From positions 186,001-250,000 of the forward strand of contig JAPHSY010000001.1 of assembly GCA_026196495.1 (NCBI GenBank): a stretch of 64,000 nt of DNA, written 5' to 3'. Both the position numbers and the translations under genes were made by a program. This document shows positions 1-64,000 of the stretch, one piece after another. Every line of letters starts with the position of its first letter. Positions within the stretch are counted from its first letter, which is position 1. Under the pieces are notes generated by a model that saw nothing but the letters and a program-made list of their open reading frames with translations, was not told the DNA's origin and ran no database searches. The stretch is from Magnetovibrio sp. Its GTDB lineage: Bacteria; Pseudomonadota; Alphaproteobacteria; Rhodospirillales; Magnetovibrionaceae.

Positions 1-80
1 CAAGTAGCACATTGTATAAATTCTAATGTGTTACATAAAAGCAACACAAAGAGGGTGTGTTGAACACCTAAAAAGATACA

Positions 81-114
81 AAAAAACGCCGCCCAATTGA
101 GGCGGCGTTTTTAT
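81..114 (-). terminator. Rho-independent terminator of the OmpA-like lipoprotein gene
   Basis: A perfect GC-rich stem (ACGCCGCC / GGCGGCGT) encloses a 7-nt loop and is flanked by six A's on the left and a T-run on the right, so it can work in both directions. It lies 24 bases past the stop of the minus-strand gene that ends at 138. Confidence 0.85.
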
Positions 115-137
115 TTAAGTTGATACTTTGTGGCGAT

Positions 138-1292
138 TTAACGCAAATACAAGTGTACTTCGTTACCTTTGGCGCCAGCCGTGGTTTTGCCGGAAACGGC
201 AACACGTGCAGGCGGCAAGCCCATTTCGGTGAGGGAACGCAGAACGTCTTCAGCATGGCGACGGGCTTTGGTGGAATTCAAAGCCACACGTGCTGGACCA
301 CCAGAGGCCGGGGCCACAGCGACCAAGTCAAAGGCGGCGTTGGGACGGCGTTCGAGAACTTTGCCAACAGCGTTATAAAGCGCTTGTTGGTAGGCCACTT
401 TGTCGCGATCAAAGCGAATCACCACCAACGGGCGACGACCGGACGTATCCATCGGCTTACCTGCAATCGGGCCGGGACCGGAAGCGGCCTTGGCAACGTT
501 GGACAGGCTTGCACCGTAGATTTCACCGGTTTTAATGCCCGCAGCTAAGGTGTTCAAGTTGGAACGTTCCGTAGCGACATAGTTGCTTTGGCGACGGATG
601 TCGTCGGTGGTTTCTTTAAGCAGACGCTCAATCAACACAACCGTTTGGTCGACTTCATCTTGCAAAATGGCCAATTGGCGGTGGTCTTCGTCAACCGCGC
701 CGGAAACGCCAAATGCAGCAGCCGTCGATTCGGCGAGGTAAGAAGACATGGTCGACATGCCCGCAACCGAAGTGGCCAACTTGTTCATGGACGCAATGCC
801 CACGTTCAGATTATCCAACGACACTTGTGCACTGTTGAATTGTTGCACCAAGATCGGGTTGCCGGGTGTGGTACCGACTTGCAAACGGGAATTCACCGCA
901 GCAACCGTGTTGTGATAGGTCTGGGCATTGCCCACCATATCCGCACGCATGGTCTGCAGTTGGCCGTTGTGGTTGGACACCTGGTCTTGCAAGCGTTGCA
1001 ATTCAGAGCGCAGCTCAGCCACCTTACGTCCGACGAACGTCCCGGTGTCTTGGCCGGGCGTCACGCCTACAGGCTGAAAATTGGTCGTACCGAGTAGCGG
1101 CGGCTGATTAGCCATACCGGTATCTGCGGTTTGTGTGGTCGGAGCCGCCGGTGCCGGTTGCGCCGCAGCAGGCGTTTCCGCCGCCGGGTCTTCACCGGTC
1201 AAAGAAGGCCATAGGGCTGATTCGGAAAACGAGCAAGCCGGCAGAATAACTGCGGCCCCCACGATTAATGCCCGGAACTTCGAAAAATCCAT
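138..1292 (-). CDS. Outer-membrane lipoprotein with OmpA-like C-terminal domain
   Basis: The 384-aa product starts with a lipoprotein signal peptide: a hydrophobic stretch to about residue 20 ending in a lipobox (LPAC-S), so the mature protein should be lipidated. A Pro/Ala-rich linker (about 35-75) is followed by a helical, heptad-like region (about 85-250). The C-terminal ~110 residues resemble an OmpA/MotB peptidoglycan-binding fold: a VVIRFDRD strand, a helix with KVLERRPNA, and an ending with KARRHAEDVLRSL then ARVAVSGKT. The canonical NxxLSxxRA signature is weak, so peptidoglycan binding is inferred. It is monocistronic, with its own terminator. The start is the only good ATG ahead of the signal peptide. 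Confidence 0.75.
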   Translation of the reverse strand: MDFSKFRALIVGAAVILPACSFSESALWPSLTGEDPAAETPAAAQPAPAAPTTQTADTGMANQPPLLGTTNFQPVGVTPGQDTGTFVGRKVAELRSELQRLQDQVSNHNGQLQTMRADMVGNAQTYHNTVAAVNSRLQVGTTPGNPILVQQFNSAQVSLDNLNVGIASMNKLATSVAGMSTMSSYLAESTAAAFGVSGAVDEDHRQLAILQDEVDQTVVLIERLLKETTDDIRRQSNYVATERSNLNTLAAGIKTGEIYGASLSNVAKAASGPGPIAGKPMDTSGRRPLVVIRFDRDKVAYQQALYNAVGKVLERRPNAAFDLVAVAPASGGPARVALNSTKARRHAEDVLRSLTEMGLPPARVAVSGKTTAGAKGNEVHLYLR

Positions 1293-1603
1293 TTCGCGCG
1301 TTCGCCTTTAAAATTGGAACCTAAACATTGTGAAAAGGTTTCCCCCAGGAGTGAGACTGAAATCATTCAAAATAAATGATATCCACTTGCCTCACAGCGA
1401 TTTTTGCAGCGATCTTAACCAATGCCAAAAGCGGCGGCAAGGGCCGATTTTCATAAATGCTATCAAGGCCTATGGTTTGTTGTAGTAAAGAAAAATGGAA
1501 TTGATCACAAGATTGGAAAAAAAAGCGTCATCTTCCTCTTGCCAACCGCTCTGCACTGAGTTAGTTTCCGCCCGCTTCCACCGAATGGTGCGGGGCAACA
1601 TAT
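1293..1603. other. Intergenic region between the lipoprotein gene and tRNA-Arg
   Basis: About 310 bases without a convincing ORF. It must hold the leftward promoter of the lipoprotein gene and the rightward promoter of the tRNA. The only structure seen is an A/T-rich inverted repeat ATCATT-N7-AATGAT at 1362-1380, which could be an operator or chance. Confidence 0.5.
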
Positions 1604-1680
1604 GCACCCTTAGCTCAGCTGGATAGAGCATCTGACTACGAATCAGAAGGTCGGGCGTTCGAATCGCTCAGGGTGCGCCA
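1604..1680 (+). tRNA. tRNA-Arg (anticodon ACG)
   Basis: The gene folds as a complete cloverleaf: acceptor stem GCACCCT/AGGGTGC, D-arm GCTC...GAGC, anticodon stem TCTGA/TCAGA with loop CTACGAA (anticodon ACG at 1638-1640), a T-arm with GTTCGAAT, discriminator G and an encoded CCA. ACG is read as ICG after deamination, decoding CGU/CGC/CGA arginine codons. Confidence 0.96.
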
Positions 1681-1684
1681 AATA

Positions 1685-1732
1685 AAACCCCGGAGATCAA
1701 CTGCATCGCGGTTTAGAGCTCCGGGGTTTTTT
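1685..1732. terminator. Bidirectional terminator between tRNA-Arg and the MocR gene
   Basis: Stem AAACCCCGGAG / CTCCGGGGTTTTTT with a 23-nt loop. The T-run on the plus strand ends tRNA-Arg transcription; the A-run on the left gives a U-tract for the leftward MocR gene, whose stop is at 1750. Confidence 0.8.
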
Positions 1733-1749
1733 GTTTGATGTGAACTTTA

Positions 1750-3156
1750 TCAAGTATGATTTTCCAATATTTCCTTTAAAATCAATGCTGAGCGTTGCAT
1801 GTCGTCGGGTTTGAAACCGCAAAACCCAACCAATAAACCAGACCGATTTTGGGGTTGTGCGTAATATGTCGACAATGGTGGGCAGATGACGTTTTCACGG
1901 GCGGCTTGGCTAGAAACAGCAACATCATCCACATTTTCGGGCAAATTTAGGACGATCTGCATCCCGGCATGATGGTCCGTCCATGATCCAAAGTTGTTCA
2001 AATGTGTTTTTAAAAGGTCCAAGAGGATCTGCCTACGTTCCCCATATATTCGGCGCATTTTTCGGATGTGGCGGTGGAAATCACCATTTTGCATAAAAAT
2101 CGACAGGGGCCGTTGAGCACTCAAACTGGCTTTGGCGCCATAGCTGCGTAAATTTTCACGCACGGCTCCGACAAAAAATTCGGGCACCACCAAGAACCCC
2201 AAACGCAGAGTTTCGGAAAAAATTTTAGAAAAGCTACCGATGTAAAATGTACGGCCATATTGGTCCAATCCTGCCATGGCCGGAATTGGCCGGCCGGCAT
2301 AGCGAAATTCGCTGTCGTAATCATCTTCAATCAACCACGTACCGTTGTTGCGGGCCCAGGTGAGAAACTGCACCCTTCGTGCTGTGCTCATGGCCCCGCC
2401 TAAGGGAAAGTTTGAGGATGGCGTTAATAACGTAATGGGTGGGGCAAACGGGGCATTGGGGGGTGTTTGTGCCCCTTCACTGTCCTGGCTCATCCAGCTG
2501 GGTTGTAGGCCTAAACTTTGTACCAGGGAACGAAGTGGCTGATAGCCAGGGTCTTCCATGGCGATGGCGCCCCCGCGTGCGGTGATGGTGCGCACGCACA
2601 GCTCCACCGCATCGGCCGTACCTGCAGTGATGACAATGCGTTCCGGTGAAACGGCAAAACCGCGCCACTCGCTTAAATATGCGCCAATGGCGTTGCGCAG
2701 TTCAGGGTCACCAAAGGCATCCATGAATTGGGTTAAGGCTTCCGGTTCTGTGCGTGCCACCTTGGCAAAGCATTTGGCCCAGGCCCGATGGGGAAACAGG
2801 TCCATATCCGGTCGGCCCGGCTGCAAGGGCTGTAAAGTCGTCGGTGCAAAGTCATGCTCAAACTGGGTGACAACAGGTTGGCTGGGCAATTCTACGGAAC
2901 CGATGGCGCTGACATAAATGCCCGATCCTGTGCGGCCTTCGACGAAACCTTCGGCTTCCAACTGGTCATAAGCGGCCACCACTGTGGCGCGGGATACGGC
3001 CAGTTCTTCGGCCAACCGACGCGTGGCAGGTAAGCGACTATTGGCGGCCTGTTCACCAGAGATAATTCGCCGCCGCAGGGCTTCATAAATCTGTGCGAAC
3101 AGAGGCGTCGCTGACTGCGGGTCGAGGTCAAGAGATAGGATGGGGGCATGGACCAT
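1750..3156 (-). CDS. MocR/PdxR-type GntR-family transcriptional regulator with aminotransferase-like domain
   Basis: The 468-aa protein has the two-part MocR layout. An N-terminal GntR winged helix (about residues 12-80; LFAQIYEALRRRIISG, then TRRLAEELAVSRATVVAAYDQLEAEGFVEGR) is joined to a fold-type I aminotransferase domain (about 110-465) that usually binds PLP as effector; the Schiff-base lysine is likely the K of GSFSKIF. Length is normal for the family. It diverges from a PNPOx-fold gene at 3263 with about 100 bases between, so that gene is the likely target. This matches the general MocR habit of controlling B6- or amine-related neighbours; the specific effector is unknown. Confidence 0.88.
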   Translation of the reverse strand: MVHAPILSLDLDPQSATPLFAQIYEALRRRIISGEQAANSRLPATRRLAEELAVSRATVVAAYDQLEAEGFVEGRTGSGIYVSAIGSVELPSQPVVTQFEHDFAPTTLQPLQPGRPDMDLFPHRAWAKCFAKVARTEPEALTQFMDAFGDPELRNAIGAYLSEWRGFAVSPERIVITAGTADAVELCVRTITARGGAIAMEDPGYQPLRSLVQSLGLQPSWMSQDSEGAQTPPNAPFAPPITLLTPSSNFPLGGAMSTARRVQFLTWARNNGTWLIEDDYDSEFRYAGRPIPAMAGLDQYGRTFYIGSFSKIFSETLRLGFLVVPEFFVGAVRENLRSYGAKASLSAQRPLSIFMQNGDFHRHIRKMRRIYGERRQILLDLLKTHLNNFGSWTDHHAGMQIVLNLPENVDDVAVSSQAARENVICPPLSTYYAQPQNRSGLLVGFCGFKPDDMQRSALILKEILENHT

Positions 3157-3262
3157 TAAATTGGACTGCTATGATTGAATCTAAGTGGATATTTTGAGTA
3201 TGCCAATGTTGCGCTAAAAATCAATTGTCAACGTTAAGGCTTGGCGAAAAAGGATGATTGAT

Positions 3263-3916
3263 ATGAACGAGATATTGCAAAAAACTGAACGCACACGGCT
3301 AAGACGCGCCCATAAACGTGGGGCTTTTGACCGTCAAACTGTGAATGCCATTTTAGATGCACAACCGCTGTGCCATATCGCCTATGTCATTGAGGGCAGC
3401 CCCATTGCGATGCCGTCCGTTCAATGGCGCGAAGGTAACCATGTGTACTGGCATGCGTCTTCGGCTGGTCGTGGCATACGTGCTGTGTCGGAGCAAGATG
3501 TCTGTTTAACGGTGTCGATTTTGGATGGGATGGTGTTGGCACGCTCTGCCATGCATCACTCGGTCAACTACCGCTCAGCTATGATTTTTGGGCGCCCACG
3601 TGTGATTGAAGATGCCGATGTGAAAAAAGAAAAACTCGGTAATCTCATTGATGTGCTTTATCCCGGACGTAACGCGATTTTGCGGCCCATGACGGATCAG
3701 GAACTTAAAGCCACGGCTGTTGTATCCATGCCTATTGAAGAAGCATCGGCCAAAATCCGCAGTGGTGGCCCCGTGGATGATGAGGAAGATTATAGGTTGG
3801 CGATATGGGCAGGGGTCTTGCCTGTGACGACCAGTGTTGGTGCGCCTGTGTCCGACCCCCGAAATACAGATGGCGTGAGCCCACCGGATCACGCCATCCA
3901 TTTCAAACTGGGATAA
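3263..3916 (+). CDS. Pyridoxamine 5'-phosphate oxidase-like (split beta-barrel) flavoprotein
   Basis: The 217-aa protein resembles the small PNPOx-like family (NimA/MSMEG type): R-R-A-H-K-RG-AFD near the N-terminus, then LCHIAYVIEGSPIAMPS, typical of the flavin-binding split barrel, and LDGMVLARSAMHHSVNYRS, which often contacts the phosphate of FMN or F420. Substrate cannot be read. The ATG at 3263 is preferred over 3254 because an AAGGA Shine-Dalgarno sits 8 bases before it, while the earlier ATG overlaps that motif. It is divergent from the MocR gene, which probably regulates it. Its stop lies two bases from that of the convergent DoxX gene. Confidence 0.78.
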   Translation: MNEILQKTERTRLRRAHKRGAFDRQTVNAILDAQPLCHIAYVIEGSPIAMPSVQWREGNHVYWHASSAGRGIRAVSEQDVCLTVSILDGMVLARSAMHHSVNYRSAMIFGRPRVIEDADVKKEKLGNLIDVLYPGRNAILRPMTDQELKATAVVSMPIEEASAKIRSGGPVDDEEDYRLAIWAGVLPVTTSVGAPVSDPRNTDGVSPPDHAIHFKLG

Positions 3917-3918
3917 GT

Positions 3919-4380
3919 TTATTTGTCTGGTGCAGATCGGTTGATGAATTTACACACCAGCTGATCGGCAGCCAGCCAGCCGTGTCCGCGCGCGATGATG
4001 AAAATAAGGACTGCAGACCACAGTAAATGGTCAGGCCAGCTACCTGGATAAACAAAGATCTGGATCACCATGGTCATGCCCAACAGGCCCAATGCAGACA
4101 GGCGTGTGGCGAGCCCAATTACCAATAAAGTACCCAGAACATGTTCTGCGGTGGTGGCCATCATGGCAGCGATTTCGGGGGGGATGACGGGGACTTTGTA
4201 TTCTTCGCGAAACAGGTACAAGGTGGTGTCGGTGATGTTGAAATCCCCATCCACTTTGGTTTGACCGGCACGGACAAAAAAAGCACCCATGCCGACCCGG
4301 GCCATCAAGAGAATCAGGTTATCCGGTACGGCTTTGAGACGATCTGTGGCTTGTGAATAAAGATCAAGTAGAGAAGACAT
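3919..4380 (-). CDS. DoxX-family membrane protein of the bufferin operon (BufD-like)
   Basis: The 153-aa inner-membrane protein has about four hydrophobic segments (about 22-42, 65-90, 92-112, 115-135), as in DoxX/DUF417-type proteins. It is the last gene of the bufA1-bufB-bufC-doxX run, which is the usual order in proteobacterial bufferin loci. Its role there is not settled; a redox or membrane function is inferred. The ATG at 4380 was chosen because GGAGAG lies just upstream; the in-frame ATG at 4392 has no ribosome site. Confidence 0.8.
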   Translation of the reverse strand: MSSLLDLYSQATDRLKAVPDNLILLMARVGMGAFFVRAGQTKVDGDFNITDTTLYLFREEYKVPVIPPEIAAMMATTAEHVLGTLLVIGLATRLSALGLLGMTMVIQIFVYPGSWPDHLLWSAVLIFIIARGHGWLAADQLVCKFINRSAPDK

Positions 4381-4407
4381 TGGGCTCTCCATAAAAATTA
4401 AATGTAT

Positions 4408-5169
4408 TCAGCGCTGGAATGCACCAGCGGCAATTAAAAGACCTAAGGCGTTGGGGGCTTCGTTGGCATCACCGATACCTTCGACAGCTCCAAAAGCATC
4501 TTCAAGACATGCTCCATCTGCGAGGCACGAAGCCAACGTGAAGCCACCAGCACCAAGTTCGATAATTTGCACATCAAGCTGGGATCGCACCAAAACCAGA
4601 TGATTTTCACCATCATCCAAATTGACCAAGGCCTCCGGGTCGGCATCACATTGATGTAGATCCCAAATTTGTTTCAAAGGATAAGGGCTTGTGATCAGGC
4701 GCAGACTGGGGTGGGGATTTAAGACCAATGCATTAAGATCATCGGCGCCAATAGCGCCCAAATCAGCGGTGGTCATCACCGGGGCAGCAGGGGCATGAAA
4801 CGATTCATTCCACAGCCACTCCAACCGCGCGACGTCTTCAATGTAGGGCAGTTCGGCAAGAGATGGGGTGTGGCCCAAGAATTCAGGAAAGTTGGCTCCG
4901 TATTCAAACAAACACGGCGCGGTGGGAGGATTGGTGCGGATGTATTGGCGGGTCAGGTTGGCAAAGAACTCATCCCCTACGAGGGCTTTAACAATGCGAA
5001 AGGTCGCGCCTAAGCTTTCACCCAGCAATATGGTGGTGTTGTTGCGGTGAATGGACAGGCGTTCTTGTGTGCTGAATCCATCGCCGATGATGACGCCTGC
5101 CAACGGTGCGGCATCGCCGCCTAAGGAAACCGCGCGCATGGCGCTTTGCAATTCAGCGAGCGTGGGCAT
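4408..5169 (-). CDS. bufC: DUF2063 partner protein of the MNIO enzyme (BufC/HvfC family)
   Basis: The 253-aa protein starts with a DUF2063 domain (about residues 5-95; RLSIHRNNTTILLGESLGATFRIVKALVGDEFF is the family hallmark region) and has a less conserved C-terminal half rich in acidic residues. In characterised MNIO systems this partner binds the precursor and helps the DUF692 enzyme modify it. The gene overlaps the 3' end of bufB by 17 bases, so the two are probably translationally coupled. The DoxX gene follows after 27 bases. Confidence 0.85.
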   Translation of the reverse strand: MPTLAELQSAMRAVSLGGDAAPLAGVIIGDGFSTQERLSIHRNNTTILLGESLGATFRIVKALVGDEFFANLTRQYIRTNPPTAPCLFEYGANFPEFLGHTPSLAELPYIEDVARLEWLWNESFHAPAAPVMTTADLGAIGADDLNALVLNPHPSLRLITSPYPLKQIWDLHQCDADPEALVNLDDGENHLVLVRSQLDVQIIELGAGGFTLASCLADGACLEDAFGAVEGIGDANEAPNALGLLIAAGAFQR

Positions 5170-6061
5170 GTTGTGGCTCCGGTTTGGTCACATCGGTGTG
5201 GCGGTGTTGGTCTAAGACGCGATCAGCTTTGGCGGCCTCGCCTAGCAATACACCCAATTCAGGAATGTTACTGTCCCATTCGATTAGGGTTGGTTTTGGT
5301 CCCATCAATGCGATGGTGTGGTTGTAAAGATCCCATACCGCATCGCAAATGGGGGAGCCGTGATCATCAACGCGAATGGTGCGCCCACCAATCACGGTTT
5401 TGCTGTGTCCGGCCATATGAATTTCTTTCACCAACTCACCAGGGATTTGGTTGATATAATCAATAGGGTCAAAGCCGTGGTTCTTGGCGCTGACATAGAC
5501 GTTATTGACGTCCAGTAAAATGCGGCAATCGGTGCGCTCCGCCACCGCCAATAAAAACTCAGGTTCTGGAATAACGGAATGTTCGTAGCGCAAGTACGAT
5601 GATGGGTTTTCGATCAAAACCCGGCGTTTCAGCGTATCTTGCATCTGCACCACGTGGTCACAGAAAATATCTAAACTTTCTTCGGTATAGGGCAGTGCGA
5701 TCAAATCGTTGAGGTAGACACCATCAGCAATGCTCCACGACAAATGTTCGGACACCGCACCGGGCTCCAGGCTTTGTTCAAGAGTACGCAGGCGCCCAAG
5801 ATGGTTTTTGTCCAATGGTCCGGCAGAGCCCAGTGACAAACCAACACCATGCATGGAAATGGGGAAGCGTTCGCGCATGGCCATCAGCCAATTGTGGGTT
5901 GGGCCGCCTTGGCACATGTAGTTTTCACTGTGCACTTCCAGCCAACCGATGTCGGGCTGGGTTTCCAGGATTTCTTGGTAATGTTGGGCCTTGAGCCCGA
6001 TCCCGGCACGTGCGGGGATCGGGCTTTCAAGACGATGCGCGGTTTGGGCCTGTTGGTCCAT
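5153..6061 (-). CDS. bufB: Multinuclear non-heme iron oxygenase (DUF692, MNIO), bufferin maturase
   Basis: The 302-aa TIM-barrel enzyme belongs to DUF692/MNIO, which uses a two- or three-iron centre to modify cysteines of a ribosomally made peptide. Likely metal-ligand segments are visible: MHGVGLS, SEHLSW, IENPSSY, LLDVNNVYVSAKNHG, IHMAGH, VDDHGSPI and LIEWD. Length is normal. It lies 29 bases after bufA1, its presumed substrate, and overlaps bufC. In bufferin systems the reaction is reported to form thiooxazole rings on cysteines; that is family knowledge, not visible here. Confidence 0.9.
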   Translation of the reverse strand: MDQQAQTAHRLESPIPARAGIGLKAQHYQEILETQPDIGWLEVHSENYMCQGGPTHNWLMAMRERFPISMHGVGLSLGSAGPLDKNHLGRLRTLEQSLEPGAVSEHLSWSIADGVYLNDLIALPYTEESLDIFCDHVVQMQDTLKRRVLIENPSSYLRYEHSVIPEPEFLLAVAERTDCRILLDVNNVYVSAKNHGFDPIDYINQIPGELVKEIHMAGHSKTVIGGRTIRVDDHGSPICDAVWDLYNHTIALMGPKPTLIEWDSNIPELGVLLGEAAKADRVLDQHRHTDVTKPEPQHAHAR

Positions 6062-6090
6062 GATGCGCGTCCTTTCCTAAAAGGGCTGTC

Positions 6091-6351
6091 TTACATAGGT
6101 TTGTCGGTGCTACCGGCAATTTTTGCACAGGTGCCTTTTGGAACAGCAATGAACGCATCTTTTTGGTGATCCATTTTGGATGTACCAGCACAAGATGATG
6201 TTGCGGTTTGGCAATCGTTGTGGCCAGCTTTAGCAACGCCGTAACATTTTTCCATTTCGGCAGCGCTGGCTTCGTGCATAGCGCCTGCGGACAGGGCAAC
6301 AGCAACTGCGGCGGCGAGAATCGGGGCTTTGCTCATAGATTTAACAGACAT
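6091..6351 (-). CDS. bufA1: Bufferin 1 precursor (DUF2282), copper-binding RiPP
   Basis: The 86-aa precursor has an N-terminal signal peptide (hydrophobic to about residue 24, likely cut after ASAA at 31) and a short core with four cysteines at 36, 47, 54 and 75 in the DUF2282 pattern [24 protein letters not shown]. Unlike most RiPPs, bufferins carry a Sec signal and act in the periplasm, where the modified peptide is reported to sequester copper. The true start is the ATG at 6349-6351: GGAGGAA lies just before it, whereas the longer reading would use a TTG inside that ribosome site. The first gene of the operon. Confidence 0.92.
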
Positions 6352-6386
6352 AGTTTCCTCCAAAGTATTATAAACTCGTTATGGTT

Positions 6387-6398
6387 CCCGATATCGGG
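6387..6398. repeat. 12-bp perfect palindrome in the bufA1 leader
   Basis: CCCGATATCGGG lies between the sigma-F-like promoter and the bufA1 start. It could be an operator for a metal-responsive repressor or a small leader hairpin; no known box was recognised. Confidence 0.45.
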
Positions 6399-6438
6399 GG
6401 TAAATCGGCAATTGGTTTTGTGTGCCGACCCTCACTAT

Positions 6439-6464
6439 TTCGTTGGGGCACCAGATTGGGTTAC
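6439..6464 (-). promoter_or_regulatory. Putative sigma-F-type ECF promoter of the bufferin operon
   Basis: Read on the minus strand the sequence is GTAACC (6464-6459), exactly 16 bases, then CGAA (6442-6439). This is the arrangement I recall for Caulobacter sigma-F targets. It points towards bufA1 and would give a leader of about 80 bases. The sigma gene it would answer to starts at 6525 in the opposite direction. The match is seen; its use is inferred. Confidence 0.7.
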
Positions 6465-6524
6465 ACTGTTTTTTTAAGTGGACGTCCAAAAGCGCAATTC
6501 AATAAGAAAGTGTGCATCGCAAAA

Positions 6525-7112
6525 ATGATTAACGAAACTGAGCGCGCCCAACAAGACCGCCAATGGTCTGAGTGGATGTTTCAAGCTCAAGAGGGCGATG
6601 GGGCGGCCTATCAGAATCTTCTGATGGCTGTTTTGCCACTGGTGCGCGCGATTGTTTCCAAACGCATTGCCGATCCCGACAAGACCGAAGATATTGTTCA
6701 AGAAGTTCTCATGTCGGTGCACAAAAATCGTCACACCTATGATCCCAGTCTGCCATTTCGCCCGTGGCTTTCGACCATTACCCAGCGCCGTACGATTGAT
6801 GCGCTGCGCAAAATTTATCGCCAAGGGGAACGCGAAACGCTGGTGGACGAATATCCTGAAACCTTTTTGGCAGATGAAACGAATATGTCACCAGAGGACG
6901 ACTTGGTGTTCGCGCTGGGTGACGATTTAAACCGTGCCCTAGACACCTTACCCGCCGGTCAACGGACTGCGGTCGAGCTGTTGAAGTTGCGCGAAATGAG
7001 CCTAAAAGAAGCGTCCGAGGCCAGCGGCATGTCTGTGGCAGCATTAAAAGTTGCCATGCATAGGGCTCTAAAGAGCCTGCGTGCCGAGATGGTCCCTAAG
7101 GCGGAGCTGTAA
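6525..7112 (+). CDS. sigF: ECF RNA polymerase sigma factor, SigF-like
   Basis: The 195-aa protein contains sigma region 2 (about 22-90; TEDIVQEVLMSVHKNRHTYDPSLPFRPWLSTITQRRTIDALRK) and region 4 (about 125-185; LPAGQRTAVELLKLREMSLKEASEASGMSVAALKVAMHRALKSLR), with no region 3. It is followed one base later by an NrsF-type anti-sigma gene and diverges from the bufferin operon. This matches the Caulobacter sigF-nrsF locus, known to control the equivalent genes under metal stress. The start is set at 6525: the open frame runs 48 codons further upstream, but that part has no sigma-factor similarity and overlaps the divergent promoter. Confidence 0.85.
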   Translation: MINETERAQQDRQWSEWMFQAQEGDGAAYQNLLMAVLPLVRAIVSKRIADPDKTEDIVQEVLMSVHKNRHTYDPSLPFRPWLSTITQRRTIDALRKIYRQGERETLVDEYPETFLADETNMSPEDDLVFALGDDLNRALDTLPAGQRTAVELLKLREMSLKEASEASGMSVAALKVAMHRALKSLRAEMVPKAEL

Positions 7113-7113
7113 G

Positions 7114-7797
7114 ATGAATATCTCAACCAATGATCTGATTGCATCCCTTTCTGAGGATTTGCCCCCCGTGCAACGTTTGGCCCATCCCGCCAAGCGTTTG
7201 GCAAAATGGGTGCTTTTGGCGTTCCCGGTGTCACTGCTCTTAGGGGCATTGGTCGAGCAGCAATCCTTTAGTTTAGTATTTGTTGAGCGCCAATCCTTTG
7301 CTTTGGCAGCAGAACGTCTTACTGAAACGCGAAGCCTACTTGAGCTGGCAGCAATTTTAATGACGGCATTGACGGCTGGATACGCAGCCCTTTGCGGTGT
7401 TCAGCCTGGTCGTTCGACGAAGGCTTGGATGCTGCCTATTTTACCATTTACAGCTTGGTTGCTTATGATCGGTGAAAGCTGCTTTGCGTTATTTCAACAA
7501 ATCGGTCCTGAACAATTTAGTTTTGCTCCGCATTGGACCTGCTATCCCTCAGTGGTGGCCACGGGGGCGGCGCCAGCGCTCGTTATGGTGATTTTGCTCA
7601 AGCGCGGAATGCTGGCGTCGCCGACTGTGACGGTGGGCCTTGCCGTCTTAGCTGCATCGGCCCTAGGTGCGGTTGGTTTGCGCTTGTTCCACCCACCAGA
7701 TGCCACCGCCATGCTGTTGATGTGGCAGTTAATTGCAACACTGACATTGTATGGTTTTGCAACGTTGGGCAGTGCTATGAAAAGCCGATTTGCTTAA
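7114..7797 (+). CDS. nrsF: DUF1109/NrsF-type membrane anti-sigma factor
   Basis: The 227-aa protein has a short cytosolic N-terminus and about six hydrophobic segments (roughly 31-48, 75-95, 103-125, 145-165, 170-187, 200-220). Cysteines occur in YAALCGV, GESCFAL and WTCYPS (C143); in NrsF two conserved cysteines are required for metal response. It is the second gene of the sigma-factor operon, so it probably holds the sigma factor at the membrane until a metal or thiol stress releases it. Its stop shares the four bases TTAA with the stop of the convergent kinase gene. Confidence 0.85.
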   Translation: MNISTNDLIASLSEDLPPVQRLAHPAKRLAKWVLLAFPVSLLLGALVEQQSFSLVFVERQSFALAAERLTETRSLLELAAILMTALTAGYAALCGVQPGRSTKAWMLPILPFTAWLLMIGESCFALFQQIGPEQFSFAPHWTCYPSVVATGAAPALVMVILLKRGMLASPTVTVGLAVLAASALGAVGLRLFHPPDATAMLLMWQLIATLTLYGFATLGSAMKSRFA

Positions 7798-9317
7798 ATT
7801 TCATTGCCTGTATTGCACGTTGGTTTGTCGGCAAGGGGTAAGGTGAAGTGAAACTTCGAACCGAAACCAACGGCACTTTCTACCCATATCTTGCCCCCAT
7901 TTCGATCCAGCATGTCCCGACAGAGCGGTAACCCCAATCCTGTACCAGCTTCGCCATCGGTTCCCAATGTTGTTGTTTTCTGATCAATCGAAAAAATATT
8001 GTCGATGATGTGTTGGGGAATGCCAACGCCAGTGTCTTCTATGGTTATTTGGGCGGTCGCATCCCCTTCAAGTGATTGTGCATGAAGCGTAATTTTTCCG
8101 CCTGAAGGTGTAAATTTGATGGCATTGGCAAGTATATTGCGCACCACGGCCATGATCATTTCTTTGTCAACAGTCACCTGACAGTTACAGGTCTGATTTT
8201 TGATTTGGATATTTTTGTCTTTGGCCAGGGGGAGCAAAACATCAACGCTGTTTTGGAGGACATTATTCAGCGCAACCTTTTCAGGGACAATGGTGGCACC
8301 ATCCATTTGTAGCCTTGCCCATTCCAATAGGTTTTGGACCAGTTCAAATATATGTTCCCCGGTTTCATGGATGTCCTTGGCATATTCAGCCATTTTCTTT
8401 TTGTTCAATTGATCGCCCATATTGCTCATCATATGGGTCATGCCCAAAAGCGAATTGAAAGGGCTTTTGAGATCGTGAGAGATAATGGAAAATAAGCGGT
8501 TTTTAACGCCCACTTCGTACTGTAAGGCTTGGGTCCGTTCAGCGATGACGTCGTCCCGACTGTTGCGTTCACGGCGCAGGTTGGCAATCAGATAGCGGGC
8601 CCAGGCAATGGCAGAGGAGCTGAGTATTGTGATCAAAACAAAGACGATAAGGTGCACATTTTTAAGTTTTTTAACGGCGTTTTCTTCTGCCAAGCTCAGT
8701 GCCGTCACGGGAAATGAAACGCGAATACCGCCGCGGACATCACCCACTTTGTAGCCTTGCACAGCATGACATTTCATACATGGCTCTTTCACAGATAAAG
8801 GCGCCATGTAAGCATAAATCTGTTCTTTGCCGCTGGGTAAGATGTCCAGGTTTTCTTTGACCCCGTTTTCAAATGACATCAGGGAATTGCGTTCCCAATC
8901 TGTTGGCATATTGTTCGGATTGATTGGCTTCAGACTGGTGAGGTGAATGTTAATGTCACCCAGCGACATAATCGCGGCCAATTGTCGGGTCATATAGGCC
9001 GGGTTAATCAGGGTTAATGGTTGTCCTGACGGGGATACAATATCTTTTTCTTTTGCAATCAGATAAGGATTGGAGGGCGACATATCGGAGGTCGGAGCGT
9101 AGAGCCCCCCATGTGATGCATTCCACATGCGTGTGGCTTCAATCACAGAAAAGACCATGCGGCCTTTTTCCAACGCCAAATTGTGTGAGTTGGCTTTGAG
9201 GCCATTTAGATTCCACACATACGACCACAACACCAACCCTGCCCACAAAATGATAGGCACGCAATATACGGCAATGGTCGTCCATAAACGGTTAGGCCTT
9301 GCTGTGTTGTGTGTCAT
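7794..9317 (-). CDS. Sensor histidine kinase with Tll0287-like (DUF3365) periplasmic heme-type domain
   Basis: The 507-aa kinase has a transmembrane helix (about 11-33), a periplasmic DUF3365/Tll0287-like region (about 40-210) carrying a c-type heme motif CMKCH (C180, C183, H184), a second membrane helix (about 220-242), a HisKA domain with phospho-acceptor H281 (SIISHDLKSPF) and an HATPase domain (about 380-495; N box near VVRNILANAIKFTPSGG and GTGLGLPL). The protein has no receiver and no response regulator adjacent. It is the last of three same-strand genes (10858, 9368, 7794) spaced by about 50 bases. A redox or gas signal is inferred from the heme motif. Confidence 0.85.
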   Translation of the reverse strand: MTHNTARPNRLWTTIAVYCVPIILWAGLVLWSYVWNLNGLKANSHNLALEKGRMVFSVIEATRMWNASHGGLYAPTSDMSPSNPYLIAKEKDIVSPSGQPLTLINPAYMTRQLAAIMSLGDINIHLTSLKPINPNNMPTDWERNSLMSFENGVKENLDILPSGKEQIYAYMAPLSVKEPCMKCHAVQGYKVGDVRGGIRVSFPVTALSLAEENAVKKLKNVHLIVFVLITILSSSAIAWARYLIANLRRERNSRDDVIAERTQALQYEVGVKNRLFSIISHDLKSPFNSLLGMTHMMSNMGDQLNKKKMAEYAKDIHETGEHIFELVQNLLEWARLQMDGATIVPEKVALNNVLQNSVDVLLPLAKDKNIQIKNQTCNCQVTVDKEMIMAVVRNILANAIKFTPSGGKITLHAQSLEGDATAQITIEDTGVGIPQHIIDNIFSIDQKTTTLGTDGEAGTGLGLPLCRDMLDRNGGKIWVESAVGFGSKFHFTLPLADKPTCNTGNEI

Positions 9318-9367
9318 GGTCCCAATGGTCGTAATCCATATAGTCTCATCCTCAGGCCTATACAGCC

Positions 9368-10810
9368 TTAGGTATCGTCATCTTCTTCCTGCCACCACAT
9401 GGCTGGTTCGCTACCGTTGACCTTGCCCCCTTCAGGGAGACGGTCTTGGGCATGGGCAATGTTCTTTTCGGTGATTTCCACCATTTTTGTTAAGCCTAAT
9501 CTGGCATAAGTTTCACGTGCTTCCATAAATGACTTTAGCGCATTTTTGTAGTGGTCGTCTTCGTTGGTCATACGTCCCAACAAAAACAGAGCACTGCCCA
9601 TATTGTTTTGTGTTGCGGCCCAAAGTGTTGGTTGTTCACTCGGTTTGCGTACGCCCAGGGCCTTTTTACAGGCTGCGATGGCACGTTCAACCATGTCTCC
9701 ATTGTCCATTTCACGTCCCAAAACTTGTGCCGATTGGGCGAAGTTGTTGAGGGTTTCGCTCCATAGCATCGGAGTTGAGCGTTTGTTCAAGACTTTCAGA
9801 GCTGCCTGATAATTGCCCAAGGCTTTTTTCAAGTTCGCCGTGGCACCTGTTTTAATATCAATGCGATAAAGCACTTCCCCCAAACGATTTTGGGTGGTGG
9901 CCCAAGGAAATGGTGTGGATTCAAAGGTGAAGACTTCTAAGGCTGCGTTGTAGGCAGTTTCGGCATGAGACAGGATGTCGATGTCGTCGGTACGTTCACC
10001 CAGGGCTTGCAACACGGTGCCCAGGTTGCGTTGCAAATAGGCCCAGTTGGTGGGGCTTTCGCTGCGTAGCAACCCCTTAATGGCTTTTTCATACGCTTGG
10101 CTGGCACGTTGATAAACTTCAGTGCCAGGAAACAAGTGACCGAATGCTGCCAAGGCATTGGCAAACATGGCTTGTAGGGAAGCTTGTTCACGCGGTGTCA
10201 TATCGACGGGAATGTTCTCCATCGCTTCCGCAGCTTTTTCAAGCGCATGTGCCACCAGATTTTGCCGAGTTTGGCGTTTTTTTTCAGTGCTGGGATTGAT
10301 TGCTGCTAATGCTCCAGCCAAAACCAAAGCGCCTAAGGTTTCAGGGTCAAAGCCAATGGGCAGGATTAATGCCTGGAATGGTGATATGGTGCCCGCTGGA
10401 TCCTCGTCTTGGGGCGGGGCGGCGGCAAAGTAGATAAACATCACATTGCCTAGCGCGGGAACATCGCCCCACAACACCAAATCGGCATTTTCTTGACCCA
10501 GCCAGTTCATGGCTTGGGTGCAGGCCAAGGGTAGATTGTCGGCGCGGTCAACTTCGGCGGTCAGGACCGGCGTTTCGCGGATTGTGTTGATGTGAATGCC
10601 GTCGCGCCCCGAAAATACAGCGCCCAGGGTCTTGCCATGATCTGCACCATTGGCGTCCCAAAAAGGCGCAATGATAATTTCCAAATCTGTATCCGAAGCC
10701 ACATTTCCAAACAGGCGTGCAAACAGGCCGGGCTTTTTCGGGCCTGGCTGTGTGGCGACAGATTGTTCGCTGCCAAGTGTTTCTTCAACGTTTTCGGGTT
10801 TTTCGCTCAT
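9368..10810 (-). CDS. TPR-repeat protein with an N-terminal alpha/beta domain of unknown function
   Basis: The 480-aa protein has a charged N-terminus, an alpha/beta region (about 40-185) with LEIIIAPFWDANGADHGKTLGAV and ADLVLWGDVPALGNVMFIYFAAAP, which resembles the input-type domain found ahead of TPRs in some Rhodospirillales proteins, then about six TPR-like units (about 210-460; YQRASQAYEKAI, SHAETAYNAAL, LKKALGNYQAAL, VERAIAACKKAL, YKNALKSFMEA). No signal peptide, so likely cytosolic. The ATG at 10810 is preferred over the GTG at 10843, which would add residues without family support. It may share an operon with the downstream kinase. Confidence 0.7.
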   Translation of the reverse strand: MSEKPENVEETLGSEQSVATQPGPKKPGLFARLFGNVASDTDLEIIIAPFWDANGADHGKTLGAVFSGRDGIHINTIRETPVLTAEVDRADNLPLACTQAMNWLGQENADLVLWGDVPALGNVMFIYFAAAPPQDEDPAGTISPFQALILPIGFDPETLGALVLAGALAAINPSTEKKRQTRQNLVAHALEKAAEAMENIPVDMTPREQASLQAMFANALAAFGHLFPGTEVYQRASQAYEKAIKGLLRSESPTNWAYLQRNLGTVLQALGERTDDIDILSHAETAYNAALEVFTFESTPFPWATTQNRLGEVLYRIDIKTGATANLKKALGNYQAALKVLNKRSTPMLWSETLNNFAQSAQVLGREMDNGDMVERAIAACKKALGVRKPSEQPTLWAATQNNMGSALFLLGRMTNEDDHYKNALKSFMEARETYARLGLTKMVEITEKNIAHAQDRLPEGGKVNGSEPAMWWQEEDDDT

Positions 10811-10857
10811 GCGATTGTGTTCCAAACGAACAAAAATATTCACGCTATTGGTACTAT

Positions 10858-12312
10858 TTAGCCGCCTTTAAGGACCGCCATCAACTCTTTACGAACTTGG
10901 CTGATGGTTGTCGACCATGGTTCATCAGGTTGCGAACGGAAGATACGCATGCTGGGGTACCAGGGGCTGTGTTCATGTTCTAAAAGCCAAGACCAATTAG
11001 CACCGCTATCTAAAATCATCCAAACGGGTTTGCCCAAGGCCCCAGCAACATGGGCCGCCACGCTATCGGTGCAAATCACCAAATCCAATTGATTGATTGC
11101 GGCAGCCATGTCTCCTGTATCCATTACGGATTGTCCGGCTTGATCAATAAGCGGCTGAAGGCCCAGACGGGCAATGTCTCCAGCCCCGGCGCCGCGTTCT
11201 AATGAAAAAATCTGGATTTCTGGAATACCGATCAGTTCGGCCATGTCATCCAGAACCATGTCGCCATGATGTTTGGGACCTTTGGTGGCGCGACCTTGCC
11301 AGTTGCCGGACCAGGCCATGCCGATGGCCAAACGGGTTTCGGGATGAATGTCCAAGGTGCTGACGCCCACTTTGGGGACGTTCAGGTAGGGGACTTCTTC
11401 GGGAATCGTGTCGATGGTGGTGCCCAAACGTGCAGGAAGGCTTAACAATGGTACCTGTACATCAATATTGGTGGCAGGCGCCCCCAAAGCAATGGTTTCT
11501 TCAATATCCGGTGAGGCCGACAACAAATGTGCCATATGTGGGGGGCATTCCATCACCACTTTGGCTCCACCGCGTTTGAGTACGGCGGCAAAACGGGAAA
11601 ATTGAATGGCGGTGCCTTCGTCGCCTTCGTAATTGATTAAGATGGTCCGGCCTTTGAGTGCAGAGCCATTCCAGGTTTCAATGTCTTTGCGGCGCGGGTC
11701 GCGGCCATTGATGGCAAACCGAATTTCCAGTTCTTTGAAGCCACGTTGCCATTCACCCATTTGCAACAGCGTCAGCGCATGTTCGACCCGACATTGGGCG
11801 TAAGTGGGTTCCAACTTAATGGCACGGGCAAAGTGTTCCAACGCCACCTTGGTGTGCCCACCTTCGCGAAAAGCCAAGCCTGCATTATAGAGCGCCTTGG
11901 GGGATTTGGGGCCGTGTTTGACGGCCCGGCGGTGGGCCTCAACGGCTTTGGCGGTGTCGCCTAAATCACGCAAAGCATTACCTAAATTGGTGTACACACC
12001 GGCAGCTGCATTGCGCAAAGCCAGGGATCGGCGATAACACGCCACGGCGGCTTCTGGGCGACCGGCACTGCGCAGGGCAACGCCTAGATTGTTGTAGGTG
12101 TCGGCAGAGTTTGGCTGGAACCGTAAGGCTTGAGCATATTCCTTAATGGCCACGTCCAATCGACCCGCACGATGATGTTCCAGCGCCATATCGTAATGGC
12201 GCCGGGCTTCCCCGGTGCGGGTGTTGGCAGGACTGTCCCCAGCACCATCGGTTTCAGATGTATTGGCTGGAGTCTTTGGTTTTTCAGAACTGGTCATCGG
12301 TTTCACATTCAT
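10858..12312 (-). CDS. TPR protein with glycosyltransferase family 9/41-like C-terminal domain
   Basis: The N-terminal half of this 484-aa protein has about five TPRs (about 40-200; DMALEHHRAGRLDVAIKEYAQAL, NLGVALRSAGRPEAAVACYRRSL). The C-terminal half looks like a GT-B glycosyltransferase domain (about 225-480; ILINYEGDEGTAIQFSRFAAVLK and VICTDSVAAHVAGALGKPVW, the latter typical of heptosyltransferase-like nucleotide-sugar binding). The acceptor is unknown. The start is uncertain: the ATG at 12312 has GGGAG very close; the ATG at 12297 is an alternative. A longer frame would run into the divergent gene at 12399. Confidence 0.75.
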   Translation of the reverse strand: MNVKPMTSSEKPKTPANTSETDGAGDSPANTRTGEARRHYDMALEHHRAGRLDVAIKEYAQALRFQPNSADTYNNLGVALRSAGRPEAAVACYRRSLALRNAAAGVYTNLGNALRDLGDTAKAVEAHRRAVKHGPKSPKALYNAGLAFREGGHTKVALEHFARAIKLEPTYAQCRVEHALTLLQMGEWQRGFKELEIRFAINGRDPRRKDIETWNGSALKGRTILINYEGDEGTAIQFSRFAAVLKRGGAKVVMECPPHMAHLLSASPDIEETIALGAPATNIDVQVPLLSLPARLGTTIDTIPEEVPYLNVPKVGVSTLDIHPETRLAIGMAWSGNWQGRATKGPKHHGDMVLDDMAELIGIPEIQIFSLERGAGAGDIARLGLQPLIDQAGQSVMDTGDMAAAINQLDLVICTDSVAAHVAGALGKPVWMILDSGANWSWLLEHEHSPWYPSMRIFRSQPDEPWSTTISQVRKELMAVLKGG

Positions 12313-12398
12313 GCTCCCAGAAGTATCGGATGTAAGAGGCTGAATTTCAAGGAAAAGCCGATGTGGAAATTTGATGCCCTTAGCACTACATTGCACAT

Positions 12399-13286
12399 AT
12401 GATTGTATATGACATGCCACTGTGGCGCCCACCTTCCGAAGGCCCGAACCTGATCATCCAAGCGACGTTGGGATGCAGCTTCAATGCCTGCACGTTTTGC
12501 TCCATGTACAAGATCAAGGATTATGCGACTCGTCCGCTTTCCGACATTTTTGCCGATATCGAAGATGCTGCAAAGGATTGGCCGGATGCCACACGGGTGT
12601 TCTTGGCAGATGGTGATGCTTTGGCCGCACCGAGTGATGATTTGGAACAAATTCTTGATAAGTTGATTGCGTCTTTTCCCGACTTGCAGCGGGTCACGTG
12701 CTATGCCACACCGCAGAATTTAACCAAAAAATCTGTGGATGAATTACGTCGATTGCGTGAAAAGCGCCTATCTATGGTCTATTTGGGCATCGAGTCGGGT
12801 GCCGACAGCATGTTGAAGCGAATCCGCAAGGGATCGTCCAAGTTGATGAAAAACGCCATGCTGGCTGCTGATGAAGCAGGCATAAAAATTTCCGCCACGG
12901 TGATCTTGGGGCTGGGTGGAAAGGCACTGTGGCGCGAACACATTGAAGGGACGGCGGCGTTGATTAACGATATTGCGCCGAAGTTTCTGTCAACATTGCA
13001 GTTGGATTTGGAAAGCGGCCAAGAACCACGATTTCGTGAAGCCTTTGCCAAAGTTGACGGCACTGAATTCGAGTGGCAAGACGACGTTGGCATCCTACAA
13101 GAGTTGGAATACCTGCTTGAACTGTTGGAGCCCACACGCGGTGTGATTTTCCGTTCCAACCATGCCTCCAATGCTTTGGCTTTGGCTGGTAATCTTCCGC
13201 GTGACAGCGAAGGCTTATTGGCCCAAGTCCGGGCTGCACAAAACAACACAGACGTCCTGCGGCCTCAATATTTACGCGGGCTATAA
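12399..13286 (+). CDS. Radical SAM protein of unknown reaction
   Basis: The 295-aa protein binds a 4Fe-4S cluster through C26-x4-C31-x2-C34 (GCSFNACTFC), one residue longer than the common CX3CX2C spacing but known in this COG1032-like subgroup. A TIM-barrel core follows (DIFADIEDAAKDW, VFLADGDALAAPS, YLGIESGADSMLKRIRKG, VILGLGGK). Similar proteins are often labelled coproporphyrinogen oxidase-like without evidence. It is divergent from the TPR-glycosyltransferase gene and stands alone. Confidence 0.82.
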   Translation: MIVYDMPLWRPPSEGPNLIIQATLGCSFNACTFCSMYKIKDYATRPLSDIFADIEDAAKDWPDATRVFLADGDALAAPSDDLEQILDKLIASFPDLQRVTCYATPQNLTKKSVDELRRLREKRLSMVYLGIESGADSMLKRIRKGSSKLMKNAMLAADEAGIKISATVILGLGGKALWREHIEGTAALINDIAPKFLSTLQLDLESGQEPRFREAFAKVDGTEFEWQDDVGILQELEYLLELLEPTRGVIFRSNHASNALALAGNLPRDSEGLLAQVRAAQNNTDVLRPQYLRGL

Positions 13287-13383
13287 TCGCTCACCAGTCG
13301 CCTCTCGTCACGAATCTGTTTGTCCATCACAATTTTATGTGGTGCTATAATGGCCTGAAAGTCTTTGTTCGGGGGGAACATCC

Positions 13384-15105
13384 ATGTCTATTAAAGCCCG
13401 TCTTGTTGCTGTTTTGGCCGTTATATTGTTGGTGTTTACTGGCACAGCAGCAATCACACTGGTTAGCCTCAGTGCTCAATTGCCAAAATTGGAAACGACA
13501 GAAGACAGTGCCAGCTCGGTTGCTGATCTATCAATCCCTATGGCAATTTTGATGAAAGAAATCCAGCTGGATGTGGTTCAGGTACAGCAATGGATTACAG
13601 ATGTTTCCGCAACCCGGGGCCTTCCGGGCTTTGATGATGGCTTTGGTGAAGCGGAAAACTATGCCAAAAAATTCCATGAAGATGTCGCGACGGCTCGTGA
13701 AATGGCAACCGCCATGGGGCTGGAAGAAATTGTTGTTGCACTTGATGAAACGGAAAAAGCCTTCGGTCCATTTTACGAGATTGGCGTCAAAATGGGACAA
13801 ACCTACGTTGCCGAAGGTCCCGAAGCTGGCAACGTGATGATGGGTGAGTTCGACGGTGTGGCCGGTGCCATGGGTGAAAACATGGAAGCTCTTTTGGGGC
13901 AGGTTGAAGAAGCCACGGGTGAACGCCTTGAGGAGTTGCAGACATCTATTCATGAAGTTCAGTCCAGTATCGAAGGCGTTGAAAGCCTCAATATGATTTT
14001 GACAGGTATTGGGATTTTGATTGGTTTGGTGGCTGCAGCGTATTTGTATACCTTGATTAAAGGCTCTATTGAGGGTTTGCTTGCTGATATCGAGCAAATT
14101 TCCGAACGTCATTATGATGCACCGTCAAACTTAGACAGTTCGCGTATGGATGAGTTTGGCGCGGTGGCCGTTGCGTTAAATCAAACCAAACAGACGTTAG
14201 CCGAAGCTGAGAAACGCGAGCATCAGCAGTTAGAAGACCAAAAACGTCAATCGGAAGACCGACGCGAAGAACGTATGCGAATGGCTCAGCAGTTCGAATC
14301 CAGTGTTGGCGCAGTGGTTGAAACAGTGTCAGCAGCAGCGGCAGAAATGCAAGGCTCGGCCCGGTCGGTTTCCAGCACAGCAGACCAAACCAGTTCTCAA
14401 GCCACCAATGTAGCTGCGGCGGCGGAACAAGCTTCTGCCAATGTTCAAACCGTGGCTTCGGCAGCAGAAGAATTGTCGAGCTCTATTTCCGAGATCTCGC
14501 GCCAAGTGTCGCAATCAACACAGATTGCAGGTACGGCCGTGTCTGAAGTGGATGGGGCCAATCAAAAGGTTCAGGGTCTTGCTCATGCTGCGAGTAAGAT
14601 TGGTGAGGTCGTTGCCTTGATCACCGATATTGCCGACCAAACCAACTTATTGGCATTGAATGCCACCATTGAGGCGGCCCGTGCGGGTGATGCGGGTAAA
14701 GGTTTTGCCGTTGTGGCGTCGGAAGTCAAAAACTTAGCCAATCAAACAGCGAAAGCAACAGAGGAAATCTCCAGTCAAATCGGGGGCATCCAAGGTGCAA
14801 CTCAGGATGCTGTTTCTGCTATTGGATCAATTGGCGGTATTATCACGCAGATCAATGAGATCAGTTCCGCGATCGCTGCGGCGGTAGAAGAGCAAGGTGC
14901 CGCGACGTCAGAAATTGCCCGCAATGTCGAGCAAGCATCAAGTGGTACACAAGAGGTGTCTTCCAACATTTCGCAAGTGACTCTGGCGGCTTCTGAAACC
15001 GGTAGCTCGGCAACGCAAATTTTGGATGCATCAGCAGAGTTGGGACGTCAGTCTGATTTGCTCAATACCGAGGTGGGAAATTTCCTTAATACCATTCGCG
15101 GTTGA
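13384..15105 (+). CDS. Methyl-accepting chemotaxis protein
   Basis: The 573-aa receptor has a membrane helix at about 7-30, a periplasmic four-helix-bundle-type sensor (about 31-200), a second helix (about 204-226), a HAMP region (about 226-285), a coiled coil and the MCP signalling domain, whose hairpin tip (TDIADQTNLLALNATIEAAR) is near residues 412-431. It should report to CheA/CheW and be methylated on Glu/Gln pairs. The ligand cannot be deduced. A GGGGGGAA ribosome site precedes the ATG. It has its own promoter gap and a terminator after it; no che genes are adjacent. Confidence 0.93.
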   Translation: MSIKARLVAVLAVILLVFTGTAAITLVSLSAQLPKLETTEDSASSVADLSIPMAILMKEIQLDVVQVQQWITDVSATRGLPGFDDGFGEAENYAKKFHEDVATAREMATAMGLEEIVVALDETEKAFGPFYEIGVKMGQTYVAEGPEAGNVMMGEFDGVAGAMGENMEALLGQVEEATGERLEELQTSIHEVQSSIEGVESLNMILTGIGILIGLVAAAYLYTLIKGSIEGLLADIEQISERHYDAPSNLDSSRMDEFGAVAVALNQTKQTLAEAEKREHQQLEDQKRQSEDRREERMRMAQQFESSVGAVVETVSAAAAEMQGSARSVSSTADQTSSQATNVAAAAEQASANVQTVASAAEELSSSISEISRQVSQSTQIAGTAVSEVDGANQKVQGLAHAASKIGEVVALITDIADQTNLLALNATIEAARAGDAGKGFAVVASEVKNLANQTAKATEEISSQIGGIQGATQDAVSAIGSIGGIITQINEISSAIAAAVEEQGAATSEIARNVEQASSGTQEVSSNISQVTLAASETGSSATQILDASAELGRQSDLLNTEVGNFLNTIRG

Positions 15106-15126
15106 TTCATTTCAAACCAACAAAAT

Positions 15127-15159
15127 GGGGCGCTTCGTTTAGGAGCGCCCCTTTGTTTT
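15127..15159. terminator. Terminator after the chemoreceptor gene
   Basis: Stem GGGGCGCT / AGCGCCCC with a 9-nt loop followed by TTTGTTTT. It lies 21 bases past the MCP stop and could also serve the convergent lysA gene. Confidence 0.8.
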
Positions 15160-15175
15160 AGTATTTAAAAAAACA

Positions 15176-16450
15176 TCAACCATCAAGCCAGTCTGGAACA
15201 CGGTCCAAGGCAATGATGTCATCAATACAAACGCGTTCACGCACAATGACATACTTGTCGCCATTGACCATCACTTCAGGGATTAAGGCGCGGGTGTTGT
15301 AGGTGTTGGATTGCACTGCGCCATAAGCGCCGGCTGTGCGCATCACCAACAAATCACCAGCTTCAACTTTTGCCATTTTGCGGCCTTTGGCAAAGGTGTC
15401 ACCGGTTTCGCAAATGGGGCCAACCACATCAACGTCGATCAATTCAGCGTCTTGGGCAGGTTCTTTTTCTGGTATAATTTTGTGAAAAGCACTGTACAGC
15501 GTGGGGCGGATCAAATCGTTCATACCAGCATCAGCGATTAAGAACGTCCGGGTGGAACCTTCCTTCACATAAATCACGCGGCTGACCAAAATGCCGGAGT
15601 TGCCTGCGATCATGCGCCCCGGTTCAAGCACCAGTTCCACACCCACATCACTGAGGGTCTCGCGCACCACTTGGGCGTAGGCCTCAGGTGTTGGGGCTTC
15701 GGTTTCGTTATCTTCGAAGTAAGGGATGCCAAGCCCACCACCAATGTCGAGGACCTCAACACTGAGGCCCGCATTGCGCAGTTCTGCGACCATGTCTGCG
15801 GCGCGGGTGTAAGCATCATGAAATGGTTGAAGATCCAACAGTTGTGATCCGATGTGCATGGACAAACCGCGAATGTTCACACCTGCCATATCGGTGGCGC
15901 GTTGATAGACATCGCCCACGCGGGTCCATTCAATGCCAAATTTATTTTCAAGCTTGCCCGTAGAAATTTTCTCGTGGGTTTTGGCATCCACGTCGGGGTT
16001 AACGCGCAAGGTCACATTGGCAACGGTGCCCATATCGGTTGCCACCAAATTGATGCGATCCAGTTCGGGTTCGGATTCCACGTTGATTTGCTTAATCCCA
16101 GAGCTCAACGCCAATTGGATTTCATCATCGGTTTTGCCGACACCAGAAAAGACAATTTTGTGGGCGGGGATACCAGCTTTGAGCGCACGCATCAGCTCAC
16201 CGCCTGAGACCACATCCGCACCAGCACCCAAGTTTGCTAAGGTCTTGATGACGGCTTGGTTGGAGTTGGCCTTGACTGCAAAACAGATCAGCGCGTTCAG
16301 CTCGTTTAAAGCATCGGCAAAGACATTGTAGTGCCGGGTGAGCGTTGCAGTGGAATAGGCATAAAACGGCGTGCCGACATTTTCAGCAATTTCGGATAGT
16401 GCGACGTCTTCGGCAAACAGGTGCCCATTTTTGTAAGTAAAGTGGTCCAT
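15176..16450 (-). CDS. lysA: Diaminopimelate decarboxylase
   Basis: LysA decarboxylates meso-diaminopimelate to L-lysine, the last step of lysine synthesis, in the cytosol. The 424-aa protein is normal in length. The alanine-racemase-like barrel carries the PLP lysine in ICFAVKANSN and the phosphate loop DIGGGLGIPYF; the C-terminal beta domain has CETGDTFA and GAYGAVQSNTYNTR. It is the last gene of the argH-lipoprotein-lysA group, a conserved order in Alphaproteobacteria, starting 22 bases after the small lipoprotein. Confidence 0.95.
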   Translation of the reverse strand: MDHFTYKNGHLFAEDVALSEIAENVGTPFYAYSTATLTRHYNVFADALNELNALICFAVKANSNQAVIKTLANLGAGADVVSGGELMRALKAGIPAHKIVFSGVGKTDDEIQLALSSGIKQINVESEPELDRINLVATDMGTVANVTLRVNPDVDAKTHEKISTGKLENKFGIEWTRVGDVYQRATDMAGVNIRGLSMHIGSQLLDLQPFHDAYTRAADMVAELRNAGLSVEVLDIGGGLGIPYFEDNETEAPTPEAYAQVVRETLSDVGVELVLEPGRMIAGNSGILVSRVIYVKEGSTRTFLIADAGMNDLIRPTLYSAFHKIIPEKEPAQDAELIDVDVVGPICETGDTFAKGRKMAKVEAGDLLVMRTAGAYGAVQSNTYNTRALIPEVMVNGDKYVIVRERVCIDDIIALDRVPDWLDG

Positions 16451-16471
16451 AGCGTAGGGTTTCTTTAAGTC

Positions 16472-16600
16472 TTATTTGCTGGGATAATCACGTGGGTATG
16501 AAGAACCTTCCGGGAACTCCGGATCGCCCTTACGCCCGCAAGCGGTCATCGAACCTGCAATCACCAAGAGTGCAACGGCAACAATCAGAAAACGGGTCAT
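16472..16600 (-). CDS. lptM: Small lipoprotein between argH and lysA (LptM-like)
   Basis: This 42-aa reading frame has a lipoprotein signal peptide: a hydrophobic stretch after MTR, then a lipobox ending at [11 protein letters not shown], with about 22 residues after the cysteine. The GRKGDP sequence right after the lipid-anchored cysteine is the hallmark of the small lipoprotein encoded between argH and lysA in many proteobacteria (YifL/LptM), which helps LptD mature. Its ATG overlaps the argH stop as ATGA, implying translational coupling. Confidence 0.82.
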
Positions 16601-18006
16601 GCCAAAAACCTTTCGCGCGCATTGGCCACTTGGGCCAAGACGTTTTGTGGTGATGTGCCGCCCAAAGAGGTGCGACTGGATACCGAATTATCGACACCCA
16701 ACACCGAATAAATCTCATCCGTGATGCCGGGGTTGATGCTTTGAAATTCTTCAAGGCTCAAATCTTCCAGTTCACAGTTTTTGTCCTCGGCCAATTTCAC
16801 AACGGCACCGGTGACGTGGTGGGCATCGCGGAACGGCAGGTTCAACACGCGGACACACCAGTCTGCCAAATCAGTGGCGGTGGTGAAGCCTTTGCCGGCA
16901 TCACGTTTCATGTTGTCGACGTTAAAGGTGGCGGATTTGTACATACCGGCCATGGCGGCAACGCACAGTTCTGCGGTATCGGAAGCATCGAACACAGGTT
17001 CTTTGTCTTCTTGCATGTCCTTACCGTACGTCAATGGCAAACCTTTCATCACCGTGAGCATGCCCATCAAAGCACCGAACACACGGCCTGCTTTGCCACG
17101 TACCAGCTCGGATGCATCGGGGTTGCGTTTTTGCGGCATGATCGAACTGCCCGAGGAAAAGTCATCAGAAATGCGAATAAAGGCAAACTGTTGTGAGGCC
17201 CAAATCACCATTTCTTCGGCCATGCGCGACAAGTGCACGCTGAGAATGGACAGCAAGCTTAAGTATTCCAGGGCAAAGTCACGATCCGAAACGGAATCCA
17301 GTGAGTTCTGTGTTGGCTGATCAAAGCCCAAAGCCTTCGCCGTCATGTCGCGATCAATGGGGAAAGAGGTGCCCGCCAAAGCCGCCGATCCCAACGGGCT
17401 TTCGTTCATCCGCGCCCGACAATCGCGCACGCGAGAGCGATCCCGGCCCAACATTTCGGTGTAAGCCAGCAGATGGTGACCCAAGGTTACAGGCTGTGCG
17501 GCTTGCAAGTGGGTGAAGCCCGGCATCACCGTGGCAGCGTGTTCTTCGGCGCGCTCAATGAGGGCTGCTTGTAAATCTTTCAAGGCGTCATCAAGGCCGT
17601 CCAAAGCATCGCGTACCCACAATTTCAGGTCGGTTGCGACTTGGTCATTGCGAGAGCGTGCCGTGTGCAAACGCCCAGCGGCATCGCCAATTTTTTCCCG
17701 GAGGCGGTTTTCCACGTTCATGTGGATGTCTTCCAAAGTGCGGGAAAACTCAAACGTACCCGCCACAATTTCGCCCTCAACCTCATCTAAACCTTGAAGG
17801 ATGGATTTACCGTCTGCTTCGGTTAAGATGCCCTGAGCAACCAGCATTTGGGCGTGGGCACGCGATCCGCGAATGTCTTGTGCATACAAGCGTTTATCGA
17901 AGCCGATGGAGGCGTTAATCTCTTCCATCACAGCCGACGGACCATCGCTAAAACGTGCGCCCCAAATGGTGCTGGTGGTGTTAGAATCGTTGTTGTTGTC
18001 GCTCAT
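16597..18006 (-). CDS. argH: Argininosuccinate lyase
   Basis: ArgH splits argininosuccinate into arginine and fumarate, the last step of arginine synthesis. The 469-aa protein carries the fumarase/aspartase-superfamily signature [12 protein letters not shown] and the conserved [12 protein letters not shown] and [13 protein letters not shown] segments. The start at 18006 (MSDNNND) is preferred to the ORF extension to 18033, which would overlap the divergent promoter region. It diverges from a TlpA-like gene with only 28 bases between starts and overlaps the lipoprotein gene downstream. Confidence 0.95.
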
Positions 18007-18034
18007 TGCATACTCAAGTGTATCTGGACCCAAA

Positions 18035-18652
18035 ATGGACCGTATGAAAAGTCAGTCGAATAAAGCCGTATACCCCACCAAAGCCCTAGCGTTGCTACGC
18101 TTTTGCGTGATTGGCCTGTGCGCCATTGTGATGATATCCGGGCGCGTTGCAAGCGTTGAGGCCCAAGAATTGGAAATTCCTCAAGAGCTGGCTCATAAGA
18201 TGCGTCCTGCTGTCACCAAAGACGGTGCGTTTGATACGCCCTTTTTCAACGCAGCCCAAGAAGAAATCACGCTGAAAAGTCTGAAAGGGCGTGGTGTGGT
18301 GATGAATTTTTGGGCCACATGGTGTGCCCCATGCGTGCGTGAAATGCCTGAACTGAACCGCTTGGCCAAAATTTTGGAAGGCACGGGTGTTGAGGTCATG
18401 GCGATTTCTGCTGATCGTAAGCCCTTGAAAAAGATCAAGCCGTTCTATGAAGCTAATAACCTCAATAACTTAGATATCTATTATGATGAAAGAAGCCAAC
18501 TTTCACGCAAAATTGGGGTTGAGGGACTACCCACGACGGTATTGCTTGGCGCAAACGGAGAAATTGCGGGACGTGTTATGGGGGTGCTGGAATGGGACGA
18601 CCCGGAAATCGTCAAATACATCACCCAACTTTTGGCACCGCAAACACAATAA
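18035..18652 (+). CDS. TlpA/ResA-like membrane-anchored thioredoxin
   Basis: The 205-aa protein has an N-terminal signal or anchor (about 17-45) and a thioredoxin fold with a WCAPC active site in the typical TlpA context ([20 protein letters not shown]) and the cis-proline loop EGLPTTVLL. It probably reduces periplasmic disulfides, for instance in cytochrome c maturation. ATGs at 18035 and 18044 are both possible. The frame extends further upstream, but that part lies inside argH on the other strand. Divergent tlpA-argH is a common alphaproteobacterial arrangement. Confidence 0.85.
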
Positions 18653-18787
18653 GATGTCTTTGATTGCACAATGTTTTTTGATTGGTTGATTGGATGGGTT
18701 TTTCCCTGATACAACTGGTGACAATTCATATTAGTGTTTTATGCAATAATCACCCGCGCAGTGTGTTTTTTCCCAACAGGGGTATAG

Positions 18788-21541
18788 ATGGCCAGCAGAA
18801 AATCCCCCGTTATTGCCGTTAATCAAGGTGCTGTGAGCAAACGCATCAACATGCCGCCGCGTCCAGACAGCCCGGAACAACGTCTACATGATATTGTGTC
18901 TACGGTGGGGGATTGGATCTGGGAAACCAATGAAATTCTAGAAATGTCATTTATTTCTGATCGATTTCAGGAAACAACGGGGCATGGTCCTGAAGATCTA
19001 ATTGGTCGATCGCTGTTGCAGGTTGTGTTGTCGGATGATGCCGCAGGTGGGGCTGATACGCCGGTCTTGTTCAATTTGGAAAACCGCGAACCCTTTCGCG
19101 ATATTGCATGCTCGCTCAAGGATGCCAAGGGTCAAGTCTTGCACTTTACTTTGTCGGGGATTCCCTATTACAGCGACAACAACATGTTTCGCGGCTATCG
19201 CGGTGCGGCGCACAATATAACCCCACAACTGCAAACCCAGCGCCAATATCATCAGGCGCGCAAAGTCGCTGAACACCCGAAATTGGCAGAGGCCTCCGCG
19301 GATGCGAGCATGCGCTTTGCTGCGGATGCCGACAACGTGGACGCAGCGTTTGTGATTTATGATCAGGCGGGCAATCTCACCGCTGCCAGTGAAGGCTATG
19401 CCAAGCTTTATCCGGCTTTGGACGATGTCATCATTCCTGGAGCCACCTTGGAAGACATCCTCACCGAAGCGGCAGATCGGCTAAATATCAAAGAAGCCCA
19501 GGGGCGCGTTGGCGAATGGGTCAAGGACAAACTGGCAGAGCGTCTCAACCCCAAACCGTCACATCAAGAAATTTATCGTGGTGGCCGGTGGTGGCGCATA
19601 CACGAACAGCGCACCCGTGATGGTCAAGTTTTGAGTTTGCACACCGACATTACCCATATCAAAGATATGGAAGCCAGCCTTTTGGATGCGGAAACCCGTT
19701 ATCGCAAATTGGTGGAAATGGCACCTGATCTGACCTGTGTGGTGACAGAGGGTAAGATCACTTTGATGAATGCAGCGGGTGCCGAAATGTTGGATGGTGA
19801 TGATCCCAACTGGTTCATTGGCAAGTCATTTGAAGATTTTGTCCATCCTGATTTCCGATCCCTGGTGCGTGATGAAGTTGAGCACCTGATTGATGAAAAA
19901 TGGATGCCGCTTCGATTAATTCGCGTGAATGGTGAGGCGATGGATGCAGAACTGTCGGCGTTGCCATTTTCGGATCGTGGTTTGAAGACGGTAATGTTGG
20001 TGGCACGTGATACATCGGAACGCAAACGTGCGGCGGAGGCTCTGATCAACCGTGATTTTCAATTGCAAGGAATCATGGATACGGTGGTTGATGGCATCAT
20101 CACCATAAATGAGCACGGCATCGTTCAATCGTTCAATCGTTCCGCTGAACGGATTTGGGGCTATGATGCATCAGAGGTTTTGAATCGCAATATTTCTATG
20201 TTGATGCCGAAAACGTATGCGGATGAGCATGATGGGTATTTAGAACGTTACCGAAAAACCCAAAATCCGCGTATGATCGGTAAAGGCCGTGAAATCGTTG
20301 CCAAACGCAAAGATGGTTCCATATTGCCGATTGACTTGGCCGTCAGCGAACTGAAACGGGACGGCAAGTCTTTGTTTATTGGTGTGGTCCGCGACATTAC
20401 GGAGCGTAAGGCCGCCGAAGAACAATTGCGTGTCAGCCGTGAACGTTATGCTTTGTCAATCCGTGGTGCGGGTGAAGGCATTTTTGACTGGGATATCAAA
20501 TCCGACCAGCTTTATATCTCGTCTAAAATTCGTTCTCTGACGGGATATAAGAACAGATTTATCAAAGCCAGTTCTTGGGTGCGTTTGATCAATGCCGAAG
20601 ACCGTGAAAGTTATCAAGATAAACTTGTTCGCCATTTGAAGGGTCAAACACCATCGTTTTCAGCGGAATGTCGATTGCGCAACAAGGATGGTTCTGAACG
20701 TTGGATTCGCATTTCCGGTATGGCGTTGCGTGACAAGTTCGGATGGGTTTATCGGATGGCTGGATCTGTTGGCGATATTACAGACCGTATACAAGCGCGC
20801 CATCAATTGATTGAAGCCAAAGACCGTGCCGAAATTGCCAACCGGGTGAAAAGTGAGTTCTTGGCCAATATGTCCCATGAATTGCGCACCCCCTTGAACG
20901 CCATCATCGGTTTTTCAGATGTGATGTTGGCGGGGTTGTTCGGGTCCTTGGACGAACGGTATGAAGAGTACATCAGCAATATCCGCGATTCTGGGTCGCA
21001 CTTATTGTCCGTTATCAACGACATTTTGGATGTTTCACGGATTGAGGCAGGGCAGATGGAACTGCGCCCTGAACGCGCCATTGTGGAAGAGTTGATTTTA
21101 TCGGCGACACGTTTGGTTCAAGAACGCGCAGAATCAGCCAATTTGCGATTAAAGGTCAAAGTCCAAGATAACCTACCTGACTTCAAAGTCGATCCTCAAC
21201 GGATCAAGCAAGTGTTGTTAAACCTGTTGTCCAATGCAGTGAAGTTCACACCTGGAGACGGCCAAGTGACGGTAACGGCGCGTATGGTTGAAACGGGTGA
21301 GTTGGTGATTGCGGTTGCCGATAATGGCATTGGTATGTCCACCGATGATATCGTAACGGCCCTAACGCCTTTTGGTCAGGTGGACGGTAAACTTACCCGC
21401 AAGTACGAAGGAACCGGTTTGGGCTTGCCGTTGACCAAAAGCTTTATCGAATTGCATGATGCTCATTTGGATATCGTATCAGAGCTCAATATCGGCACCA
21501 CAGTCTCTATACGCTTTCCCGCTTCCCGTCTGGTACACTAA
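18788..21541 (+). CDS. Multi-PAS sensor histidine kinase with FixL-like heme PAS
   Basis: The 917-aa protein has no membrane segment. It has about five PAS domains (roughly 35-150, 175-290, 295-410, 420-540, 550-675), then HisKA (phospho-acceptor H697, MSHELRTPLNAIIGFSDVML) and HATPase (about 795-912; LLNLLSNAVKFTPGDG, GTGLGLPL). The fourth PAS has the sequence pattern of FixL: a histidine in EHDGYLERYR (H481) and an arginine in GKGREI (R501), 20 residues apart as in FixL H200/R220. Oxygen or NO sensing by heme is therefore plausible. No cognate regulator is adjacent. Confidence 0.88.
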   Translation: MASRKSPVIAVNQGAVSKRINMPPRPDSPEQRLHDIVSTVGDWIWETNEILEMSFISDRFQETTGHGPEDLIGRSLLQVVLSDDAAGGADTPVLFNLENREPFRDIACSLKDAKGQVLHFTLSGIPYYSDNNMFRGYRGAAHNITPQLQTQRQYHQARKVAEHPKLAEASADASMRFAADADNVDAAFVIYDQAGNLTAASEGYAKLYPALDDVIIPGATLEDILTEAADRLNIKEAQGRVGEWVKDKLAERLNPKPSHQEIYRGGRWWRIHEQRTRDGQVLSLHTDITHIKDMEASLLDAETRYRKLVEMAPDLTCVVTEGKITLMNAAGAEMLDGDDPNWFIGKSFEDFVHPDFRSLVRDEVEHLIDEKWMPLRLIRVNGEAMDAELSALPFSDRGLKTVMLVARDTSERKRAAEALINRDFQLQGIMDTVVDGIITINEHGIVQSFNRSAERIWGYDASEVLNRNISMLMPKTYADEHDGYLERYRKTQNPRMIGKGREIVAKRKDGSILPIDLAVSELKRDGKSLFIGVVRDITERKAAEEQLRVSRERYALSIRGAGEGIFDWDIKSDQLYISSKIRSLTGYKNRFIKASSWVRLINAEDRESYQDKLVRHLKGQTPSFSAECRLRNKDGSERWIRISGMALRDKFGWVYRMAGSVGDITDRIQARHQLIEAKDRAEIANRVKSEFLANMSHELRTPLNAIIGFSDVMLAGLFGSLDERYEEYISNIRDSGSHLLSVINDILDVSRIEAGQMELRPERAIVEELILSATRLVQERAESANLRLKVKVQDNLPDFKVDPQRIKQVLLNLLSNAVKFTPGDGQVTVTARMVETGELVIAVADNGIGMSTDDIVTALTPFGQVDGKLTRKYEGTGLGLPLTKSFIELHDAHLDIVSELNIGTTVSIRFPASRLVH

Positions 21542-21560
21542 TTCTGGTAGGTCTTAATTG

Positions 21561-22565
21561 ATGCCTCAATCCAGTACTGACAGTATTCGCATCGCAACAT
21601 TCAATATGGAAAGCCTGGATGGCCCGCCCAGGGCACGGGGCACGTTGGATGATCGTGTCCGGGCATTACGACCCCAACTGGTGCGATTGCGTGCCGACGT
21701 TTTGTGCTTGCAAGAAGTCAATGGCCAACTCAGCGAAGATGGTAAGGTCCGTTCACTGAGTGCTTTGGATAAGGTTCTTGAAGGTACGCCGTATGAAGGG
21801 TTTCACCGCACGGTCACCCAAAGTCCATCCGGCAAAGGTGTGCGCGACCGCCACAATTTGGTGACACTATCTCGTTTTCCCATTATTGGCAGTGAAGAAA
21901 TCTGGAACCATTTGGTGGAACCGCCGCTGTATCGTGCTGCCACATCTGACCCGCCCCAAAACCAGCCTGAGCCGGTGCATTGGGATCGACCATTTTTGTA
22001 TGCTGACTTGGATTTGGGTGGCGGCCATAAAATGGTGGTGGTGAACGTTCATCTGCGTGCCCCTCGTGCCGCCTATGTGGCGGGACAAAAGCGTGACCAA
22101 CACACCTGGAAGACTATGCCGGGATGGGCTGAGGGTTTTTTCCTTGCCACCGTCAAAGCGGCGGGACAAGCACTGGAAGTACGGACGTTCCTTGATCGGC
22201 TGTTTGATCTTAGTCCAGAAGCCTTGGTCGCGGTGATGGGGGATTTCAATTCTGGTGATGCTGAAGCACCTGTGCGTATCATTCGCGGGGATGAAGAAGA
22301 CACTGGTGATGGGGCTTTTGCACCACGGATGTTGGTGGCGTCGGAACGCAGCTTACCGGAAAGTCAGCGTTTTTCAGTGATCCATCGGGGCAGGTTGCAT
22401 ATGGCGGATCACATATTATTGTCGCAGCAATTGTTGGGTTGGCTGGGACATGTGGAATGCCATAACGAAGCACTCCAAGATGAGGTCGGCAGCCCCGCCG
22501 CCATATCCGGTGCGCCTGAAAGTTATCACGCGCCCGTGGTGGCGGAACTGCAAAGACCTGAGTAA
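21561..22565 (+). CDS. Endonuclease/exonuclease/phosphatase (EEP) family protein
   Basis: The 334-aa protein has the EEP core: IRIATFNMESL, DVLCLQEVN (metal-binding E), RHNLVTLSRFPI, a KMVVVNVHL strand, VAVMGDFNSGD (catalytic D and N), and a C-terminal SYHAPVVAEL whose histidine completes the site. It could be a phosphodiesterase or nuclease; the substrate is not readable. No signal peptide. It follows the PAS kinase by 19 bases and may be co-transcribed with it. ATG at 21561 is used rather than the adjacent TTG. Confidence 0.82.
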   Translation: MPQSSTDSIRIATFNMESLDGPPRARGTLDDRVRALRPQLVRLRADVLCLQEVNGQLSEDGKVRSLSALDKVLEGTPYEGFHRTVTQSPSGKGVRDRHNLVTLSRFPIIGSEEIWNHLVEPPLYRAATSDPPQNQPEPVHWDRPFLYADLDLGGGHKMVVVNVHLRAPRAAYVAGQKRDQHTWKTMPGWAEGFFLATVKAAGQALEVRTFLDRLFDLSPEALVAVMGDFNSGDAEAPVRIIRGDEEDTGDGAFAPRMLVASERSLPESQRFSVIHRGRLHMADHILLSQQLLGWLGHVECHNEALQDEVGSPAAISGAPESYHAPVVAELQRPE

Positions 22566-22572
22566 TGCAGGC

Positions 22573-22779
22573 TTAGAGTATGCCGTCCGCTTTGGATGTG
22601 TGGCCCATGCCACGTACGTTTTCACGGGTCAATGCAGCTTTCATCGGTTCTGCGGTTTTGATGTACCAGGCTTTCAAATTTGCAAAACCTTTGAAGAAAC
22701 CAGTGTTGCGTGTTTCTTCGGCTTCTTGGATAGCGGCTTCGATCAGGGCACGTTCTTGTGCATCGCTTTTTAAGTACAT
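22573..22779 (-). CDS. Small helical protein of unknown function
   Basis: This 68-aa frame begins MYLKSDAQERALIEAAIQEAEETR and is mostly helical and charged, without membrane segments or cysteines. A GAGAG stretch lies about 10 bases upstream of the ATG, and its stop is 7 bases from the stop of the convergent EEP gene. Protein-like composition and ribosome site argue that it is real. No family was recognised. Confidence 0.6.
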   Translation of the reverse strand: MYLKSDAQERALIEAAIQEAEETRNTGFFKGFANLKAWYIKTAEPMKAALTRENVRGMGHTSKADGIL

Positions 22780-22998
22780 GTCTTATTCACTCTCTTGTGT
22801 AGCCAACCTTCAGGTTGATCTGCTTATTGGGGGAGGTGGTATGCAATATATGCATTGTGGCGCGGCACAAAACTGCTGTTATTTGGGGTCTGGCATGCAT
22901 AAATCGCATATCTCGTATTGAAACCCTGTCTTGTTTTTGCCGTCTGTACATCTTAACTTTTAGAAGTAAAAACATTTTTAAAGGCATTAGTTTCGCGG

Positions 22999-24813
22999 AT
23001 GAATATTGACAATTCCATTGGATACGACCCTGCTTTGATTGCGAAATTGCGTGGACGGATGCTTGCAGATGGTATCCAGGCCTATCTGGTGCCCCATGCA
23101 GATGCCTTTCAAAGTGAATATTTGCCCCCTAGTGATGAGCGTTTGCAACGGTTAACGGGGTTTAGCGGCTCGGCGGGGGCCGCCATTGTTATGGCGGAAG
23201 AAGCGGCTGTGTTTGTGGATGGGCGTTATACGCTTCAGGTTCAAGATGAAGTTGATGATAAAATTTTTTCACCTGTCCCAATTGCAAAAACTCGCCCCGT
23301 GGATTGGTTGCGTGAACGCCTGAAGGCCGGGGACCGGGTTGCTTATGACCCATGGCTGTATACCCCGGCACAGATCAGTGGCTATGAGACACTGTGCAAG
23401 GATGTTGGGGCGCAATTGAATGGCTTGGATGGTAATTTAATTGATGCGTATTGGCCGGAACGTCCCGCTTCGCCCGGCAGTCCAGTTGAAGCTTTGAGGC
23501 CTCCTTTTGCACCGCTGACATCACGGGCTAAGCGTGAGGCTATTGGGCAAACCTTAGACAAGGCCGACGTTGATGTTGCGGTCATCAGTTCAGGCGATTC
23601 TATCGCATGGTTGTTCAATCTTCGCGCGGATGATGTGCCTTTCACTCCTTTGGTTTTGGCGTATGCGTTATTGTTTAGGGATGGCTCGGCAACGCTCTTT
23701 ATCGATACGGCGCGTCTAAATGATGAGGTCCGGGATCATTTGGGCTCACAAGTGGAAGTGTTATCCCAAACTCAATTGGCGGATGCTTTGGACCGGTTGG
23801 GTGCGAACAAACAAGCCGTTCGGTTCAGCAGCCAAAGCACGCCGTCATGGATTGCAGAACGCTTAACCAAGGCCGGTGCACGGATTATGATGGGGAACGA
23901 TCCGTGTCAGTTGCCTAAGGCCAAGAAAATCCCTGTAGAATTGGATGGTATACGTGCAGCGCATTTGCGCGATGGTGTTGCATTGTCGACATTTTTGGCG
24001 TGGCTTGATGATAATGCTGTTCAGGGTGGAGTGACAGAGATGTCGGCGGCGGCCAAATTGGATGGGTTGCGTGCTGAAAACGAACATTTTCGCGGTTTGA
24101 GCTTTCCGACCATTTCGGGTTCTGGCCCCAATGGTGCCATCGTTCATTACCGTGTAACCCAAGACAGTGATCGTGAACTTAAAAAGGGTGAGCTGTACTT
24201 GGTGGATTCCGGCGCCCAATATTTGGATGGCACCACGGATGTTACCCGTACGGTTGCCATTGGTACGCCCAGTGCGGAAATGAAAGATCGATTCACCCGG
24301 GTGTTAAAGGGTCATATTGCCATTTCTACCCAGTGTTTCCCATGTGGCACCAAAGGCTATGAGCTGGATATTCTGGCGCGCCGGGCTTTGTGGGAAGTGG
24401 GTTTGGATTATGATCATGGCACCGGTCACGGTGTGGGGACGTTTTTGGGTGTTCATGAAGGCCCGCAGTCCATTTCCAAACGCGGCACGGGAGCAGACCT
24501 TGCTGTTGGGATGGTGATCTCAAATGAACCAGGGTATTATAAAGCCGGTTTTTATGGCATACGTATTGAAAACTTGATCGTGGTGGTTCCTCACCCGATT
24601 CCCAAGGGGGGGGAGCGGGAAATGATGGGGTTTGAGCCACTAACATTGGCTCCCATTGATCGCACACTGATTGAAATTTCATTGCTGAATCAGGCGGAGC
24701 TGGATTGGGTTGATGCCTATCATGCTCAAGTGTTTGAGAAACTTTCCCCACTGGTGGATGCTTCGACACACGTATGGCTGGATCAAGCCTGTAGCAAGCT
24801 CTCCCAATCTTAA
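22999..24813 (+). CDS. pepP: Xaa-Pro aminopeptidase (M24B family)
   Basis: The 604-aa enzyme is of the long aminopeptidase P type: two creatinase-like N-terminal domains (about 10-150 and 170-310) and a C-terminal pita-bread domain (about 320-540). Metal ligands are visible in VDSGAQYLDGTTDVTRT (two Asp), GTGHGVGTFLGVHEGP (His), NEPGYYKAGFYGIRIEN (two Glu). It removes N-terminal residues preceding proline. Cytosolic, stand-alone gene. Confidence 0.92.
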   Translation: MNIDNSIGYDPALIAKLRGRMLADGIQAYLVPHADAFQSEYLPPSDERLQRLTGFSGSAGAAIVMAEEAAVFVDGRYTLQVQDEVDDKIFSPVPIAKTRPVDWLRERLKAGDRVAYDPWLYTPAQISGYETLCKDVGAQLNGLDGNLIDAYWPERPASPGSPVEALRPPFAPLTSRAKREAIGQTLDKADVDVAVISSGDSIAWLFNLRADDVPFTPLVLAYALLFRDGSATLFIDTARLNDEVRDHLGSQVEVLSQTQLADALDRLGANKQAVRFSSQSTPSWIAERLTKAGARIMMGNDPCQLPKAKKIPVELDGIRAAHLRDGVALSTFLAWLDDNAVQGGVTEMSAAAKLDGLRAENEHFRGLSFPTISGSGPNGAIVHYRVTQDSDRELKKGELYLVDSGAQYLDGTTDVTRTVAIGTPSAEMKDRFTRVLKGHIAISTQCFPCGTKGYELDILARRALWEVGLDYDHGTGHGVGTFLGVHEGPQSISKRGTGADLAVGMVISNEPGYYKAGFYGIRIENLIVVVPHPIPKGGEREMMGFEPLTLAPIDRTLIEISLLNQAELDWVDAYHAQVFEKLSPLVDASTHVWLDQACSKLSQS

Positions 24814-24915
24814 CGGTTTGGAAGTGTTCTCAGCGTAATTATAATGGTGCAAGACTGTGCATTGGTATCGGGGAAAAGATACTGAGGCATACATTGTGTT
24901 GATATTTTTGGGGCT

Positions 24916-25350
24916 TTGGACGTGGCAAAGACTGACAGCGAAGAAACAACCAAGTTTACCAAACCGGTGGACCCAAATTGGGTACGTACACCGCAAGGTG
25001 GCTTTTTGCCGTTCCTATCGCTTGATCCCGAAGAGCTGGGCCTTTCTGGCGTCGGTGGTGTGTATCTGATTTGGCATGGCGGTGTGAAACCGGAATGGGT
25101 TTATGCAGGTCACACAACAGATTTGGCCGCAGCATTTCATCAAACCGGCAACATGCCCGATGTAAATTTCTATGAAAAAAATGGCGGATTGTTTGTGGCC
25201 TGGGCGCCGGTTAAGGTGCCCTATCGCGCGGGTGTGGTGAAGTACATTGAAGAAACCTTCAACACCTTGGTACAAAACAATGACGCTTATAACGACAAGA
25301 CCATACCGGTTCCTGTGATCGCGCCGGTGGCGAAGCGCAAGGGCCGTTAA
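24916..25350 (+). CDS. Small protein with a degenerate GIY-YIG-like fold
   Basis: The 144-aa protein has GVYLIWHGG followed after 12 residues by YAGHTTDL, which looks like the GVY...YIG pair of GIY-YIG nucleases, and a later KYIEETFNTLV that could supply the glutamate helix. The usual arginine of the central helix is missing (TTDLAAAFHQ), so nuclease activity is doubtful. The start is not an ATG: TTG at 24916, or GTG at 24922, follows a GGGG stretch. It is convergent with ecm, 32 bases apart. The family call is an inference. Confidence 0.6.
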   Translation: MDVAKTDSEETTKFTKPVDPNWVRTPQGGFLPFLSLDPEELGLSGVGGVYLIWHGGVKPEWVYAGHTTDLAAAFHQTGNMPDVNFYEKNGGLFVAWAPVKVPYRAGVVKYIEETFNTLVQNNDAYNDKTIPVPVIAPVAKRKGR

Positions 25351-25382
25351 GCTCTCACACCTTGCACCGTTATAATGAATAT

Positions 25383-27374
25383 TTAAGCGACTTCTTTCGT
25401 TCTAATCAGATTGGCGATTTCGCTGAGCATAGCGCCGATTTCAAAATCTTTTGGTGTGAACACACGGGCGACACCCATCTCATTAAGCGTGCTCATGTCG
25501 CGTTCAGGAATAATACCGCCGACGATTACGGGAATGTCGTCGGCACCTTTTTCTTTCAAGCCTGCCATGACGTCTTCGACCAAGGTGAGGTGAGAGCCAG
25601 ATAGCACAGACAAGCCAACCGCGTGCACGCCTTCTTGAAGGGCTGCGGAAACGATTTCTTGCGGGGTTTGGCGGATACCTTCGTAGATCACTTCAAAGCC
25701 AGCATCACGGGCGGCCAAGGCCACTTGTTCAGCACCGTTGGAGTGACCGTCGAGACCTGGTTTTGCGACCAACAGACGTGGGCGCGTGCCCATGCTATCA
25801 CTCAGCGTGTTGATTTGTGCGCGCACATCATCGGCATCAACGACGGGTGCATGGGAAGCACCGGCGATGCCGGTTGGGGCACGGTATTCACCAAACACTT
25901 CACGAAGCTTGCCGCCCCATTCGCCCGTGGTAACACCGGCTTTGGCACAAGCGATTGAGGTTTCCATGATGTTGCGACCTTCTTTGGCAGCGCTTTCCAG
26001 ATCAGCCAAGGATGCTTGAACGGCGGCATCATCACGTCCGGCACGCCAAGCTTGCAGGTTGGCAATCTGTGCTTTTTCGGCTTCGGCATCGGGCGTTAGG
26101 AAAGTTTCCGCACCTGACACCAATGGTGAGGCTTCGCCTTCGGTAAACTTGTTCACACCAACCACAGTGGAAACACCAGCTTGGATCGCGGCCAAGCGCT
26201 TAGCGTTGGATTCGACCAGTCGCTGCTTCATGTAACCGACTTCGATGGCTTTGATAACGCCACCCATTTCGTCGATACGTGTTAGCTCTTCGCGGGCTTG
26301 GGCTTTTAGTTCTTCAACCTTTGTGGTGATTTCAGAAGAACCATCAAAGATATCGCCGTATTCCAACAAGTCTGTCTCAAAGGCCATGATCTGTTGCAAA
26401 CGCAAAGACCACTGTTGATCCCAAGGCCGCGGCAGACCAAGTGCTTCGTTCCATGCGGGCAACTGCACCGCACGGGCGCGGGCGTTTTTGGACAACACCA
26501 CCGAAAGCATTTCGATCATGATGCGGTAAACGTTGTTTTCCGGCTGCGCTTCGGTGAGTCCCAATGAGTTCACCTGCACGCCATAACGGAAACGACGCAT
26601 TTTTGGGTCTTCAACGCCATAGCGTTCGCGGGCAATCTCATCCCACAGTTCGGCAAATGCACGGGCTTTGCAAAGCTCCGTCACAAAACGGATACCCGCG
26701 TTGAGGAAGAAGCTGATGCGGCCAACCACGGTTGGGAAGTCTTCAGGGGCAATGGTTCCGGATGCTTTGACCATATCCAAAACGGTGATGGCGTTGGCCA
26801 TGGCAAATGCCAGTTCCTCGGACGGTGTCGCGCCCGCCTCTTGAAGGTGATAGGAACACACGTTCATAGGATTCCACTTGGGCATTTCTTTGGACGTGAA
26901 AGAAATCACATCCGTTTCCAATTGCATGGAAGGTGCGGGTGGGAAGATGTAGGTACCGCGCGACAAGTATTCTTTGATGATGTCGTTTTGTGTTGTACCA
27001 GCCAGCTTGGAACGCTCAACCCCTTGGGCTTCGGCGGTGGCAATGTACAATGCCAACTGCCATGGCGCCGCGGCATTGATGGTCATGGACGTGTTCATTT
27101 TGTCCAATGGAATTTCATTGAACAATGTTTTCATATCTCCCAAATGGGAAATTGGGACGCCCACTTTACCCACTTCACCACGGGACAAAACATCGTCCGC
27201 ATCCAGCGCAGTTTGGGTCGGAAGGTCAAATGCAACTGACAAACCGCTTTGACCACGGCTTAAATTGGTGCGGTACAGTTCATTGGATGCAGCCGCCGAA
27301 GAGTGGCCGGAATAGGTGCGAAACAGCCACGGGCGGTCTTTTTTAGGGGCCTGAGAGGCGCTGTCGTTGGTCAT
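25383..27374 (-). CDS. ecm: Ethylmalonyl-CoA mutase (adenosylcobalamin-dependent)
   Basis: The enzyme converts (2R)-ethylmalonyl-CoA to (2S)-methylsuccinyl-CoA in the ethylmalonyl-CoA pathway. The 663-aa protein fuses the substrate barrel (about 1-500; RPWLFRTYSGHSSAAASNELYRTNL, DLPTQTALDADD) with a C-terminal B12-binding domain (about 530-655) that carries DGHSNGAEQ, whose histidine is the lower cobalt ligand. Length and the PWLFRTYSGH start region match MeaA/Ecm rather than methylmalonyl-CoA mutase. It diverges from ccr, with a shared palindrome between them, and a cobalamin adenosyltransferase lies at 33787. Confidence 0.93.
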   Translation of the reverse strand: MTNDSASQAPKKDRPWLFRTYSGHSSAAASNELYRTNLSRGQSGLSVAFDLPTQTALDADDVLSRGEVGKVGVPISHLGDMKTLFNEIPLDKMNTSMTINAAAPWQLALYIATAEAQGVERSKLAGTTQNDIIKEYLSRGTYIFPPAPSMQLETDVISFTSKEMPKWNPMNVCSYHLQEAGATPSEELAFAMANAITVLDMVKASGTIAPEDFPTVVGRISFFLNAGIRFVTELCKARAFAELWDEIARERYGVEDPKMRRFRYGVQVNSLGLTEAQPENNVYRIMIEMLSVVLSKNARARAVQLPAWNEALGLPRPWDQQWSLRLQQIMAFETDLLEYGDIFDGSSEITTKVEELKAQAREELTRIDEMGGVIKAIEVGYMKQRLVESNAKRLAAIQAGVSTVVGVNKFTEGEASPLVSGAETFLTPDAEAEKAQIANLQAWRAGRDDAAVQASLADLESAAKEGRNIMETSIACAKAGVTTGEWGGKLREVFGEYRAPTGIAGASHAPVVDADDVRAQINTLSDSMGTRPRLLVAKPGLDGHSNGAEQVALAARDAGFEVIYEGIRQTPQEIVSAALQEGVHAVGLSVLSGSHLTLVEDVMAGLKEKGADDIPVIVGGIIPERDMSTLNEMGVARVFTPKDFEIGAMLSEIANLIRTKEVA

Positions 27375-27447
27375 TGTAGTCTCCCTGAATGTCGTGACCG
27401 CTCTGTTTTCGGCGGTTTAGGGGTGGATTTTCACCCAAACTGCATTT

Positions 27448-27463
27448 TTTCGCAAGTGCGAAA
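27448..27463. promoter_or_regulatory. 16-bp palindromic operator candidate in the ecm/ccr divergent region
   Basis: TTTCGCA-AG-TGCGAAA is a perfect inverted repeat with a 2-base centre. It lies 74 bases upstream of ecm and 145 upstream of ccr. The same half-sites with the same spacing recur at 34386 upstream of etfBA. A regulator of the RamB/ScfR type, known for acyl-CoA pathway genes in Alphaproteobacteria, is one candidate. Confidence 0.65.
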
Positions 27464-27607
27464 CAAATTGTGCATTGCAATATTTTTTCAGATAGGCCCA
27501 TACTGTGGGCCTGAAACAACACAAAAGTTCGAAACCTGACGGCTAAAACGGCCAAAAGTTGCTGGGAGCACGAAAACAGGACGAACTTACTACTGGAGGC
27601 ACATACC

Positions 27608-28909
27608 ATGGCTGAAGCTAAAATTGATGAGAATACGGGCGGCATTGCAGAGGTTTTGGCAAATCAGCCCAAAAAAGATTTGTATGAATTGGGTGAATTC
27701 CCACCGCTTGGTCACGTTCCCAAAAATATGTACGCGTGGGCGATTCGCCGCGAACGTCATGGTGAACCTGACACCGGTATGCAGGTTGAAGTTGTCCCCA
27801 CCCCGGAACTCGACAGCCACGAAGTTCTCGTACTCGTCATGGCCGCTGGCGTGAACTACAACGGTATCTGGGCTTCACTGGGTCTTCCGATTTCGCCGTT
27901 TGATGTTCACGGCGCCGAATATCACATTGCCGGTTCCGATGCGTCTGGCATCGTGTGGGCCGTTGGTTCCAAAGTTACGCGCTGGAAAGTTGGCGATGAA
28001 ATTGTGGTTCACTGTAACCAAGATGATGGCGACGATGAAGAATGTAACGGTGGTGATCCGATGTTTTCGCCGACCCAGCGTATCTGGGGTTACGAAACGC
28101 CGGATGGTTCTTTTGCCCAATTCTGCAACGTTCAAGCGCAACAGCTGTTGCCACGCCCCAAGCATCTGACGTGGGAAGAAAGCGCATGCTACATGCTGAC
28201 GCTGGCAACCGCGTACCGCATGTTGTTTGGTCACCGTCCGCACATTCTGCGCCCGGGTCACAACGTCCTGGTTTGGGGCGCATCCGGTGGTTTGGGCTCA
28301 ATGGCCATTCAACTGATTGCTACCGCAGGCGCCAACGCCATCGGTGTGATTTCTGAAGACGACAAAAAAGACTTTGTCATGAGCATGGGCGCCAAAGGCG
28401 TGATCAACCGTAAAGAATTCGACTGCTGGGGCCAATTGCCCGACGTGGACGACCAAGAAGGCTACAAAGAATATATGGGGCGCTGCCGCAAATTCGGTAA
28501 AGCCATCTGGGATATCACCGGCAAAGGTAACGACGTTGATATGGTATTTGAACACCCTGGTGAAGCGACCTTCCCGGTTTCTGCGTTCGTCGTGAAACGC
28601 GGTGGCATGGTTGTGTTCTGCGCAGGTACCACCGGCTTTAACATCACCTTTGATGCTCGCTTTGTATGGATGCGCCAAAAACGTATCCAAGGTAGCCACT
28701 TCGCACACTTGAAACAAGCCGCCCAAGCCAACAAGTTGGTGATTGAGCGTCGTCTTGACCCGTGCATGAGCGAAGTGTTCCCGTGGGATGAAATCCCCGA
28801 AGCACACATGAAAATGCGCCGCAACGAACACAAGCCAGGCAACATGGCCGTGTTGGTTCAAGCTATGCAACCGGGCCGTCGTACGATTGAAGACTGCGTC
28901 GAAAGCTAA
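27608..28909 (+). CDS. ccrA: Crotonyl-CoA carboxylase/reductase
   Basis: Ccr uses NADPH and CO2 to turn crotonyl-CoA into (2S)-ethylmalonyl-CoA, the defining step of the ethylmalonyl-CoA pathway. The 433-aa protein is a zinc-less medium-chain dehydrogenase: GroES-like part (about 60-200; MAAGVNYNGIWASLG), NADPH loop VWGASGGLGSMAIQL (about 220), then the catalytic and tetramer region (FEHPGEATFPVS, RIQGSHFAHL). A GGAGG ribosome site lies 9 bases before the ATG. mcd follows after 11 bases, so the two form an operon. Confidence 0.96.
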   Translation: MAEAKIDENTGGIAEVLANQPKKDLYELGEFPPLGHVPKNMYAWAIRRERHGEPDTGMQVEVVPTPELDSHEVLVLVMAAGVNYNGIWASLGLPISPFDVHGAEYHIAGSDASGIVWAVGSKVTRWKVGDEIVVHCNQDDGDDEECNGGDPMFSPTQRIWGYETPDGSFAQFCNVQAQQLLPRPKHLTWEESACYMLTLATAYRMLFGHRPHILRPGHNVLVWGASGGLGSMAIQLIATAGANAIGVISEDDKKDFVMSMGAKGVINRKEFDCWGQLPDVDDQEGYKEYMGRCRKFGKAIWDITGKGNDVDMVFEHPGEATFPVSAFVVKRGGMVVFCAGTTGFNITFDARFVWMRQKRIQGSHFAHLKQAAQANKLVIERRLDPCMSEVFPWDEIPEAHMKMRRNEHKPGNMAVLVQAMQPGRRTIEDCVES

Positions 28910-28920
28910 GGATTGGTTTT

Positions 28921-30576
28921 ATGAGCAACTATCAACTCGACGGTGTGTTGGCACTTTGCCAACAAGCCGCTAAAGACTGCAACATCTTGATCGAAGCCGC
29001 ACGTAGTGGCGTTCAGGCGAAAGTCGTCAAAGACGGTCGCATCAACAGCGCGCTGTTGGATCAAGAACAGTTTGCCGCACACGGTTTTTCTTGGTTGCAA
29101 ACCTACGTTCGCGCGGTTGAGCAATTGGTCCATTGGGCTGAACGTTTAGATGCCGATGGCGAATTGGGTGAGCTGGAATCCTTGATCTTGCAAGTGGGTG
29201 TGTCTGAATACCTCAGCCAAATGGCTGGCGGTATTCCCATGAGCCAAGTTGAAATGGTTCGTCCGCGCGATATGGGTGTGAGCCCGGAACAGACCCGTGG
29301 GTTCTACACCGATGCTGTGACCAAGTTGGTCCGTGAAGGTAACGACACGGCAGCACGTGTACGTATTGCAGAACTTCTGGATGTGCACACCGGTATGTTT
29401 GGCAAAGATGCCTTGGGTGACGAAATGCTGGACATGATCCAAGAGCAGTTCCGTCGTTTCGCCAGTGAAGAAGTCGCGCCGAATGCGCCGACTTGGCATG
29501 ACACTGACATTCTGATTCCAGATGAAATCATCAACCAAATGGGTGAACTGGGTGTTTTCGGCCTGACCATCGAAGAAGAATTTGGTGGTTTGGGTATGAG
29601 CAAAACCTCCATGTGTGTGGTGACCGAAGAATTGTCACGAGGCTACATTGGTGTTGGCTCTTTGGGGACGCGTTCTGAAATTGCAGGTGAGCTGATCACC
29701 ATTGGTGGTACACCGGAACAAAAAGAAAAGTACTTGCCGAAAATTGCGGCGGGTGAATTGTTGCCGACGGCAGTGTTCACCGAACCCAACACGGGTTCCG
29801 ATTTGGCGTCTTTGAAAACCCGTGCTGTGAAAGATGGTGATGTTTATCGCATCACTGGCAACAAAACCTGGATCACGCACGCTGCGCGTTCAGACATGAT
29901 GACCTTGTTGGCCCGCACCAACCCAGATGAGCCCGGCTACAAAGGCTTGTCCATGTTCCTGATCGAAAAGCCCCGTGGCACGGAAGACAATCCGTTCCCG
30001 TTGGAAGGCATGACCGGTACGGAAATCGAAGTTCTGGGTTATCGTGGCATGAAAGAATACGAACTTGCGTTCGATAATTTGGAAGTTCCGGCTTCTGCAT
30101 TGTTGGGCGGTGAAGAAGGTCAAGGTTTCAAACAATTGATGTCGACCTTCGAAGCGGCGCGTATCCAAACTGCGGCTCGCGCCGTTGGTGTTGCCGCCAA
30201 TGCATTGGAGCTGGGCCTGCGTTATGCACATGACCGCATTCAATTCGGCAAACCGATTGTTGAGTTTCCGCGTGTTGCCGCGAAGCTTGGCTGGATGGCT
30301 GTGGAAACGCAAATTGCACGTCAAATTTCGTTCTTTGCAGCCCGTGAAAAAGATGTTGGGCACCGTACCGATATCGAAGCGGGTATGGCAAAACTGTTGG
30401 CGGCTCGTGTGGCTTGGTCAAATGCGGATAACGCATTGCAAGTTCACGGCGGTAATGGTTATGCGCTGGAATATCCAATTTCTCGTGTCTTGGTGGACTC
30501 ACGCATCCTCAATATCTTTGAAGGTGCGGCAGAAATCCAAGCCCATGTGATTGCCCGCGGTCTCTTGAAACCATAA
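28921..30576 (+). CDS. mcd: (2S)-Methylsuccinyl-CoA dehydrogenase
   Basis: Mcd oxidises (2S)-methylsuccinyl-CoA to mesaconyl-CoA and passes electrons to ETF. The 551-aa flavoprotein has the long N-terminal extension (about 1-150) that marks Mcd, followed by the acyl-CoA dehydrogenase domains (about 160-545): FAMILY segments FGLTIEEEFGGLGMS, FTEPNTGSDLASLKT, ITGNKTWITHAARSD and the C-terminal VHGGNGYALEYPISRVLVDSRI. It sits directly after ccr with an AAGGA ribosome site and is followed by a terminator. Confidence 0.95.
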   Translation: MSNYQLDGVLALCQQAAKDCNILIEAARSGVQAKVVKDGRINSALLDQEQFAAHGFSWLQTYVRAVEQLVHWAERLDADGELGELESLILQVGVSEYLSQMAGGIPMSQVEMVRPRDMGVSPEQTRGFYTDAVTKLVREGNDTAARVRIAELLDVHTGMFGKDALGDEMLDMIQEQFRRFASEEVAPNAPTWHDTDILIPDEIINQMGELGVFGLTIEEEFGGLGMSKTSMCVVTEELSRGYIGVGSLGTRSEIAGELITIGGTPEQKEKYLPKIAAGELLPTAVFTEPNTGSDLASLKTRAVKDGDVYRITGNKTWITHAARSDMMTLLARTNPDEPGYKGLSMFLIEKPRGTEDNPFPLEGMTGTEIEVLGYRGMKEYELAFDNLEVPASALLGGEEGQGFKQLMSTFEAARIQTAARAVGVAANALELGLRYAHDRIQFGKPIVEFPRVAAKLGWMAVETQIARQISFFAAREKDVGHRTDIEAGMAKLLAARVAWSNADNALQVHGGNGYALEYPISRVLVDSRILNIFEGAAEIQAHVIARGLLKP

Positions 30577-30604
30577 GCAAAAGTCTGAAGACCTCCCCAC
30601 CTTG

Positions 30605-30638
30605 AAAAGGCCTCGGCAAATATGCCGGGGCCTTTTTG
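30605..30638. terminator. Terminator of the ccr-mcd operon
   Basis: Stem AAAAGGCC-CGGC / GCCG-GGCCTTTTT with one mismatch and a short A/T loop, followed by a T-run. It lies 29 bases past the mcd stop; its left A-run may also end the convergent kinase gene, whose stop is at 30643. Confidence 0.82.
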
Positions 30639-30642
30639 TTTC

Positions 30643-33546
30643 CTAAGAAGATGTATCCGACAGGTTCAAGGTGATGATGAATGTTGAGCCTTCACCCAGG
30701 GAAGAATAGACGCGAATGTCGCCGTTCATAGCTTCGAGCAAATGCTTGGTTAGGACCAACCCCAAACCGGTTCCTTCGGTGGTGGTGCGTTCTGCGCCCA
30801 AGCGCTGGAATGGCTCGAATAGGGCAGCGCATTGTTCAGGTTCCAAACCCAACCCAGTGTCGGTAACGGCAATACGCACGACGCTGTCGCCACTATCGAG
30901 CTCCACATCCAGTTTAATTGAGCCACCCTCTACATTGTATTTTGTTGCATTGGAAAGCAGGTTTAACAGCACTTGTTTAAGCTTTAGCCGATCAGCCATG
31001 ACATAGATGGGTTGGTCATTGTCTAAGTTCATATGTAGCTGAATGCTGCGGGAAGTCGTAATGGGCTCCAACAAAAGGGTGCATTCCTCGATGACTTCAA
31101 ACAAGTTCACCATGGTAAGGCTGAGGTCCAACCGACCTGATTCAACCTGTGCCAAATCCAGAACTTCGTTGATCAAATCTAAAAGGTGTCCGCCAGAATT
31201 TTCAATGATGCTCAAATACTCGGTATGCTGGGCAGAGAGCTTGTCGGCGGAAACCATACGCATCAATTGTGAGAAGCCAATCACAGCATTCAATGGGGTG
31301 CGCAATTCGTGGCTCATACCCGATAAAAAATTGGTTTTTGCTGCGTTGGCTTGTTCGGCTTTTTCTTTGGCTGCCATGAGTTCCAATTCAGCATTCTTAC
31401 GCCGGGTGATATCTCGGGTGGTTCCTTCTATACCAATGACGGCACCTTTTTCGTCATAGACAAATTGAATATTGTTGGACGCCCAAATGGTGTGGCCATC
31501 TTTATGGCGCAGTTTGGTTTCGTAATCGCGCAAAATTCCATCGTTATCTGTGAGAGCTTGGATCATTTTGTCACGAGCATTTGGGTCCACATATAAATCA
31601 CGCACTGGCGTGCCGATCAATTCGTCAGGTGTGTATCCCAAAAGATTAGTGGCTGAGGCAGAACACATCTCCAAGGTGCCGTCTTTGTTGGTGCGATAAA
31701 AAGTCTCGACGATGCTGTCGAGAATGGTGCGCACTTCCAATTCCGACTGGCGTAAAGCTTGAACCATACGTTTGCGATCCGTGATGTCATGACAAACCAG
31801 CAGGTCGGCCTCTTCGTCATTGATGAACATACGTACACCGGAAACCATGTAATCACGTATATCGCCAGAGCGGGTTTGTAACGTCATTTCAAAGTCGGTA
31901 AGGACGCCATTTTCGTCAAAAGCGTTAAACATCCGTTTTGTGTCAGCAGCACGGATCCATATATCCAGATCAGCCATAGATTTGCCTGTGGCTTCGGTAA
32001 AGGAGTAGCCCATGACGTCAATCCACTTGGCGTTGACATCCAGCAGTGTGTTGTCTTCGTGACGGGAGATTGACATTAAGCTGGGGCTGGCATGGAACAC
32101 CGACCAAAATTTTCGCTCTGACATGCGCAAAGCGTCTTCTGCTGCTTTAAGCTTGGTGATGTCAGTTTGGATGCTGACCAACCCACCAGAAGATGTGCGC
32201 CGGTCACGGGTTAACAAATGACGTCCATCTTTGAGCAGAACGGGGAAAGTATCTTCAAGTTTGAGGCGATATTTCAATCGAGTTTGCAAATAGGCATCTG
32301 CATCTTTGTAGCCATCTGGCACGACGACATTGCCACGCAATACATCAATTTGTCCCAACTCCATAAAGTGCACACCACGTTTGGCTTGCCGTTCTGTATA
32401 GCCGTAATCATTGCGAAAACGTGAATTACAGCTCACCAACAATCCATCTCTGTCATACAGAACAAAACCTTCTGACATGCATTCAATGGCATCGGTTAGG
32501 TTGCGTTCAGCTTGTTCCGCACGATCACGGGTTTGACGTAAGTCTTTCTCGGCATCCATGCGCATTAGCGCCATACCGAATATTTCTCCACACCGCTTTA
32601 TTTGGGAGATGTCTTCTTCAGACCATTGGCGTGGTTGCTTTTCGCAATTGATCCCAACAAAACCAATGAATTCATCTTTGACAAAAATAGGCGTGCTGAG
32701 ATGTGCCTTGACGTTGTCAGTAACCATTATGTGTTTTGCATCACCAAGGGATGGTGGTGTGTCAGCGATGTCAGAAATGACTATGTCGTGTTTGTTTTTG
32801 TATTCGTTGATGCTCCATGCGAATCTTTTGGTTGAGACGCTTAAAAAATCGCCTTTACGTGTTTCGCAACCGGGAGCGCACCATTCATGTGTTTGCGACA
32901 TTATTTTGCCGTCAGCTAGAATGCGGAATAAGAAGGTGCGATCTATGTTTAAGCTTTGACCAAGAACACCTAAAGCTTGCTCCAACGCCTCATCACTGGC
33001 ATCCGCCAAAACCAGCCGCGTGATTTCAGCCAATACGGCATCATGGGCTTGACGTGTTTCCAATGCATCAACCGCATTCTTGCGTTCCGTGATGTCTTCT
33101 TTGATGGCGACAAAATGACTGATCTTATTGTCAACGCCAAACACAGGGGCAATGGCGGTGGATTCCCAATAGTGTTCACCGTTGCGTTTGCGATTGCAAA
33201 GTTCACCGCGCCAAACATCCCCTTTTTTAATTGTCGCCCACAAGTTTGCATAAACCTCTGTTGGGGTGTGGCCTGATTTCAGTAAACTGGGTGTACGGCC
33301 GATGGCCTCCTTGCGCTGATAGCCGGTGGTTTGAACAAAGCGTTCGTTGACGTATTCAATCACACCATTGATGTCGGTGATGATGACGCTGGAAGGACTG
33401 GCTTCGACAGCTTGAAAAAATTTTGCAAATTCTTGAGTAGGATCGCCACTATTGGGTTCTGCATGTGAGCCCACAAATTGGGCAGCACGTTTGGCCTCTG
33501 ACGTGAGGGTGTTTGAGTGTTTAGCGTGCTGGTCATGTGCACTCAT
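30643..33546 (-). CDS. Soluble PAS-GAF-PAS sensor histidine kinase
   Basis: The 967-aa protein has no membrane helix. Domain order: PAS (about 45-160; ITDINGVIEYVNERFVQTTGY), GAF (about 175-335), PAS (about 350-470), PAS (about 480-600; HASPSLMSISRHEDN), PAS (about 610-725), HisKA with phospho-acceptor H746 (SGMSHELRTPLNAVIGFSQLM) and HATPase (about 850-960; GTGLGLVLTKHLLEAM). The first PAS (HFVAIKEDITERK type) resembles that of the kinase at 60613, pointing to a paralogous pair. It lies between ccr-mcd and the adenosyltransferase, but whether it controls them is unknown. Confidence 0.88.
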   Translation of the reverse strand: MSAHDQHAKHSNTLTSEAKRAAQFVGSHAEPNSGDPTQEFAKFFQAVEASPSSVIITDINGVIEYVNERFVQTTGYQRKEAIGRTPSLLKSGHTPTEVYANLWATIKKGDVWRGELCNRKRNGEHYWESTAIAPVFGVDNKISHFVAIKEDITERKNAVDALETRQAHDAVLAEITRLVLADASDEALEQALGVLGQSLNIDRTFLFRILADGKIMSQTHEWCAPGCETRKGDFLSVSTKRFAWSINEYKNKHDIVISDIADTPPSLGDAKHIMVTDNVKAHLSTPIFVKDEFIGFVGINCEKQPRQWSEEDISQIKRCGEIFGMALMRMDAEKDLRQTRDRAEQAERNLTDAIECMSEGFVLYDRDGLLVSCNSRFRNDYGYTERQAKRGVHFMELGQIDVLRGNVVVPDGYKDADAYLQTRLKYRLKLEDTFPVLLKDGRHLLTRDRRTSSGGLVSIQTDITKLKAAEDALRMSERKFWSVFHASPSLMSISRHEDNTLLDVNAKWIDVMGYSFTEATGKSMADLDIWIRAADTKRMFNAFDENGVLTDFEMTLQTRSGDIRDYMVSGVRMFINDEEADLLVCHDITDRKRMVQALRQSELEVRTILDSIVETFYRTNKDGTLEMCSASATNLLGYTPDELIGTPVRDLYVDPNARDKMIQALTDNDGILRDYETKLRHKDGHTIWASNNIQFVYDEKGAVIGIEGTTRDITRRKNAELELMAAKEKAEQANAAKTNFLSGMSHELRTPLNAVIGFSQLMRMVSADKLSAQHTEYLSIIENSGGHLLDLINEVLDLAQVESGRLDLSLTMVNLFEVIEECTLLLEPITTSRSIQLHMNLDNDQPIYVMADRLKLKQVLLNLLSNATKYNVEGGSIKLDVELDSGDSVVRIAVTDTGLGLEPEQCAALFEPFQRLGAERTTTEGTGLGLVLTKHLLEAMNGDIRVYSSLGEGSTFIITLNLSDTSS

Positions 33547-33786
33547 ATGTTCATTTGGTCCAAAATTATGGTTCGCTAGGGGTTGGGGATTGACCGTTAT
33601 GCCACCCTATAAGTCACCACATAATGGTTATGTCACTTAATCACCCACCCTCTTTAAAGTAATCTCTCTATCTCAATGGGAACATTACCCATTTGGACGA
33701 TCAGTTTAAAAAATGATGATTTCATGACTTGCGCATTGCGCTGCTGCAGAACATGTTCAAAATACAGTCAAAGGAGATTATTGAGC

Positions 33787-34353
33787 ATGGTGAAACTGGC
33801 AAAAATTTATACCCGTGGCGGGGATGGCGGCAGTAGCGGTTTGGTGGATGGGTCACGTTTGTCCAAAAGCGACGCTCGCTTTGATGCTATTGGTGATATT
33901 GACGAAGCCAATGCAGCCATTGGCCTTGCCAGGGTTGCCGTCGAAGAAGATTCTGCATCAGACCGGTTTTTGGCCGATGTACAAAATGATTTGTTTGATT
34001 TGGGGGCAGATTTGGCCACGCCCGGTGAAATTGAGGGCGCTTTGCGACTTTCAGAAGGGCGAAGTGGGGCTTTGGAAGCTGAAATTGATGCTTTGAGTGC
34101 AAAATTGGGGCCCCTGACCAGCTTTGTCTTGCCCGGTGGGAGTGAAGCCGCCGCACGCTTGCATATGGCGCGTACTCAGGTGCGCCGGGCGGAACGCACA
34201 GTGGTTAAACTCAATACAGAAAAATCTCTTAATCCTGAAATATTGCGTTATATCAATAGGTTATCTGATTTGTTATTTCAATTGGCCCGGATTGAAAACA
34301 ATGTTGGTAAAGACGATGTGCTGTGGAAACCGGGTGGTAACGCCAGTTCTTAA
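33787..34353 (+). CDS. PduO-type ATP:cob(I)alamin adenosyltransferase
   Basis: The enzyme makes adenosylcobalamin, the cofactor of the ethylmalonyl-CoA mutase at 25383. The 188-aa protein shows the PduO pattern KIYTRGGDGGSSGLVDGSRL (normally TRTGD-G-T), DIDEANAAIGLAR, FVLPGGSEAAARLHMARTQVRRAER and RYINRLSDLLFQLARIEN. The glycine and serine replacements in the ATP loop are unusual but in a variable position. The start was set at 33787: AAGGAG sits 10 bases upstream, and the longer frame from 33676 has no family similarity. Confidence 0.9.
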   Translation: MVKLAKIYTRGGDGGSSGLVDGSRLSKSDARFDAIGDIDEANAAIGLARVAVEEDSASDRFLADVQNDLFDLGADLATPGEIEGALRLSEGRSGALEAEIDALSAKLGPLTSFVLPGGSEAAARLHMARTQVRRAERTVVKLNTEKSLNPEILRYINRLSDLLFQLARIENNVGKDDVLWKPGGNASS

Positions 34354-34385
34354 GCGTCTTTTTCGCGAACCCTGGAAAAAACCTA

Positions 34386-34401
34386 TTTCGCACCTGCGAA
34401 A
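34386..34401. promoter_or_regulatory. Second copy of the 16-bp palindrome, upstream of etfBA
   Basis: TTTCGCA-CC-TGCGAAA has the same seven-base half-sites and two-base centre as the element at 27448. It lies 110 bases before the etfB ATG. A second inverted repeat, GTTTGC-N8-GCAAAC, follows at 34405-34424. Confidence 0.65.
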
Positions 34402-34510
34402 AGAGTTTGCAGGTCCGAGCAAACTTGCCTAAGCTCCCTATTCGGTCGTGGCGTAAGATCACGGCTGTAGGGAAGCAAAAATACGTAAAACAGATACCGG
34501 ATAAAATATT

Positions 34511-35260
34511 ATGAAGGTTTTGGTCGCCGTCAAGCGGGTGGTTGACTACAACGTCAAGATCCGCGTGAAAACAGATGGATCGGACATTGAAACTCAGGGC
34601 GTGAAAATGTCCATGAACCCCTTTGATGAAATTGCTGTCGAAGAGGCTGTACGTTTGAAAGAAGCGGGCAGTGCCGACGAAGTTATTGCTGTGTCTTTGG
34701 GCGTTACCCAAGCACAAGAAACCATTCGCACGGCCCTGGCCATGGGTGCAGATCGTGGCATCCATGTGGAAACCGATGCGGTTCTAGAACCGCTGGCGGT
34801 GGCAAAGCTGCTCAAAGCCTTGGTGGAAAAAGAAAACCCCGACATGGTTGTTTTGGGTAAGCAAGCCATTGACGACGACAGCAATCAAACGGGCCAAATG
34901 TTGGCTGCACTTTTGGGCTGGGGTCAGGGTACGTTTGCATCGAAACTGGAACTCGTTGACGGCAAAGCCAATGTCACACGCGAAATCGACGGTGGTTTGG
35001 AAACCGTCGGCTTGAACCTGCCGTGTGTGGTGACCACCGACCTACGTCTGAATGAACCGCGCTATGCATCCTTGCCCAACATCATGAAGGCGAAGAAAAA
35101 ACCCATCGACAAACTGTCAACGGATGAGCTGGGTGTCGATGTGACCCCGCGCTTGGAAGTTCTTAGCGTTGAAGAGCCCGCCGCGCGTCAAGCCGGCGTG
35201 ATCGTCGCCGATGTGGCCGAGCTGGTTGAAAAACTCAAGAATGAGGCAAAGGTAATCTGA
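34511..35260 (+). CDS. etfB: Electron transfer flavoprotein, beta subunit
   Basis: EtfB with EtfA carries electrons from acyl-CoA dehydrogenases (such as Mcd here) to ETF-quinone oxidoreductase. The 249-aa protein has the EtfB start [19 protein letters not shown], the ETF beta signature region near [15 protein letters not shown], and [19 protein letters not shown], which binds AMP. Length is normal. Its TGA shares a base with the ATG of etfA. Confidence 0.96.
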
Positions 35261-36186
35261 TGAGCGTCTTAATTCTTGCCGAACACGATAATTCGGAACT
35301 CAAAGCACAAACCTTAAATGCCATTTCGGCTGGTAAAGCTTTGGGTGATGTCACCATCTTGGTTGCCGGTTCTGGTTGTCAAAGCGTTGCTGATGCTGCT
35401 GCCAAAGTCGAAGGCGTGGCTAAGGTTCTGGTGGTTGACAATGCTTTGTATGAACACACCCTAGCTGAAACCCTGGCGCCATTGCTGGTGAAGTTGGCGG
35501 GTGAGTACAACGTGATTATGGCTGCGGCCACGACCACGGGCAAAAATGTATTGCCGCGTGTGGCTGCGTTGTTGGATGTGCAACAGTTGTCCGACATCAC
35601 TGCCGTTGTTGATGCAGACACGTTTAAGCGTCCGATCTATGCAGGCAATGCTATTGCTACGGTCAAAAGCACGGATGCCACCAAGGTCATCACGGTGCGG
35701 ACCACTGCATTTGAAGCTGCGCCTTCTGAAGGTGGTTCGGCGGCTGTTGAAGCCATTGATGCGGCTGAAGATCCAGGTCTGTCCAGCTTCGTCGGTGCTG
35801 ATTTGACGGTATCCGAACGCCCGGAACTGACGGCCGCTTCGGTGATCATCTCTGGTGGTCGCGGCATGGCTTCTGGTGACAACTTCCCGCTGTTGGAAGC
35901 TGTGGCGGATAAACTTGGTGCTGCGGTTGGTGCATCGCGCGCCGCCGTTGACGCAGGTTTCGTGCCCAACGATTACCAAGTGGGGCAGACCGGTAAAGTT
36001 GTTGCACCCGAACTGTACATTGCTGTTGGTATTTCCGGGGCCATTCAGCATTTGGCCGGGATGAAAGACAGTAAAGTTATTGTTGCCATCAACAAGGACG
36101 AAGAGGCCCCAATCTTCCAGGTGGCAGACTATGGCCTTGTGGCAGACTTGTTTGACGTCTTGCCAGAATTGTCTGAGAAGCTTTAA
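35260..36186 (+). CDS. etfA: Electron transfer flavoprotein, alpha subunit
   Basis: The 308-aa protein has the N-terminal ETF alpha/beta domain (about 1-185) and the C-terminal FAD domain (about 190-305) with SGGRGMASGDNFPLLEAVADKLGAAVGASRAAVDAGF and YIAVGISGAIQHLAGM. Start codon overlaps the etfB stop by one base (TGATG), so the two subunits are co-translated. A hydroxyacyl-CoA dehydrogenase gene follows after 89 bases. Confidence 0.96.
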   Translation: MSVLILAEHDNSELKAQTLNAISAGKALGDVTILVAGSGCQSVADAAAKVEGVAKVLVVDNALYEHTLAETLAPLLVKLAGEYNVIMAAATTTGKNVLPRVAALLDVQQLSDITAVVDADTFKRPIYAGNAIATVKSTDATKVITVRTTAFEAAPSEGGSAAVEAIDAAEDPGLSSFVGADLTVSERPELTAASVIISGGRGMASGDNFPLLEAVADKLGAAVGASRAAVDAGFVPNDYQVGQTGKVVAPELYIAVGISGAIQHLAGMKDSKVIVAINKDEEAPIFQVADYGLVADLFDVLPELSEKL

Positions 36187-36275
36187 TAATCGAAGATATC
36201 TGTCGCGACCCATGGAGGGTTGCGGCAGGTTTCTAAAAACCCCAATAGAATAATCTTTAGGGAATGAGAAACGCT

Positions 36276-37160
36276 ATGTCAGTAGATAACATCAAGAAAA
36301 TCGGGGTCATCGGTGCAGGACAAATGGGACGTGGTATTGCCCACGTTGCCGCTCTTGCCGGCTACGACGTTCAATTGATGGATGCCAACCCGGATGTTTT
36401 GACCACAGCGATTGAGAGCATCAAGGGCTATATGAGTCGCCAAGTCGAGAAAGGCAAAATCCAGCAATCTGATGTTGATGCCGCGTTGCCGCTTATTGAA
36501 ACCGGCACGGACATGTCTTTTTTCTCTGATTCCGATCTGGTGATTGAAGCCGCGACGGAAAATGAGGAACTCAAACAAGCCATTCTCAAAGATCTGTGCC
36601 CCGTGTTGAAACCCGAAGCGATTATCGCCTCGAATACGTCGTCGATCTCCATCACGCGCTTGGCAGCCCGAACGGACCGTCCCGGTCAGTTTGTTGGGAT
36701 GCACTTCATGAACCCGGTACCAGCCATGGAATTGGTGGAAATGATCCGTGGTATTGCCACCGAAGAAGAGACCTTCAGAGCCGTTTCTGAACTGGCTGTG
36801 AAACTGGGCAAGTCCCCAGTTCCGGCTGAAGATTTCCCGGCGTTTATTGTGAACCGTATGCTGATCCCAATGATCAATGAAGCGGTTTACACTTTGTACG
36901 AAGGTGTTGGCACTGTGGCAGCCATTGATAACGCAATGCGTATGGGTGCACATCATCCTATGGGTCCACTACAACTAGCGGATTTCATTGGCCTGGATAC
37001 GTGTTTGGCTGTGATGAATGTGTTGCATGAAGGCTTGGCAGATTCCAAATACCGCCCATGCCCGTTGTTGGTGAAATATGTTGAGGCTGGCTGGTTGGGT
37101 AAGAAAACCGGCAAAGGCTTTTACGATTATAGCGGTGATGAGCCGGTTCCAACACGCTAG
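36276..37160 (+). CDS. 3-Hydroxybutyryl-CoA dehydrogenase
   Basis: The enzyme interconverts acetoacetyl-CoA and 3-hydroxybutyryl-CoA with NAD(P). The 294-aa protein has the Rossmann motif GVIGAGQMGRGIA, the ASNTSSISITRLA and GMHFMNPVPAMELVE segments with the catalytic His/Glu, and the C-terminal domain HHPMGPLQLADFIGLDT. It is close to HbdA/PaaH forms. Start at 36276 has GAGAA 5 bases upstream; the ATG at 36264 would need a ribosome site that touches it. Its place after etfBA fits acetoacetyl-CoA entry to the ethylmalonyl-CoA pathway. Confidence 0.93.
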   Translation: MSVDNIKKIGVIGAGQMGRGIAHVAALAGYDVQLMDANPDVLTTAIESIKGYMSRQVEKGKIQQSDVDAALPLIETGTDMSFFSDSDLVIEAATENEELKQAILKDLCPVLKPEAIIASNTSSISITRLAARTDRPGQFVGMHFMNPVPAMELVEMIRGIATEEETFRAVSELAVKLGKSPVPAEDFPAFIVNRMLIPMINEAVYTLYEGVGTVAAIDNAMRMGAHHPMGPLQLADFIGLDTCLAVMNVLHEGLADSKYRPCPLLVKYVEAGWLGKKTGKGFYDYSGDEPVPTR

Positions 37161-37177
37161 TCGTTTTACAGTTTCTA

Positions 37178-37213
37178 AAAGAACCGCATCGGCAATAGTT
37201 GATGCGGTTCTTT
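37178..37213. terminator. Terminator after the hydroxybutyryl-CoA dehydrogenase gene
   Basis: A 13-bp perfect stem AAAGAACCGCATC / GATGCGGTTCTTT with a 10-nt loop, 17 bases past the stop. It is symmetric and may serve the convergent MBL gene too. Confidence 0.8.
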
Positions 37214-37232
37214 GTATCTATAGACCTGGTGT

Positions 37233-38180
37233 TTAAAGGCTGTTGTAGACTTGTGCGATCCAGGCATCTGTGGAAATGAAAACCCATGACCAAGATGACC
37301 AGCGTTCATCGAGGCCTTTCTTTTGTACTTCTTCCAAGCTCATTCCTGCGTTTTTGGCATCGCGAACGATTTCGGTGGTTTCCTTGAGCATATCTAAATA
37401 GGCCTTTAATTCCACCATGCCTGAGACTGGTCCGTGACCGGGAATGACTTTGGCATCAGCCGGGTAGTGTTCCAAGGCCGCTTCAATCGTTGCCGTCATT
37501 CCCAATACGTTGCCGCCATTGTCCAAGTCAACGTATGGGAATGTGCCGTTAAAATACAAATCACCAAGATGGACAACGTTGGAGCCCTTAAAGTACACCG
37601 CCACGTCGCCGGATGTATGGCTTTTGGGATAGTGCATCAATTCGATTTCTTCACCGTTAAAATAGATGGTGGCTTTTTGGGCAATGGTGATATCCGGCAT
37701 GCCTGCACGGGTTTTCTTGGGCACAACCATTTTCATTTCTGGATAGTCATGTTGTTTTTGATAAAGGGGACGAACGGTTTCGTGCGTGATCAAAACAGCA
37801 TTATCACCGAAATGGTCGTTGTTGCCGGAATGGTCAAAATGCCAGTGCGTATTGATGAGATACTTTAAGTCACCACAGTCTGAACATGTCTTCAGTGTAT
37901 TCAACGCGTGTTCCAGCTTGTGTTGGAATCCGGGCATGAAGTTGTCGACGATTAGCAATCCATCCGGCCCGGTTAATACGCCGACATTGCCCCCGGCAAA
38001 ACCGTCAAGGCCCATAACGACAGACACATTGCCATTGACTTCGGAGGCACCGACTTTAACGGAAGGTCCTGGTACATGGCTGTGATCGGCTGCATGTCCT
38101 GCGCCAGCTTGCGCGACCGTAGATGCACTACAAAAAAATGCAGCGGTTGCCAATGAGACAAAGAAACTTGTGGTACGCAT
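37233..38180 (-). CDS. Secreted MBL-fold metallo-hydrolase
   Basis: The 315-aa protein has a Sec signal peptide (hydrophobic about 6-20, likely cleaved after VAQA) and a metallo-beta-lactamase fold with the zinc motif NTHWHFDHSGNN (HxHxDH), a later YPKSHTSGDVAVYF histidine and VIPGHGPVSG. It belongs to the broad family of periplasmic cyclase-like or lactonase-like hydrolases; the substrate is unknown. The ATG at 38180 has GGAG upstream and begins the signal peptide; the longer frame to 38204 does not. Confidence 0.86.
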   Translation of the reverse strand: MRTTSFFVSLATAAFFCSASTVAQAGAGHAADHSHVPGPSVKVGASEVNGNVSVVMGLDGFAGGNVGVLTGPDGLLIVDNFMPGFQHKLEHALNTLKTCSDCGDLKYLINTHWHFDHSGNNDHFGDNAVLITHETVRPLYQKQHDYPEMKMVVPKKTRAGMPDITIAQKATIYFNGEEIELMHYPKSHTSGDVAVYFKGSNVVHLGDLYFNGTFPYVDLDNGGNVLGMTATIEAALEHYPADAKVIPGHGPVSGMVELKAYLDMLKETTEIVRDAKNAGMSLEEVQKKGLDERWSSWSWVFISTDAWIAQVYNSL

Positions 38181-38290
38181 CGTAATCTCCTCAAATAAAA
38201 TCACCCCACACGGTATAGAATAATTCTAATCGTGAAAATAAAAGTATTGTCCGGGTGACAATTGAGACGATCAATTTTGTCGATTGGGGT

Positions 38291-38464
38291 TCATCTTGAG
38301 TTTCGGTATCGTTTTTGTGTGCCGACCATATGAGCGGCCTTTATGGTGTCACCAATTTTAAGAGATGAGCCAACGTCAATATGTTGATAACGGGCAAATA
38401 TTTGCGGTTGGAGCCCCGTTTCTCTTAATTCTCGACCAATTAAAATGAAGGCTAATATACGCAT
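38291..38464 (-). CDS. Possible small basic protein
   Basis: A 57-codon frame opens with ATG and ends with TGA inside the 390-base gap between two divergent genes. The product begins MRILAFILIGRELRETG and ends in a basic tail (GTQKRYRNSR). Composition looks protein-like, but there is no clear ribosome site and no family was recognised. It might be a remnant of a larger gene. The rest of this gap has an inverted repeat ATTGTC-N5-GACAAT at 38246-38262, a possible operator for the MBL gene. Confidence 0.3.
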   Translation of the reverse strand: MRILAFILIGRELRETGLQPQIFARYQHIDVGSSLKIGDTIKAAHMVGTQKRYRNSR

Positions 38465-38572
38465 ATCAGAGTATTTTATTAAGATTTATAGTGTAATACC
38501 ATTGTATGGGGCGAAAAAGAGCATTTCAAAATGCCATGTATCAACCGCTACATGCCTTGAGAGAGAAATACA

Positions 38573-38761
38573 ATGAACCTTGAAAATTCAAAATTGAATT
38601 GTGGGGACACTCCTCACTGTAAAGAATGTCTTCATTATGATGTTGATTCGCCTCAAACTGATGCGGGCATCAAATCACTGATGAAGAACAATTTGGGTCG
38701 TTGCGATTTTTATACGGGACCAAATAAGGTGCTGTCCGATAAATCACGAAGCTACAATTGA
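38573..38761 (+). CDS. Small cysteine-rich protein of unknown function
   Basis: This 62-aa frame has four cysteines in the pattern C10-x5-C16-x2-C19 ... C44 (CGDTPHCKECLHY and GRCDFY), suitable for binding one zinc or iron. No signal peptide. It has an ATG preceded by GAGAGA and is followed by a strong terminator at 38782, so it is very likely a real monocistronic gene. No family was recognised. Confidence 0.7.
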   Translation: MNLENSKLNCGDTPHCKECLHYDVDSPQTDAGIKSLMKNNLGRCDFYTGPNKVLSDKSRSYN

Positions 38762-38781
38762 TGCTTTCAATAACTCTTTAG

Positions 38782-38810
38782 AAATGCTGCCATTGGGCAG
38801 CATTTTTTTT
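38782..38810 (+). terminator. Terminator of the small cysteine-rich gene
   Basis: Stem AAATGCTGCC / GGCAGCATTT with a 4-nt loop followed by eight T's in all, 20 bases past the stop. A textbook intrinsic terminator. Confidence 0.9.
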
Positions 38811-38939
38811 GCACAAATTTGTAGCGTCACAAATCAGAAACAGAACCGCCGCAAACAGTTCATATCAACGTCATGCCTTCATAACGTAATTGATTCATTT
38901 TGGGCTCACATAAATGAGACCTAAAAAAGGATTGGCGTT

Positions 38940-39740
38940 GTGAAGCCGATAATTGTGAATAATCTTGAAGTCCGCCTGGCCGAAACCGAAATGGAATTGG
39001 CTGCCTCGCAAGCATTGCGCTATCGCGTATTTTATCAAGAGATGGGGGCCAGAGCATGCCCCCGTGTTACCCTGAGTGAGCAGGACTTTGACCCCTATGA
39101 TGAATTTTGTGATCATCTGTTGGTGATTGATCGTGAGCGCAGCTCGGCCGTCAACCCCTGTGTGGTTGGCACCTATCGCCTGCTCAGAGGCGAAGTGGCC
39201 GATGAATATGCTGGGTTTTATTCGGAAAGTGAGTTTGAATTAAAGCCATTGATCGAACGATCTGGGCAAGTTTTAGAATTGGGCCGAAGCTGTATTGACA
39301 GTGCCTATCGTTCACGCGGCACCATGCAATTGTTATGGCGCGGGATTGCCGATTATGTATTCAGTCATTCGATCCGCTATATGTTTGGCTGTGCATCGAT
39401 CCCCGGCATAAATCCCAGTGATATAAAATTGCCGTTGGCGTATCTCTACCACCACCACCTTGCCCCAAACCACATTCGTACCCATGCTTTGGATCAGCGT
39501 TATGTGGATATGAACATGATGGACAAGGAAACCATTGATGTAGCCCAAGCCTTGCGTGAACTGCCGCCGTTGTTGAAAGGCTATCTGCGTGTCGGGGGTG
39601 TTGTCGGGGATGGAGCTGTGATTGATTATGATTTCAACACGATTGATGTGAACATCATTGTTGAAACTGAAAATGTCACGTCAAAGTACTTAAACCACTA
39701 CACCCGTGAAATGGTTATCAGCCAGGATGCTGCTGCATGA
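38940..39740 (+). CDS. olsB: L-ornithine N-alpha-acyltransferase (ornithine lipid synthesis)
   Basis: OlsB transfers a 3-hydroxyacyl group from acyl carrier protein to ornithine, giving lyso-ornithine lipid. The 266-aa GNAT-fold protein shows the family pattern LRYRVFYQEMGA, DFDPYDEFCDHLLV, VVGTYRLLR, LELGRSCIDSAYRSRGTMQLLWRGIADY and FGCASIPG. The start is a GTG with AAAGG upstream. The next gene, olsA, overlaps its stop (ATGA), so the two steps are coupled. Confidence 0.9.
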   Translation: MKPIIVNNLEVRLAETEMELAASQALRYRVFYQEMGARACPRVTLSEQDFDPYDEFCDHLLVIDRERSSAVNPCVVGTYRLLRGEVADEYAGFYSESEFELKPLIERSGQVLELGRSCIDSAYRSRGTMQLLWRGIADYVFSHSIRYMFGCASIPGINPSDIKLPLAYLYHHHLAPNHIRTHALDQRYVDMNMMDKETIDVAQALRELPPLLKGYLRVGGVVGDGAVIDYDFNTIDVNIIVETENVTSKYLNHYTREMVISQDAAA

Positions 39741-40573
39741 TGTTTTCAAATGTTCGTGCGGGCATCAACATTGCTTTGTTTCTATCCCTTGTTGGAATTT
39801 TATTGCCACCCTATGTGGTGTGTCTTGGGCTTGCGCCTAAGAAACGTCATCTGGTGGGGCAACTGTTTTTCAAAGGTTGCTTAAAACTGACGGGCCTGAA
39901 GCTCAACGTTACGGGTGCACCAAGTGCAAATGTAGCTCTCTTTGCTGCGAACCATTCGTCTTATTTGGACATACTGGTGTTGGGGGCTTGTGTGCGTGAA
40001 GGTGTATTTGTTGCCAAAAGCGAAGTCGCCAGTTGGCCGTTGTTTGGGTTCTTGGCGCGATTATCGCGTACATTGTTTATCAGCCGCAATCCCAAGGATG
40101 CTTTGCATCAACGCAAAATTTTTTCAGATCGCCTGAAGCAAGGAACCAGCTTGATCTTGTTTCCCGAAGGCACTTCAACAAATGGTTCCCATGTGAAGAC
40201 GTTCAAAAGCACATTGTTTTCGGCGTTGGACGACATCAGTGTCAAGGCTTTGGTTCAACCCGTCAGCGTGACGTATACCCGCCATAAAAATGGTCAACCC
40301 CTCAGTCCGTTTGAGCGTGAGAAATACACATGGTTTGGTGACATGACATTGGCACCGCACTTGATCAATGTGTTTGGTTCCAAGGGATGTGAGGTGGAAG
40401 TCGTTTTCCACGCCCCATTTGTGTCGGCTGAATGCTTTGATCGAAAACAATTGGCGAAGGCATGTGAAAATATTATCGCGGACCAAGTGAAAGCAACCTT
40501 GGCCACACTTAAGCCAATTGATACCGTCATTCACGACCAAGAATCCGTGCCGCTTTTTATTGGTGCTGAATAA
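39737..40573 (+). CDS. olsA: Lyso-ornithine lipid O-acyltransferase (PlsC-like)
   Basis: OlsA adds the second acyl chain to lyso-ornithine lipid; the family also includes 1-acylglycerol-3-phosphate acyltransferases. The 278-aa membrane-associated protein starts with a hydrophobic segment (about 9-30) and has the acyltransferase box NHSSYLD (HX4D), VFVAKSEV, FISR and FPEGTSTNG. Specificity is inferred from the olsB neighbour, whose end it overlaps by four bases. It ends two bases from the convergent deaminase gene. Confidence 0.86.
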   Translation: MMFSNVRAGINIALFLSLVGILLPPYVVCLGLAPKKRHLVGQLFFKGCLKLTGLKLNVTGAPSANVALFAANHSSYLDILVLGACVREGVFVAKSEVASWPLFGFLARLSRTLFISRNPKDALHQRKIFSDRLKQGTSLILFPEGTSTNGSHVKTFKSTLFSALDDISVKALVQPVSVTYTRHKNGQPLSPFEREKYTWFGDMTLAPHLINVFGSKGCEVEVVFHAPFVSAECFDRKQLAKACENIIADQVKATLATLKPIDTVIHDQESVPLFIGAE

Positions 40574-40575
40574 GT

Positions 40576-41058
40576 TTATTCGCCGCGAATATCGTCTTCA
40601 CTTAGCGCTTCGGCGTAGCTCATCTTCACGCCGGCTTCATTGAACATGCGTTCAGAAAACTGACCTTTCTCATCCCAACGGGCCTGGAAGTCATCGTCGG
40701 AAACCGATGCTTTGTCCACCACCACGTTTTTAATGCCCACTTGCAAGATTGCGCGGGCGCAATCGGGGCAGGGGATGTGGGTGACATAAATGGTGTTGTT
40801 GAGCAGCGTTTGTCCTGTACGCGTTGCGTTGTAAATGGCGTTGCGTTCGGCGTGTTCTGTCCAGTCGTATTTGTCGGGGCGTTCGTGGCGTTCTGCGGCG
40901 TCATCGTCAATGTCGCGGGGGAAGCCGTTGTAGCCGTATGAACTGGGGGTTTTATCTTCGGCAACAATCACCGCGCCAACGCGGGTGGAACGATCCTTGG
41001 ACCAAGACGCGATTTCACGCGCCAGGCGGATAAAGCGGGCATCCCATTTGGATGTCAT
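40576..41058 (-). CDS. Deoxycytidylate (dCMP) deaminase
   Basis: The enzyme deaminates dCMP to dUMP, feeding thymidylate synthesis. The 160-aa protein has the zinc-dependent deaminase motifs HAERNAIYNATRTG (HAE) and PCPDCARAIL (PCxxC), and an N-terminal WDARFIRLAREIASWSKDRSTRVGAVIV typical of dCMP/ComE-type deaminases. ATG at 41058 has GGAGAG 6 bases upstream. That ribosome site lies inside a strong hairpin in the leader (41065-41101), so translation may be controlled. Confidence 0.88.
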   Translation of the reverse strand: MTSKWDARFIRLAREIASWSKDRSTRVGAVIVAEDKTPSSYGYNGFPRDIDDDAAERHERPDKYDWTEHAERNAIYNATRTGQTLLNNTIYVTHIPCPDCARAILQVGIKNVVVDKASVSDDDFQARWDEKGQFSERMFNEAGVKMSYAEALSEDDIRGE

Positions 41059-41064
41059 GACAAA

Positions 41065-41112
41065 CTCTCCAGACAAATTCGATTGTTAATTTGTAGGAGA
41101 GGGGGGGCTCTC
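41065..41112 (-). promoter_or_regulatory. Leader hairpin sequestering the dCMP deaminase ribosome site, with a competing stem
   Basis: On the minus strand CUCUCC (41101-41096) and ACAAAUU (41094-41088) pair with AAUUUGU (41079-41073) and GGAGAG (41070-41065), giving a 13-bp stem with an 8-nt loop. GGAGAG is the ribosome site of the gene at 41058. Just upstream, GAGAG (41112-41108) could instead pair with CUCUC across a C6 loop and free the ribosome site. Confidence 0.5.
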
Positions 41113-41208
41113 AAGCAAGTGAAGAAATGAGACACCCCCAAAGCGAAGTCCCTGTGCGACCTGGAACGATTTTGGTGCTTCGGGGGTGACGGGGTGCTCC
41201 CCGCATTC

Positions 41209-43000
<1,792 letters not shown>

Positions 43001-43067
43001 GTTGTCTCCGGCGCTGGATTCTTAGAGACGGCATTTTGAAACTGTCGGCTTGCGAAGGAAAGGGAAA

Positions 43068-43439
43068 TCAGCTGGCGACCCGTTGATTGGCTGCGGGCGG
43101 CGGAGTGTCCACTTTCATGGAAACCGTCATGGCCAAACCTTGCTTGGTGTGTTGGATGGTTTTTGCGGCATTGCGGGGCAACGGTATGCGGTACTCTTTA
43201 CATGATGAGATCATGGCTGTGAGCACTTCGGCTTCGGAGAGGTTGATTTCATATGGCTTTTGGGGATCTGCGGTCATGAATTCGACAATGACCAGCGCGT
43301 TTTCGCCGGGCGTGCCAACAAAACGTATCTTCTGAATGGCTGATTGGGGAATCTCTGCATCGATCTCGTGGAAATAGCCCAGCAATGCCCGCTTCAGCAG
43401 GTCATCACTAAATATCAATTTGCGCACCTCAAGTAGCAT
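43068..43439 (-). CDS. Conserved-looking hypothetical protein upstream of rnhB
   Basis: This 123-aa protein begins MLLEVRKLIFSDDLLKRALLGYF and has an alpha/beta pattern with IRFVGTPGENALVIVEFMT; no family was recognised. It has no signal peptide or cysteine motif. The ATG at 43439 follows AGGA by about 9 bases; the longer frame opens with a TTG. It sits 67 bases upstream of rnhB on the same strand. Confidence 0.65.
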   Translation of the reverse strand: MLLEVRKLIFSDDLLKRALLGYFHEIDAEIPQSAIQKIRFVGTPGENALVIVEFMTADPQKPYEINLSEAEVLTAMISSCKEYRIPLPRNAAKTIQHTKQGLAMTVSMKVDTPPPAANQRVAS

Positions 43440-43519
43440 GTGTGCCGTGTCCTGTTCCGGTTTTTGGCGCCCGGTTAAATGCAAGACTTAAGGGTAATTA
43501 TCGCAAATTTCTGTGTATA

Positions 43520-44605
43520 TTAGAATAGTCCTAATTGATCACCCGGTTTGGGTGGGCATTTGAAGGCTTTGGTGTTCAAATGAAAGCCTTTGCAGTCTGC
43601 GGCCTTGAGCCCCAGTTTTTTACACGCCAGATGATACCTTTGGTTCAACAGCTTGGCATGGACCCCGGTTCCGGTCATGCGGCTGTGGAAATTTGCATCG
43701 TTAAGGTGCCCATCGCGTGATTGGCTGAGCAAACTCATCACCCGCTTGGTTTTGTGGGGGGCAAAGGTTTCCAACCATTCTTGGAACAGTTCTTTTAGTT
43801 CCAACGGCAGGCGTACCAGGATGTAAGCGGCACTGGTGGCCCCGGCTTCTCTCGCGGCCGCAAAAATGTTTTCCAATTCATGATCGTTGAGGGTCGGGAT
43901 CATTGGCGCGGCCATAACGGTGACCGGGATGCCCGCTTGGGATAGTGTTTCTATGGTTTTTAAGCGACGATGTGGGGCACTGGCGCGGGGTTCCATTGTG
44001 TTGGCCATTTTGTGATCCAACGTGGTGATGGAGACGGCAACCGTTACCAGATTGTCCTGGGCCATTTCCGCCAAGATATCAATATCGCGGGTGATCAGGT
44101 GGGACTTGGTGATCACCGCCACGGGATGGCGATAGGCTTGCAAAACTTCCAATACTTGGCGTGTGACTTGGAAATCACGTTCAATGGGTTGATAGGCGTC
44201 GGTATTGGACCCAATCATCACCGGGGCCGGGGTGTAACCCGGTTTGCGCAATTCACGTTCCAGGGTTGTGGCGAAATCTTTTTTCACAAACAGTTTGGTT
44301 TCGAAATCCAAGCCCGGTGACAAATTCATGTAGGCGTGGCTGGTGCGGGCATAACAATAAATGCACCCGTGTTCACAGCCGCGATAAGGGTTGAGGGACC
44401 GATCAAACGGAATATCGGGGGAGCTGTTACGGGTTAGGGCGGTACGGGCTGTATCAATGCTGATGTCGGTTTTGAGCTTCGGCTTATCCTCATCAAAACC
44501 CCAACCATCATCCACCGCCACACGGGTGGTGGTTTCAAACCGTCCTGATGTGTTGGATACGGCGGCGCGGCCTTTGTGGGGGCCTGTTGGAAGCTCATCT
44601 ATCAT
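43520..44605 (-). CDS. PA0069-family radical SAM protein (SplB-like)
   Basis: The 361-aa protein has the cluster motif CEHGCIYCYA (CX3CX2C) within NPYRGCEHGC, and the SplB-type segments TKLFVKKDFATTLERELRK and GSNTDAYQPIERDFQVTRQVLE. It is related to spore photoproduct lyase but lacks the spore context; its substrate is unknown. It is the first gene of a minus-strand run that continues to rnhB and ccrM. Confidence 0.88.
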   Translation of the reverse strand: MIDELPTGPHKGRAAVSNTSGRFETTTRVAVDDGWGFDEDKPKLKTDISIDTARTALTRNSSPDIPFDRSLNPYRGCEHGCIYCYARTSHAYMNLSPGLDFETKLFVKKDFATTLERELRKPGYTPAPVMIGSNTDAYQPIERDFQVTRQVLEVLQAYRHPVAVITKSHLITRDIDILAEMAQDNLVTVAVSITTLDHKMANTMEPRASAPHRRLKTIETLSQAGIPVTVMAAPMIPTLNDHELENIFAAAREAGATSAAYILVRLPLELKELFQEWLETFAPHKTKRVMSLLSQSRDGHLNDANFHSRMTGTGVHAKLLNQRYHLACKKLGLKAADCKGFHLNTKAFKCPPKPGDQLGLF

Positions 44606-44679
44606 GTTAGCAGTATATCAGAACAATTCATGAACATCAAAGTGCTGTGCGTCAACAATCTTCGTGTTAATCTCGGCCC

Positions 44680-45345
44680 ATGATCAGCATCGTTATCCCC
44701 ACCAAAAATGCCGTTGAGACCTTGGCTGCAACCCTGAAGACTGTGTCTTCAGATGATGAGATTGTGGTGGTCGATGGTGGATCGACGGACGCCACCGTCA
44801 CCCTTGCCCAGCAAATGGGGGCGGCGGTCATTGCATCGGAGCCCGGGCGTGGACGGCAATTGGCGCTGGGTGCCCAAAAGGCCAAAGGGCCGTGGTTGTT
44901 GTTTCTTCATGCTGATACGCGTTTGCCATCCGATTGGCGCGACTTGGCGGAAAGCTTTATCGCAGATCCGCTCAATCACAAACGGGCTTCTTATTTCTGG
45001 TTGGGGTTTGATGATCGCTCTAAGGGGGCGCGCCGGGTGGCGCATTGGGCCAACATCCGCGCCCATAGTTTTGGCCTGCCCTATGGTGATCAAGGCTTGC
45101 TGATCCACAAAGACTTTTATGAAGAAGTCGGCGGTTTCAAAGCCGAACACAGCTTGATGGAAGATGTCGACTTGGTGCGTCGTATTGGGCCGATGCGATT
45201 GAAACGTTTGCACGCCACGGTGATTACGTCGGCAGAAAAATATCGCCAAGGCGGTTGGTGGGCGCGGCCTGCTCGCAACTTGCTGTGTCTTGGCCTTTAT
45301 CTGATTGGGGCACCAAAAAAGTGGGTTGAGAGGCTCTATCAATGA
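44680..45345 (+). CDS. TIGR04283-type glycosyltransferase (arsenosugar-associated family)
   Basis: The 221-aa GT-A glycosyltransferase has a family 2 core: ISIVIPTKNAVETLAATL, DEIVVVDGGSTDATVTLAQQ, LLFLHADTRLPSDW and the acceptor-side GGFKAEHSLMEDVDLVRRI. It matches TIGR04283, named for arsenosugar synthesis loci but widespread. No arsenic gene is nearby, so the arsenosugar role is unproven. It overlaps the next gene by ATGA. Confidence 0.85.
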   Translation: MISIVIPTKNAVETLAATLKTVSSDDEIVVVDGGSTDATVTLAQQMGAAVIASEPGRGRQLALGAQKAKGPWLLFLHADTRLPSDWRDLAESFIADPLNHKRASYFWLGFDDRSKGARRVAHWANIRAHSFGLPYGDQGLLIHKDFYEEVGGFKAEHSLMEDVDLVRRIGPMRLKRLHATVITSAEKYRQGGWWARPARNLLCLGLYLIGAPKKWVERLYQ

Positions 45346-45896
45346 AGCACGTGGTGTTGATGAGCAAAGTGCCCAAAATGGGCCGGGTGAAAACCCGTTT
45401 GGCGGCTTCGATTGGCTGGGTCGAAGCCACACAATTTCACCGTCGTACCTTGTTTGCGACGGCACGCAAGCTGAAAGATCCGCGTTGGATGAATTGGTTG
45501 AGCGTCAGTCCCGACCACAGCGTTTATCAACCGCGCCTTTGGCCCAACGGATGGGCGGTGATCCCCCAAGGTGATGGCGATTTGGGGGATCGTATGCTCC
45601 GGCCCATGGTGGGGTTGCCCCCCGGCCCGGTGGTGATTGTTGGCTCCGATATTCCCGATATAACCGTAGACCACATAGCTGCCGCATTTGAGGCCTTGGG
45701 TGAAAACGATATGGTCTTTGGCCCGGCGACAGATGGTGGCTTTTGGCTGGTGGGGGCAAAGCGTCGCCCCCGCATGATCGATCCGTTCAAAGATGTACGT
45801 TGGTCAACGGAGCATGCCTTATCCGACACACTCAGCAACCTTCCTGATGAAACGAAGATTGGTTTTTTGGAAACCTTAAGCGATGTCGATGATTAG
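45342..45896 (+). CDS. TIGR04282-type (DUF2064) nucleotidyl/glycosyltransferase
   Basis: The 184-aa protein has the DUF2064 pattern VLMSKVPKMGRVKTRLAASIG, LGDRMLRPMVG, VVIVGSDIPDITVDHIAAAFEAL and FGPATDGGFWLVGAKR. It is the usual partner of the TIGR04283 gene, with which it overlaps. Its TAG stop shares four bases (TTAG) with the TAA stop of the convergent moaB. Confidence 0.87.
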   Translation: MKHVVLMSKVPKMGRVKTRLAASIGWVEATQFHRRTLFATARKLKDPRWMNWLSVSPDHSVYQPRLWPNGWAVIPQGDGDLGDRMLRPMVGLPPGPVVIVGSDIPDITVDHIAAAFEALGENDMVFGPATDGGFWLVGAKRRPRMIDPFKDVRWSTEHALSDTLSNLPDETKIGFLETLSDVDD

Positions 45897-46429
45897 ACCA
45901 TATGCTCTTTGAGGCGCGGCATCATTTCGACCATGTTGCATGGACGGGTGCGTGCGTCGAGCTGATGGACCAAGATATCATCCCATGCATCTTTGCAGGC
46001 TCCGGTCGAGCCAGGCAGGGCAAATAGGTACGTGCCATTTGCCAGCACTGCTACAGCACGCGATTGGATGGTTGAGGTCTTGATTTTTTGGTAGCTGATC
46101 CAACGAAACAGTTCGCCAAAGCCTGGGATTTCTTTTTCTTGGACTTGGGCAAAAGCTTCCGGTGTTACATCACGTCCGGTAAGGCCCGTGCCGCCCGTTG
46201 CGATCACCACTTCGATGCCATCGTCGTCAATCCAAGCCTGTAACTGCTCGACCAATGCAGGCACTTCATCTTTGATGATTTTGCGATCAGCTAGGATGTG
46301 GCCGGAATCTTCCAGGCGGGTCACCAAGGTGTCGCCGGATTTATCATTTTCCAGGGTACGGGTATCGGACACAGTTAGAACCGCGATGCGCACAGGCAGG
46401 AAATCGCGTTCACCTTCAATTTTGGACAT
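45893..46429 (-). CDS. moaB: Molybdenum cofactor biosynthesis protein MoaB/MogA family
   Basis: MoaB-type proteins adenylylate molybdopterin before metal insertion. The 178-aa protein has VRIAVLTVSDTRTLENDKSGDTL and the signature ATGGTGLTGRDVTPEAF, then ALPGSTGACKDAWDDILVHQLD. Start at 46429; the longer frame runs inside the lytic transglycosylase gene. It overlaps the 3' end of that gene by 14 bases, so the pair may be co-transcribed. Confidence 0.9.
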   Translation of the reverse strand: MSKIEGERDFLPVRIAVLTVSDTRTLENDKSGDTLVTRLEDSGHILADRKIIKDEVPALVEQLQAWIDDDGIEVVIATGGTGLTGRDVTPEAFAQVQEKEIPGFGELFRWISYQKIKTSTIQSRAVAVLANGTYLFALPGSTGACKDAWDDILVHQLDARTRPCNMVEMMPRLKEHMV

Positions 46430-48236
46430 TCGTAGCAACCTCTTGGGTGTTGGCTTTGGCCTCTTGGCCTTGGGGGGCGTAGCTGGGCCATGCACCGGAT
46501 GCAACGGCATCCAAAGACGGTGCGTCTTGGCCCAAACGATTGCGGTAAATCCACAAGTTTGTGAGTACGCGTTCGATAAAGATACGGGTTTCGCGTGACG
46601 GCAAGCTTTCGATGAAGAACAAGCTGTCATCCATGTCGTTCACGCGGCGGCGCCATTTGTTCAAATTGCCGGGGCCGCCATTCCAGGCTGCCGCCATCAA
46701 GAACAAGTCGCCTTTGATTTTCTGATCACCCAACAGCATGCCAATATATTTCTGGCCGAGCTTCAAGTTGAGTTCGGGCTCAAACAGCTTGGAACGTTTA
46801 TTCCAGCGGAAGGTCCGGTCACGTGCCACAAAGCTGGCAGTGCCGGGCATCAATTGCATCAAACCACGCGCACCCGCGCCGGATTTGGCTTTGGGGTTAA
46901 AGCGCGATTCTTGACGGACCAAAGCGTAGATTAGGGCGCGGTCAATTTTGAAACCGTCAGCAGGTTGCCAAGATGGCAACGGATACGATGCACCGTCAAA
47001 ACCGCCACCGTTGGGATACAGCATAGAATCCAAACGCATGGTCAGTTCCGCCATGCCGGTATGCGCGGCAATGGACAGCATTCCGTTGGCCAATTTTTTA
47101 GGCGCCAAGCGTGCGGTTTGGCGCATTTCTTTTTCGGCTAAGCTGTTTTCACCCACTTGCAATAAAGCCAAGGCACGTTTGCCGCCTTTGTGGTTCATCA
47201 AGGCTTCGACTTCAGTGCCGTCCATGGGCGGTAGAGCCCAGTTGAATTCAGGTTCTTGGCCCAGCAATTTGTTCGCCAACATGCCGTAGAATGTGCGGGG
47301 ATAGGATGCGGCGTTTTCCAACAACGGCATGACTTTTTCAGGCTTGCGCGCAATCAGATAGGCACGCGCCGCCCAAAAGGCGCTGGCCGAATGGGTCCAC
47401 GATGATGTGTCGTACTTGGCGGATAATTCGAAGTGTTCGGCGGATTTATCCATGTTACCAAGGCGCCAATAGGCCAACCCCGCAATCCAGTGTGCACTGG
47501 GCAGATACTTGCCGGAACGTTTGGTAGCTTTTTCGGCCCACTGAACGGCCCAATCATCACGGCCATCCATGAAGTAGCCTTTGGCGAGACGGGCTATGGC
47601 CCAATCCATGTTGTAGGCATCGAATAGCTTTTTGACTTCACCGCTTTGCACCAAGCGTTTGGCTGACAAGGTGTGCCCCTTGCGCAGATAGCTTTTGAGC
47701 ATGTTTTTCAACGTCGCGACACGGCGGCGTTGGCTGCGCGTTAGGTGTTTGCGTTTGGGCTTATCAACTGCCGATTTTGAATTGGGGGCGTTATAGAGCG
47801 CACGGCCCACTTTCGGCTTGGCAGGATATTTCCAGTTTTTGGGGCGACGTTTCAGTGCCAGCTTGTAAATCTGCTTGGCGTAGTGATGGTCATTGTAATC
47901 CGCCATCCAAGCCTTCAGCTCTTTATATTTAGAGCGATACTTGGTTGGGTGAAGATAGCGTTGTGCCATGACGTGGCCCATCAGCGTGCGATCAGATAGC
48001 TGTTTGATGAGCTTATCGGCGGTGCGCCAATTGCCCTTTTCTTGGACTTCGAAAATCTGGCGATAAAGCTTAACGTCTTGGGTGCTCAAGACACTGGGCA
48101 AGGCGACTTCGGCTCTGGGGGCGGGAACACTCAGTGCGGCCAATTCTTGTGAATGGGCAGGTAATGTTGTCGCAAAGCCCGCACTTAGCATGCCTGCGGC
48201 GATCAATGTCGCGCGGATCAACGGTTTTACGGCCAT
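46416..48236 (-). CDS. slt: Soluble lytic murein transglycosylase
   Basis: The 606-aa periplasmic enzyme cleaves peptidoglycan glycan strands to anhydromuropeptides. It has a signal peptide (about 1-29, cleavage near PAHS/Q), a long alpha-helical superhelix region (about 40-415) and a C-terminal SLT goose-lysozyme domain (about 425-580) with the catalytic E443 in ALVRQESRFNPKAKS and GARGLMQLMPGTA. Start at 48236 (MAVKPL) has GGGAG upstream. moaB follows with an overlap. Confidence 0.92.
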   Translation of the reverse strand: MAVKPLIRATLIAAGMLSAGFATTLPAHSQELAALSVPAPRAEVALPSVLSTQDVKLYRQIFEVQEKGNWRTADKLIKQLSDRTLMGHVMAQRYLHPTKYRSKYKELKAWMADYNDHHYAKQIYKLALKRRPKNWKYPAKPKVGRALYNAPNSKSAVDKPKRKHLTRSQRRRVATLKNMLKSYLRKGHTLSAKRLVQSGEVKKLFDAYNMDWAIARLAKGYFMDGRDDWAVQWAEKATKRSGKYLPSAHWIAGLAYWRLGNMDKSAEHFELSAKYDTSSWTHSASAFWAARAYLIARKPEKVMPLLENAASYPRTFYGMLANKLLGQEPEFNWALPPMDGTEVEALMNHKGGKRALALLQVGENSLAEKEMRQTARLAPKKLANGMLSIAAHTGMAELTMRLDSMLYPNGGGFDGASYPLPSWQPADGFKIDRALIYALVRQESRFNPKAKSGAGARGLMQLMPGTASFVARDRTFRWNKRSKLFEPELNLKLGQKYIGMLLGDQKIKGDLFLMAAAWNGGPGNLNKWRRRVNDMDDSLFFIESLPSRETRIFIERVLTNLWIYRNRLGQDAPSLDAVASGAWPSYAPQGQEAKANTQEVATNVQN

Positions 48237-48401
48237 CAAGTTCAACCGCTCCCTCAAGCGTTACGTTTGGGTCTCGCGATGAAATTGGATCAACGAATAC
48301 CCGGCTGGATATTCATCATCCCCCCAAAATGTTGACAAATCTTATACGTGATGGGGCCAAATATGGCAACCAAGCGAGTTTTTACCAGATATGAGAGGTA
48401 T

Positions 48402-49271
48402 TTAAGTGTGTTCGGCCAATTTGGCCTTAATTCCCAGCAGATCGCCCCAGGCTTGGCGCTTTTGCGCGGGTGTGCGCAAAAGGTAGGCTGGGTGATAGAT
48501 TGCGGTGGCGTCGATGGGGTGGGACATTTTCGGTGTTTCAAAGCTAAACCAGCGTCCCCGCAGGCGCGAAACACTGCCTTTTTGGGCCAACAAGGAATGG
48601 GTCGCAGGCCCGCCCACGGTGATTAAAATAGCCGGATCGATCAGTTCGATCATGCGCTCCACAAACGGCAAACACACCGCAATTTCCCCAGAATTGGGGG
48701 TGCGGTTTCCCGGGGGGCGCCAAAATACAGTGTTGGAAATAAACACTGATGAGCGATCCAAGCCAATAGAGCCCAGCATTTTGTCCAAGAGTTGTCCGCT
48801 GGCACCGACAAATGGCAGGCCTTGGCGGTCTTCATCCGCACCCGGCGCCTCGCCGATCAACACCACCTTGGCTTCGGGGTTGCCGTCGCCAAATACCAAA
48901 TTCATGGCGGTTTTTTTTAAAGAACAGCCATCAAAGCCTTCTAAGGCTTCGCGCAGTTCGTCCAGGTTTTTGGCTTCACTGGCCAGTTCAACGGCAGATT
49001 TCAGGGCTTCATCGCCGATTCCCACATCGGCAGGACGCACTGGAATGGGGCCGCCCGCGGGTTTGGCAGCTGCTTTGGTGGTTTGCTCATCGTGTTGGGT
49101 TTGGGCCTCTTTCAGCATAGCTTGGGCTTGGGCATCACGCTTGGCCTGGGCTTCTTTGATCAGGTCATAGCGGTTCAGTGGCTCTTCGCCCACGGCCTCG
49201 TCCACCCCGGCAGCGAGATACCAGGCCAAAACGTCGGCGGGATGGCTTATGTTGTCTTCAAAGGCGTTCAT
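48402..49271 (-). CDS. Uracil-DNA glycosylase, family 4 type
   Basis: The 289-aa protein removes uracil from DNA. Its C-terminal domain (about 95-285) has LIGEAPGADEDRQGLPFVGASGQLLDKML and later AIYHPAYLLRTPAQKR (HPayLLR), which are family 4 hallmarks, plus a cysteine in FDGCSLKKTA likely to bind the iron-sulfur cluster. An N-terminal ~95-residue Ala/Gln-rich extension (helical) precedes it, as in other Alphaproteobacteria. Start at 49271 has AAGG 8 bases upstream. Divergent from ETF-QO. Confidence 0.88.
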   Translation of the reverse strand: MNAFEDNISHPADVLAWYLAAGVDEAVGEEPLNRYDLIKEAQAKRDAQAQAMLKEAQTQHDEQTTKAAAKPAGGPIPVRPADVGIGDEALKSAVELASEAKNLDELREALEGFDGCSLKKTAMNLVFGDGNPEAKVVLIGEAPGADEDRQGLPFVGASGQLLDKMLGSIGLDRSSVFISNTVFWRPPGNRTPNSGEIAVCLPFVERMIELIDPAILITVGGPATHSLLAQKGSVSRLRGRWFSFETPKMSHPIDATAIYHPAYLLRTPAQKRQAWGDLLGIKAKLAEHT

Positions 49272-49439
49272 GGCGGCTACCTTAGCCATCTGAGCCCACA
49301 ATTGAAACCATTGCTGCGACGCAAAATTACATTTCGCAGTTGCAGCATTTTCAATCCTGGGGTTTAATTTAGAGAACGACCCGTGCCGAAGTGCGGGCAT
49401 TTTACGATTTAACAGGGTTTGAGCAGGAGTGCCGTGCGC

Positions 49440-51080
49440 ATGGAACGGGAATCGATGGAATTTGATGTGGTCGTGGTGGGCGGCGGACCAGCAGGTCTTT
49501 CTGCCGCTATTCGCATCCGCCAACAGGCCGCTGAGCAAGGCAAAGAGATTTCGGTCTGTGTCTTGGAAAAAGGCTCAGAAATCGGTGCGCATATTTTGTC
49601 CGGTGCTGTGGTCGACCCGATTGCACTGCGTGAACTGTTCCCCGATTGGAAAGAAAAGGGTGCGCCGCTTAATACCCCTGTGACCAAAGATGAATTCTTG
49701 TTCCTGACCAAGACAGGCAGCTACAAACTGCCGACCCCGCCGCAAATGCACAACGAAGGCAATTATGTGGTGTCTTTGGGTGAATTGACACGCTGGTTGG
49801 GCGAACAAGCCGAAGCCCTGGAAATTGAAGTGTTCCCCGGTTTTTCCGCGGCTGAAATCCTGTTTAATGAAGATGGTTCGGTCAAAGGTGTGGCCACCGG
49901 TGATATGGGCCGCACGGCTGCGGGTGAAGAGGGCCCGAATTTTGAGCCAGGTGTTGAATTGCATGCCAAGTACACCATCTTTGCCGAAGGCTGCCGGGGT
50001 TCTCTGTCTCAGCAACTGATGAGCCAATTTAACCTGCGTGAAGGTGTTCAGCCCCAGACTTACGGTATCGGCATCAAAGAGTTGTGGGAAATTGATCCGG
50101 ACAAGCATGAACCGGGCAAGGTTGTGCACTCGGTCGGCTGGCCTTTGACCAGTGACGTATATGGTGGATCGTTCTTGTATCACCTGGGTGAAAACTTGGT
50201 GTCGGTGGGCTTTATCATTGGCTTGGATTACACCAACCCGCACCTGTCCCCGTTTGAAGAAATGCAGCGCTTTAAGACGCACCCGAAAGTAAAGCCGATT
50301 TTCGAAGGTGGTCGCCGTGTGGCTTATGGTGCCCGGGCTTTGAATGAAGGTGGTTTTCAGTCTATTCCCAAACTGGTGTTCCCGGGCGGTGCGCTGATTG
50401 GTGCATCGGCAGGTTTTATGAACGTGCCACGCATCAAAGGTTCACACACGGCGATGAAGTCCGGAATTGAGTGTGCGGATGCAATCGTTGCCAATTGGGG
50501 TGAAGATGCTCCGGCGCAATTGGATGCTTATCCTGAAAGCCTCAAGAAATCGTGGTTGTGGACGGAACTATATAAGTCTCGCAACATCCGCCCGTCGTTC
50601 CACAAAGGTCTGTGGATGGGCATCGCGTATTCGGCCGTGGATACATATTTATTCGGTGGCCGTGCGCCGTGGACGTTTAAAAACCATTCAGATCATGACA
50701 CTTTGCATCCCGCGGGTGCCGTGCCAGTGATCGAATACCCCAAACCCGATGGTGTAATCACCTTTGACAAATTGAGTTCGGTGTTCATTTCCAACACCAA
50801 CCACGAAGAAGACCAGCCGTGTCACTTGACGCTCAAAGACGACAGCGTGCCTTTGGCGGTCAACCTTGCCAAATATGACGGGCCAGAACAGCGCTTCTGT
50901 CCGGCTGGTGTCTACGAATACGTAGAAATCGAAGAAGGCGAAGATAAGGGTGATATGCGTCTTCAAATCAATGCGCAGAACTGTGTGCACTGCAAGACTT
51001 GCGATATTAAAGACCCGACCCAAAACATTGTTTGGACGACACCGGAAGGTGCTGGCGGGCCGAATTATCCCAATATGTAA
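49440..51080 (+). CDS. etfD: Electron transfer flavoprotein-ubiquinone oxidoreductase
   Basis: ETF-QO moves electrons from reduced ETF to ubiquinone at the inner membrane. The 546-aa protein starts with a FAD-binding [16 protein letters not shown] and ends with a 4Fe-4S motif CVHCKTCDI. Membrane and quinone regions ([40 protein letters not shown]) match the family. Start at 49440 (MERESMEFD), with AGGAG 11 bases upstream. It completes the electron path for Mcd with etfBA at 34.5 kb. Confidence 0.93.
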
Positions 51081-51109
51081 ATAAACCATCGCATTTATTG
51101 CGGCTTTGG

Positions 51110-51143
51110 CATGAGGGGGCTAAACTCCCCTCATGTCTTTTTT
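51110..51143 (+). terminator. Terminator-like hairpin overlapping the start codon of the next gene
   Basis: Stem CATGAGGGG / CCCCTCATG with an 8-nt loop is followed by TCTTTTTT, 29 bases past the ETF-QO stop. The ATG of the TPR gene (51133-51135) forms the end of the right arm, and the only ribosome-site-like bases (GAGGGG) are in the left arm. Confidence 0.65.
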
Positions 51144-52845
51144 ACGCTTTTCAAATCAACTGTTTCGCAAGCTCATTGTCACCACCACCTTGGTGGGTGG
51201 TTTGAGTGTGTCCCCCTTCGTTTTGGCCGCAGGTGAGCCTCTTCAGATTGGTAAAGGGGCTTCGGGAAATTTCCTTGCAGGTCGTCATGCCGATCAAAGC
51301 GGAAAATCTGTTGAAGCGCTTAAGTTTTATGAAACGGCCACCAGTCAAGGCCGTATTGCTACGGCCAGTCTGTATCGCCGAATCTACATTTTAGCCCTGT
51401 CTGAAGGACGCATTGAAGATGCCTTAAAAGCGTTGGATAAGGCCGAAAAGGCCGGAGCAAAAGCACCGTTTGTCAATTTGGTGCGCAGTGTCCAGGCTTT
51501 TAAAGACAAAGATTATGTTGCGGCTGAAAAACTCATCCGTGATGACACCGGGGCGTTGTCGCGTCATTTGTCAGCATCTATGGTGGGGTGGGCCAAGGTC
51601 GGTCAAAAGGATGGTGAAGGTGCGATTAAGGCCTTAGCACCGTTGAAAGCCAATGCCGCCACCACGCCGTTGTATGATTTACATGCGGCCCTGATCGAAG
51701 ACGCCTTGGATAATACGGATTCTGCGATGGGGCACTATGTGACCTTGTTGAAAAATGCTGGCTTGACGTCCCGGATTACCCAATTGCTGGGTTGGCATTT
51801 GGAGCGCAATGGTAAATTCAAAGATGCATTAGAGCTCTACACAAAATTTGCCATCACCGATCAAGGTGCCGTGATTTTGGATATGGCGCAAGAACGTATC
51901 CGCAAGAAAATCACGCCACCCTTGGTTGTTGAAACGGCACAAGACGGTGTGTCGGAAGCTTTGCTTAACATTGCGCAAATCTATCAAACCCAAGCTGCGG
52001 ATACCCGGGTGCCGATTTTGGCGCACTTAGCGTTGTATCTGCGCCCCGATTCCGTTCCCGCTCAAATGGTCATCGCGCAATCTTTGGAAACCAATTCACG
52101 TTTTGAAGAAGCCAATGCCATTTATGCGAAAATTCCCAGAACAGAACCGCAAAGTTGGACCGCACGCCTTCAAACAGCCCTGAATTTTAACAGCATGGGT
52201 GAAGAAAAAAAGGCCATACATCAGCTAAAATCTTTGGCTAAAGAGCATCCCCAGCGCCCTGTTCCCTTGATTGATTTGGGGAATTTGTTGCGCAGTTACG
52301 ATCGCTACAAAGAAGCCGCACAAGCATATACCGATGCCTTAAAACGCATCACCAAGATTGGGGCACATCATTGGGGCTTGTATTACAGCCGCGGTGTTTC
52401 TTATGAGCAAAGCAAACAATGGCCAAAAGCGGAAAAAGATTTCCTCAAAGCGTTGGAACTGAAACCCGATCAACCGAGTGTCCTCAACTATTTGGGATAT
52501 TCATGGATTGATCAGGGTTTGCATTTGGACCGTGCGTTAAAAATGATTGAGAAAGCCGAAAGCCTTCGCCCACGTGATGGCTATATCGTCGACAGTGTGG
52601 GATGGGGGCTTTATCGTCTCGGCAAGTTTGACGAGGCCGTAAAAAAGCTGGAACGTGCGGTGATGTTGAACCCATCTGATCCGGTGATCAATGATCACTT
52701 AGGGGATGCATTGTGGCGCGTGGGACGTACCCGTGAAGCCCGATTCCAGTGGGAACGTGCGCTCACCTTAGACCCCGATGAAAAGGTTAAAAAAGACCTG
52801 GATGAAAAGTTGAAATCCGGCCTTAAACCTTTGCCTACGAAGTGA
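51133..52845 (+). CDS. Periplasmic or membrane TPR-repeat protein
   Basis: The 570-aa protein has a signal peptide (hydrophobic about 14-33, likely cut after VLAA) and about ten TPR-like units from about 50 to 555, best seen at ARALKFYETATSQ-like, YKEAAQAYTDALKR, WPKAEKDFLKALELKPDQPSVLNYLGYSW, FDEAVKKLERAVMLNPSDPVINDHLGDAL. It is a scaffold protein of unknown partner. It is followed by ispE, a typical Rhodospirillales pairing. Its start codon sits in the terminator-like hairpin at 51110. Confidence 0.82.
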   Translation: MSFLRFSNQLFRKLIVTTTLVGGLSVSPFVLAAGEPLQIGKGASGNFLAGRHADQSGKSVEALKFYETATSQGRIATASLYRRIYILALSEGRIEDALKALDKAEKAGAKAPFVNLVRSVQAFKDKDYVAAEKLIRDDTGALSRHLSASMVGWAKVGQKDGEGAIKALAPLKANAATTPLYDLHAALIEDALDNTDSAMGHYVTLLKNAGLTSRITQLLGWHLERNGKFKDALELYTKFAITDQGAVILDMAQERIRKKITPPLVVETAQDGVSEALLNIAQIYQTQAADTRVPILAHLALYLRPDSVPAQMVIAQSLETNSRFEEANAIYAKIPRTEPQSWTARLQTALNFNSMGEEKKAIHQLKSLAKEHPQRPVPLIDLGNLLRSYDRYKEAAQAYTDALKRITKIGAHHWGLYYSRGVSYEQSKQWPKAEKDFLKALELKPDQPSVLNYLGYSWIDQGLHLDRALKMIEKAESLRPRDGYIVDSVGWGLYRLGKFDEAVKKLERAVMLNPSDPVINDHLGDALWRVGRTREARFQWERALTLDPDEKVKKDLDEKLKSGLKPLPTK

Positions 52846-52856
52846 GTCTACCCACC

Positions 52857-53837
52857 ATGGGTGAAGTCAGTCTCAGCCAGTCCGCACCAGCAAAAATCAA
52901 TCTTTATCTCCATGTTACGGGTCGGCGCCCTGATGGCTACCATGAACTTGATAGTTTGGTGGTGTTTGCCGATGTCGGAGATCGCATTGAAGTTTCGCCC
53001 GGTGAAGGTTTAAGCTTGGAAATCTCAGGTCCCTTTGGCGATGATTTGGCTGCGGATGATGACAACCTTGTACTGCGTGCGGCACGGGCGTTGGCCGCAC
53101 GAACCAATAGGCGTGCCAATGCGCATCTGCATTTGGTGAAAAATTTACCTGTGGCATCGGGGATTGGCGGTGGTTCGGCAGATGCAGCTGCAACCCTGAA
53201 AGTCTTGTCGCAGTTTTGGAACATTGAGTTGGATGACGCCGATATTCATCATGTTGCCCACGATGTTGCCGACAATATGGATACAGCCCGTGCCTTGTCG
53301 ACGTTGTTCAAATTGTGGCGTGATGATCTGGGTGATGAAATGCTCAGTACTATTGGTTTGGAATTAGGTGCAGATGTTCCGGTGTGTTTAGAAGGTCGTC
53401 CCGTATTTATGGGCGGCATTGGTGAAAAGCTTGACCTCGCACCACACTTACCGCCTGTGTGGTTGGTGTTGGTTAACCCCGGTGTCAGTGTTTCAACCCC
53501 AACGATTTTTAAAGCTCGCTCTGGGCCTTTTTCAAAAGTAGACCGTTTCCATAATCATCCCAAGGATGCCGCGGAGCTGGCCAATTTGTTGAAGCAGCGT
53601 CAAAATGATTTGAGTGAACCAGCAATCGCTTCGTTGCCAGAAATTCAACAGGCATTGGGCATACTGGACCAACAAAACCATGTGTTGTTAAGCCGGATGA
53701 GCGGTTCTGGGGCAACATGTTTTGGTATGTTTGAAACAGCACAACATGCGGCTGATGCCGCTGCAGAGATTTCTAAGCAGTATCCTGACTGGTGGTGTGT
53801 TGCGGCTGAAATGTTGGATTTGCCGATCGATTTTTAA
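52857..53837 (+). CDS. ispE: 4-(Cytidine 5'-diphospho)-2-C-methyl-D-erythritol kinase
   Basis: IspE phosphorylates CDP-methylerythritol in the MEP isoprenoid pathway. The 326-aa GHMP kinase has PAKINLYLHVTGRRPDGYHELDSLV near its start and the ATP loop LPVASGIGGGSADAAATL. It is a little longer than the usual ~290 residues. The ATG at 52857 is chosen by analogy; a GTG at 52842, overlapping the preceding stop as GTGA, would add five residues and is possible. Confidence 0.92.
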   Translation: MGEVSLSQSAPAKINLYLHVTGRRPDGYHELDSLVVFADVGDRIEVSPGEGLSLEISGPFGDDLAADDDNLVLRAARALAARTNRRANAHLHLVKNLPVASGIGGGSADAAATLKVLSQFWNIELDDADIHHVAHDVADNMDTARALSTLFKLWRDDLGDEMLSTIGLELGADVPVCLEGRPVFMGGIGEKLDLAPHLPPVWLVLVNPGVSVSTPTIFKARSGPFSKVDRFHNHPKDAAELANLLKQRQNDLSEPAIASLPEIQQALGILDQQNHVLLSRMSGSGATCFGMFETAQHAADAAAEISKQYPDWWCVAAEMLDLPIDF

Positions 53838-54081
53838 ACCAGTGTATTCAAGAATTTGTATAATATTCACAATGACATAAAACAATCTACATATTGGGCT
53901 TTCCTCATGTGCATTGTTTATGGTTGAACTGGGGGCACTTAAATGGAACCTTGCCCTCAAGCAGGACTACCCATAAAGTATTAGGGGTCAGGGAGACAAA
54001 GACCAGCTGTTAACATCGATAATCGATACCACCACCTTATATAGTGGGGTTGGCAGGATCACCGTACAGGGGTTGAATTAT

Positions 54082-54750
54082 ATGCGCATCCTTTTTGCCG
54101 ATGATCACACTCTTGTTCGAGAAGGAATCCGTCCTTTCTTATGTGAACTTGATAGTGATGTTGAAGTGTTTGAGGCGGATAACCTCAACAGCGCACAGGA
54201 AAAAGCCGATGAAGCGGGTCAATTAGATTTGATTTTGCTTGATCTGAAGATGCCCGGCATGAACGGTTTTGGTGGTATCACCAAGTTTGCCGAAAGTCAT
54301 CCCGATGTACCGATTGTTATCTTGTCCGGTCACTATAACCGCAGTGATGTGATTGCCGCTTTGGATTACGGCGTGTCTGGCTATATTCCCAAAAATATTG
54401 GCGGGATGGCGATGGTCAATGCCTTGCGTTTGGTCCTTGCAGGGGAAAAGTACCTCCCATCTGAAGCGTTTTTAGAAGGTGGCGCGGATGAAGATGAAAG
54501 TATCCTCAATCCCGTTTCTAAATCCCAAAATAAAGAGGTAGACCCTAAGTTTGCAACCTTGACCCAGCGCGAAACTGAAATTTTGACGCATCTGGTAGAC
54601 GGCAAAACCAATAAAGAGATTGCCCGCGAACTGGACTTGCAAGAAATCACTGTCAAGATTCATGTGCGAAATATCTACCGCAAAATCGGCGCACAAAACC
54701 GTGCGCAAGCCGTTAAGATTACCTTGCAATCGGGCTGGGAATTTGACTGA
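54082..54750 (+). CDS. LuxR/NarL-family response regulator
   Basis: The 222-aa protein has a receiver domain (about 1-120; MRILFADDHTLVREGIRPF, phospho-acceptor D in LILLDLKMPGMNG) and a LuxR helix-turn-helix (about 160-220; LTQRETEILTHLVDGKTNKEIARELDLQEITVKIHVRNIYRKIG). It is convergent with the hybrid kinase gene at 54997, its likely partner. ATG at 54082 is the receiver start; the upstream TTG at 54073 is less likely. Confidence 0.93.
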   Translation: MRILFADDHTLVREGIRPFLCELDSDVEVFEADNLNSAQEKADEAGQLDLILLDLKMPGMNGFGGITKFAESHPDVPIVILSGHYNRSDVIAALDYGVSGYIPKNIGGMAMVNALRLVLAGEKYLPSEAFLEGGADEDESILNPVSKSQNKEVDPKFATLTQRETEILTHLVDGKTNKEIARELDLQEITVKIHVRNIYRKIGAQNRAQAVKITLQSGWEFD

Positions 54751-54788
54751 TTGCTTCTTCTGAAGTGAATTGCATATGTCTCTAAACA

Positions 54789-54824
54789 TTCATCATCCAT
54801 TCGGATTTAAGAATGGGTGATGAA
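54789..54824. repeat. Hairpin after the response-regulator gene, overlapping a small ORF start
   Basis: TTCATCATCCATTC / GAATGGGTGATGAA (one G-T type mismatch) with an 8-nt loop. There is no T-run, so it is not a standard terminator. The ATG of the small ORF at 54820 lies in the right arm. Confidence 0.6.
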
Positions 54825-54993
54825 GGGTAACTTCGGTGGACATTGTTTTACCAATAAGGACAAACATACCCAGGCAGAGTTTCAACTTGATTTTAAAGAG
54901 TTGTTTCAACAGTTGCATGAACGGGTTGAATTGTTTGGTGCCCCCTATCCTGTACCGAAAGAGATGACCCAGATTTCTATTTCTGTTGAGTAA
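54820..54993 (+). CDS. Possible small protein between response regulator and hybrid kinase
   Basis: A 57-codon frame starts with ATG and ends TAA, three bases before the stop of the convergent kinase. It reads MKGNFGGHCFTNKDK then a helical, acidic-basic stretch (LDFKELFQQLHERVELFG). Codon choice looks coding. No family was recognised. Its start is within the hairpin at 54789, which could restrain its translation. Confidence 0.4.
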   Translation: MKGNFGGHCFTNKDKHTQAEFQLDFKELFQQLHERVELFGAPYPVPKEMTQISISVE

Positions 54994-54996
54994 GTT

Positions 54997-57399
54997 TCAG
55001 ATCTCTGTTTCAGAATTTTGGAGTTCTGCGCCACAAACCGATTGGAGATGATTGACCACCTCACGGAGGCTGATGGGCTTGCTCCACACCTCCATAACAC
55101 CAAGCTCTTTGATTAAGACATCTCGTTCTACCGGAGCATGTCCTGTCATAGCAAAAATGGGTAAGGTGCTTGACGCTTTGCGCACTTCGCGGATCAGTTC
55201 TATACCGCCCATAATCGGCATGCGTAAATCCGTAATCATAGCATCGACGGGATCTGAATAATAAATTTGCAATGCTTCTTCACCGTTGTAAGCCGTGTAA
55301 ACCAAATAACCTGCATCTTGCAGGAAATCAGATAAGCTGTGTGCGGCTGTGGTTTCATCGTCAACGATCAACACTTTGGGACTGTTGGCATGGCTTGTTT
55401 GCGTGGGTATAGAAATGTTTTTTTGTTTATTGGAAGCTGTGTTCGTTTCGATCTTTTTAGATTTCGAAATGTCATCCTCAGATGCCAGGGGCAGGGAAAG
55501 TTCAAAGCATGAACCGCTGACACCATTTTTAACTTCAATGGCCCCCCCCATGCCTTCGATAATGGTATAGCTAATGGATAAACCAAGGCCTGTGCCTTTG
55601 CCGCTATCCTTGGTGGTTACAAAGGGGGCAAAAATGTGCGGCAGAACATCGTCACGAATACCACCACCATTGTCTTCGACCTGAATGACTAGATTTGCGT
55701 TGGCGATGTCAAAGTAATGACGCACCCAGATGACACCTTTAAAATCCAAACCAATCTGTTCACGCCGATCGATAATGGCATCGCGGGCATTGCTTAATAA
55801 GTTTAATACCACTTGCTCCAAACGGGTGGGATGGCCCAGAACCATATTGCCTTGGCGGGTGTTATCATCGCTTGATCGGGTGTTATCATCGCTTGATAAG
55901 ATATTGGATAGTTCAATATCGAGCCCTTTGAGCTGGCCTTTAAAAAGTTTGCAGCCCTCAGTCAGCGCCTTGATGGGATTGAAAACGGTATGATCATCAC
56001 GGTCTTGGCGGGCGTAAACGCGCATGTGATTGATAATATCGGACATACGTAAAATTTGATTTTCTACACGTTCTAAAGTTTCTGACAACATTGGGATGTC
56101 AGCTTGACCACGCTGAATTTGAATTTGTGCAGCTTCCACCCCCATACGCATAATGTTCATTGGTTGATTGAGTTCATGGGTAATGCCTGATGCCATTTGT
56201 CCAATGGTGGCCATTTTCGAAGATTGAACCAACTGTGTTTCGGCACGTTTACGCTCAGAAATTTCAGCTTCTAGCTCACCGGTGCGCTTAACCAGTTCTT
56301 GGGTGCGCTCGCGCACACGCCGTTCAAGTTCATCGCGGGCTTGGCGTAGGGCTTCTTCGGCTTGGCTGCGCTCGGTTACATCGCGCATAATAACCGTGGC
56401 GATGCGGTTTCCGCCAGACATCGAAAAATTCAAACTGATATCAACGGGAATTTCTTCGCCGTTGTAGGTTTTGGCTAACATAACTGAACCTTTGCCGATG
56501 GGACGTTGGGCCATTTTATCAAATGCTATTTTGCTTGTACCCACGTGTTGTTTGCGAAATCGACCGGGGATCAAATCTTCGACAGTCTTTTTAAGAAGAT
56601 CATCGCGTGAATACCCAAAGAGTGTCACGGCACGATCATTGGCACGCAAGATGTCGCCTTCACCGCCAACATGCAAAATGGCATCGGGCGCTTGACGCAA
56701 CAACATGGAGAGTTCGTCACGAACTTCTGCAAGATTGGCATTGGCATCCATAACGCGACGTAAGAACAGGATCAAGACCACGCCTAAGATGATGATGATT
56801 GGTACCACGGCCAATAACACCCAGCCCATAGATGCGGCGGCGGCGGTGGCATTGTTGATTTCGCGTTCTGCTAAACGTGTGCGGGTTAGTAGAGAGTGGT
56901 TTAGAAATGCAAAGCTGGTGATAGCAGGGCCATCGTTAATCTTAACCAGCTTGTCGACTTCTTCAGTCGAAAGGCCATCGTTAAATGCATTTTCAGCAAT
57001 GTCGACAGCGCGGACGTATTGGTCAAATACGTCGCGAATGTTGTGCAGGGCTTTTTGTTCTTCGGCGGTGATGACAAAGTTTTCAAGGAGCTGTAAATCG
57101 CGATAAAGTACCTCTTCGTTTTTGGTTAAGTTGCTAATGTATTCTAAGTCACGACGTAGGACGTAGTTTTTAAAATTGTGGATATATCCACCATAGCCTA
57201 ATTGCCGTGATATGTTTTTGAGCAATTGATCGGCTTTAACAGCATCTTGATTATAGACGGTCCATAGCTCTTCAACGTTGGAGATGCGTTGAACCAACTG
57301 CACACCAAACAACGCCATGATGCCCGTAACCCCCGCAGTTACGATTGCAATCAATATTGCGCGCCGTCTGAATCCCGTGCGTCGGTTGTTCAGTTGCAA
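54997..57399 (-). CDS. Membrane hybrid sensor histidine kinase with C-terminal receiver
   Basis: The 800-aa protein has membrane helices at about 12-34 and 190-212 with a helical periplasmic sensor between, a PAS domain (about 230-345; [14 protein letters not shown]), a coiled coil, HisKA with H408 ([17 protein letters not shown]), HATPase (about 495-640; [23 protein letters not shown]) and a receiver (about 675-795; phospho-acceptor D724 in ITDLRMP). The start is a TTG at 57399; no ATG is available before the first helix. A 21-bp tandem duplication adds a second SSDDNTR near residue 510. The response regulator at 54082 is the likely output. Confidence 0.9.
55856..55897. repeat. 21-bp perfect tandem duplication inside the hybrid kinase gene
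   Basis: Two adjacent identical 21-base units (55856-55876 and 55877-55897, each starting CGGGTGTTATC) encode a doubled SSDDNTR heptapeptide in frame. It sits in a loop just before the HATPase N-box helix. Confidence 0.9.
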
Positions 57400-57581
57400 A
57401 CAGTCGCACCCCTAGTCCAATAATTCGGCCATTTGTAAATTTTTTTGTGCTCAACACAATTGTAGAAAGGGGGATGGTGTAAGACAAGCAGGCAAAGACC
57501 TAAAACGTCTTTACAGGAGCTAAATCTCATATTTAAAGTGGTGGGCTGGCCCGCCCCGCTCTAACAGCTTGGAAACATATC

Positions 57582-57986
57582 TTGGAACTCAGCTTCACCG
57601 TTTGGCAATTTGTACGTTTGATGGTTCACATCGAAGACAGTCCCCAGCCGAGTGCTGAAGAAGCTGCCCTGTTTTCTGAATGGCAGGACATTTGGGTTGA
57701 TTTGGATCAACGTTTGGTCAGTTTGGCTGAAGAGGATTTCGATGCCTATAGTGCCCTAATGATGGATCAAGAAGTCATCCTCAGTAATATTGGTGAACGC
57801 CATATCCCTGTTGCTAAAAATGTTCTGCAAAAAGTGATGGCACAGTTGGACACATCCATTGAAGCCCACGCAGATGACGACAGTGGGCAAGATGGGGATG
57901 ATGAGCATTTGCTCAGCTTAAAGTTTGAGCGTCGTGAACTGCGCCAACTGATACGCAAGATTGGACGGATGACGGACGCTTCTTAG
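57582..57986 (+). CDS. Hypothetical acidic helical protein
   Basis: This 134-aa frame starts with TTG (LSFTVWQFVRLMVHIED); GGAAA lies about 9 bases upstream. An ATG at 57621 would drop the first 13 residues. The product is acidic and helical with an Asp-rich stretch (AHADDDSGQDGDDE) and ends in a basic helix (RRELRQLIRKIGRM). No family was recognised. Its TAG stop shares four bases with the stop of the convergent gene. Confidence 0.6.
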   Translation: MELSFTVWQFVRLMVHIEDSPQPSAEEAALFSEWQDIWVDLDQRLVSLAEEDFDAYSALMMDQEVILSNIGERHIPVAKNVLQKVMAQLDTSIEAHADDDSGQDGDDEHLLSLKFERRELRQLIRKIGRMTDAS

Positions 57987-58435
57987 GTCTCTTCCTTATC
58001 GTCACGTTCAAGGCCGAAAGCAATAATGCCGCCAGACCCTGACAGATGATGGGTTTCCAGAACGCCGGTCATAGCGCGGGCTTTGATTGCGGCCCATTCC
58101 ATTTTCGCAGCCGCATTGGTATGGCCTGACTCTGTCGCTTGTTCGGCCAATATACGCATGCCCCCTTCCAACATGGCAAAGGCGTGCGATAAAGGCAGAG
58201 CTTGGTCCTGGTCAAATTCAAAGCCACTGGTGGCCTCAAATGCATCTGCCAATTCAATGAACAATTGCCCGGTGGGGGCAAGGTCGCCAGGGTCAACATC
58301 AGGTTCAATGTCGGTTAGGCGCTCAGCAATATAGCGCACAATAGCGCTGAACACTTGAGCTTCGGCCTTGGCCCCGGCCGCCGCCTCATCTTCGGCTGTG
58401 GGGAAATTATCTTGATCCGTGTGGACATCGGTCAT
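57983..58435 (-). CDS. Hypothetical acidic protein
   Basis: The 150-aa protein starts MTDVHTDQDNFPTAEDE and is Ala/Glu-rich and helical throughout, without membrane segments. No family was recognised. It is convergent with 57582, sharing TTAG at the ends, and divergent from the EAL-like gene at 58576. Confidence 0.65.
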   Translation of the reverse strand: MTDVHTDQDNFPTAEDEAAAGAKAEAQVFSAIVRYIAERLTDIEPDVDPGDLAPTGQLFIELADAFEATSGFEFDQDQALPLSHAFAMLEGGMRILAEQATESGHTNAAAKMEWAAIKARAMTGVLETHHLSGSGGIIAFGLERDDKEET

Positions 58436-58575
58436 GGCGCGTTCTCAATCCAATGGCTATAATCGTTATTCAGATGGTGACAAATTTCTGGCGCACCATA
58501 TACTTTTCAAGTTACCACATTCAACTGTTCTATCCTAAACTCACAAACAATCATTTATAGACAATAGGCCAATCC

Positions 58576-59316
58576 GTGAAAGAACCCGAAGGCGCAACCT
58601 TGGATATTGTTTACCGCCCTGTTTGGGCAGTGGACACGGACCAAGTCGATCTGTTTTACGCCAAACCCATTTTGCGCACTGAAGATGGTGAAGAAATCAA
58701 AGGTTCCATGCCTTTGATCCGCCAACCCACGGTCGAAGCAACCATGCAACGCCAAGTTAAATACTTAAATCAAGCTTTGCAGGCATTCCAATTGCGTTAT
58801 TCCCGTGGTGATCGTTTTCGTTTGTTGATACGGATTAATTCTGTTGCCTTGGCCACAGCCGAAGCCGCCAGTGAGGTGACCGAAGCATTGCGGGTATTGA
58901 GCAGTGATGAGCGCAAATTGATTGTCCCCGAAATTATTGAATTTCCCAAAAGCCTGTCCATGAACACGCTTGATGAAATCACCATTCCATTGATGGCGTT
59001 TTTTGAAACATGGTTGGCCCAGCCGGAAAAAGAACATTCTGATTTCACCCCGTTTGCAAACTTGAACTATGCAGGGGTAACCCTGGATTTGTTCGACAAA
59101 CCGATGGATTTAAAATTAGCCGCCAAGGTGTTCCAGTTGTTTGCCCAACGTGCATCACATCGTCGTTTGCCCACGTGGTTGATGGGCATTCCCACCCAAG
59201 AATTGGCAAAGTTAGCACGAATTGCGGGAATGTCAGTGCTGTCGGGTTGTTATATGGATATGGACAGTATGCTGCCGGGGCCAGTGATCGAAGGTGATCA
59301 GGTCTTTATGGTCTAA
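58576..59316 (+). CDS. Degenerate EAL-like domain protein
   Basis: The 246-aa protein seems to follow the EAL fold. LDIVYRPVWAVDTDQVDLFYAKPILRT matches the first strand and helix, where the EAL residues would be, but they are replaced. FRLLIRINSVALATAE matches the NLS strand, LIVPEIIEF the ExTE strand, and IAGMSVLSGCYM...PGP the C-terminal QGY...P region. Metal and c-di-GMP residues are missing, so catalysis is unlikely; a binding or scaffold role is inferred. GTG start. Confidence 0.55.
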   Translation: MKEPEGATLDIVYRPVWAVDTDQVDLFYAKPILRTEDGEEIKGSMPLIRQPTVEATMQRQVKYLNQALQAFQLRYSRGDRFRLLIRINSVALATAEAASEVTEALRVLSSDERKLIVPEIIEFPKSLSMNTLDEITIPLMAFFETWLAQPEKEHSDFTPFANLNYAGVTLDLFDKPMDLKLAAKVFQLFAQRASHRRLPTWLMGIPTQELAKLARIAGMSVLSGCYMDMDSMLPGPVIEGDQVFMV

Positions 59317-60554
59317 ATCACGCCAGTTTGTTTTAAGTTTTTCAGCTCATCATCTGATAAGTTGAGTATTTCGCGCAGGACCTCATCGGTGTGTTGGCCA
59401 AGTCCAGGGGCTGAGCGTTTATAATGAACAGGTGTTTTCGACATTTTTATTGGATTGGCAATTTGGCGTGTGGTCACACGTGGGTCTGATTGATGGGGCA
59501 TTTCCAACACCATATTGCGATGTTGAGTTTGTTCATGCGCAAACACCTGGGCCATGTTGTTAACAGGTCCGCAAGGCACGCCCAATGGGGCAAGACCATC
59601 TAACCAATAAGACACACATTTGGATTTAATTTTATCTGTGATCTTGGATGTTAGGGCATCGCGGTTTTGAATTCTGGCATTGTTGGTGCTGTAAAGCGGA
59701 TCGGAGGCCAGTGTGTCCAACCCCGCAAACTGGCAAAACTTTTCGAATTGTTGATCATTGCCGACAGCCAAAATGATATAGCCATCCATGGCTTTGAACG
59801 CTTCATAGGGAACAATGTTGGGATGGGCATTGCCAAGGCGTTGCGGCACCTCATCTGTGGTGAGGTAGTTCATGCCTTGATTGATCAACCATGCCACCTG
59901 TGTATCGAAAAGGCTAAGATCCACATACTGGCCCTGTCCAGTTTGGTCGCGATGATGCAACGCCGCCAAGATGGCGGTGCAGGCGTACATACCACACATA
60001 ACGTCTGAAATGGCGACACCCGTTTTCATCGGTGCACCATCGGGCTCACCCGTCAAACTCATCAACCCGCCCATGCCTTGGATCAGAAAATCATAACCCG
60101 CCCGTTCGGCATAAGGTCCCGTTTGACCGAATCCAGTGATGGAACAATAGATCAGCCCCGGTTTGAGCGGCTTAAGATCGTCATAGCTCAGCCCGTATTT
60201 TGCGAGGCCCCCGACCTTGTAATTTTCGACCACAATGTCAGCCTGCAATGCCAAACGCTTAACCAGTGCGGCACCCTCAGGTTTGGAAATGTTGATGGTC
60301 ACGGATCGTTTATTGCGATTGGTGGACATGAAGTAGGCACTTTCGCCTGTATCATGACCGTCTGCGTCTTGAATGTAATTGGGCCCCCAATGACGTGTGT
60401 CGTCACCGGAACCTGGGCGTTCGACTTTGATCACATCGGCACCCAAGTCTCCCAGAATTTGTGTGCAGTAAGGCCCTGCAAGAATACGGGTCAGGTCCAA
60501 TACTGTGATACCGGACAATGCATTTTGGTTGGGGGTTGAAGGTTTTTTGCTCAT
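59313..60554 (-). CDS. Class III CoA transferase (CaiB/BaiF family)
   Basis: The 413-aa protein moves CoA between carboxylic acids through an aspartyl-CoA intermediate. It has LSGITVLDLTRILAGPYCTQILGDLGADVIKVE at the start, NRNKRSVTINI, ADIVVENYKVGG, CSITGFGQTGPYAERAGYDFLIQGMGG and, later, the GVPCGPVNNMAQVF region. The substrate pair is unknown. Start at 60554 has GGAA close upstream. Its TAG stop shares CTAA with the EAL-like gene. Confidence 0.9.
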   Translation of the reverse strand: MSKKPSTPNQNALSGITVLDLTRILAGPYCTQILGDLGADVIKVERPGSGDDTRHWGPNYIQDADGHDTGESAYFMSTNRNKRSVTINISKPEGAALVKRLALQADIVVENYKVGGLAKYGLSYDDLKPLKPGLIYCSITGFGQTGPYAERAGYDFLIQGMGGLMSLTGEPDGAPMKTGVAISDVMCGMYACTAILAALHHRDQTGQGQYVDLSLFDTQVAWLINQGMNYLTTDEVPQRLGNAHPNIVPYEAFKAMDGYIILAVGNDQQFEKFCQFAGLDTLASDPLYSTNNARIQNRDALTSKITDKIKSKCVSYWLDGLAPLGVPCGPVNNMAQVFAHEQTQHRNMVLEMPHQSDPRVTTRQIANPIKMSKTPVHYKRSAPGLGQHTDEVLREILNLSDDELKNLKQTGVI

Positions 60555-60612
60555 GCATTCCATCATGGCGCAAAGTGCATCGATAAAAAATCAGAAAATT
60601 TTCCGTATGCGA

Positions 60613-62748
60613 TCAACTGGCGGCTATTTGTTTTTTATTCCACTGGCTGCGCACTGTGGGCATGATGACAGACACTTGTGTGCCGATGCCGAGTTCACTG
60701 ATCACATCAATCCGACCACCGTGCATTTCGGCAAATTTTTGCACGAGGTAAAGTCCCAGCCCCACCCCTTCGTGTGCGATGGTGTTGTTGTCGCGGGCTT
60801 GGCCGAAGGGTTCCAGAATTCTGCTGAGTTCATCAGGGGCGATGCCAATGCCGTTATCTTCGACACGTATAATCACGCCACCATCTTTTGCCAACTCCAC
60901 CGCTAAGATCACTGAGCCGTCGCGTGGGGTGAACTTGATCGAGTTGGTTAAAAGATTTAGCACGATCTGTTTAATACGAACATTATCAGCCCAAAGTTTT
61001 GGGACGTCATTGGGGATAGTGTAGCTGAGATTGATTCTGTCAGCTTTGGCACGTGGGCTCAGCAGCTTGCAGCATCCATCTGCCAATTGTTCCAAGTCGA
61101 TGTTTTCTTCCGACAAGTCCATTTTGCCGGCTTCAATTTTAGACACATCCAAGATGTCGGCAATCAACGTCAACAGGTGTGATGCCGATGTGTGGATATC
61201 GTTACTGTATTCACGGTATTTGTCATGTCCCAATGGGCCAAACGTTTCCATGCGCATCAAATCGATGAACCCCAGAACAGCATTCAATGGCGTGCGCAGT
61301 TCATGACTCATATTGGCGAGGAATTGGGTTTTAACCGTATTTGCGGCTTCGGCATTGAGTTTGGCTTCGCGCAGTTCGATTTCGCTTTCTTTGCGCTGTG
61401 TGATGTCGTCGTGAATGGCAACGAAGTGAGTGATGTGGTTGTGATCATCCACAATTGGGCTGACGGTTTGATTAACAATCAATAATGTACCGTCTTTGCG
61501 TTTATTAATGAGTTCACCATTCCAAGTTCTGCGGCCCAAGATGGTTTCCCACATATCTTCAATAACATTGGGGGGAACCAGACCCGATTTTAGAATATTA
61601 GGTTTTTTGCCAATAACTTCGTCTCGTTCATAACCAAAGTGATCGCAAAAGGAATCATTCACCCAAACAACTGTGGCATCGATATCTGTGATCAAGACCA
61701 TGTTTGCCGTTGTTTTGAGGGCCGTGCCCAAAAGCTGCAATTGTTTTTCGGCTAACTCAACGGAAGCTCTTTGGTGATATGCGATAGCGCCCAGGGCTAA
61801 CAGGACAACCAGTCCGGCCGCTATGGCTGCGGTATAGTTTTGTACGTCTCGTCGCCATGATAAGAGGGCTTCCTCTAAATCAAGTTCCACCGCCACCAAC
61901 AAGGGCCAGCGGGTCGTTGCGCGATAACTGACAACGCGTTTTGAATGTTCTGATTGGTAGCGCTTTGTGGTGTGGAATGTCCCCCATTCCTTAATGGGGA
62001 GGTGTTCTGTGAACAAGGTATTCGAGCTATGGTTGGCTCTCTCAACGCTAAATGCATCTTGATGGCTGTGAATGAGCAGTTCACCGTCGTAGCGATACAG
62101 CAACACGGCCCCGCGATGACCAATGTCTAAGGCGTTGATTTGTTCCAAGAAAAAATTAGGATTAATCACTGCAATTGCGACACCCGCAAAATTTCCCAGA
62201 TCATCCAAAACCGTACGGGTGGCAATCAGGTGCCAGTGCTGGGACTCCATTTTGTGTTGGTCGTTCTCATGGAGCAAACGACCTTTATGCGCTTTGCTGA
62301 TCAACAGAGTTTCGCGGAGTTCTTCTTTTGCACGCTCAAAATATGGCTCAGCGGCGATGGAAAGTTCAGGAAGTTTTCCACGGCGGGACAAGTGCGTGAT
62401 ACGCCCAGATGTATCGGTGAAGGCAATTTCGCGCACCTGGGGGGCTTCATTCAACAACGACTGCATAAATTTTTTGCTATCTTTCCCCAATGCCCAGCCG
62501 CCGGGCTGTAGCCCAGCTCCAACATTTGATAAGATTAAATCAACAGCTTGAATTGTGCGGGCGCTGGAATCTTCAATGGCATGCGCAAGGTTTTGAGCAT
62601 TGGACTCGGCCGCAGAAATTGCGCGCTTTTCACCGTCTAAGACCTGATACGACCACATAGCGAAGAATGCCACGGCGACCAAGATCGTGAAAAACAACAC
62701 CCCGTAACGTCCACCCAACCAGGAGGTTTTGGGAATTTCAAAATGCAA
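60613..62748 (-). CDS. Cache-PAS sensor histidine kinase
   Basis: The 711-aa protein has a membrane helix (about 14-37), a periplasmic double-Cache-type domain (about 45-285; ARTIQAVDLILSNVGAGL, LSIAAEPYFERAKEE), a second helix (about 293-313), PAS (about 325-455), HisKA with H482 (ANMSHELRTPLNAVLGFIDLM) and HATPase (about 590-700; LNLLTNSIKFTPRDG, GVGLGLYLVQKF). Start is a TTG at 62748; an in-frame stop lies ten codons upstream and no other start is available. The PAS resembles that of the kinase at 30643. Confidence 0.88.
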   Translation of the reverse strand: MHFEIPKTSWLGGRYGVLFFTILVAVAFFAMWSYQVLDGEKRAISAAESNAQNLAHAIEDSSARTIQAVDLILSNVGAGLQPGGWALGKDSKKFMQSLLNEAPQVREIAFTDTSGRITHLSRRGKLPELSIAAEPYFERAKEELRETLLISKAHKGRLLHENDQHKMESQHWHLIATRTVLDDLGNFAGVAIAVINPNFFLEQINALDIGHRGAVLLYRYDGELLIHSHQDAFSVERANHSSNTLFTEHLPIKEWGTFHTTKRYQSEHSKRVVSYRATTRWPLLVAVELDLEEALLSWRRDVQNYTAAIAAGLVVLLALGAIAYHQRASVELAEKQLQLLGTALKTTANMVLITDIDATVVWVNDSFCDHFGYERDEVIGKKPNILKSGLVPPNVIEDMWETILGRRTWNGELINKRKDGTLLIVNQTVSPIVDDHNHITHFVAIHDDITQRKESEIELREAKLNAEAANTVKTQFLANMSHELRTPLNAVLGFIDLMRMETFGPLGHDKYREYSNDIHTSASHLLTLIADILDVSKIEAGKMDLSEENIDLEQLADGCCKLLSPRAKADRINLSYTIPNDVPKLWADNVRIKQIVLNLLTNSIKFTPRDGSVILAVELAKDGGVIIRVEDNGIGIAPDELSRILEPFGQARDNNTIAHEGVGLGLYLVQKFAEMHGGRIDVISELGIGTQVSVIMPTVRSQWNKKQIAAS

Positions 62749-62905
62749 CGCGGAAAGCCCTAGCTTGAAATCGTTTCATAAAAAGCATGAATTATTATGG
62801 CATAACATTGTACGTTGTATTTTACACTAGGTTTTGACTAAATGTCACGCACTGCTCTACTCTTATCATCACAATTATATTTATTGCAGTTAAAGGGAAC
62901 CTGTA

Positions 62906-63712
62906 ATGACTTCAAATTTTAAAGCATCCACCTTGGTGTTTGCGGTGTGCACTTTGGCTTTGAATATATTGGCCGTTCAACCAACTCTGGCGGGGCACCT
63001 GGATCAAATTAAGTCCAACAATACGGTGCGTGTTTGCCATTGGCCGTCTTACTATGCGATTTCATTTCAAAATTCAAAAAATGGCAAACTTGAAGGTATT
63101 GATATTGGTCTTGCCAATGAATTGGCGAAAGATCTGGGCGTGAAGCTGGAGTTTGTGAAAACCAGCTTTGCGACGTTTATCCAAGATATCAAAGCCGATA
63201 AATGCGATATTGCCATGTTTGGTGTCGGAATCACCGAGGCGCGTGCCAAGCACTTGGATTACAGTGCCCCATACCTGCGCAGCGATATCTATGCCATCGT
63301 CCCCAAAACGCATGCAACACTGAAGGGCTGGGATGACATGGATAAAGAAGGCCATATCCTGGTGGTACAAAAAGGCACCTACATGGAGGATGCGGCGTCA
63401 GCCTTTAAAAAGGCTTCGGTGTTGTCGGTGGTAAAGTTCCAACAGCGTGAAAAAGAAGTCCGCACCGGGCGTGCCGATGCGTTTTTGACGGATTATCCGT
63501 ACGGCAAGAAAATCCTCGTCACCTATGATTGGGCTAAGTTGCTCGAACCCAGCAAACCATTTTGGAAAACCGAATATGCCTACGCGATCAATAAAGGCGA
63601 TCCCGAATGGTTGGCCTACATCAATGGCTTTGTGAAACGCATTAAAGCCGATGGGCGTTTGAAAAAACACGCCGAAGCCAATGGCTTGCTACCCATTGCG
63701 GTTCTCGACTAA
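62906..63712 (+). CDS. Periplasmic solute-binding protein, family 3
   Basis: The 268-aa protein has a Sec signal peptide (about 1-29, likely cut after TLAG) and the amino-acid-type SBP_bac_3 fold: VRVCHWPSYYAISF, GKLEGIDIGLANELAKDLGVKLEFVKTSFATFIQDI, DIAMFGVGITEARAKHLDYSAPYLRS and VQKGTYMEDAASAF. No ABC permease or ATPase gene is adjacent, so it may be an orphan receptor or serve a distant transporter. Its own terminator follows. Confidence 0.88.
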   Translation: MTSNFKASTLVFAVCTLALNILAVQPTLAGHLDQIKSNNTVRVCHWPSYYAISFQNSKNGKLEGIDIGLANELAKDLGVKLEFVKTSFATFIQDIKADKCDIAMFGVGITEARAKHLDYSAPYLRSDIYAIVPKTHATLKGWDDMDKEGHILVVQKGTYMEDAASAFKKASVLSVVKFQQREKEVRTGRADAFLTDYPYGKKILVTYDWAKLLEPSKPFWKTEYAYAINKGDPEWLAYINGFVKRIKADGRLKKHAEANGLLPIAVLD

Positions 63713-63730
63713 GTCGATTGAGTTGGATGC

Positions 63731-63770
63731 AAAAAAAACGCCCCTCCATTTCGGTTGGGGCGTTTTTTTT
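63731..63770. terminator. Bidirectional terminator between solute-binding protein and tRNA-Gly
   Basis: Stem AAAAAAAACGCCCC / GGGGCGTTTTTTTT with a 12-nt loop, flanked by long A and T runs. It lies 18 bases past the plus-strand stop and just downstream of the minus-strand tRNA. Confidence 0.9.
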
Positions 63771-63772
63771 GA

Positions 63773-63846
63773 TGGAGCGGATGAAGGGAATCGAACCCTC
63801 GTCGTAAGCTTGGGAAGCTTCTGCTCTACCATTGAGCTACATCCGC
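63773..63846 (-). tRNA. tRNA-Gly (anticodon CCC)
   Basis: Read on the minus strand it is a full cloverleaf: acceptor GCGGATG/CATCCGC, D-arm GCTC...GAGC, anticodon loop TTCCCAA (anticodon CCC, complement at 63812-63814), T-arm with GGTTCGATT, discriminator T and encoded CCA. It decodes GGG. The top pair of the anticodon stem is G-A. Confidence 0.93.
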
Positions 63847-64000
63847 GTGGTGGAGGGGAGAGTACATGCCGTTAACCTATGCGACAAGAAAATATCGAGC
63901 CTGAACTCATGAGCCTACCCCGTGTTTATTTTTGGTTGCATTAACTACAAAATAAAACGCACTATATAAGTGTTATCAATGACGTACATGTATCTATGTT
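63847..64000. other. Right edge, no gene recognised
   Basis: About 150 bases, A/T-rich, upstream of the minus-strand tRNA; it should contain that tRNA's promoter. No ORF or structure was supported. Confidence 0.4.

Follow-up and report, generated by a model that had tools for sequence, protein, structure and literature searches.

Genes and features of the buf locus

The window analyzed here (a stretch of 64,000 nucleotides from Magnetovibrio sp.) contains a Buf1-type bufferin operon, bufA1-bufB-bufC-doxX, which was identified at positions 3919-6351 (- strand) from gene calls, Pfam, and NCBIfam. The operon is divergent from sigF (6525-7112, + strand) and nrsF (7114-7797, + strand). Gene identities proposed in an initial annotation were confirmed for all six genes by Pfam (and additionally by an NCBIfam equivalog for bufB), as were their order and orientation, with the operon directed away from sigF and nrsF. 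The features referred to in the text are as follows:

3919-4392, - strand: doxX, DoxX family membrane protein, 157 aa, last gene of the operon (Pfam DoxX, 65.9 bits)
4408-5169, - strand: bufC, DUF2063 partner protein, 253 aa (Pfam DUF2063, 68.4 bits)
5153-6061, - strand: bufB, MNIO maturase, 302 aa (Pfam MbnB_TglH_ChrH, 343.7 bits)
6091-6351, - strand: bufA1, Buf1 bufferin precursor, 86 aa, four Cys (Pfam DUF2282, 84.9 bits)
6439-6464, - strand: sigmaF-type promoter of the buf operon, GTAACC-N16-CGAA (exact match to the Caulobacter motif, conserved in congeners)
6525-7112, + strand: sigF, ECF sigma factor, 195 aa (Pfam Sigma70_r2, 53.3 bits; r4_2, 41.8 bits)
7114-7797, + strand: nrsF, six-helix membrane anti-sigma factor, 227 aa (Pfam NrsF, 44.5 bits, cut-off 26.8)
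7480-7482, + strand: NrsF Cys123, the added Cys of a second NrsF type (aligned Cys in 144/248 rows)
7540-7542, + strand: NrsF Cys143, at the position of Caulobacter C131 (Cys in 248/248 rows)
7690-7692, + strand: NrsF His193, at the position of the published signal Cys, C181/C179 (by alignment and spacing)

Pfam scores exceeded the curated cut-offs for all six genes. BufB was also matched by the NCBIfam equivalog MNIO_BufB ("MNIO family bufferin maturase"; 379.7, cut-off 310), and DoxX scored 39.8 against the HvfX-type RiPP maturation protein model, below its cut-off of 80. The bufC frame shares 17 nt with the end of bufB and is separated from doxX by 15 nt; given this spacing, the operon is probably co-transcribed. 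The start of bufA1 was placed by reading of the sequence at the ATG at 6351, which is preceded by GGAGG (a longer reading from the TTG at 6363 would contain this Shine-Dalgarno-like motif), and that of sigF at the ATG at 6525. The BufA1 signal peptide was read by eye. In alignments, the four cysteines of BufA were identical in 97/97 rows and 21 residues of BufB in 85/85 rows, including H54, H89, E134, D167, H198, D215, H217, E244, and D246 (numbering of the matched part).

The locus thus has the composition of a Buf1 cluster: a four-Cys DUF2282 precursor and an adjacent BufB-type MNIO, with DUF2063 and DoxX genes in the same operon. These are the single DUF2282 match and the single MNIO match in the whole genome. 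It also has the composition of an ECF16/NrsF pair, with an ECF sigma gene followed by a gene for an NrsF-family six-helix membrane protein; sigF was provisionally placed in group 16 from its partner and target motif rather than by a classifier. An AlphaFold2 model of NrsF had a mean pLDDT of 89.6 and a pTM of 0.85, and searches of solved structures for its fold gave only unusable matches (Foldseek best E 0.37; VIA-align best Z 5.6 at 8.5 A). With Rfam, the window yielded two tRNAs and nothing at the buf/sigF locus.

Promoter facing buf and candidate sites elsewhere

The element facing buf reads GTAACC-CAATCTGGTGCCCCAA-CGAA from 6464 to 6439 (- strand), its first base 113 nt and its last base 88 nt ahead of the A of the bufA1 ATG, and agrees with the Caulobacter sigmaF motif as given in the available text of PMC3511200. 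The exact motif, with a differing spacer, was found upstream of sigF and pointing away from it in 5/5 congeners compared. In four of these, where the spacer has diverged, it faces bufA; on the 3.8-kb contig of the fifth, G001 (a MAG of 67% completeness), it faces a different secreted protein. Among divergent loci with an NrsF of the Cys123-Cys143-His193 (CCH) type, a promoter toward buf was present in 46 of 53, compared with 0.1 expected from dinucleotide shuffles. The initial annotation had proposed that this element suits the buf operon in place, direction, and promoter type, and these results bear that out. Outputs facing sigF in relatives include, by reading of the sequences, thioredoxin-like, MsrA- or MsrB-like, and methionine-rich proteins.

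The element is special by position and conservation and ordinary by count alone. Genome-wide over-representation of the sigmaF-type motif was tested and no enrichment was found: exact N16 matches numbered 6 (15 for the reversed pattern), exact N15 matches 6 (13 for the control), and per-genome counts (forward + reverse) were above control in only 3/9 genomes (G002, G003, and G008). In the window's genome, the exact N15 and N16 matches make up 12 sites, with seven inside long reading frames, which were judged to be chance matches (including one at window position 41360 in a DNA-methyltransferase-like gene), and five upstream of genes: buf, msrP, merT, a VTT operon, and an HD-type protein (the last by reading of the sequence). 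The site at merT precedes a merTP-like operon (Pfam MerT, 64.9 bits). VTT, flavin-disulphide-oxidoreductase, and DUF4405 genes make up the VTT operon, whose site recurs at equal distance in congener G005. By sequence, the sites at buf and the VTT operon match the ECF16 target promoter (GTAAC-N16/17-CGAA type), as do, with shorter spacing, those at msrP and merT. Without such enrichment, any one site away from buf carries little weight; the msrPQ, merTP-like, and VTT operons are probably further SigF targets, and msrPQ is also a sigmaF target in Caulobacter. Since exact sites stand before these operons elsewhere in the genome, the description of the locus as "self-contained" was too strong.

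Putative sensor residues of NrsF and wiring of sigF

In published NrsF proteins, a spacing of 50 residues separates two cysteines (C131/C181, C129/C179); in OsrA, C179 is required for sigma factor release on H2O2 and C129 for binding the sigma factor (PMC3420878). In the window NrsF, Cys143 is present and position 193, exactly 50 residues on, is His. The same spacing was found in 139/142 CCH rows and in 80/84 rows with the published pair and no Cys123 (xCC). The 248 distinct NrsF sequences, a biased sample, included 142 CCH, 84 xCC, and 13 rows with His193 and no Cys123 (xCH), as well as one with all three cysteines and one CCE row. His193 thus accompanied Cys123 in 142 of 144 rows. In alignment A2 (79 rows picked by kinship to the CCH type, with 23-74% identity to the window NrsF), C143 and H193 were invariant and C123 was conserved in at least 90%. 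The NrsF model places Cys123 in the outer half of a predicted helix (109-130), and both Cys143, the first residue of another (143-162), and His193 at helix ends. The Cys-Cys-His set is proposed as the sensing site, and metal binding by it is likewise proposed.

The count of NrsF types was repeated as the set grew from 104 to 168 and then 248 sequences, the triple-Cys and CCE rows occurring only in the largest set. The named set was the best 80 of 286, found with an alignment of 29 SigF, all from CCH-type loci; it is therefore biased to the CCH type, and the proportion of types is no estimate of that in nature. The last enlargement added 27 new loci and 20 more that were fetched, a part of the places found. 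An early promoter count covered 103 loci (L159, with no NrsF match, was left out), the SigF tree 161/168 sequences, and the promoter table 236/248, with sigF fragments, short upstream stretches, sequences containing N, and duplicates dropped. Loci scored as "no buf" have none within the stretch examined, and many flanks or contigs end near sigF.

The two NrsF types form essentially two clades, with no more than 2 or 3 switches at residue 193 in the trees. Independent-pair tests for coupling of residues 123 and 193 were without significance, with too few independent changes, and compensation between them is for that reason unproven. Both types occur together in three genomes (G062, G138, and G354) and on one Rhizobium gallicum plasmid, which argues for differing duties.

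Autoregulation of sigF by a sigmaF-type promoter was sought at the locus and across divergent loci. At the locus, the closest sequence facing sigF departs from the motif at three positions, and a sigma-70 consensus scan of the sigF/buf intergenic region gave no match. Among divergent buf loci, a sigF-facing sigmaF-type promoter was present in 25/28 with the published pair vs 0/53 of CCH type (Fisher p 6e-18, uncorrected for relatedness), and it was absent in 65/65 buf-linked members of the CCH lineage. Non-divergent CCH loci had one in 17/84, so the residue set alone does not fix the wiring; because the contrast reflects mainly one deep split, a functional coupling of sensor type and wiring can only be inferred. 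The locus has the divergent sigF-nrsF/buf arrangement of the Caulobacter circuit and lacks its promoter before sigF. With no promoter of its own type, sigF would be expected to give an open-loop response, limited by the pre-existing SigF-NrsF pool. His193 at the signal-Cys position, the added Cys123, and the absence of this promoter had been missed in the initial annotation.

Interpretation and comparison with known systems

The locus likely serves the periplasmic response to copper or thiol stress, as a SigF/NrsF-bufferin module with an altered sensor and circuit; the initial annotation, which read it as a bufferin stress module under SigF/NrsF control, was judged right on this point. The system itself is already known; the sensor residue set and the sigF circuit are what differs. 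By analogy with published relatives, NrsF would act as a six-helix inner-membrane protein that keeps SigF inactive. Cu(I) or another soft metal, or else a compound that reacts with thiols, would act on its periplasmic face at Cys143, Cys123, and His193 and free SigF, whose complex with RNA polymerase would read the 6464-6439 promoter to give BufA1, BufB, BufC, and DoxX. BufB and BufC would then turn cysteines of BufA1 into thiooxazoles, and after export BufA1 would sequester periplasmic copper. SigF would probably also turn on the msrPQ, merTP-like, and VTT-domain/flavin-disulphide-oxidoreductase operons. In this scheme, the Cys-Cys-His set replaces the C131/C181 pair, and sigF would be unamplified. 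The anti-sigma role of NrsF/OsrA, the roles of the cysteines, copper induction, and bufferin chemistry are carried over from papers on relatives, as is the metal response presumed for this locus.

A plain Caulobacter-like system, in which the Cys-to-His change and Cys123 are neutral, the invariant Cys senses, and the missing sigF promoter is inconsequential, appears somewhat unlikely. The deep split with few independent events and the 13 xCH rows fit it; conservation of the CCH set in 142 distinct sequences, the near-invariance of all three residues in alignment A2, the co-occurrence of both types, and the requirement for the OsrA residue in the place of His193 in the signal response (PMC3420878) argue against it. 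A primarily oxidative signal (H2O2, HOCl, or disulphide stress) sensed by cysteine oxidation, with metal induction of the bufferin secondary, is unlikely. NrsF-family systems of Bradyrhizobium and Brucella do answer H2O2 and HOCl (PMC3420878, PMC8315932), msrPQ has the motif here, and the relatives' thioredoxin-, MsrA/MsrB-like, and methionine-rich outputs would suit such a signal. However, the Caulobacter sigmaF regulon is induced by chromate and cadmium and not by ROS-generating agents, according to the available text of PMC3511200, and also by copper; gig expression in Cupriavidus metallidurans tracks periplasmic copper (PMC10304878), a MerT gene lies behind an exact site here, and His in place of Cys would be better suited to a metal ligand than to a redox switch. 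That buf is read from another promoter, with 6439-6464 a chance match, is very improbable: the exact motif is no commoner in the genome than its reversed pattern, but its position, orientation, and conservation beside a diverged spacer, and its recurrence far above shuffled expectation, speak against chance.

A natural lineage with His at the signal-Cys position and an added Cys offers ready-made CCH/xCC swap mutants in both directions and bears on how NrsF-family anti-sigma factors sense metal or oxidant stress. CCH and xCC proteins are predicted to differ in signal specificity, and the 65/65 loci without a sigF-facing promoter predict a non-amplified copper response directly comparable to Caulobacter. 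More tentatively, there may be two solutions for one copper-buffer operon: the two-Cys NrsF of Caulobacter and a sigma gene with its own-type promoter, vs a Cys-Cys-His periplasmic soft-metal site and an unamplified sigma in Magnetovibrio and relatives and many Burkholderiales, with swapped-in outputs at the same promoter that include secreted NPCAA-type cysteine-repeat proteins, some fused to cytochrome-like domains. If true, these repeat proteins would represent one more type of buffer for metals or thiols in the periplasm.

In Caulobacter, sigF-nrsF (CC3253-CC3252) adjoins CC3254-CC3257 (DUF2282-DUF692-DUF2063-DoxX), and their divergence was deduced from gene numbers and operon orders in the available text of PMC3511200. 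Genes, arrangement, the GTAACC-N16-CGAA motif, and the msrPQ target are as here. In contrast, Caulobacter NrsF has the C131/C181 pair where Cys143/His193 and Cys123 are found here (Caulobacter positions from the paper), its sigF is preceded by a sigmaF-type promoter (with only partial dependence on sigmaF) where none is found here, and it has a second buf operon. The same four-gene operon, gigPABT, lies beside a sigma gene in C. metallidurans, as a "divergon" with rpoQ (PMC10304878). The divergent layout, which the initial annotation had set apart from Caulobacter, is thus shared with Caulobacter CC3252-CC3257, Cupriavidus gig/rpoQ-rsqA, and 28/86 NrsF loci from a class-wide draw, and should no longer be called unusual. 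In C. metallidurans, rpoQ-rsqA is reported to be RpoD-dependent, which fits the missing self-promoter here, and gig answers periplasmic copper signals; its authors had no direct evidence for RpoQ driving gig, and rpoQ deletion raised gig expression in metal-treated cells, which they ascribed to compensation (PMC10304878). Among relatives of C. metallidurans, C. basilensis (L217) and C. necator (L243) have NrsF of the CCH type.

Bradyrhizobium EcfF-OsrA (PMC3420878) and Brucella BcrS-AbcS (PMC8315932) likewise pair a six-helix NrsF-family anti-sigma with an ECF16 sigma, and two-hybrid assays in both showed that the anti-sigma binds and inhibits its sigma factor. Unlike the system here, they are of the C129/C179 type and answer H2O2 or HOCl, with targets including methionine sulphoxide reductases. 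In Sinorhizobium, none of the treatments tried (H2O2, cadmium, and chromate) elicited a response from rpoE7. Buf1 clusters as described in the available text of PMC12452194 share DUF2282, MNIO, DUF2063, and DoxX with this locus, and carry sigma and NrsF genes that Buf2 clusters do not; neither NrsF types nor kinds of promoter wiring are distinguished in that text.

Genes of the locus and the promoter facing buf

All six genes of the locus scored above the curated Pfam cut-offs, and BufB also passed the NCBIfam equivalog cut-off for bufferin maturases:

6351-6091, minus strand, bufA1
6061-5153, minus strand, bufB
5169-4408, minus strand, bufC
4392-3919, minus strand, doxX
6464-6439, minus strand, exact GTAACC-N16-CGAA facing bufA1
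6525-7112, plus strand, sigF (ECF sigma factor)
7114-7797, plus strand, nrsF (anti-sigma factor)

The start of bufA1 was reset to the ATG at 6351 because the reading from TTG 6363 contains the ribosome-binding sequence GGAGG. All four cysteines of BufA1 were identical in 97 of 97 collected BufA sequences, and 21 residues of BufB were identical in 85 of 85. The window's genome (3.1 Mb, 86 contigs) contained one DUF2282 match and one MNIO match. A histidine kinase gene (7794-9317, minus strand) is convergent with nrsF, overlapping it by 4 nt, and encodes a Tll0287-like sensor domain and a CMKCH c-type haem motif.

The motif facing bufA1 is identical to the sigmaF motif of Caulobacter (PMC3511200). 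The reversed control pattern had 15 exact matches in the genome and the motif itself six, so the pattern alone is not rare. In five of five congeners the exact motif, its spacer diverged, pointed away from sigF, with bufA downstream in four. Among loci whose NrsF carries Cys123, Cys143 and His193 (CCH; window numbering) and in which bufA diverges from sigF, GTAAC-N16/17-CG(A/T)A faced buf in 46 of 53, against 0.1 in shuffled upstream sequences. The promoter call is convincing because of this place and conservation, not the count. The initial annotation thus held for the gene identities, the order bufA1-bufB-bufC-doxX opposite sigF/nrsF, and a promoter correctly placed and oriented for the operon.

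Further sigmaF-type sites and alternative outputs

Twelve exact sites with N15 or N16 spacers were found in the window's genome, seven inside long reading frames and five upstream of genes:

6464-6439, N16, upstream of bufA1
L004 and L362, upstream of a VTT-domain gene, followed by genes for a pyridine-nucleotide-disulphide oxidoreductase and a DUF4405 protein
L364, N15, upstream of msrPQ (named from Pfam Oxidored_molyb and reading by eye)
L367:1501-2201 (G000:C14), GTAACC-N15-CGAA, starting 58 nt before the ATG of a MerT gene
L003, upstream of a gene for an HD-type protein (identified by eye)

The locus had been described as a self-contained metal-stress module, which overstates it, since exact sites also precede msrPQ, merT, the VTT operon and the HD-type gene. 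The VTT ortholog in the congener G005 (72% identical) had the exact motif at an equal distance, 68 nt, and L317, from a distant genome, has a gene for a VTT-like protein opposite sigF with a sigmaF-type promoter in front of it. The msrP-like gene of a family-level relative (G012, L330) was preceded by the N16 form, and msrPQ is a reported sigmaF target in Caulobacter (PMC3511200; PMC8224329). The MerT gene scored 64.9 bits in Pfam (cut-off 32.9) and has a MerP-like reading frame downstream; judged from sequence, this operon is a candidate metal-transport member of the regulon.

In six relatives (L342, L359, L360, L332, L347, L331), an exact motif starts 40-92 nt upstream of a radical-SAM gene, the proteins being 60-73% identical to one another with the Pfam assignment taken from L342 alone; this gene may be a further candidate member. 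A molybdenum-oxidoreductase-like gene lies behind an exact motif in L333 (G004) and L350 (G008), the two being 73% identical; the window's genome has a gene like them (L363), with no such motif on its strand.

In the congener G001, what follows the promoter that points away from sigF is a secreted-protein gene (L121:1923-2630), not bufA; given a completeness of 67% for this metagenome-assembled genome and a short contig, its buf genes may lie elsewhere. In the protein, NPCAA repeats surround a cytochrome domain of the SoxA/TsdA type. NPC-repeat proteins, with units of the form NPCAA(K/H)/NPC, were also found behind exact motifs in G010 (L356:1590-2868) and G014 (L349:1600-2831), and facing sigF behind a sigmaF-type promoter at L091:3754-4104, L112:6491-7558 and L134:6259-7419, so that in several loci they occupy the bufA position. 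Their cytochrome domains were SoxA/TsdA-type in L349, P460-type in L112 and just under the P460 cut-off in L134. The repeat matched no Pfam or NCBIfam family in the four proteins tested (L121, L349, L112 and L134), and the string NPCAAK did not occur in the literature searched. It is possible that these proteins are an alternative periplasmic metal or thiol buffer. In Magnetospirillum and relatives (L167, L169, L170, L173, L256, L257, L259), the place of bufA opposite sigF is taken by a gene for a thioredoxin-like secreted protein (WCPTC), again behind a sigmaF-type promoter.

Frequency of the divergent layout

The divergent single locus had been presented as a departure from Caulobacter, and this did not stand. 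There, the sigF operon is CC3253-CC3252 with nrsF second, and CC3254-CC3257 encode DUF2282-DUF692-DUF2063-DoxX in this order, with a transcription start mapped 61 nt upstream of CC3254 (PMC3511200); from gene numbers and operon orders, the two units diverge. In C. metallidurans, the term 'divergon' is used for gigPABT together with rpoQ and its neighbour, a putative anti-sigma gene (PMC10304878), and a 2025 survey of MNIO clusters reports that those of the Buf1 type include genes for sigma factors and NrsF (PMC12452194). In a class-wide draw, bufA diverged from sigF in 28 of 86 NrsF loci. A set of 103 loci with relatives comprised 34 with divergent bufA, 10 with buf genes otherwise placed and 59 with no buf within the stretch; among the named loci (the best 80 of 286, biased to CCH), 39 of 80 had divergent bufA, many of them Burkholderiales. 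The layout is therefore ordinary. The locus of Magnetovibrio blakemorei MV-1 (L162) is built alike. Two tandem extra nrsF-like genes lie just past doxX in L130 and Caenispirillum L215, besides the normal pair, and sigF and nrsF are about 2.2 kb apart in L123 and L141, whose NrsF lack Cys123.

NrsF sensor residues and the wiring of sigF

Cys143 of the window NrsF aligns with the first published cysteine and was present in 248 of 248 distinct aligned NrsF; His193 lies exactly 50 residues later, at the second position. The CCH set was found in 142 of the 248, the published pair without Cys123 (xCC) in 84, His193 without Cys123 (xCH) in 13, Glu at 193 in eight and all three cysteines in one. Because the 143-193 spacing was constant at 50 residues (139/142 CCH and 80/84 xCC rows), the placement of His193 is independent of gap placement. 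Genomes G062, G138 and G354 each carried both types, as did a single Rhizobium gallicum plasmid (CCH at L241, xCC at L242). We infer metal binding by the Cys-Cys-His set.

The window NrsF was modelled in AlphaFold2 with 79 sequences (mean pLDDT 89.6, pTM 0.85), which gave long helices at 25-51, 72-95, 109-130, 143-162, 170-192 and 198-226. Cys143 starts the fourth helix, His193 lies just past the fifth and Cys123 is in the outer half of the third; assuming a cytoplasmic N-terminus, all three would be directed toward the periplasm. This assumption agrees with Caulobacter NrsF, both cysteines of which are placed toward the periplasm (PMC3511200); in contrast, C129 of Bradyrhizobium OsrA is predicted inside the membrane (PMC3420878).

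The two NrsF types also differed in promoters. In divergent buf loci, a sigmaF-type promoter faced sigF in 25 of 28 xCC loci versus 0 of 53 CCH loci (Fisher p = 6e-18, on rows related to one another), and where the flank contained a buf gene in any arrangement, in 29 of 35 versus 0 of 65; CCH loci without buf had one in 17 of 72. Most of this contrast could be one ancestral difference. On the SigF tree (161 rows), NrsF type required six changes, residue 193 two and Cys123 four; on the NrsF tree (248 rows, three sensor columns excluded), the numbers required were 12, three and 10. These are too few for a statistical claim of compensation between sensor residues. L129 (xCC) adjoins an xCH row amid CCH rows on the NrsF tree, which suggests one stepwise conversion.

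The Cys-Cys-His type and the wiring difference were not mentioned in the abstracts, passages and named sections searched. The locus adds a member to a known system, and to an NrsF/wiring variant for which no description was found in those texts. Among known systems, Caulobacter sigF and nrsF are listed as induced under copper (PMC8224329), and Bradyrhizobium ecfF is autoregulated (PMC3420878). The reported RpoD dependence of C. metallidurans rpoQ-rsqA (PMC10304878) fits the absence of a sigmaF-type promoter toward sigF, whereas the raised gig expression on rpoQ deletion (PMC10304878) has no simple fit. The second cysteine of Caulobacter NrsF (C131 and C181; PMC3511200), Bradyrhizobium OsrA (C129, needed to bind the sigma factor, and C179, needed to release it on H2O2; PMC3420878) and Brucella AbcS (C129 and C179; PMC8315932) is replaced in the window NrsF by His193, and the extra cysteine, Cys123, is added.
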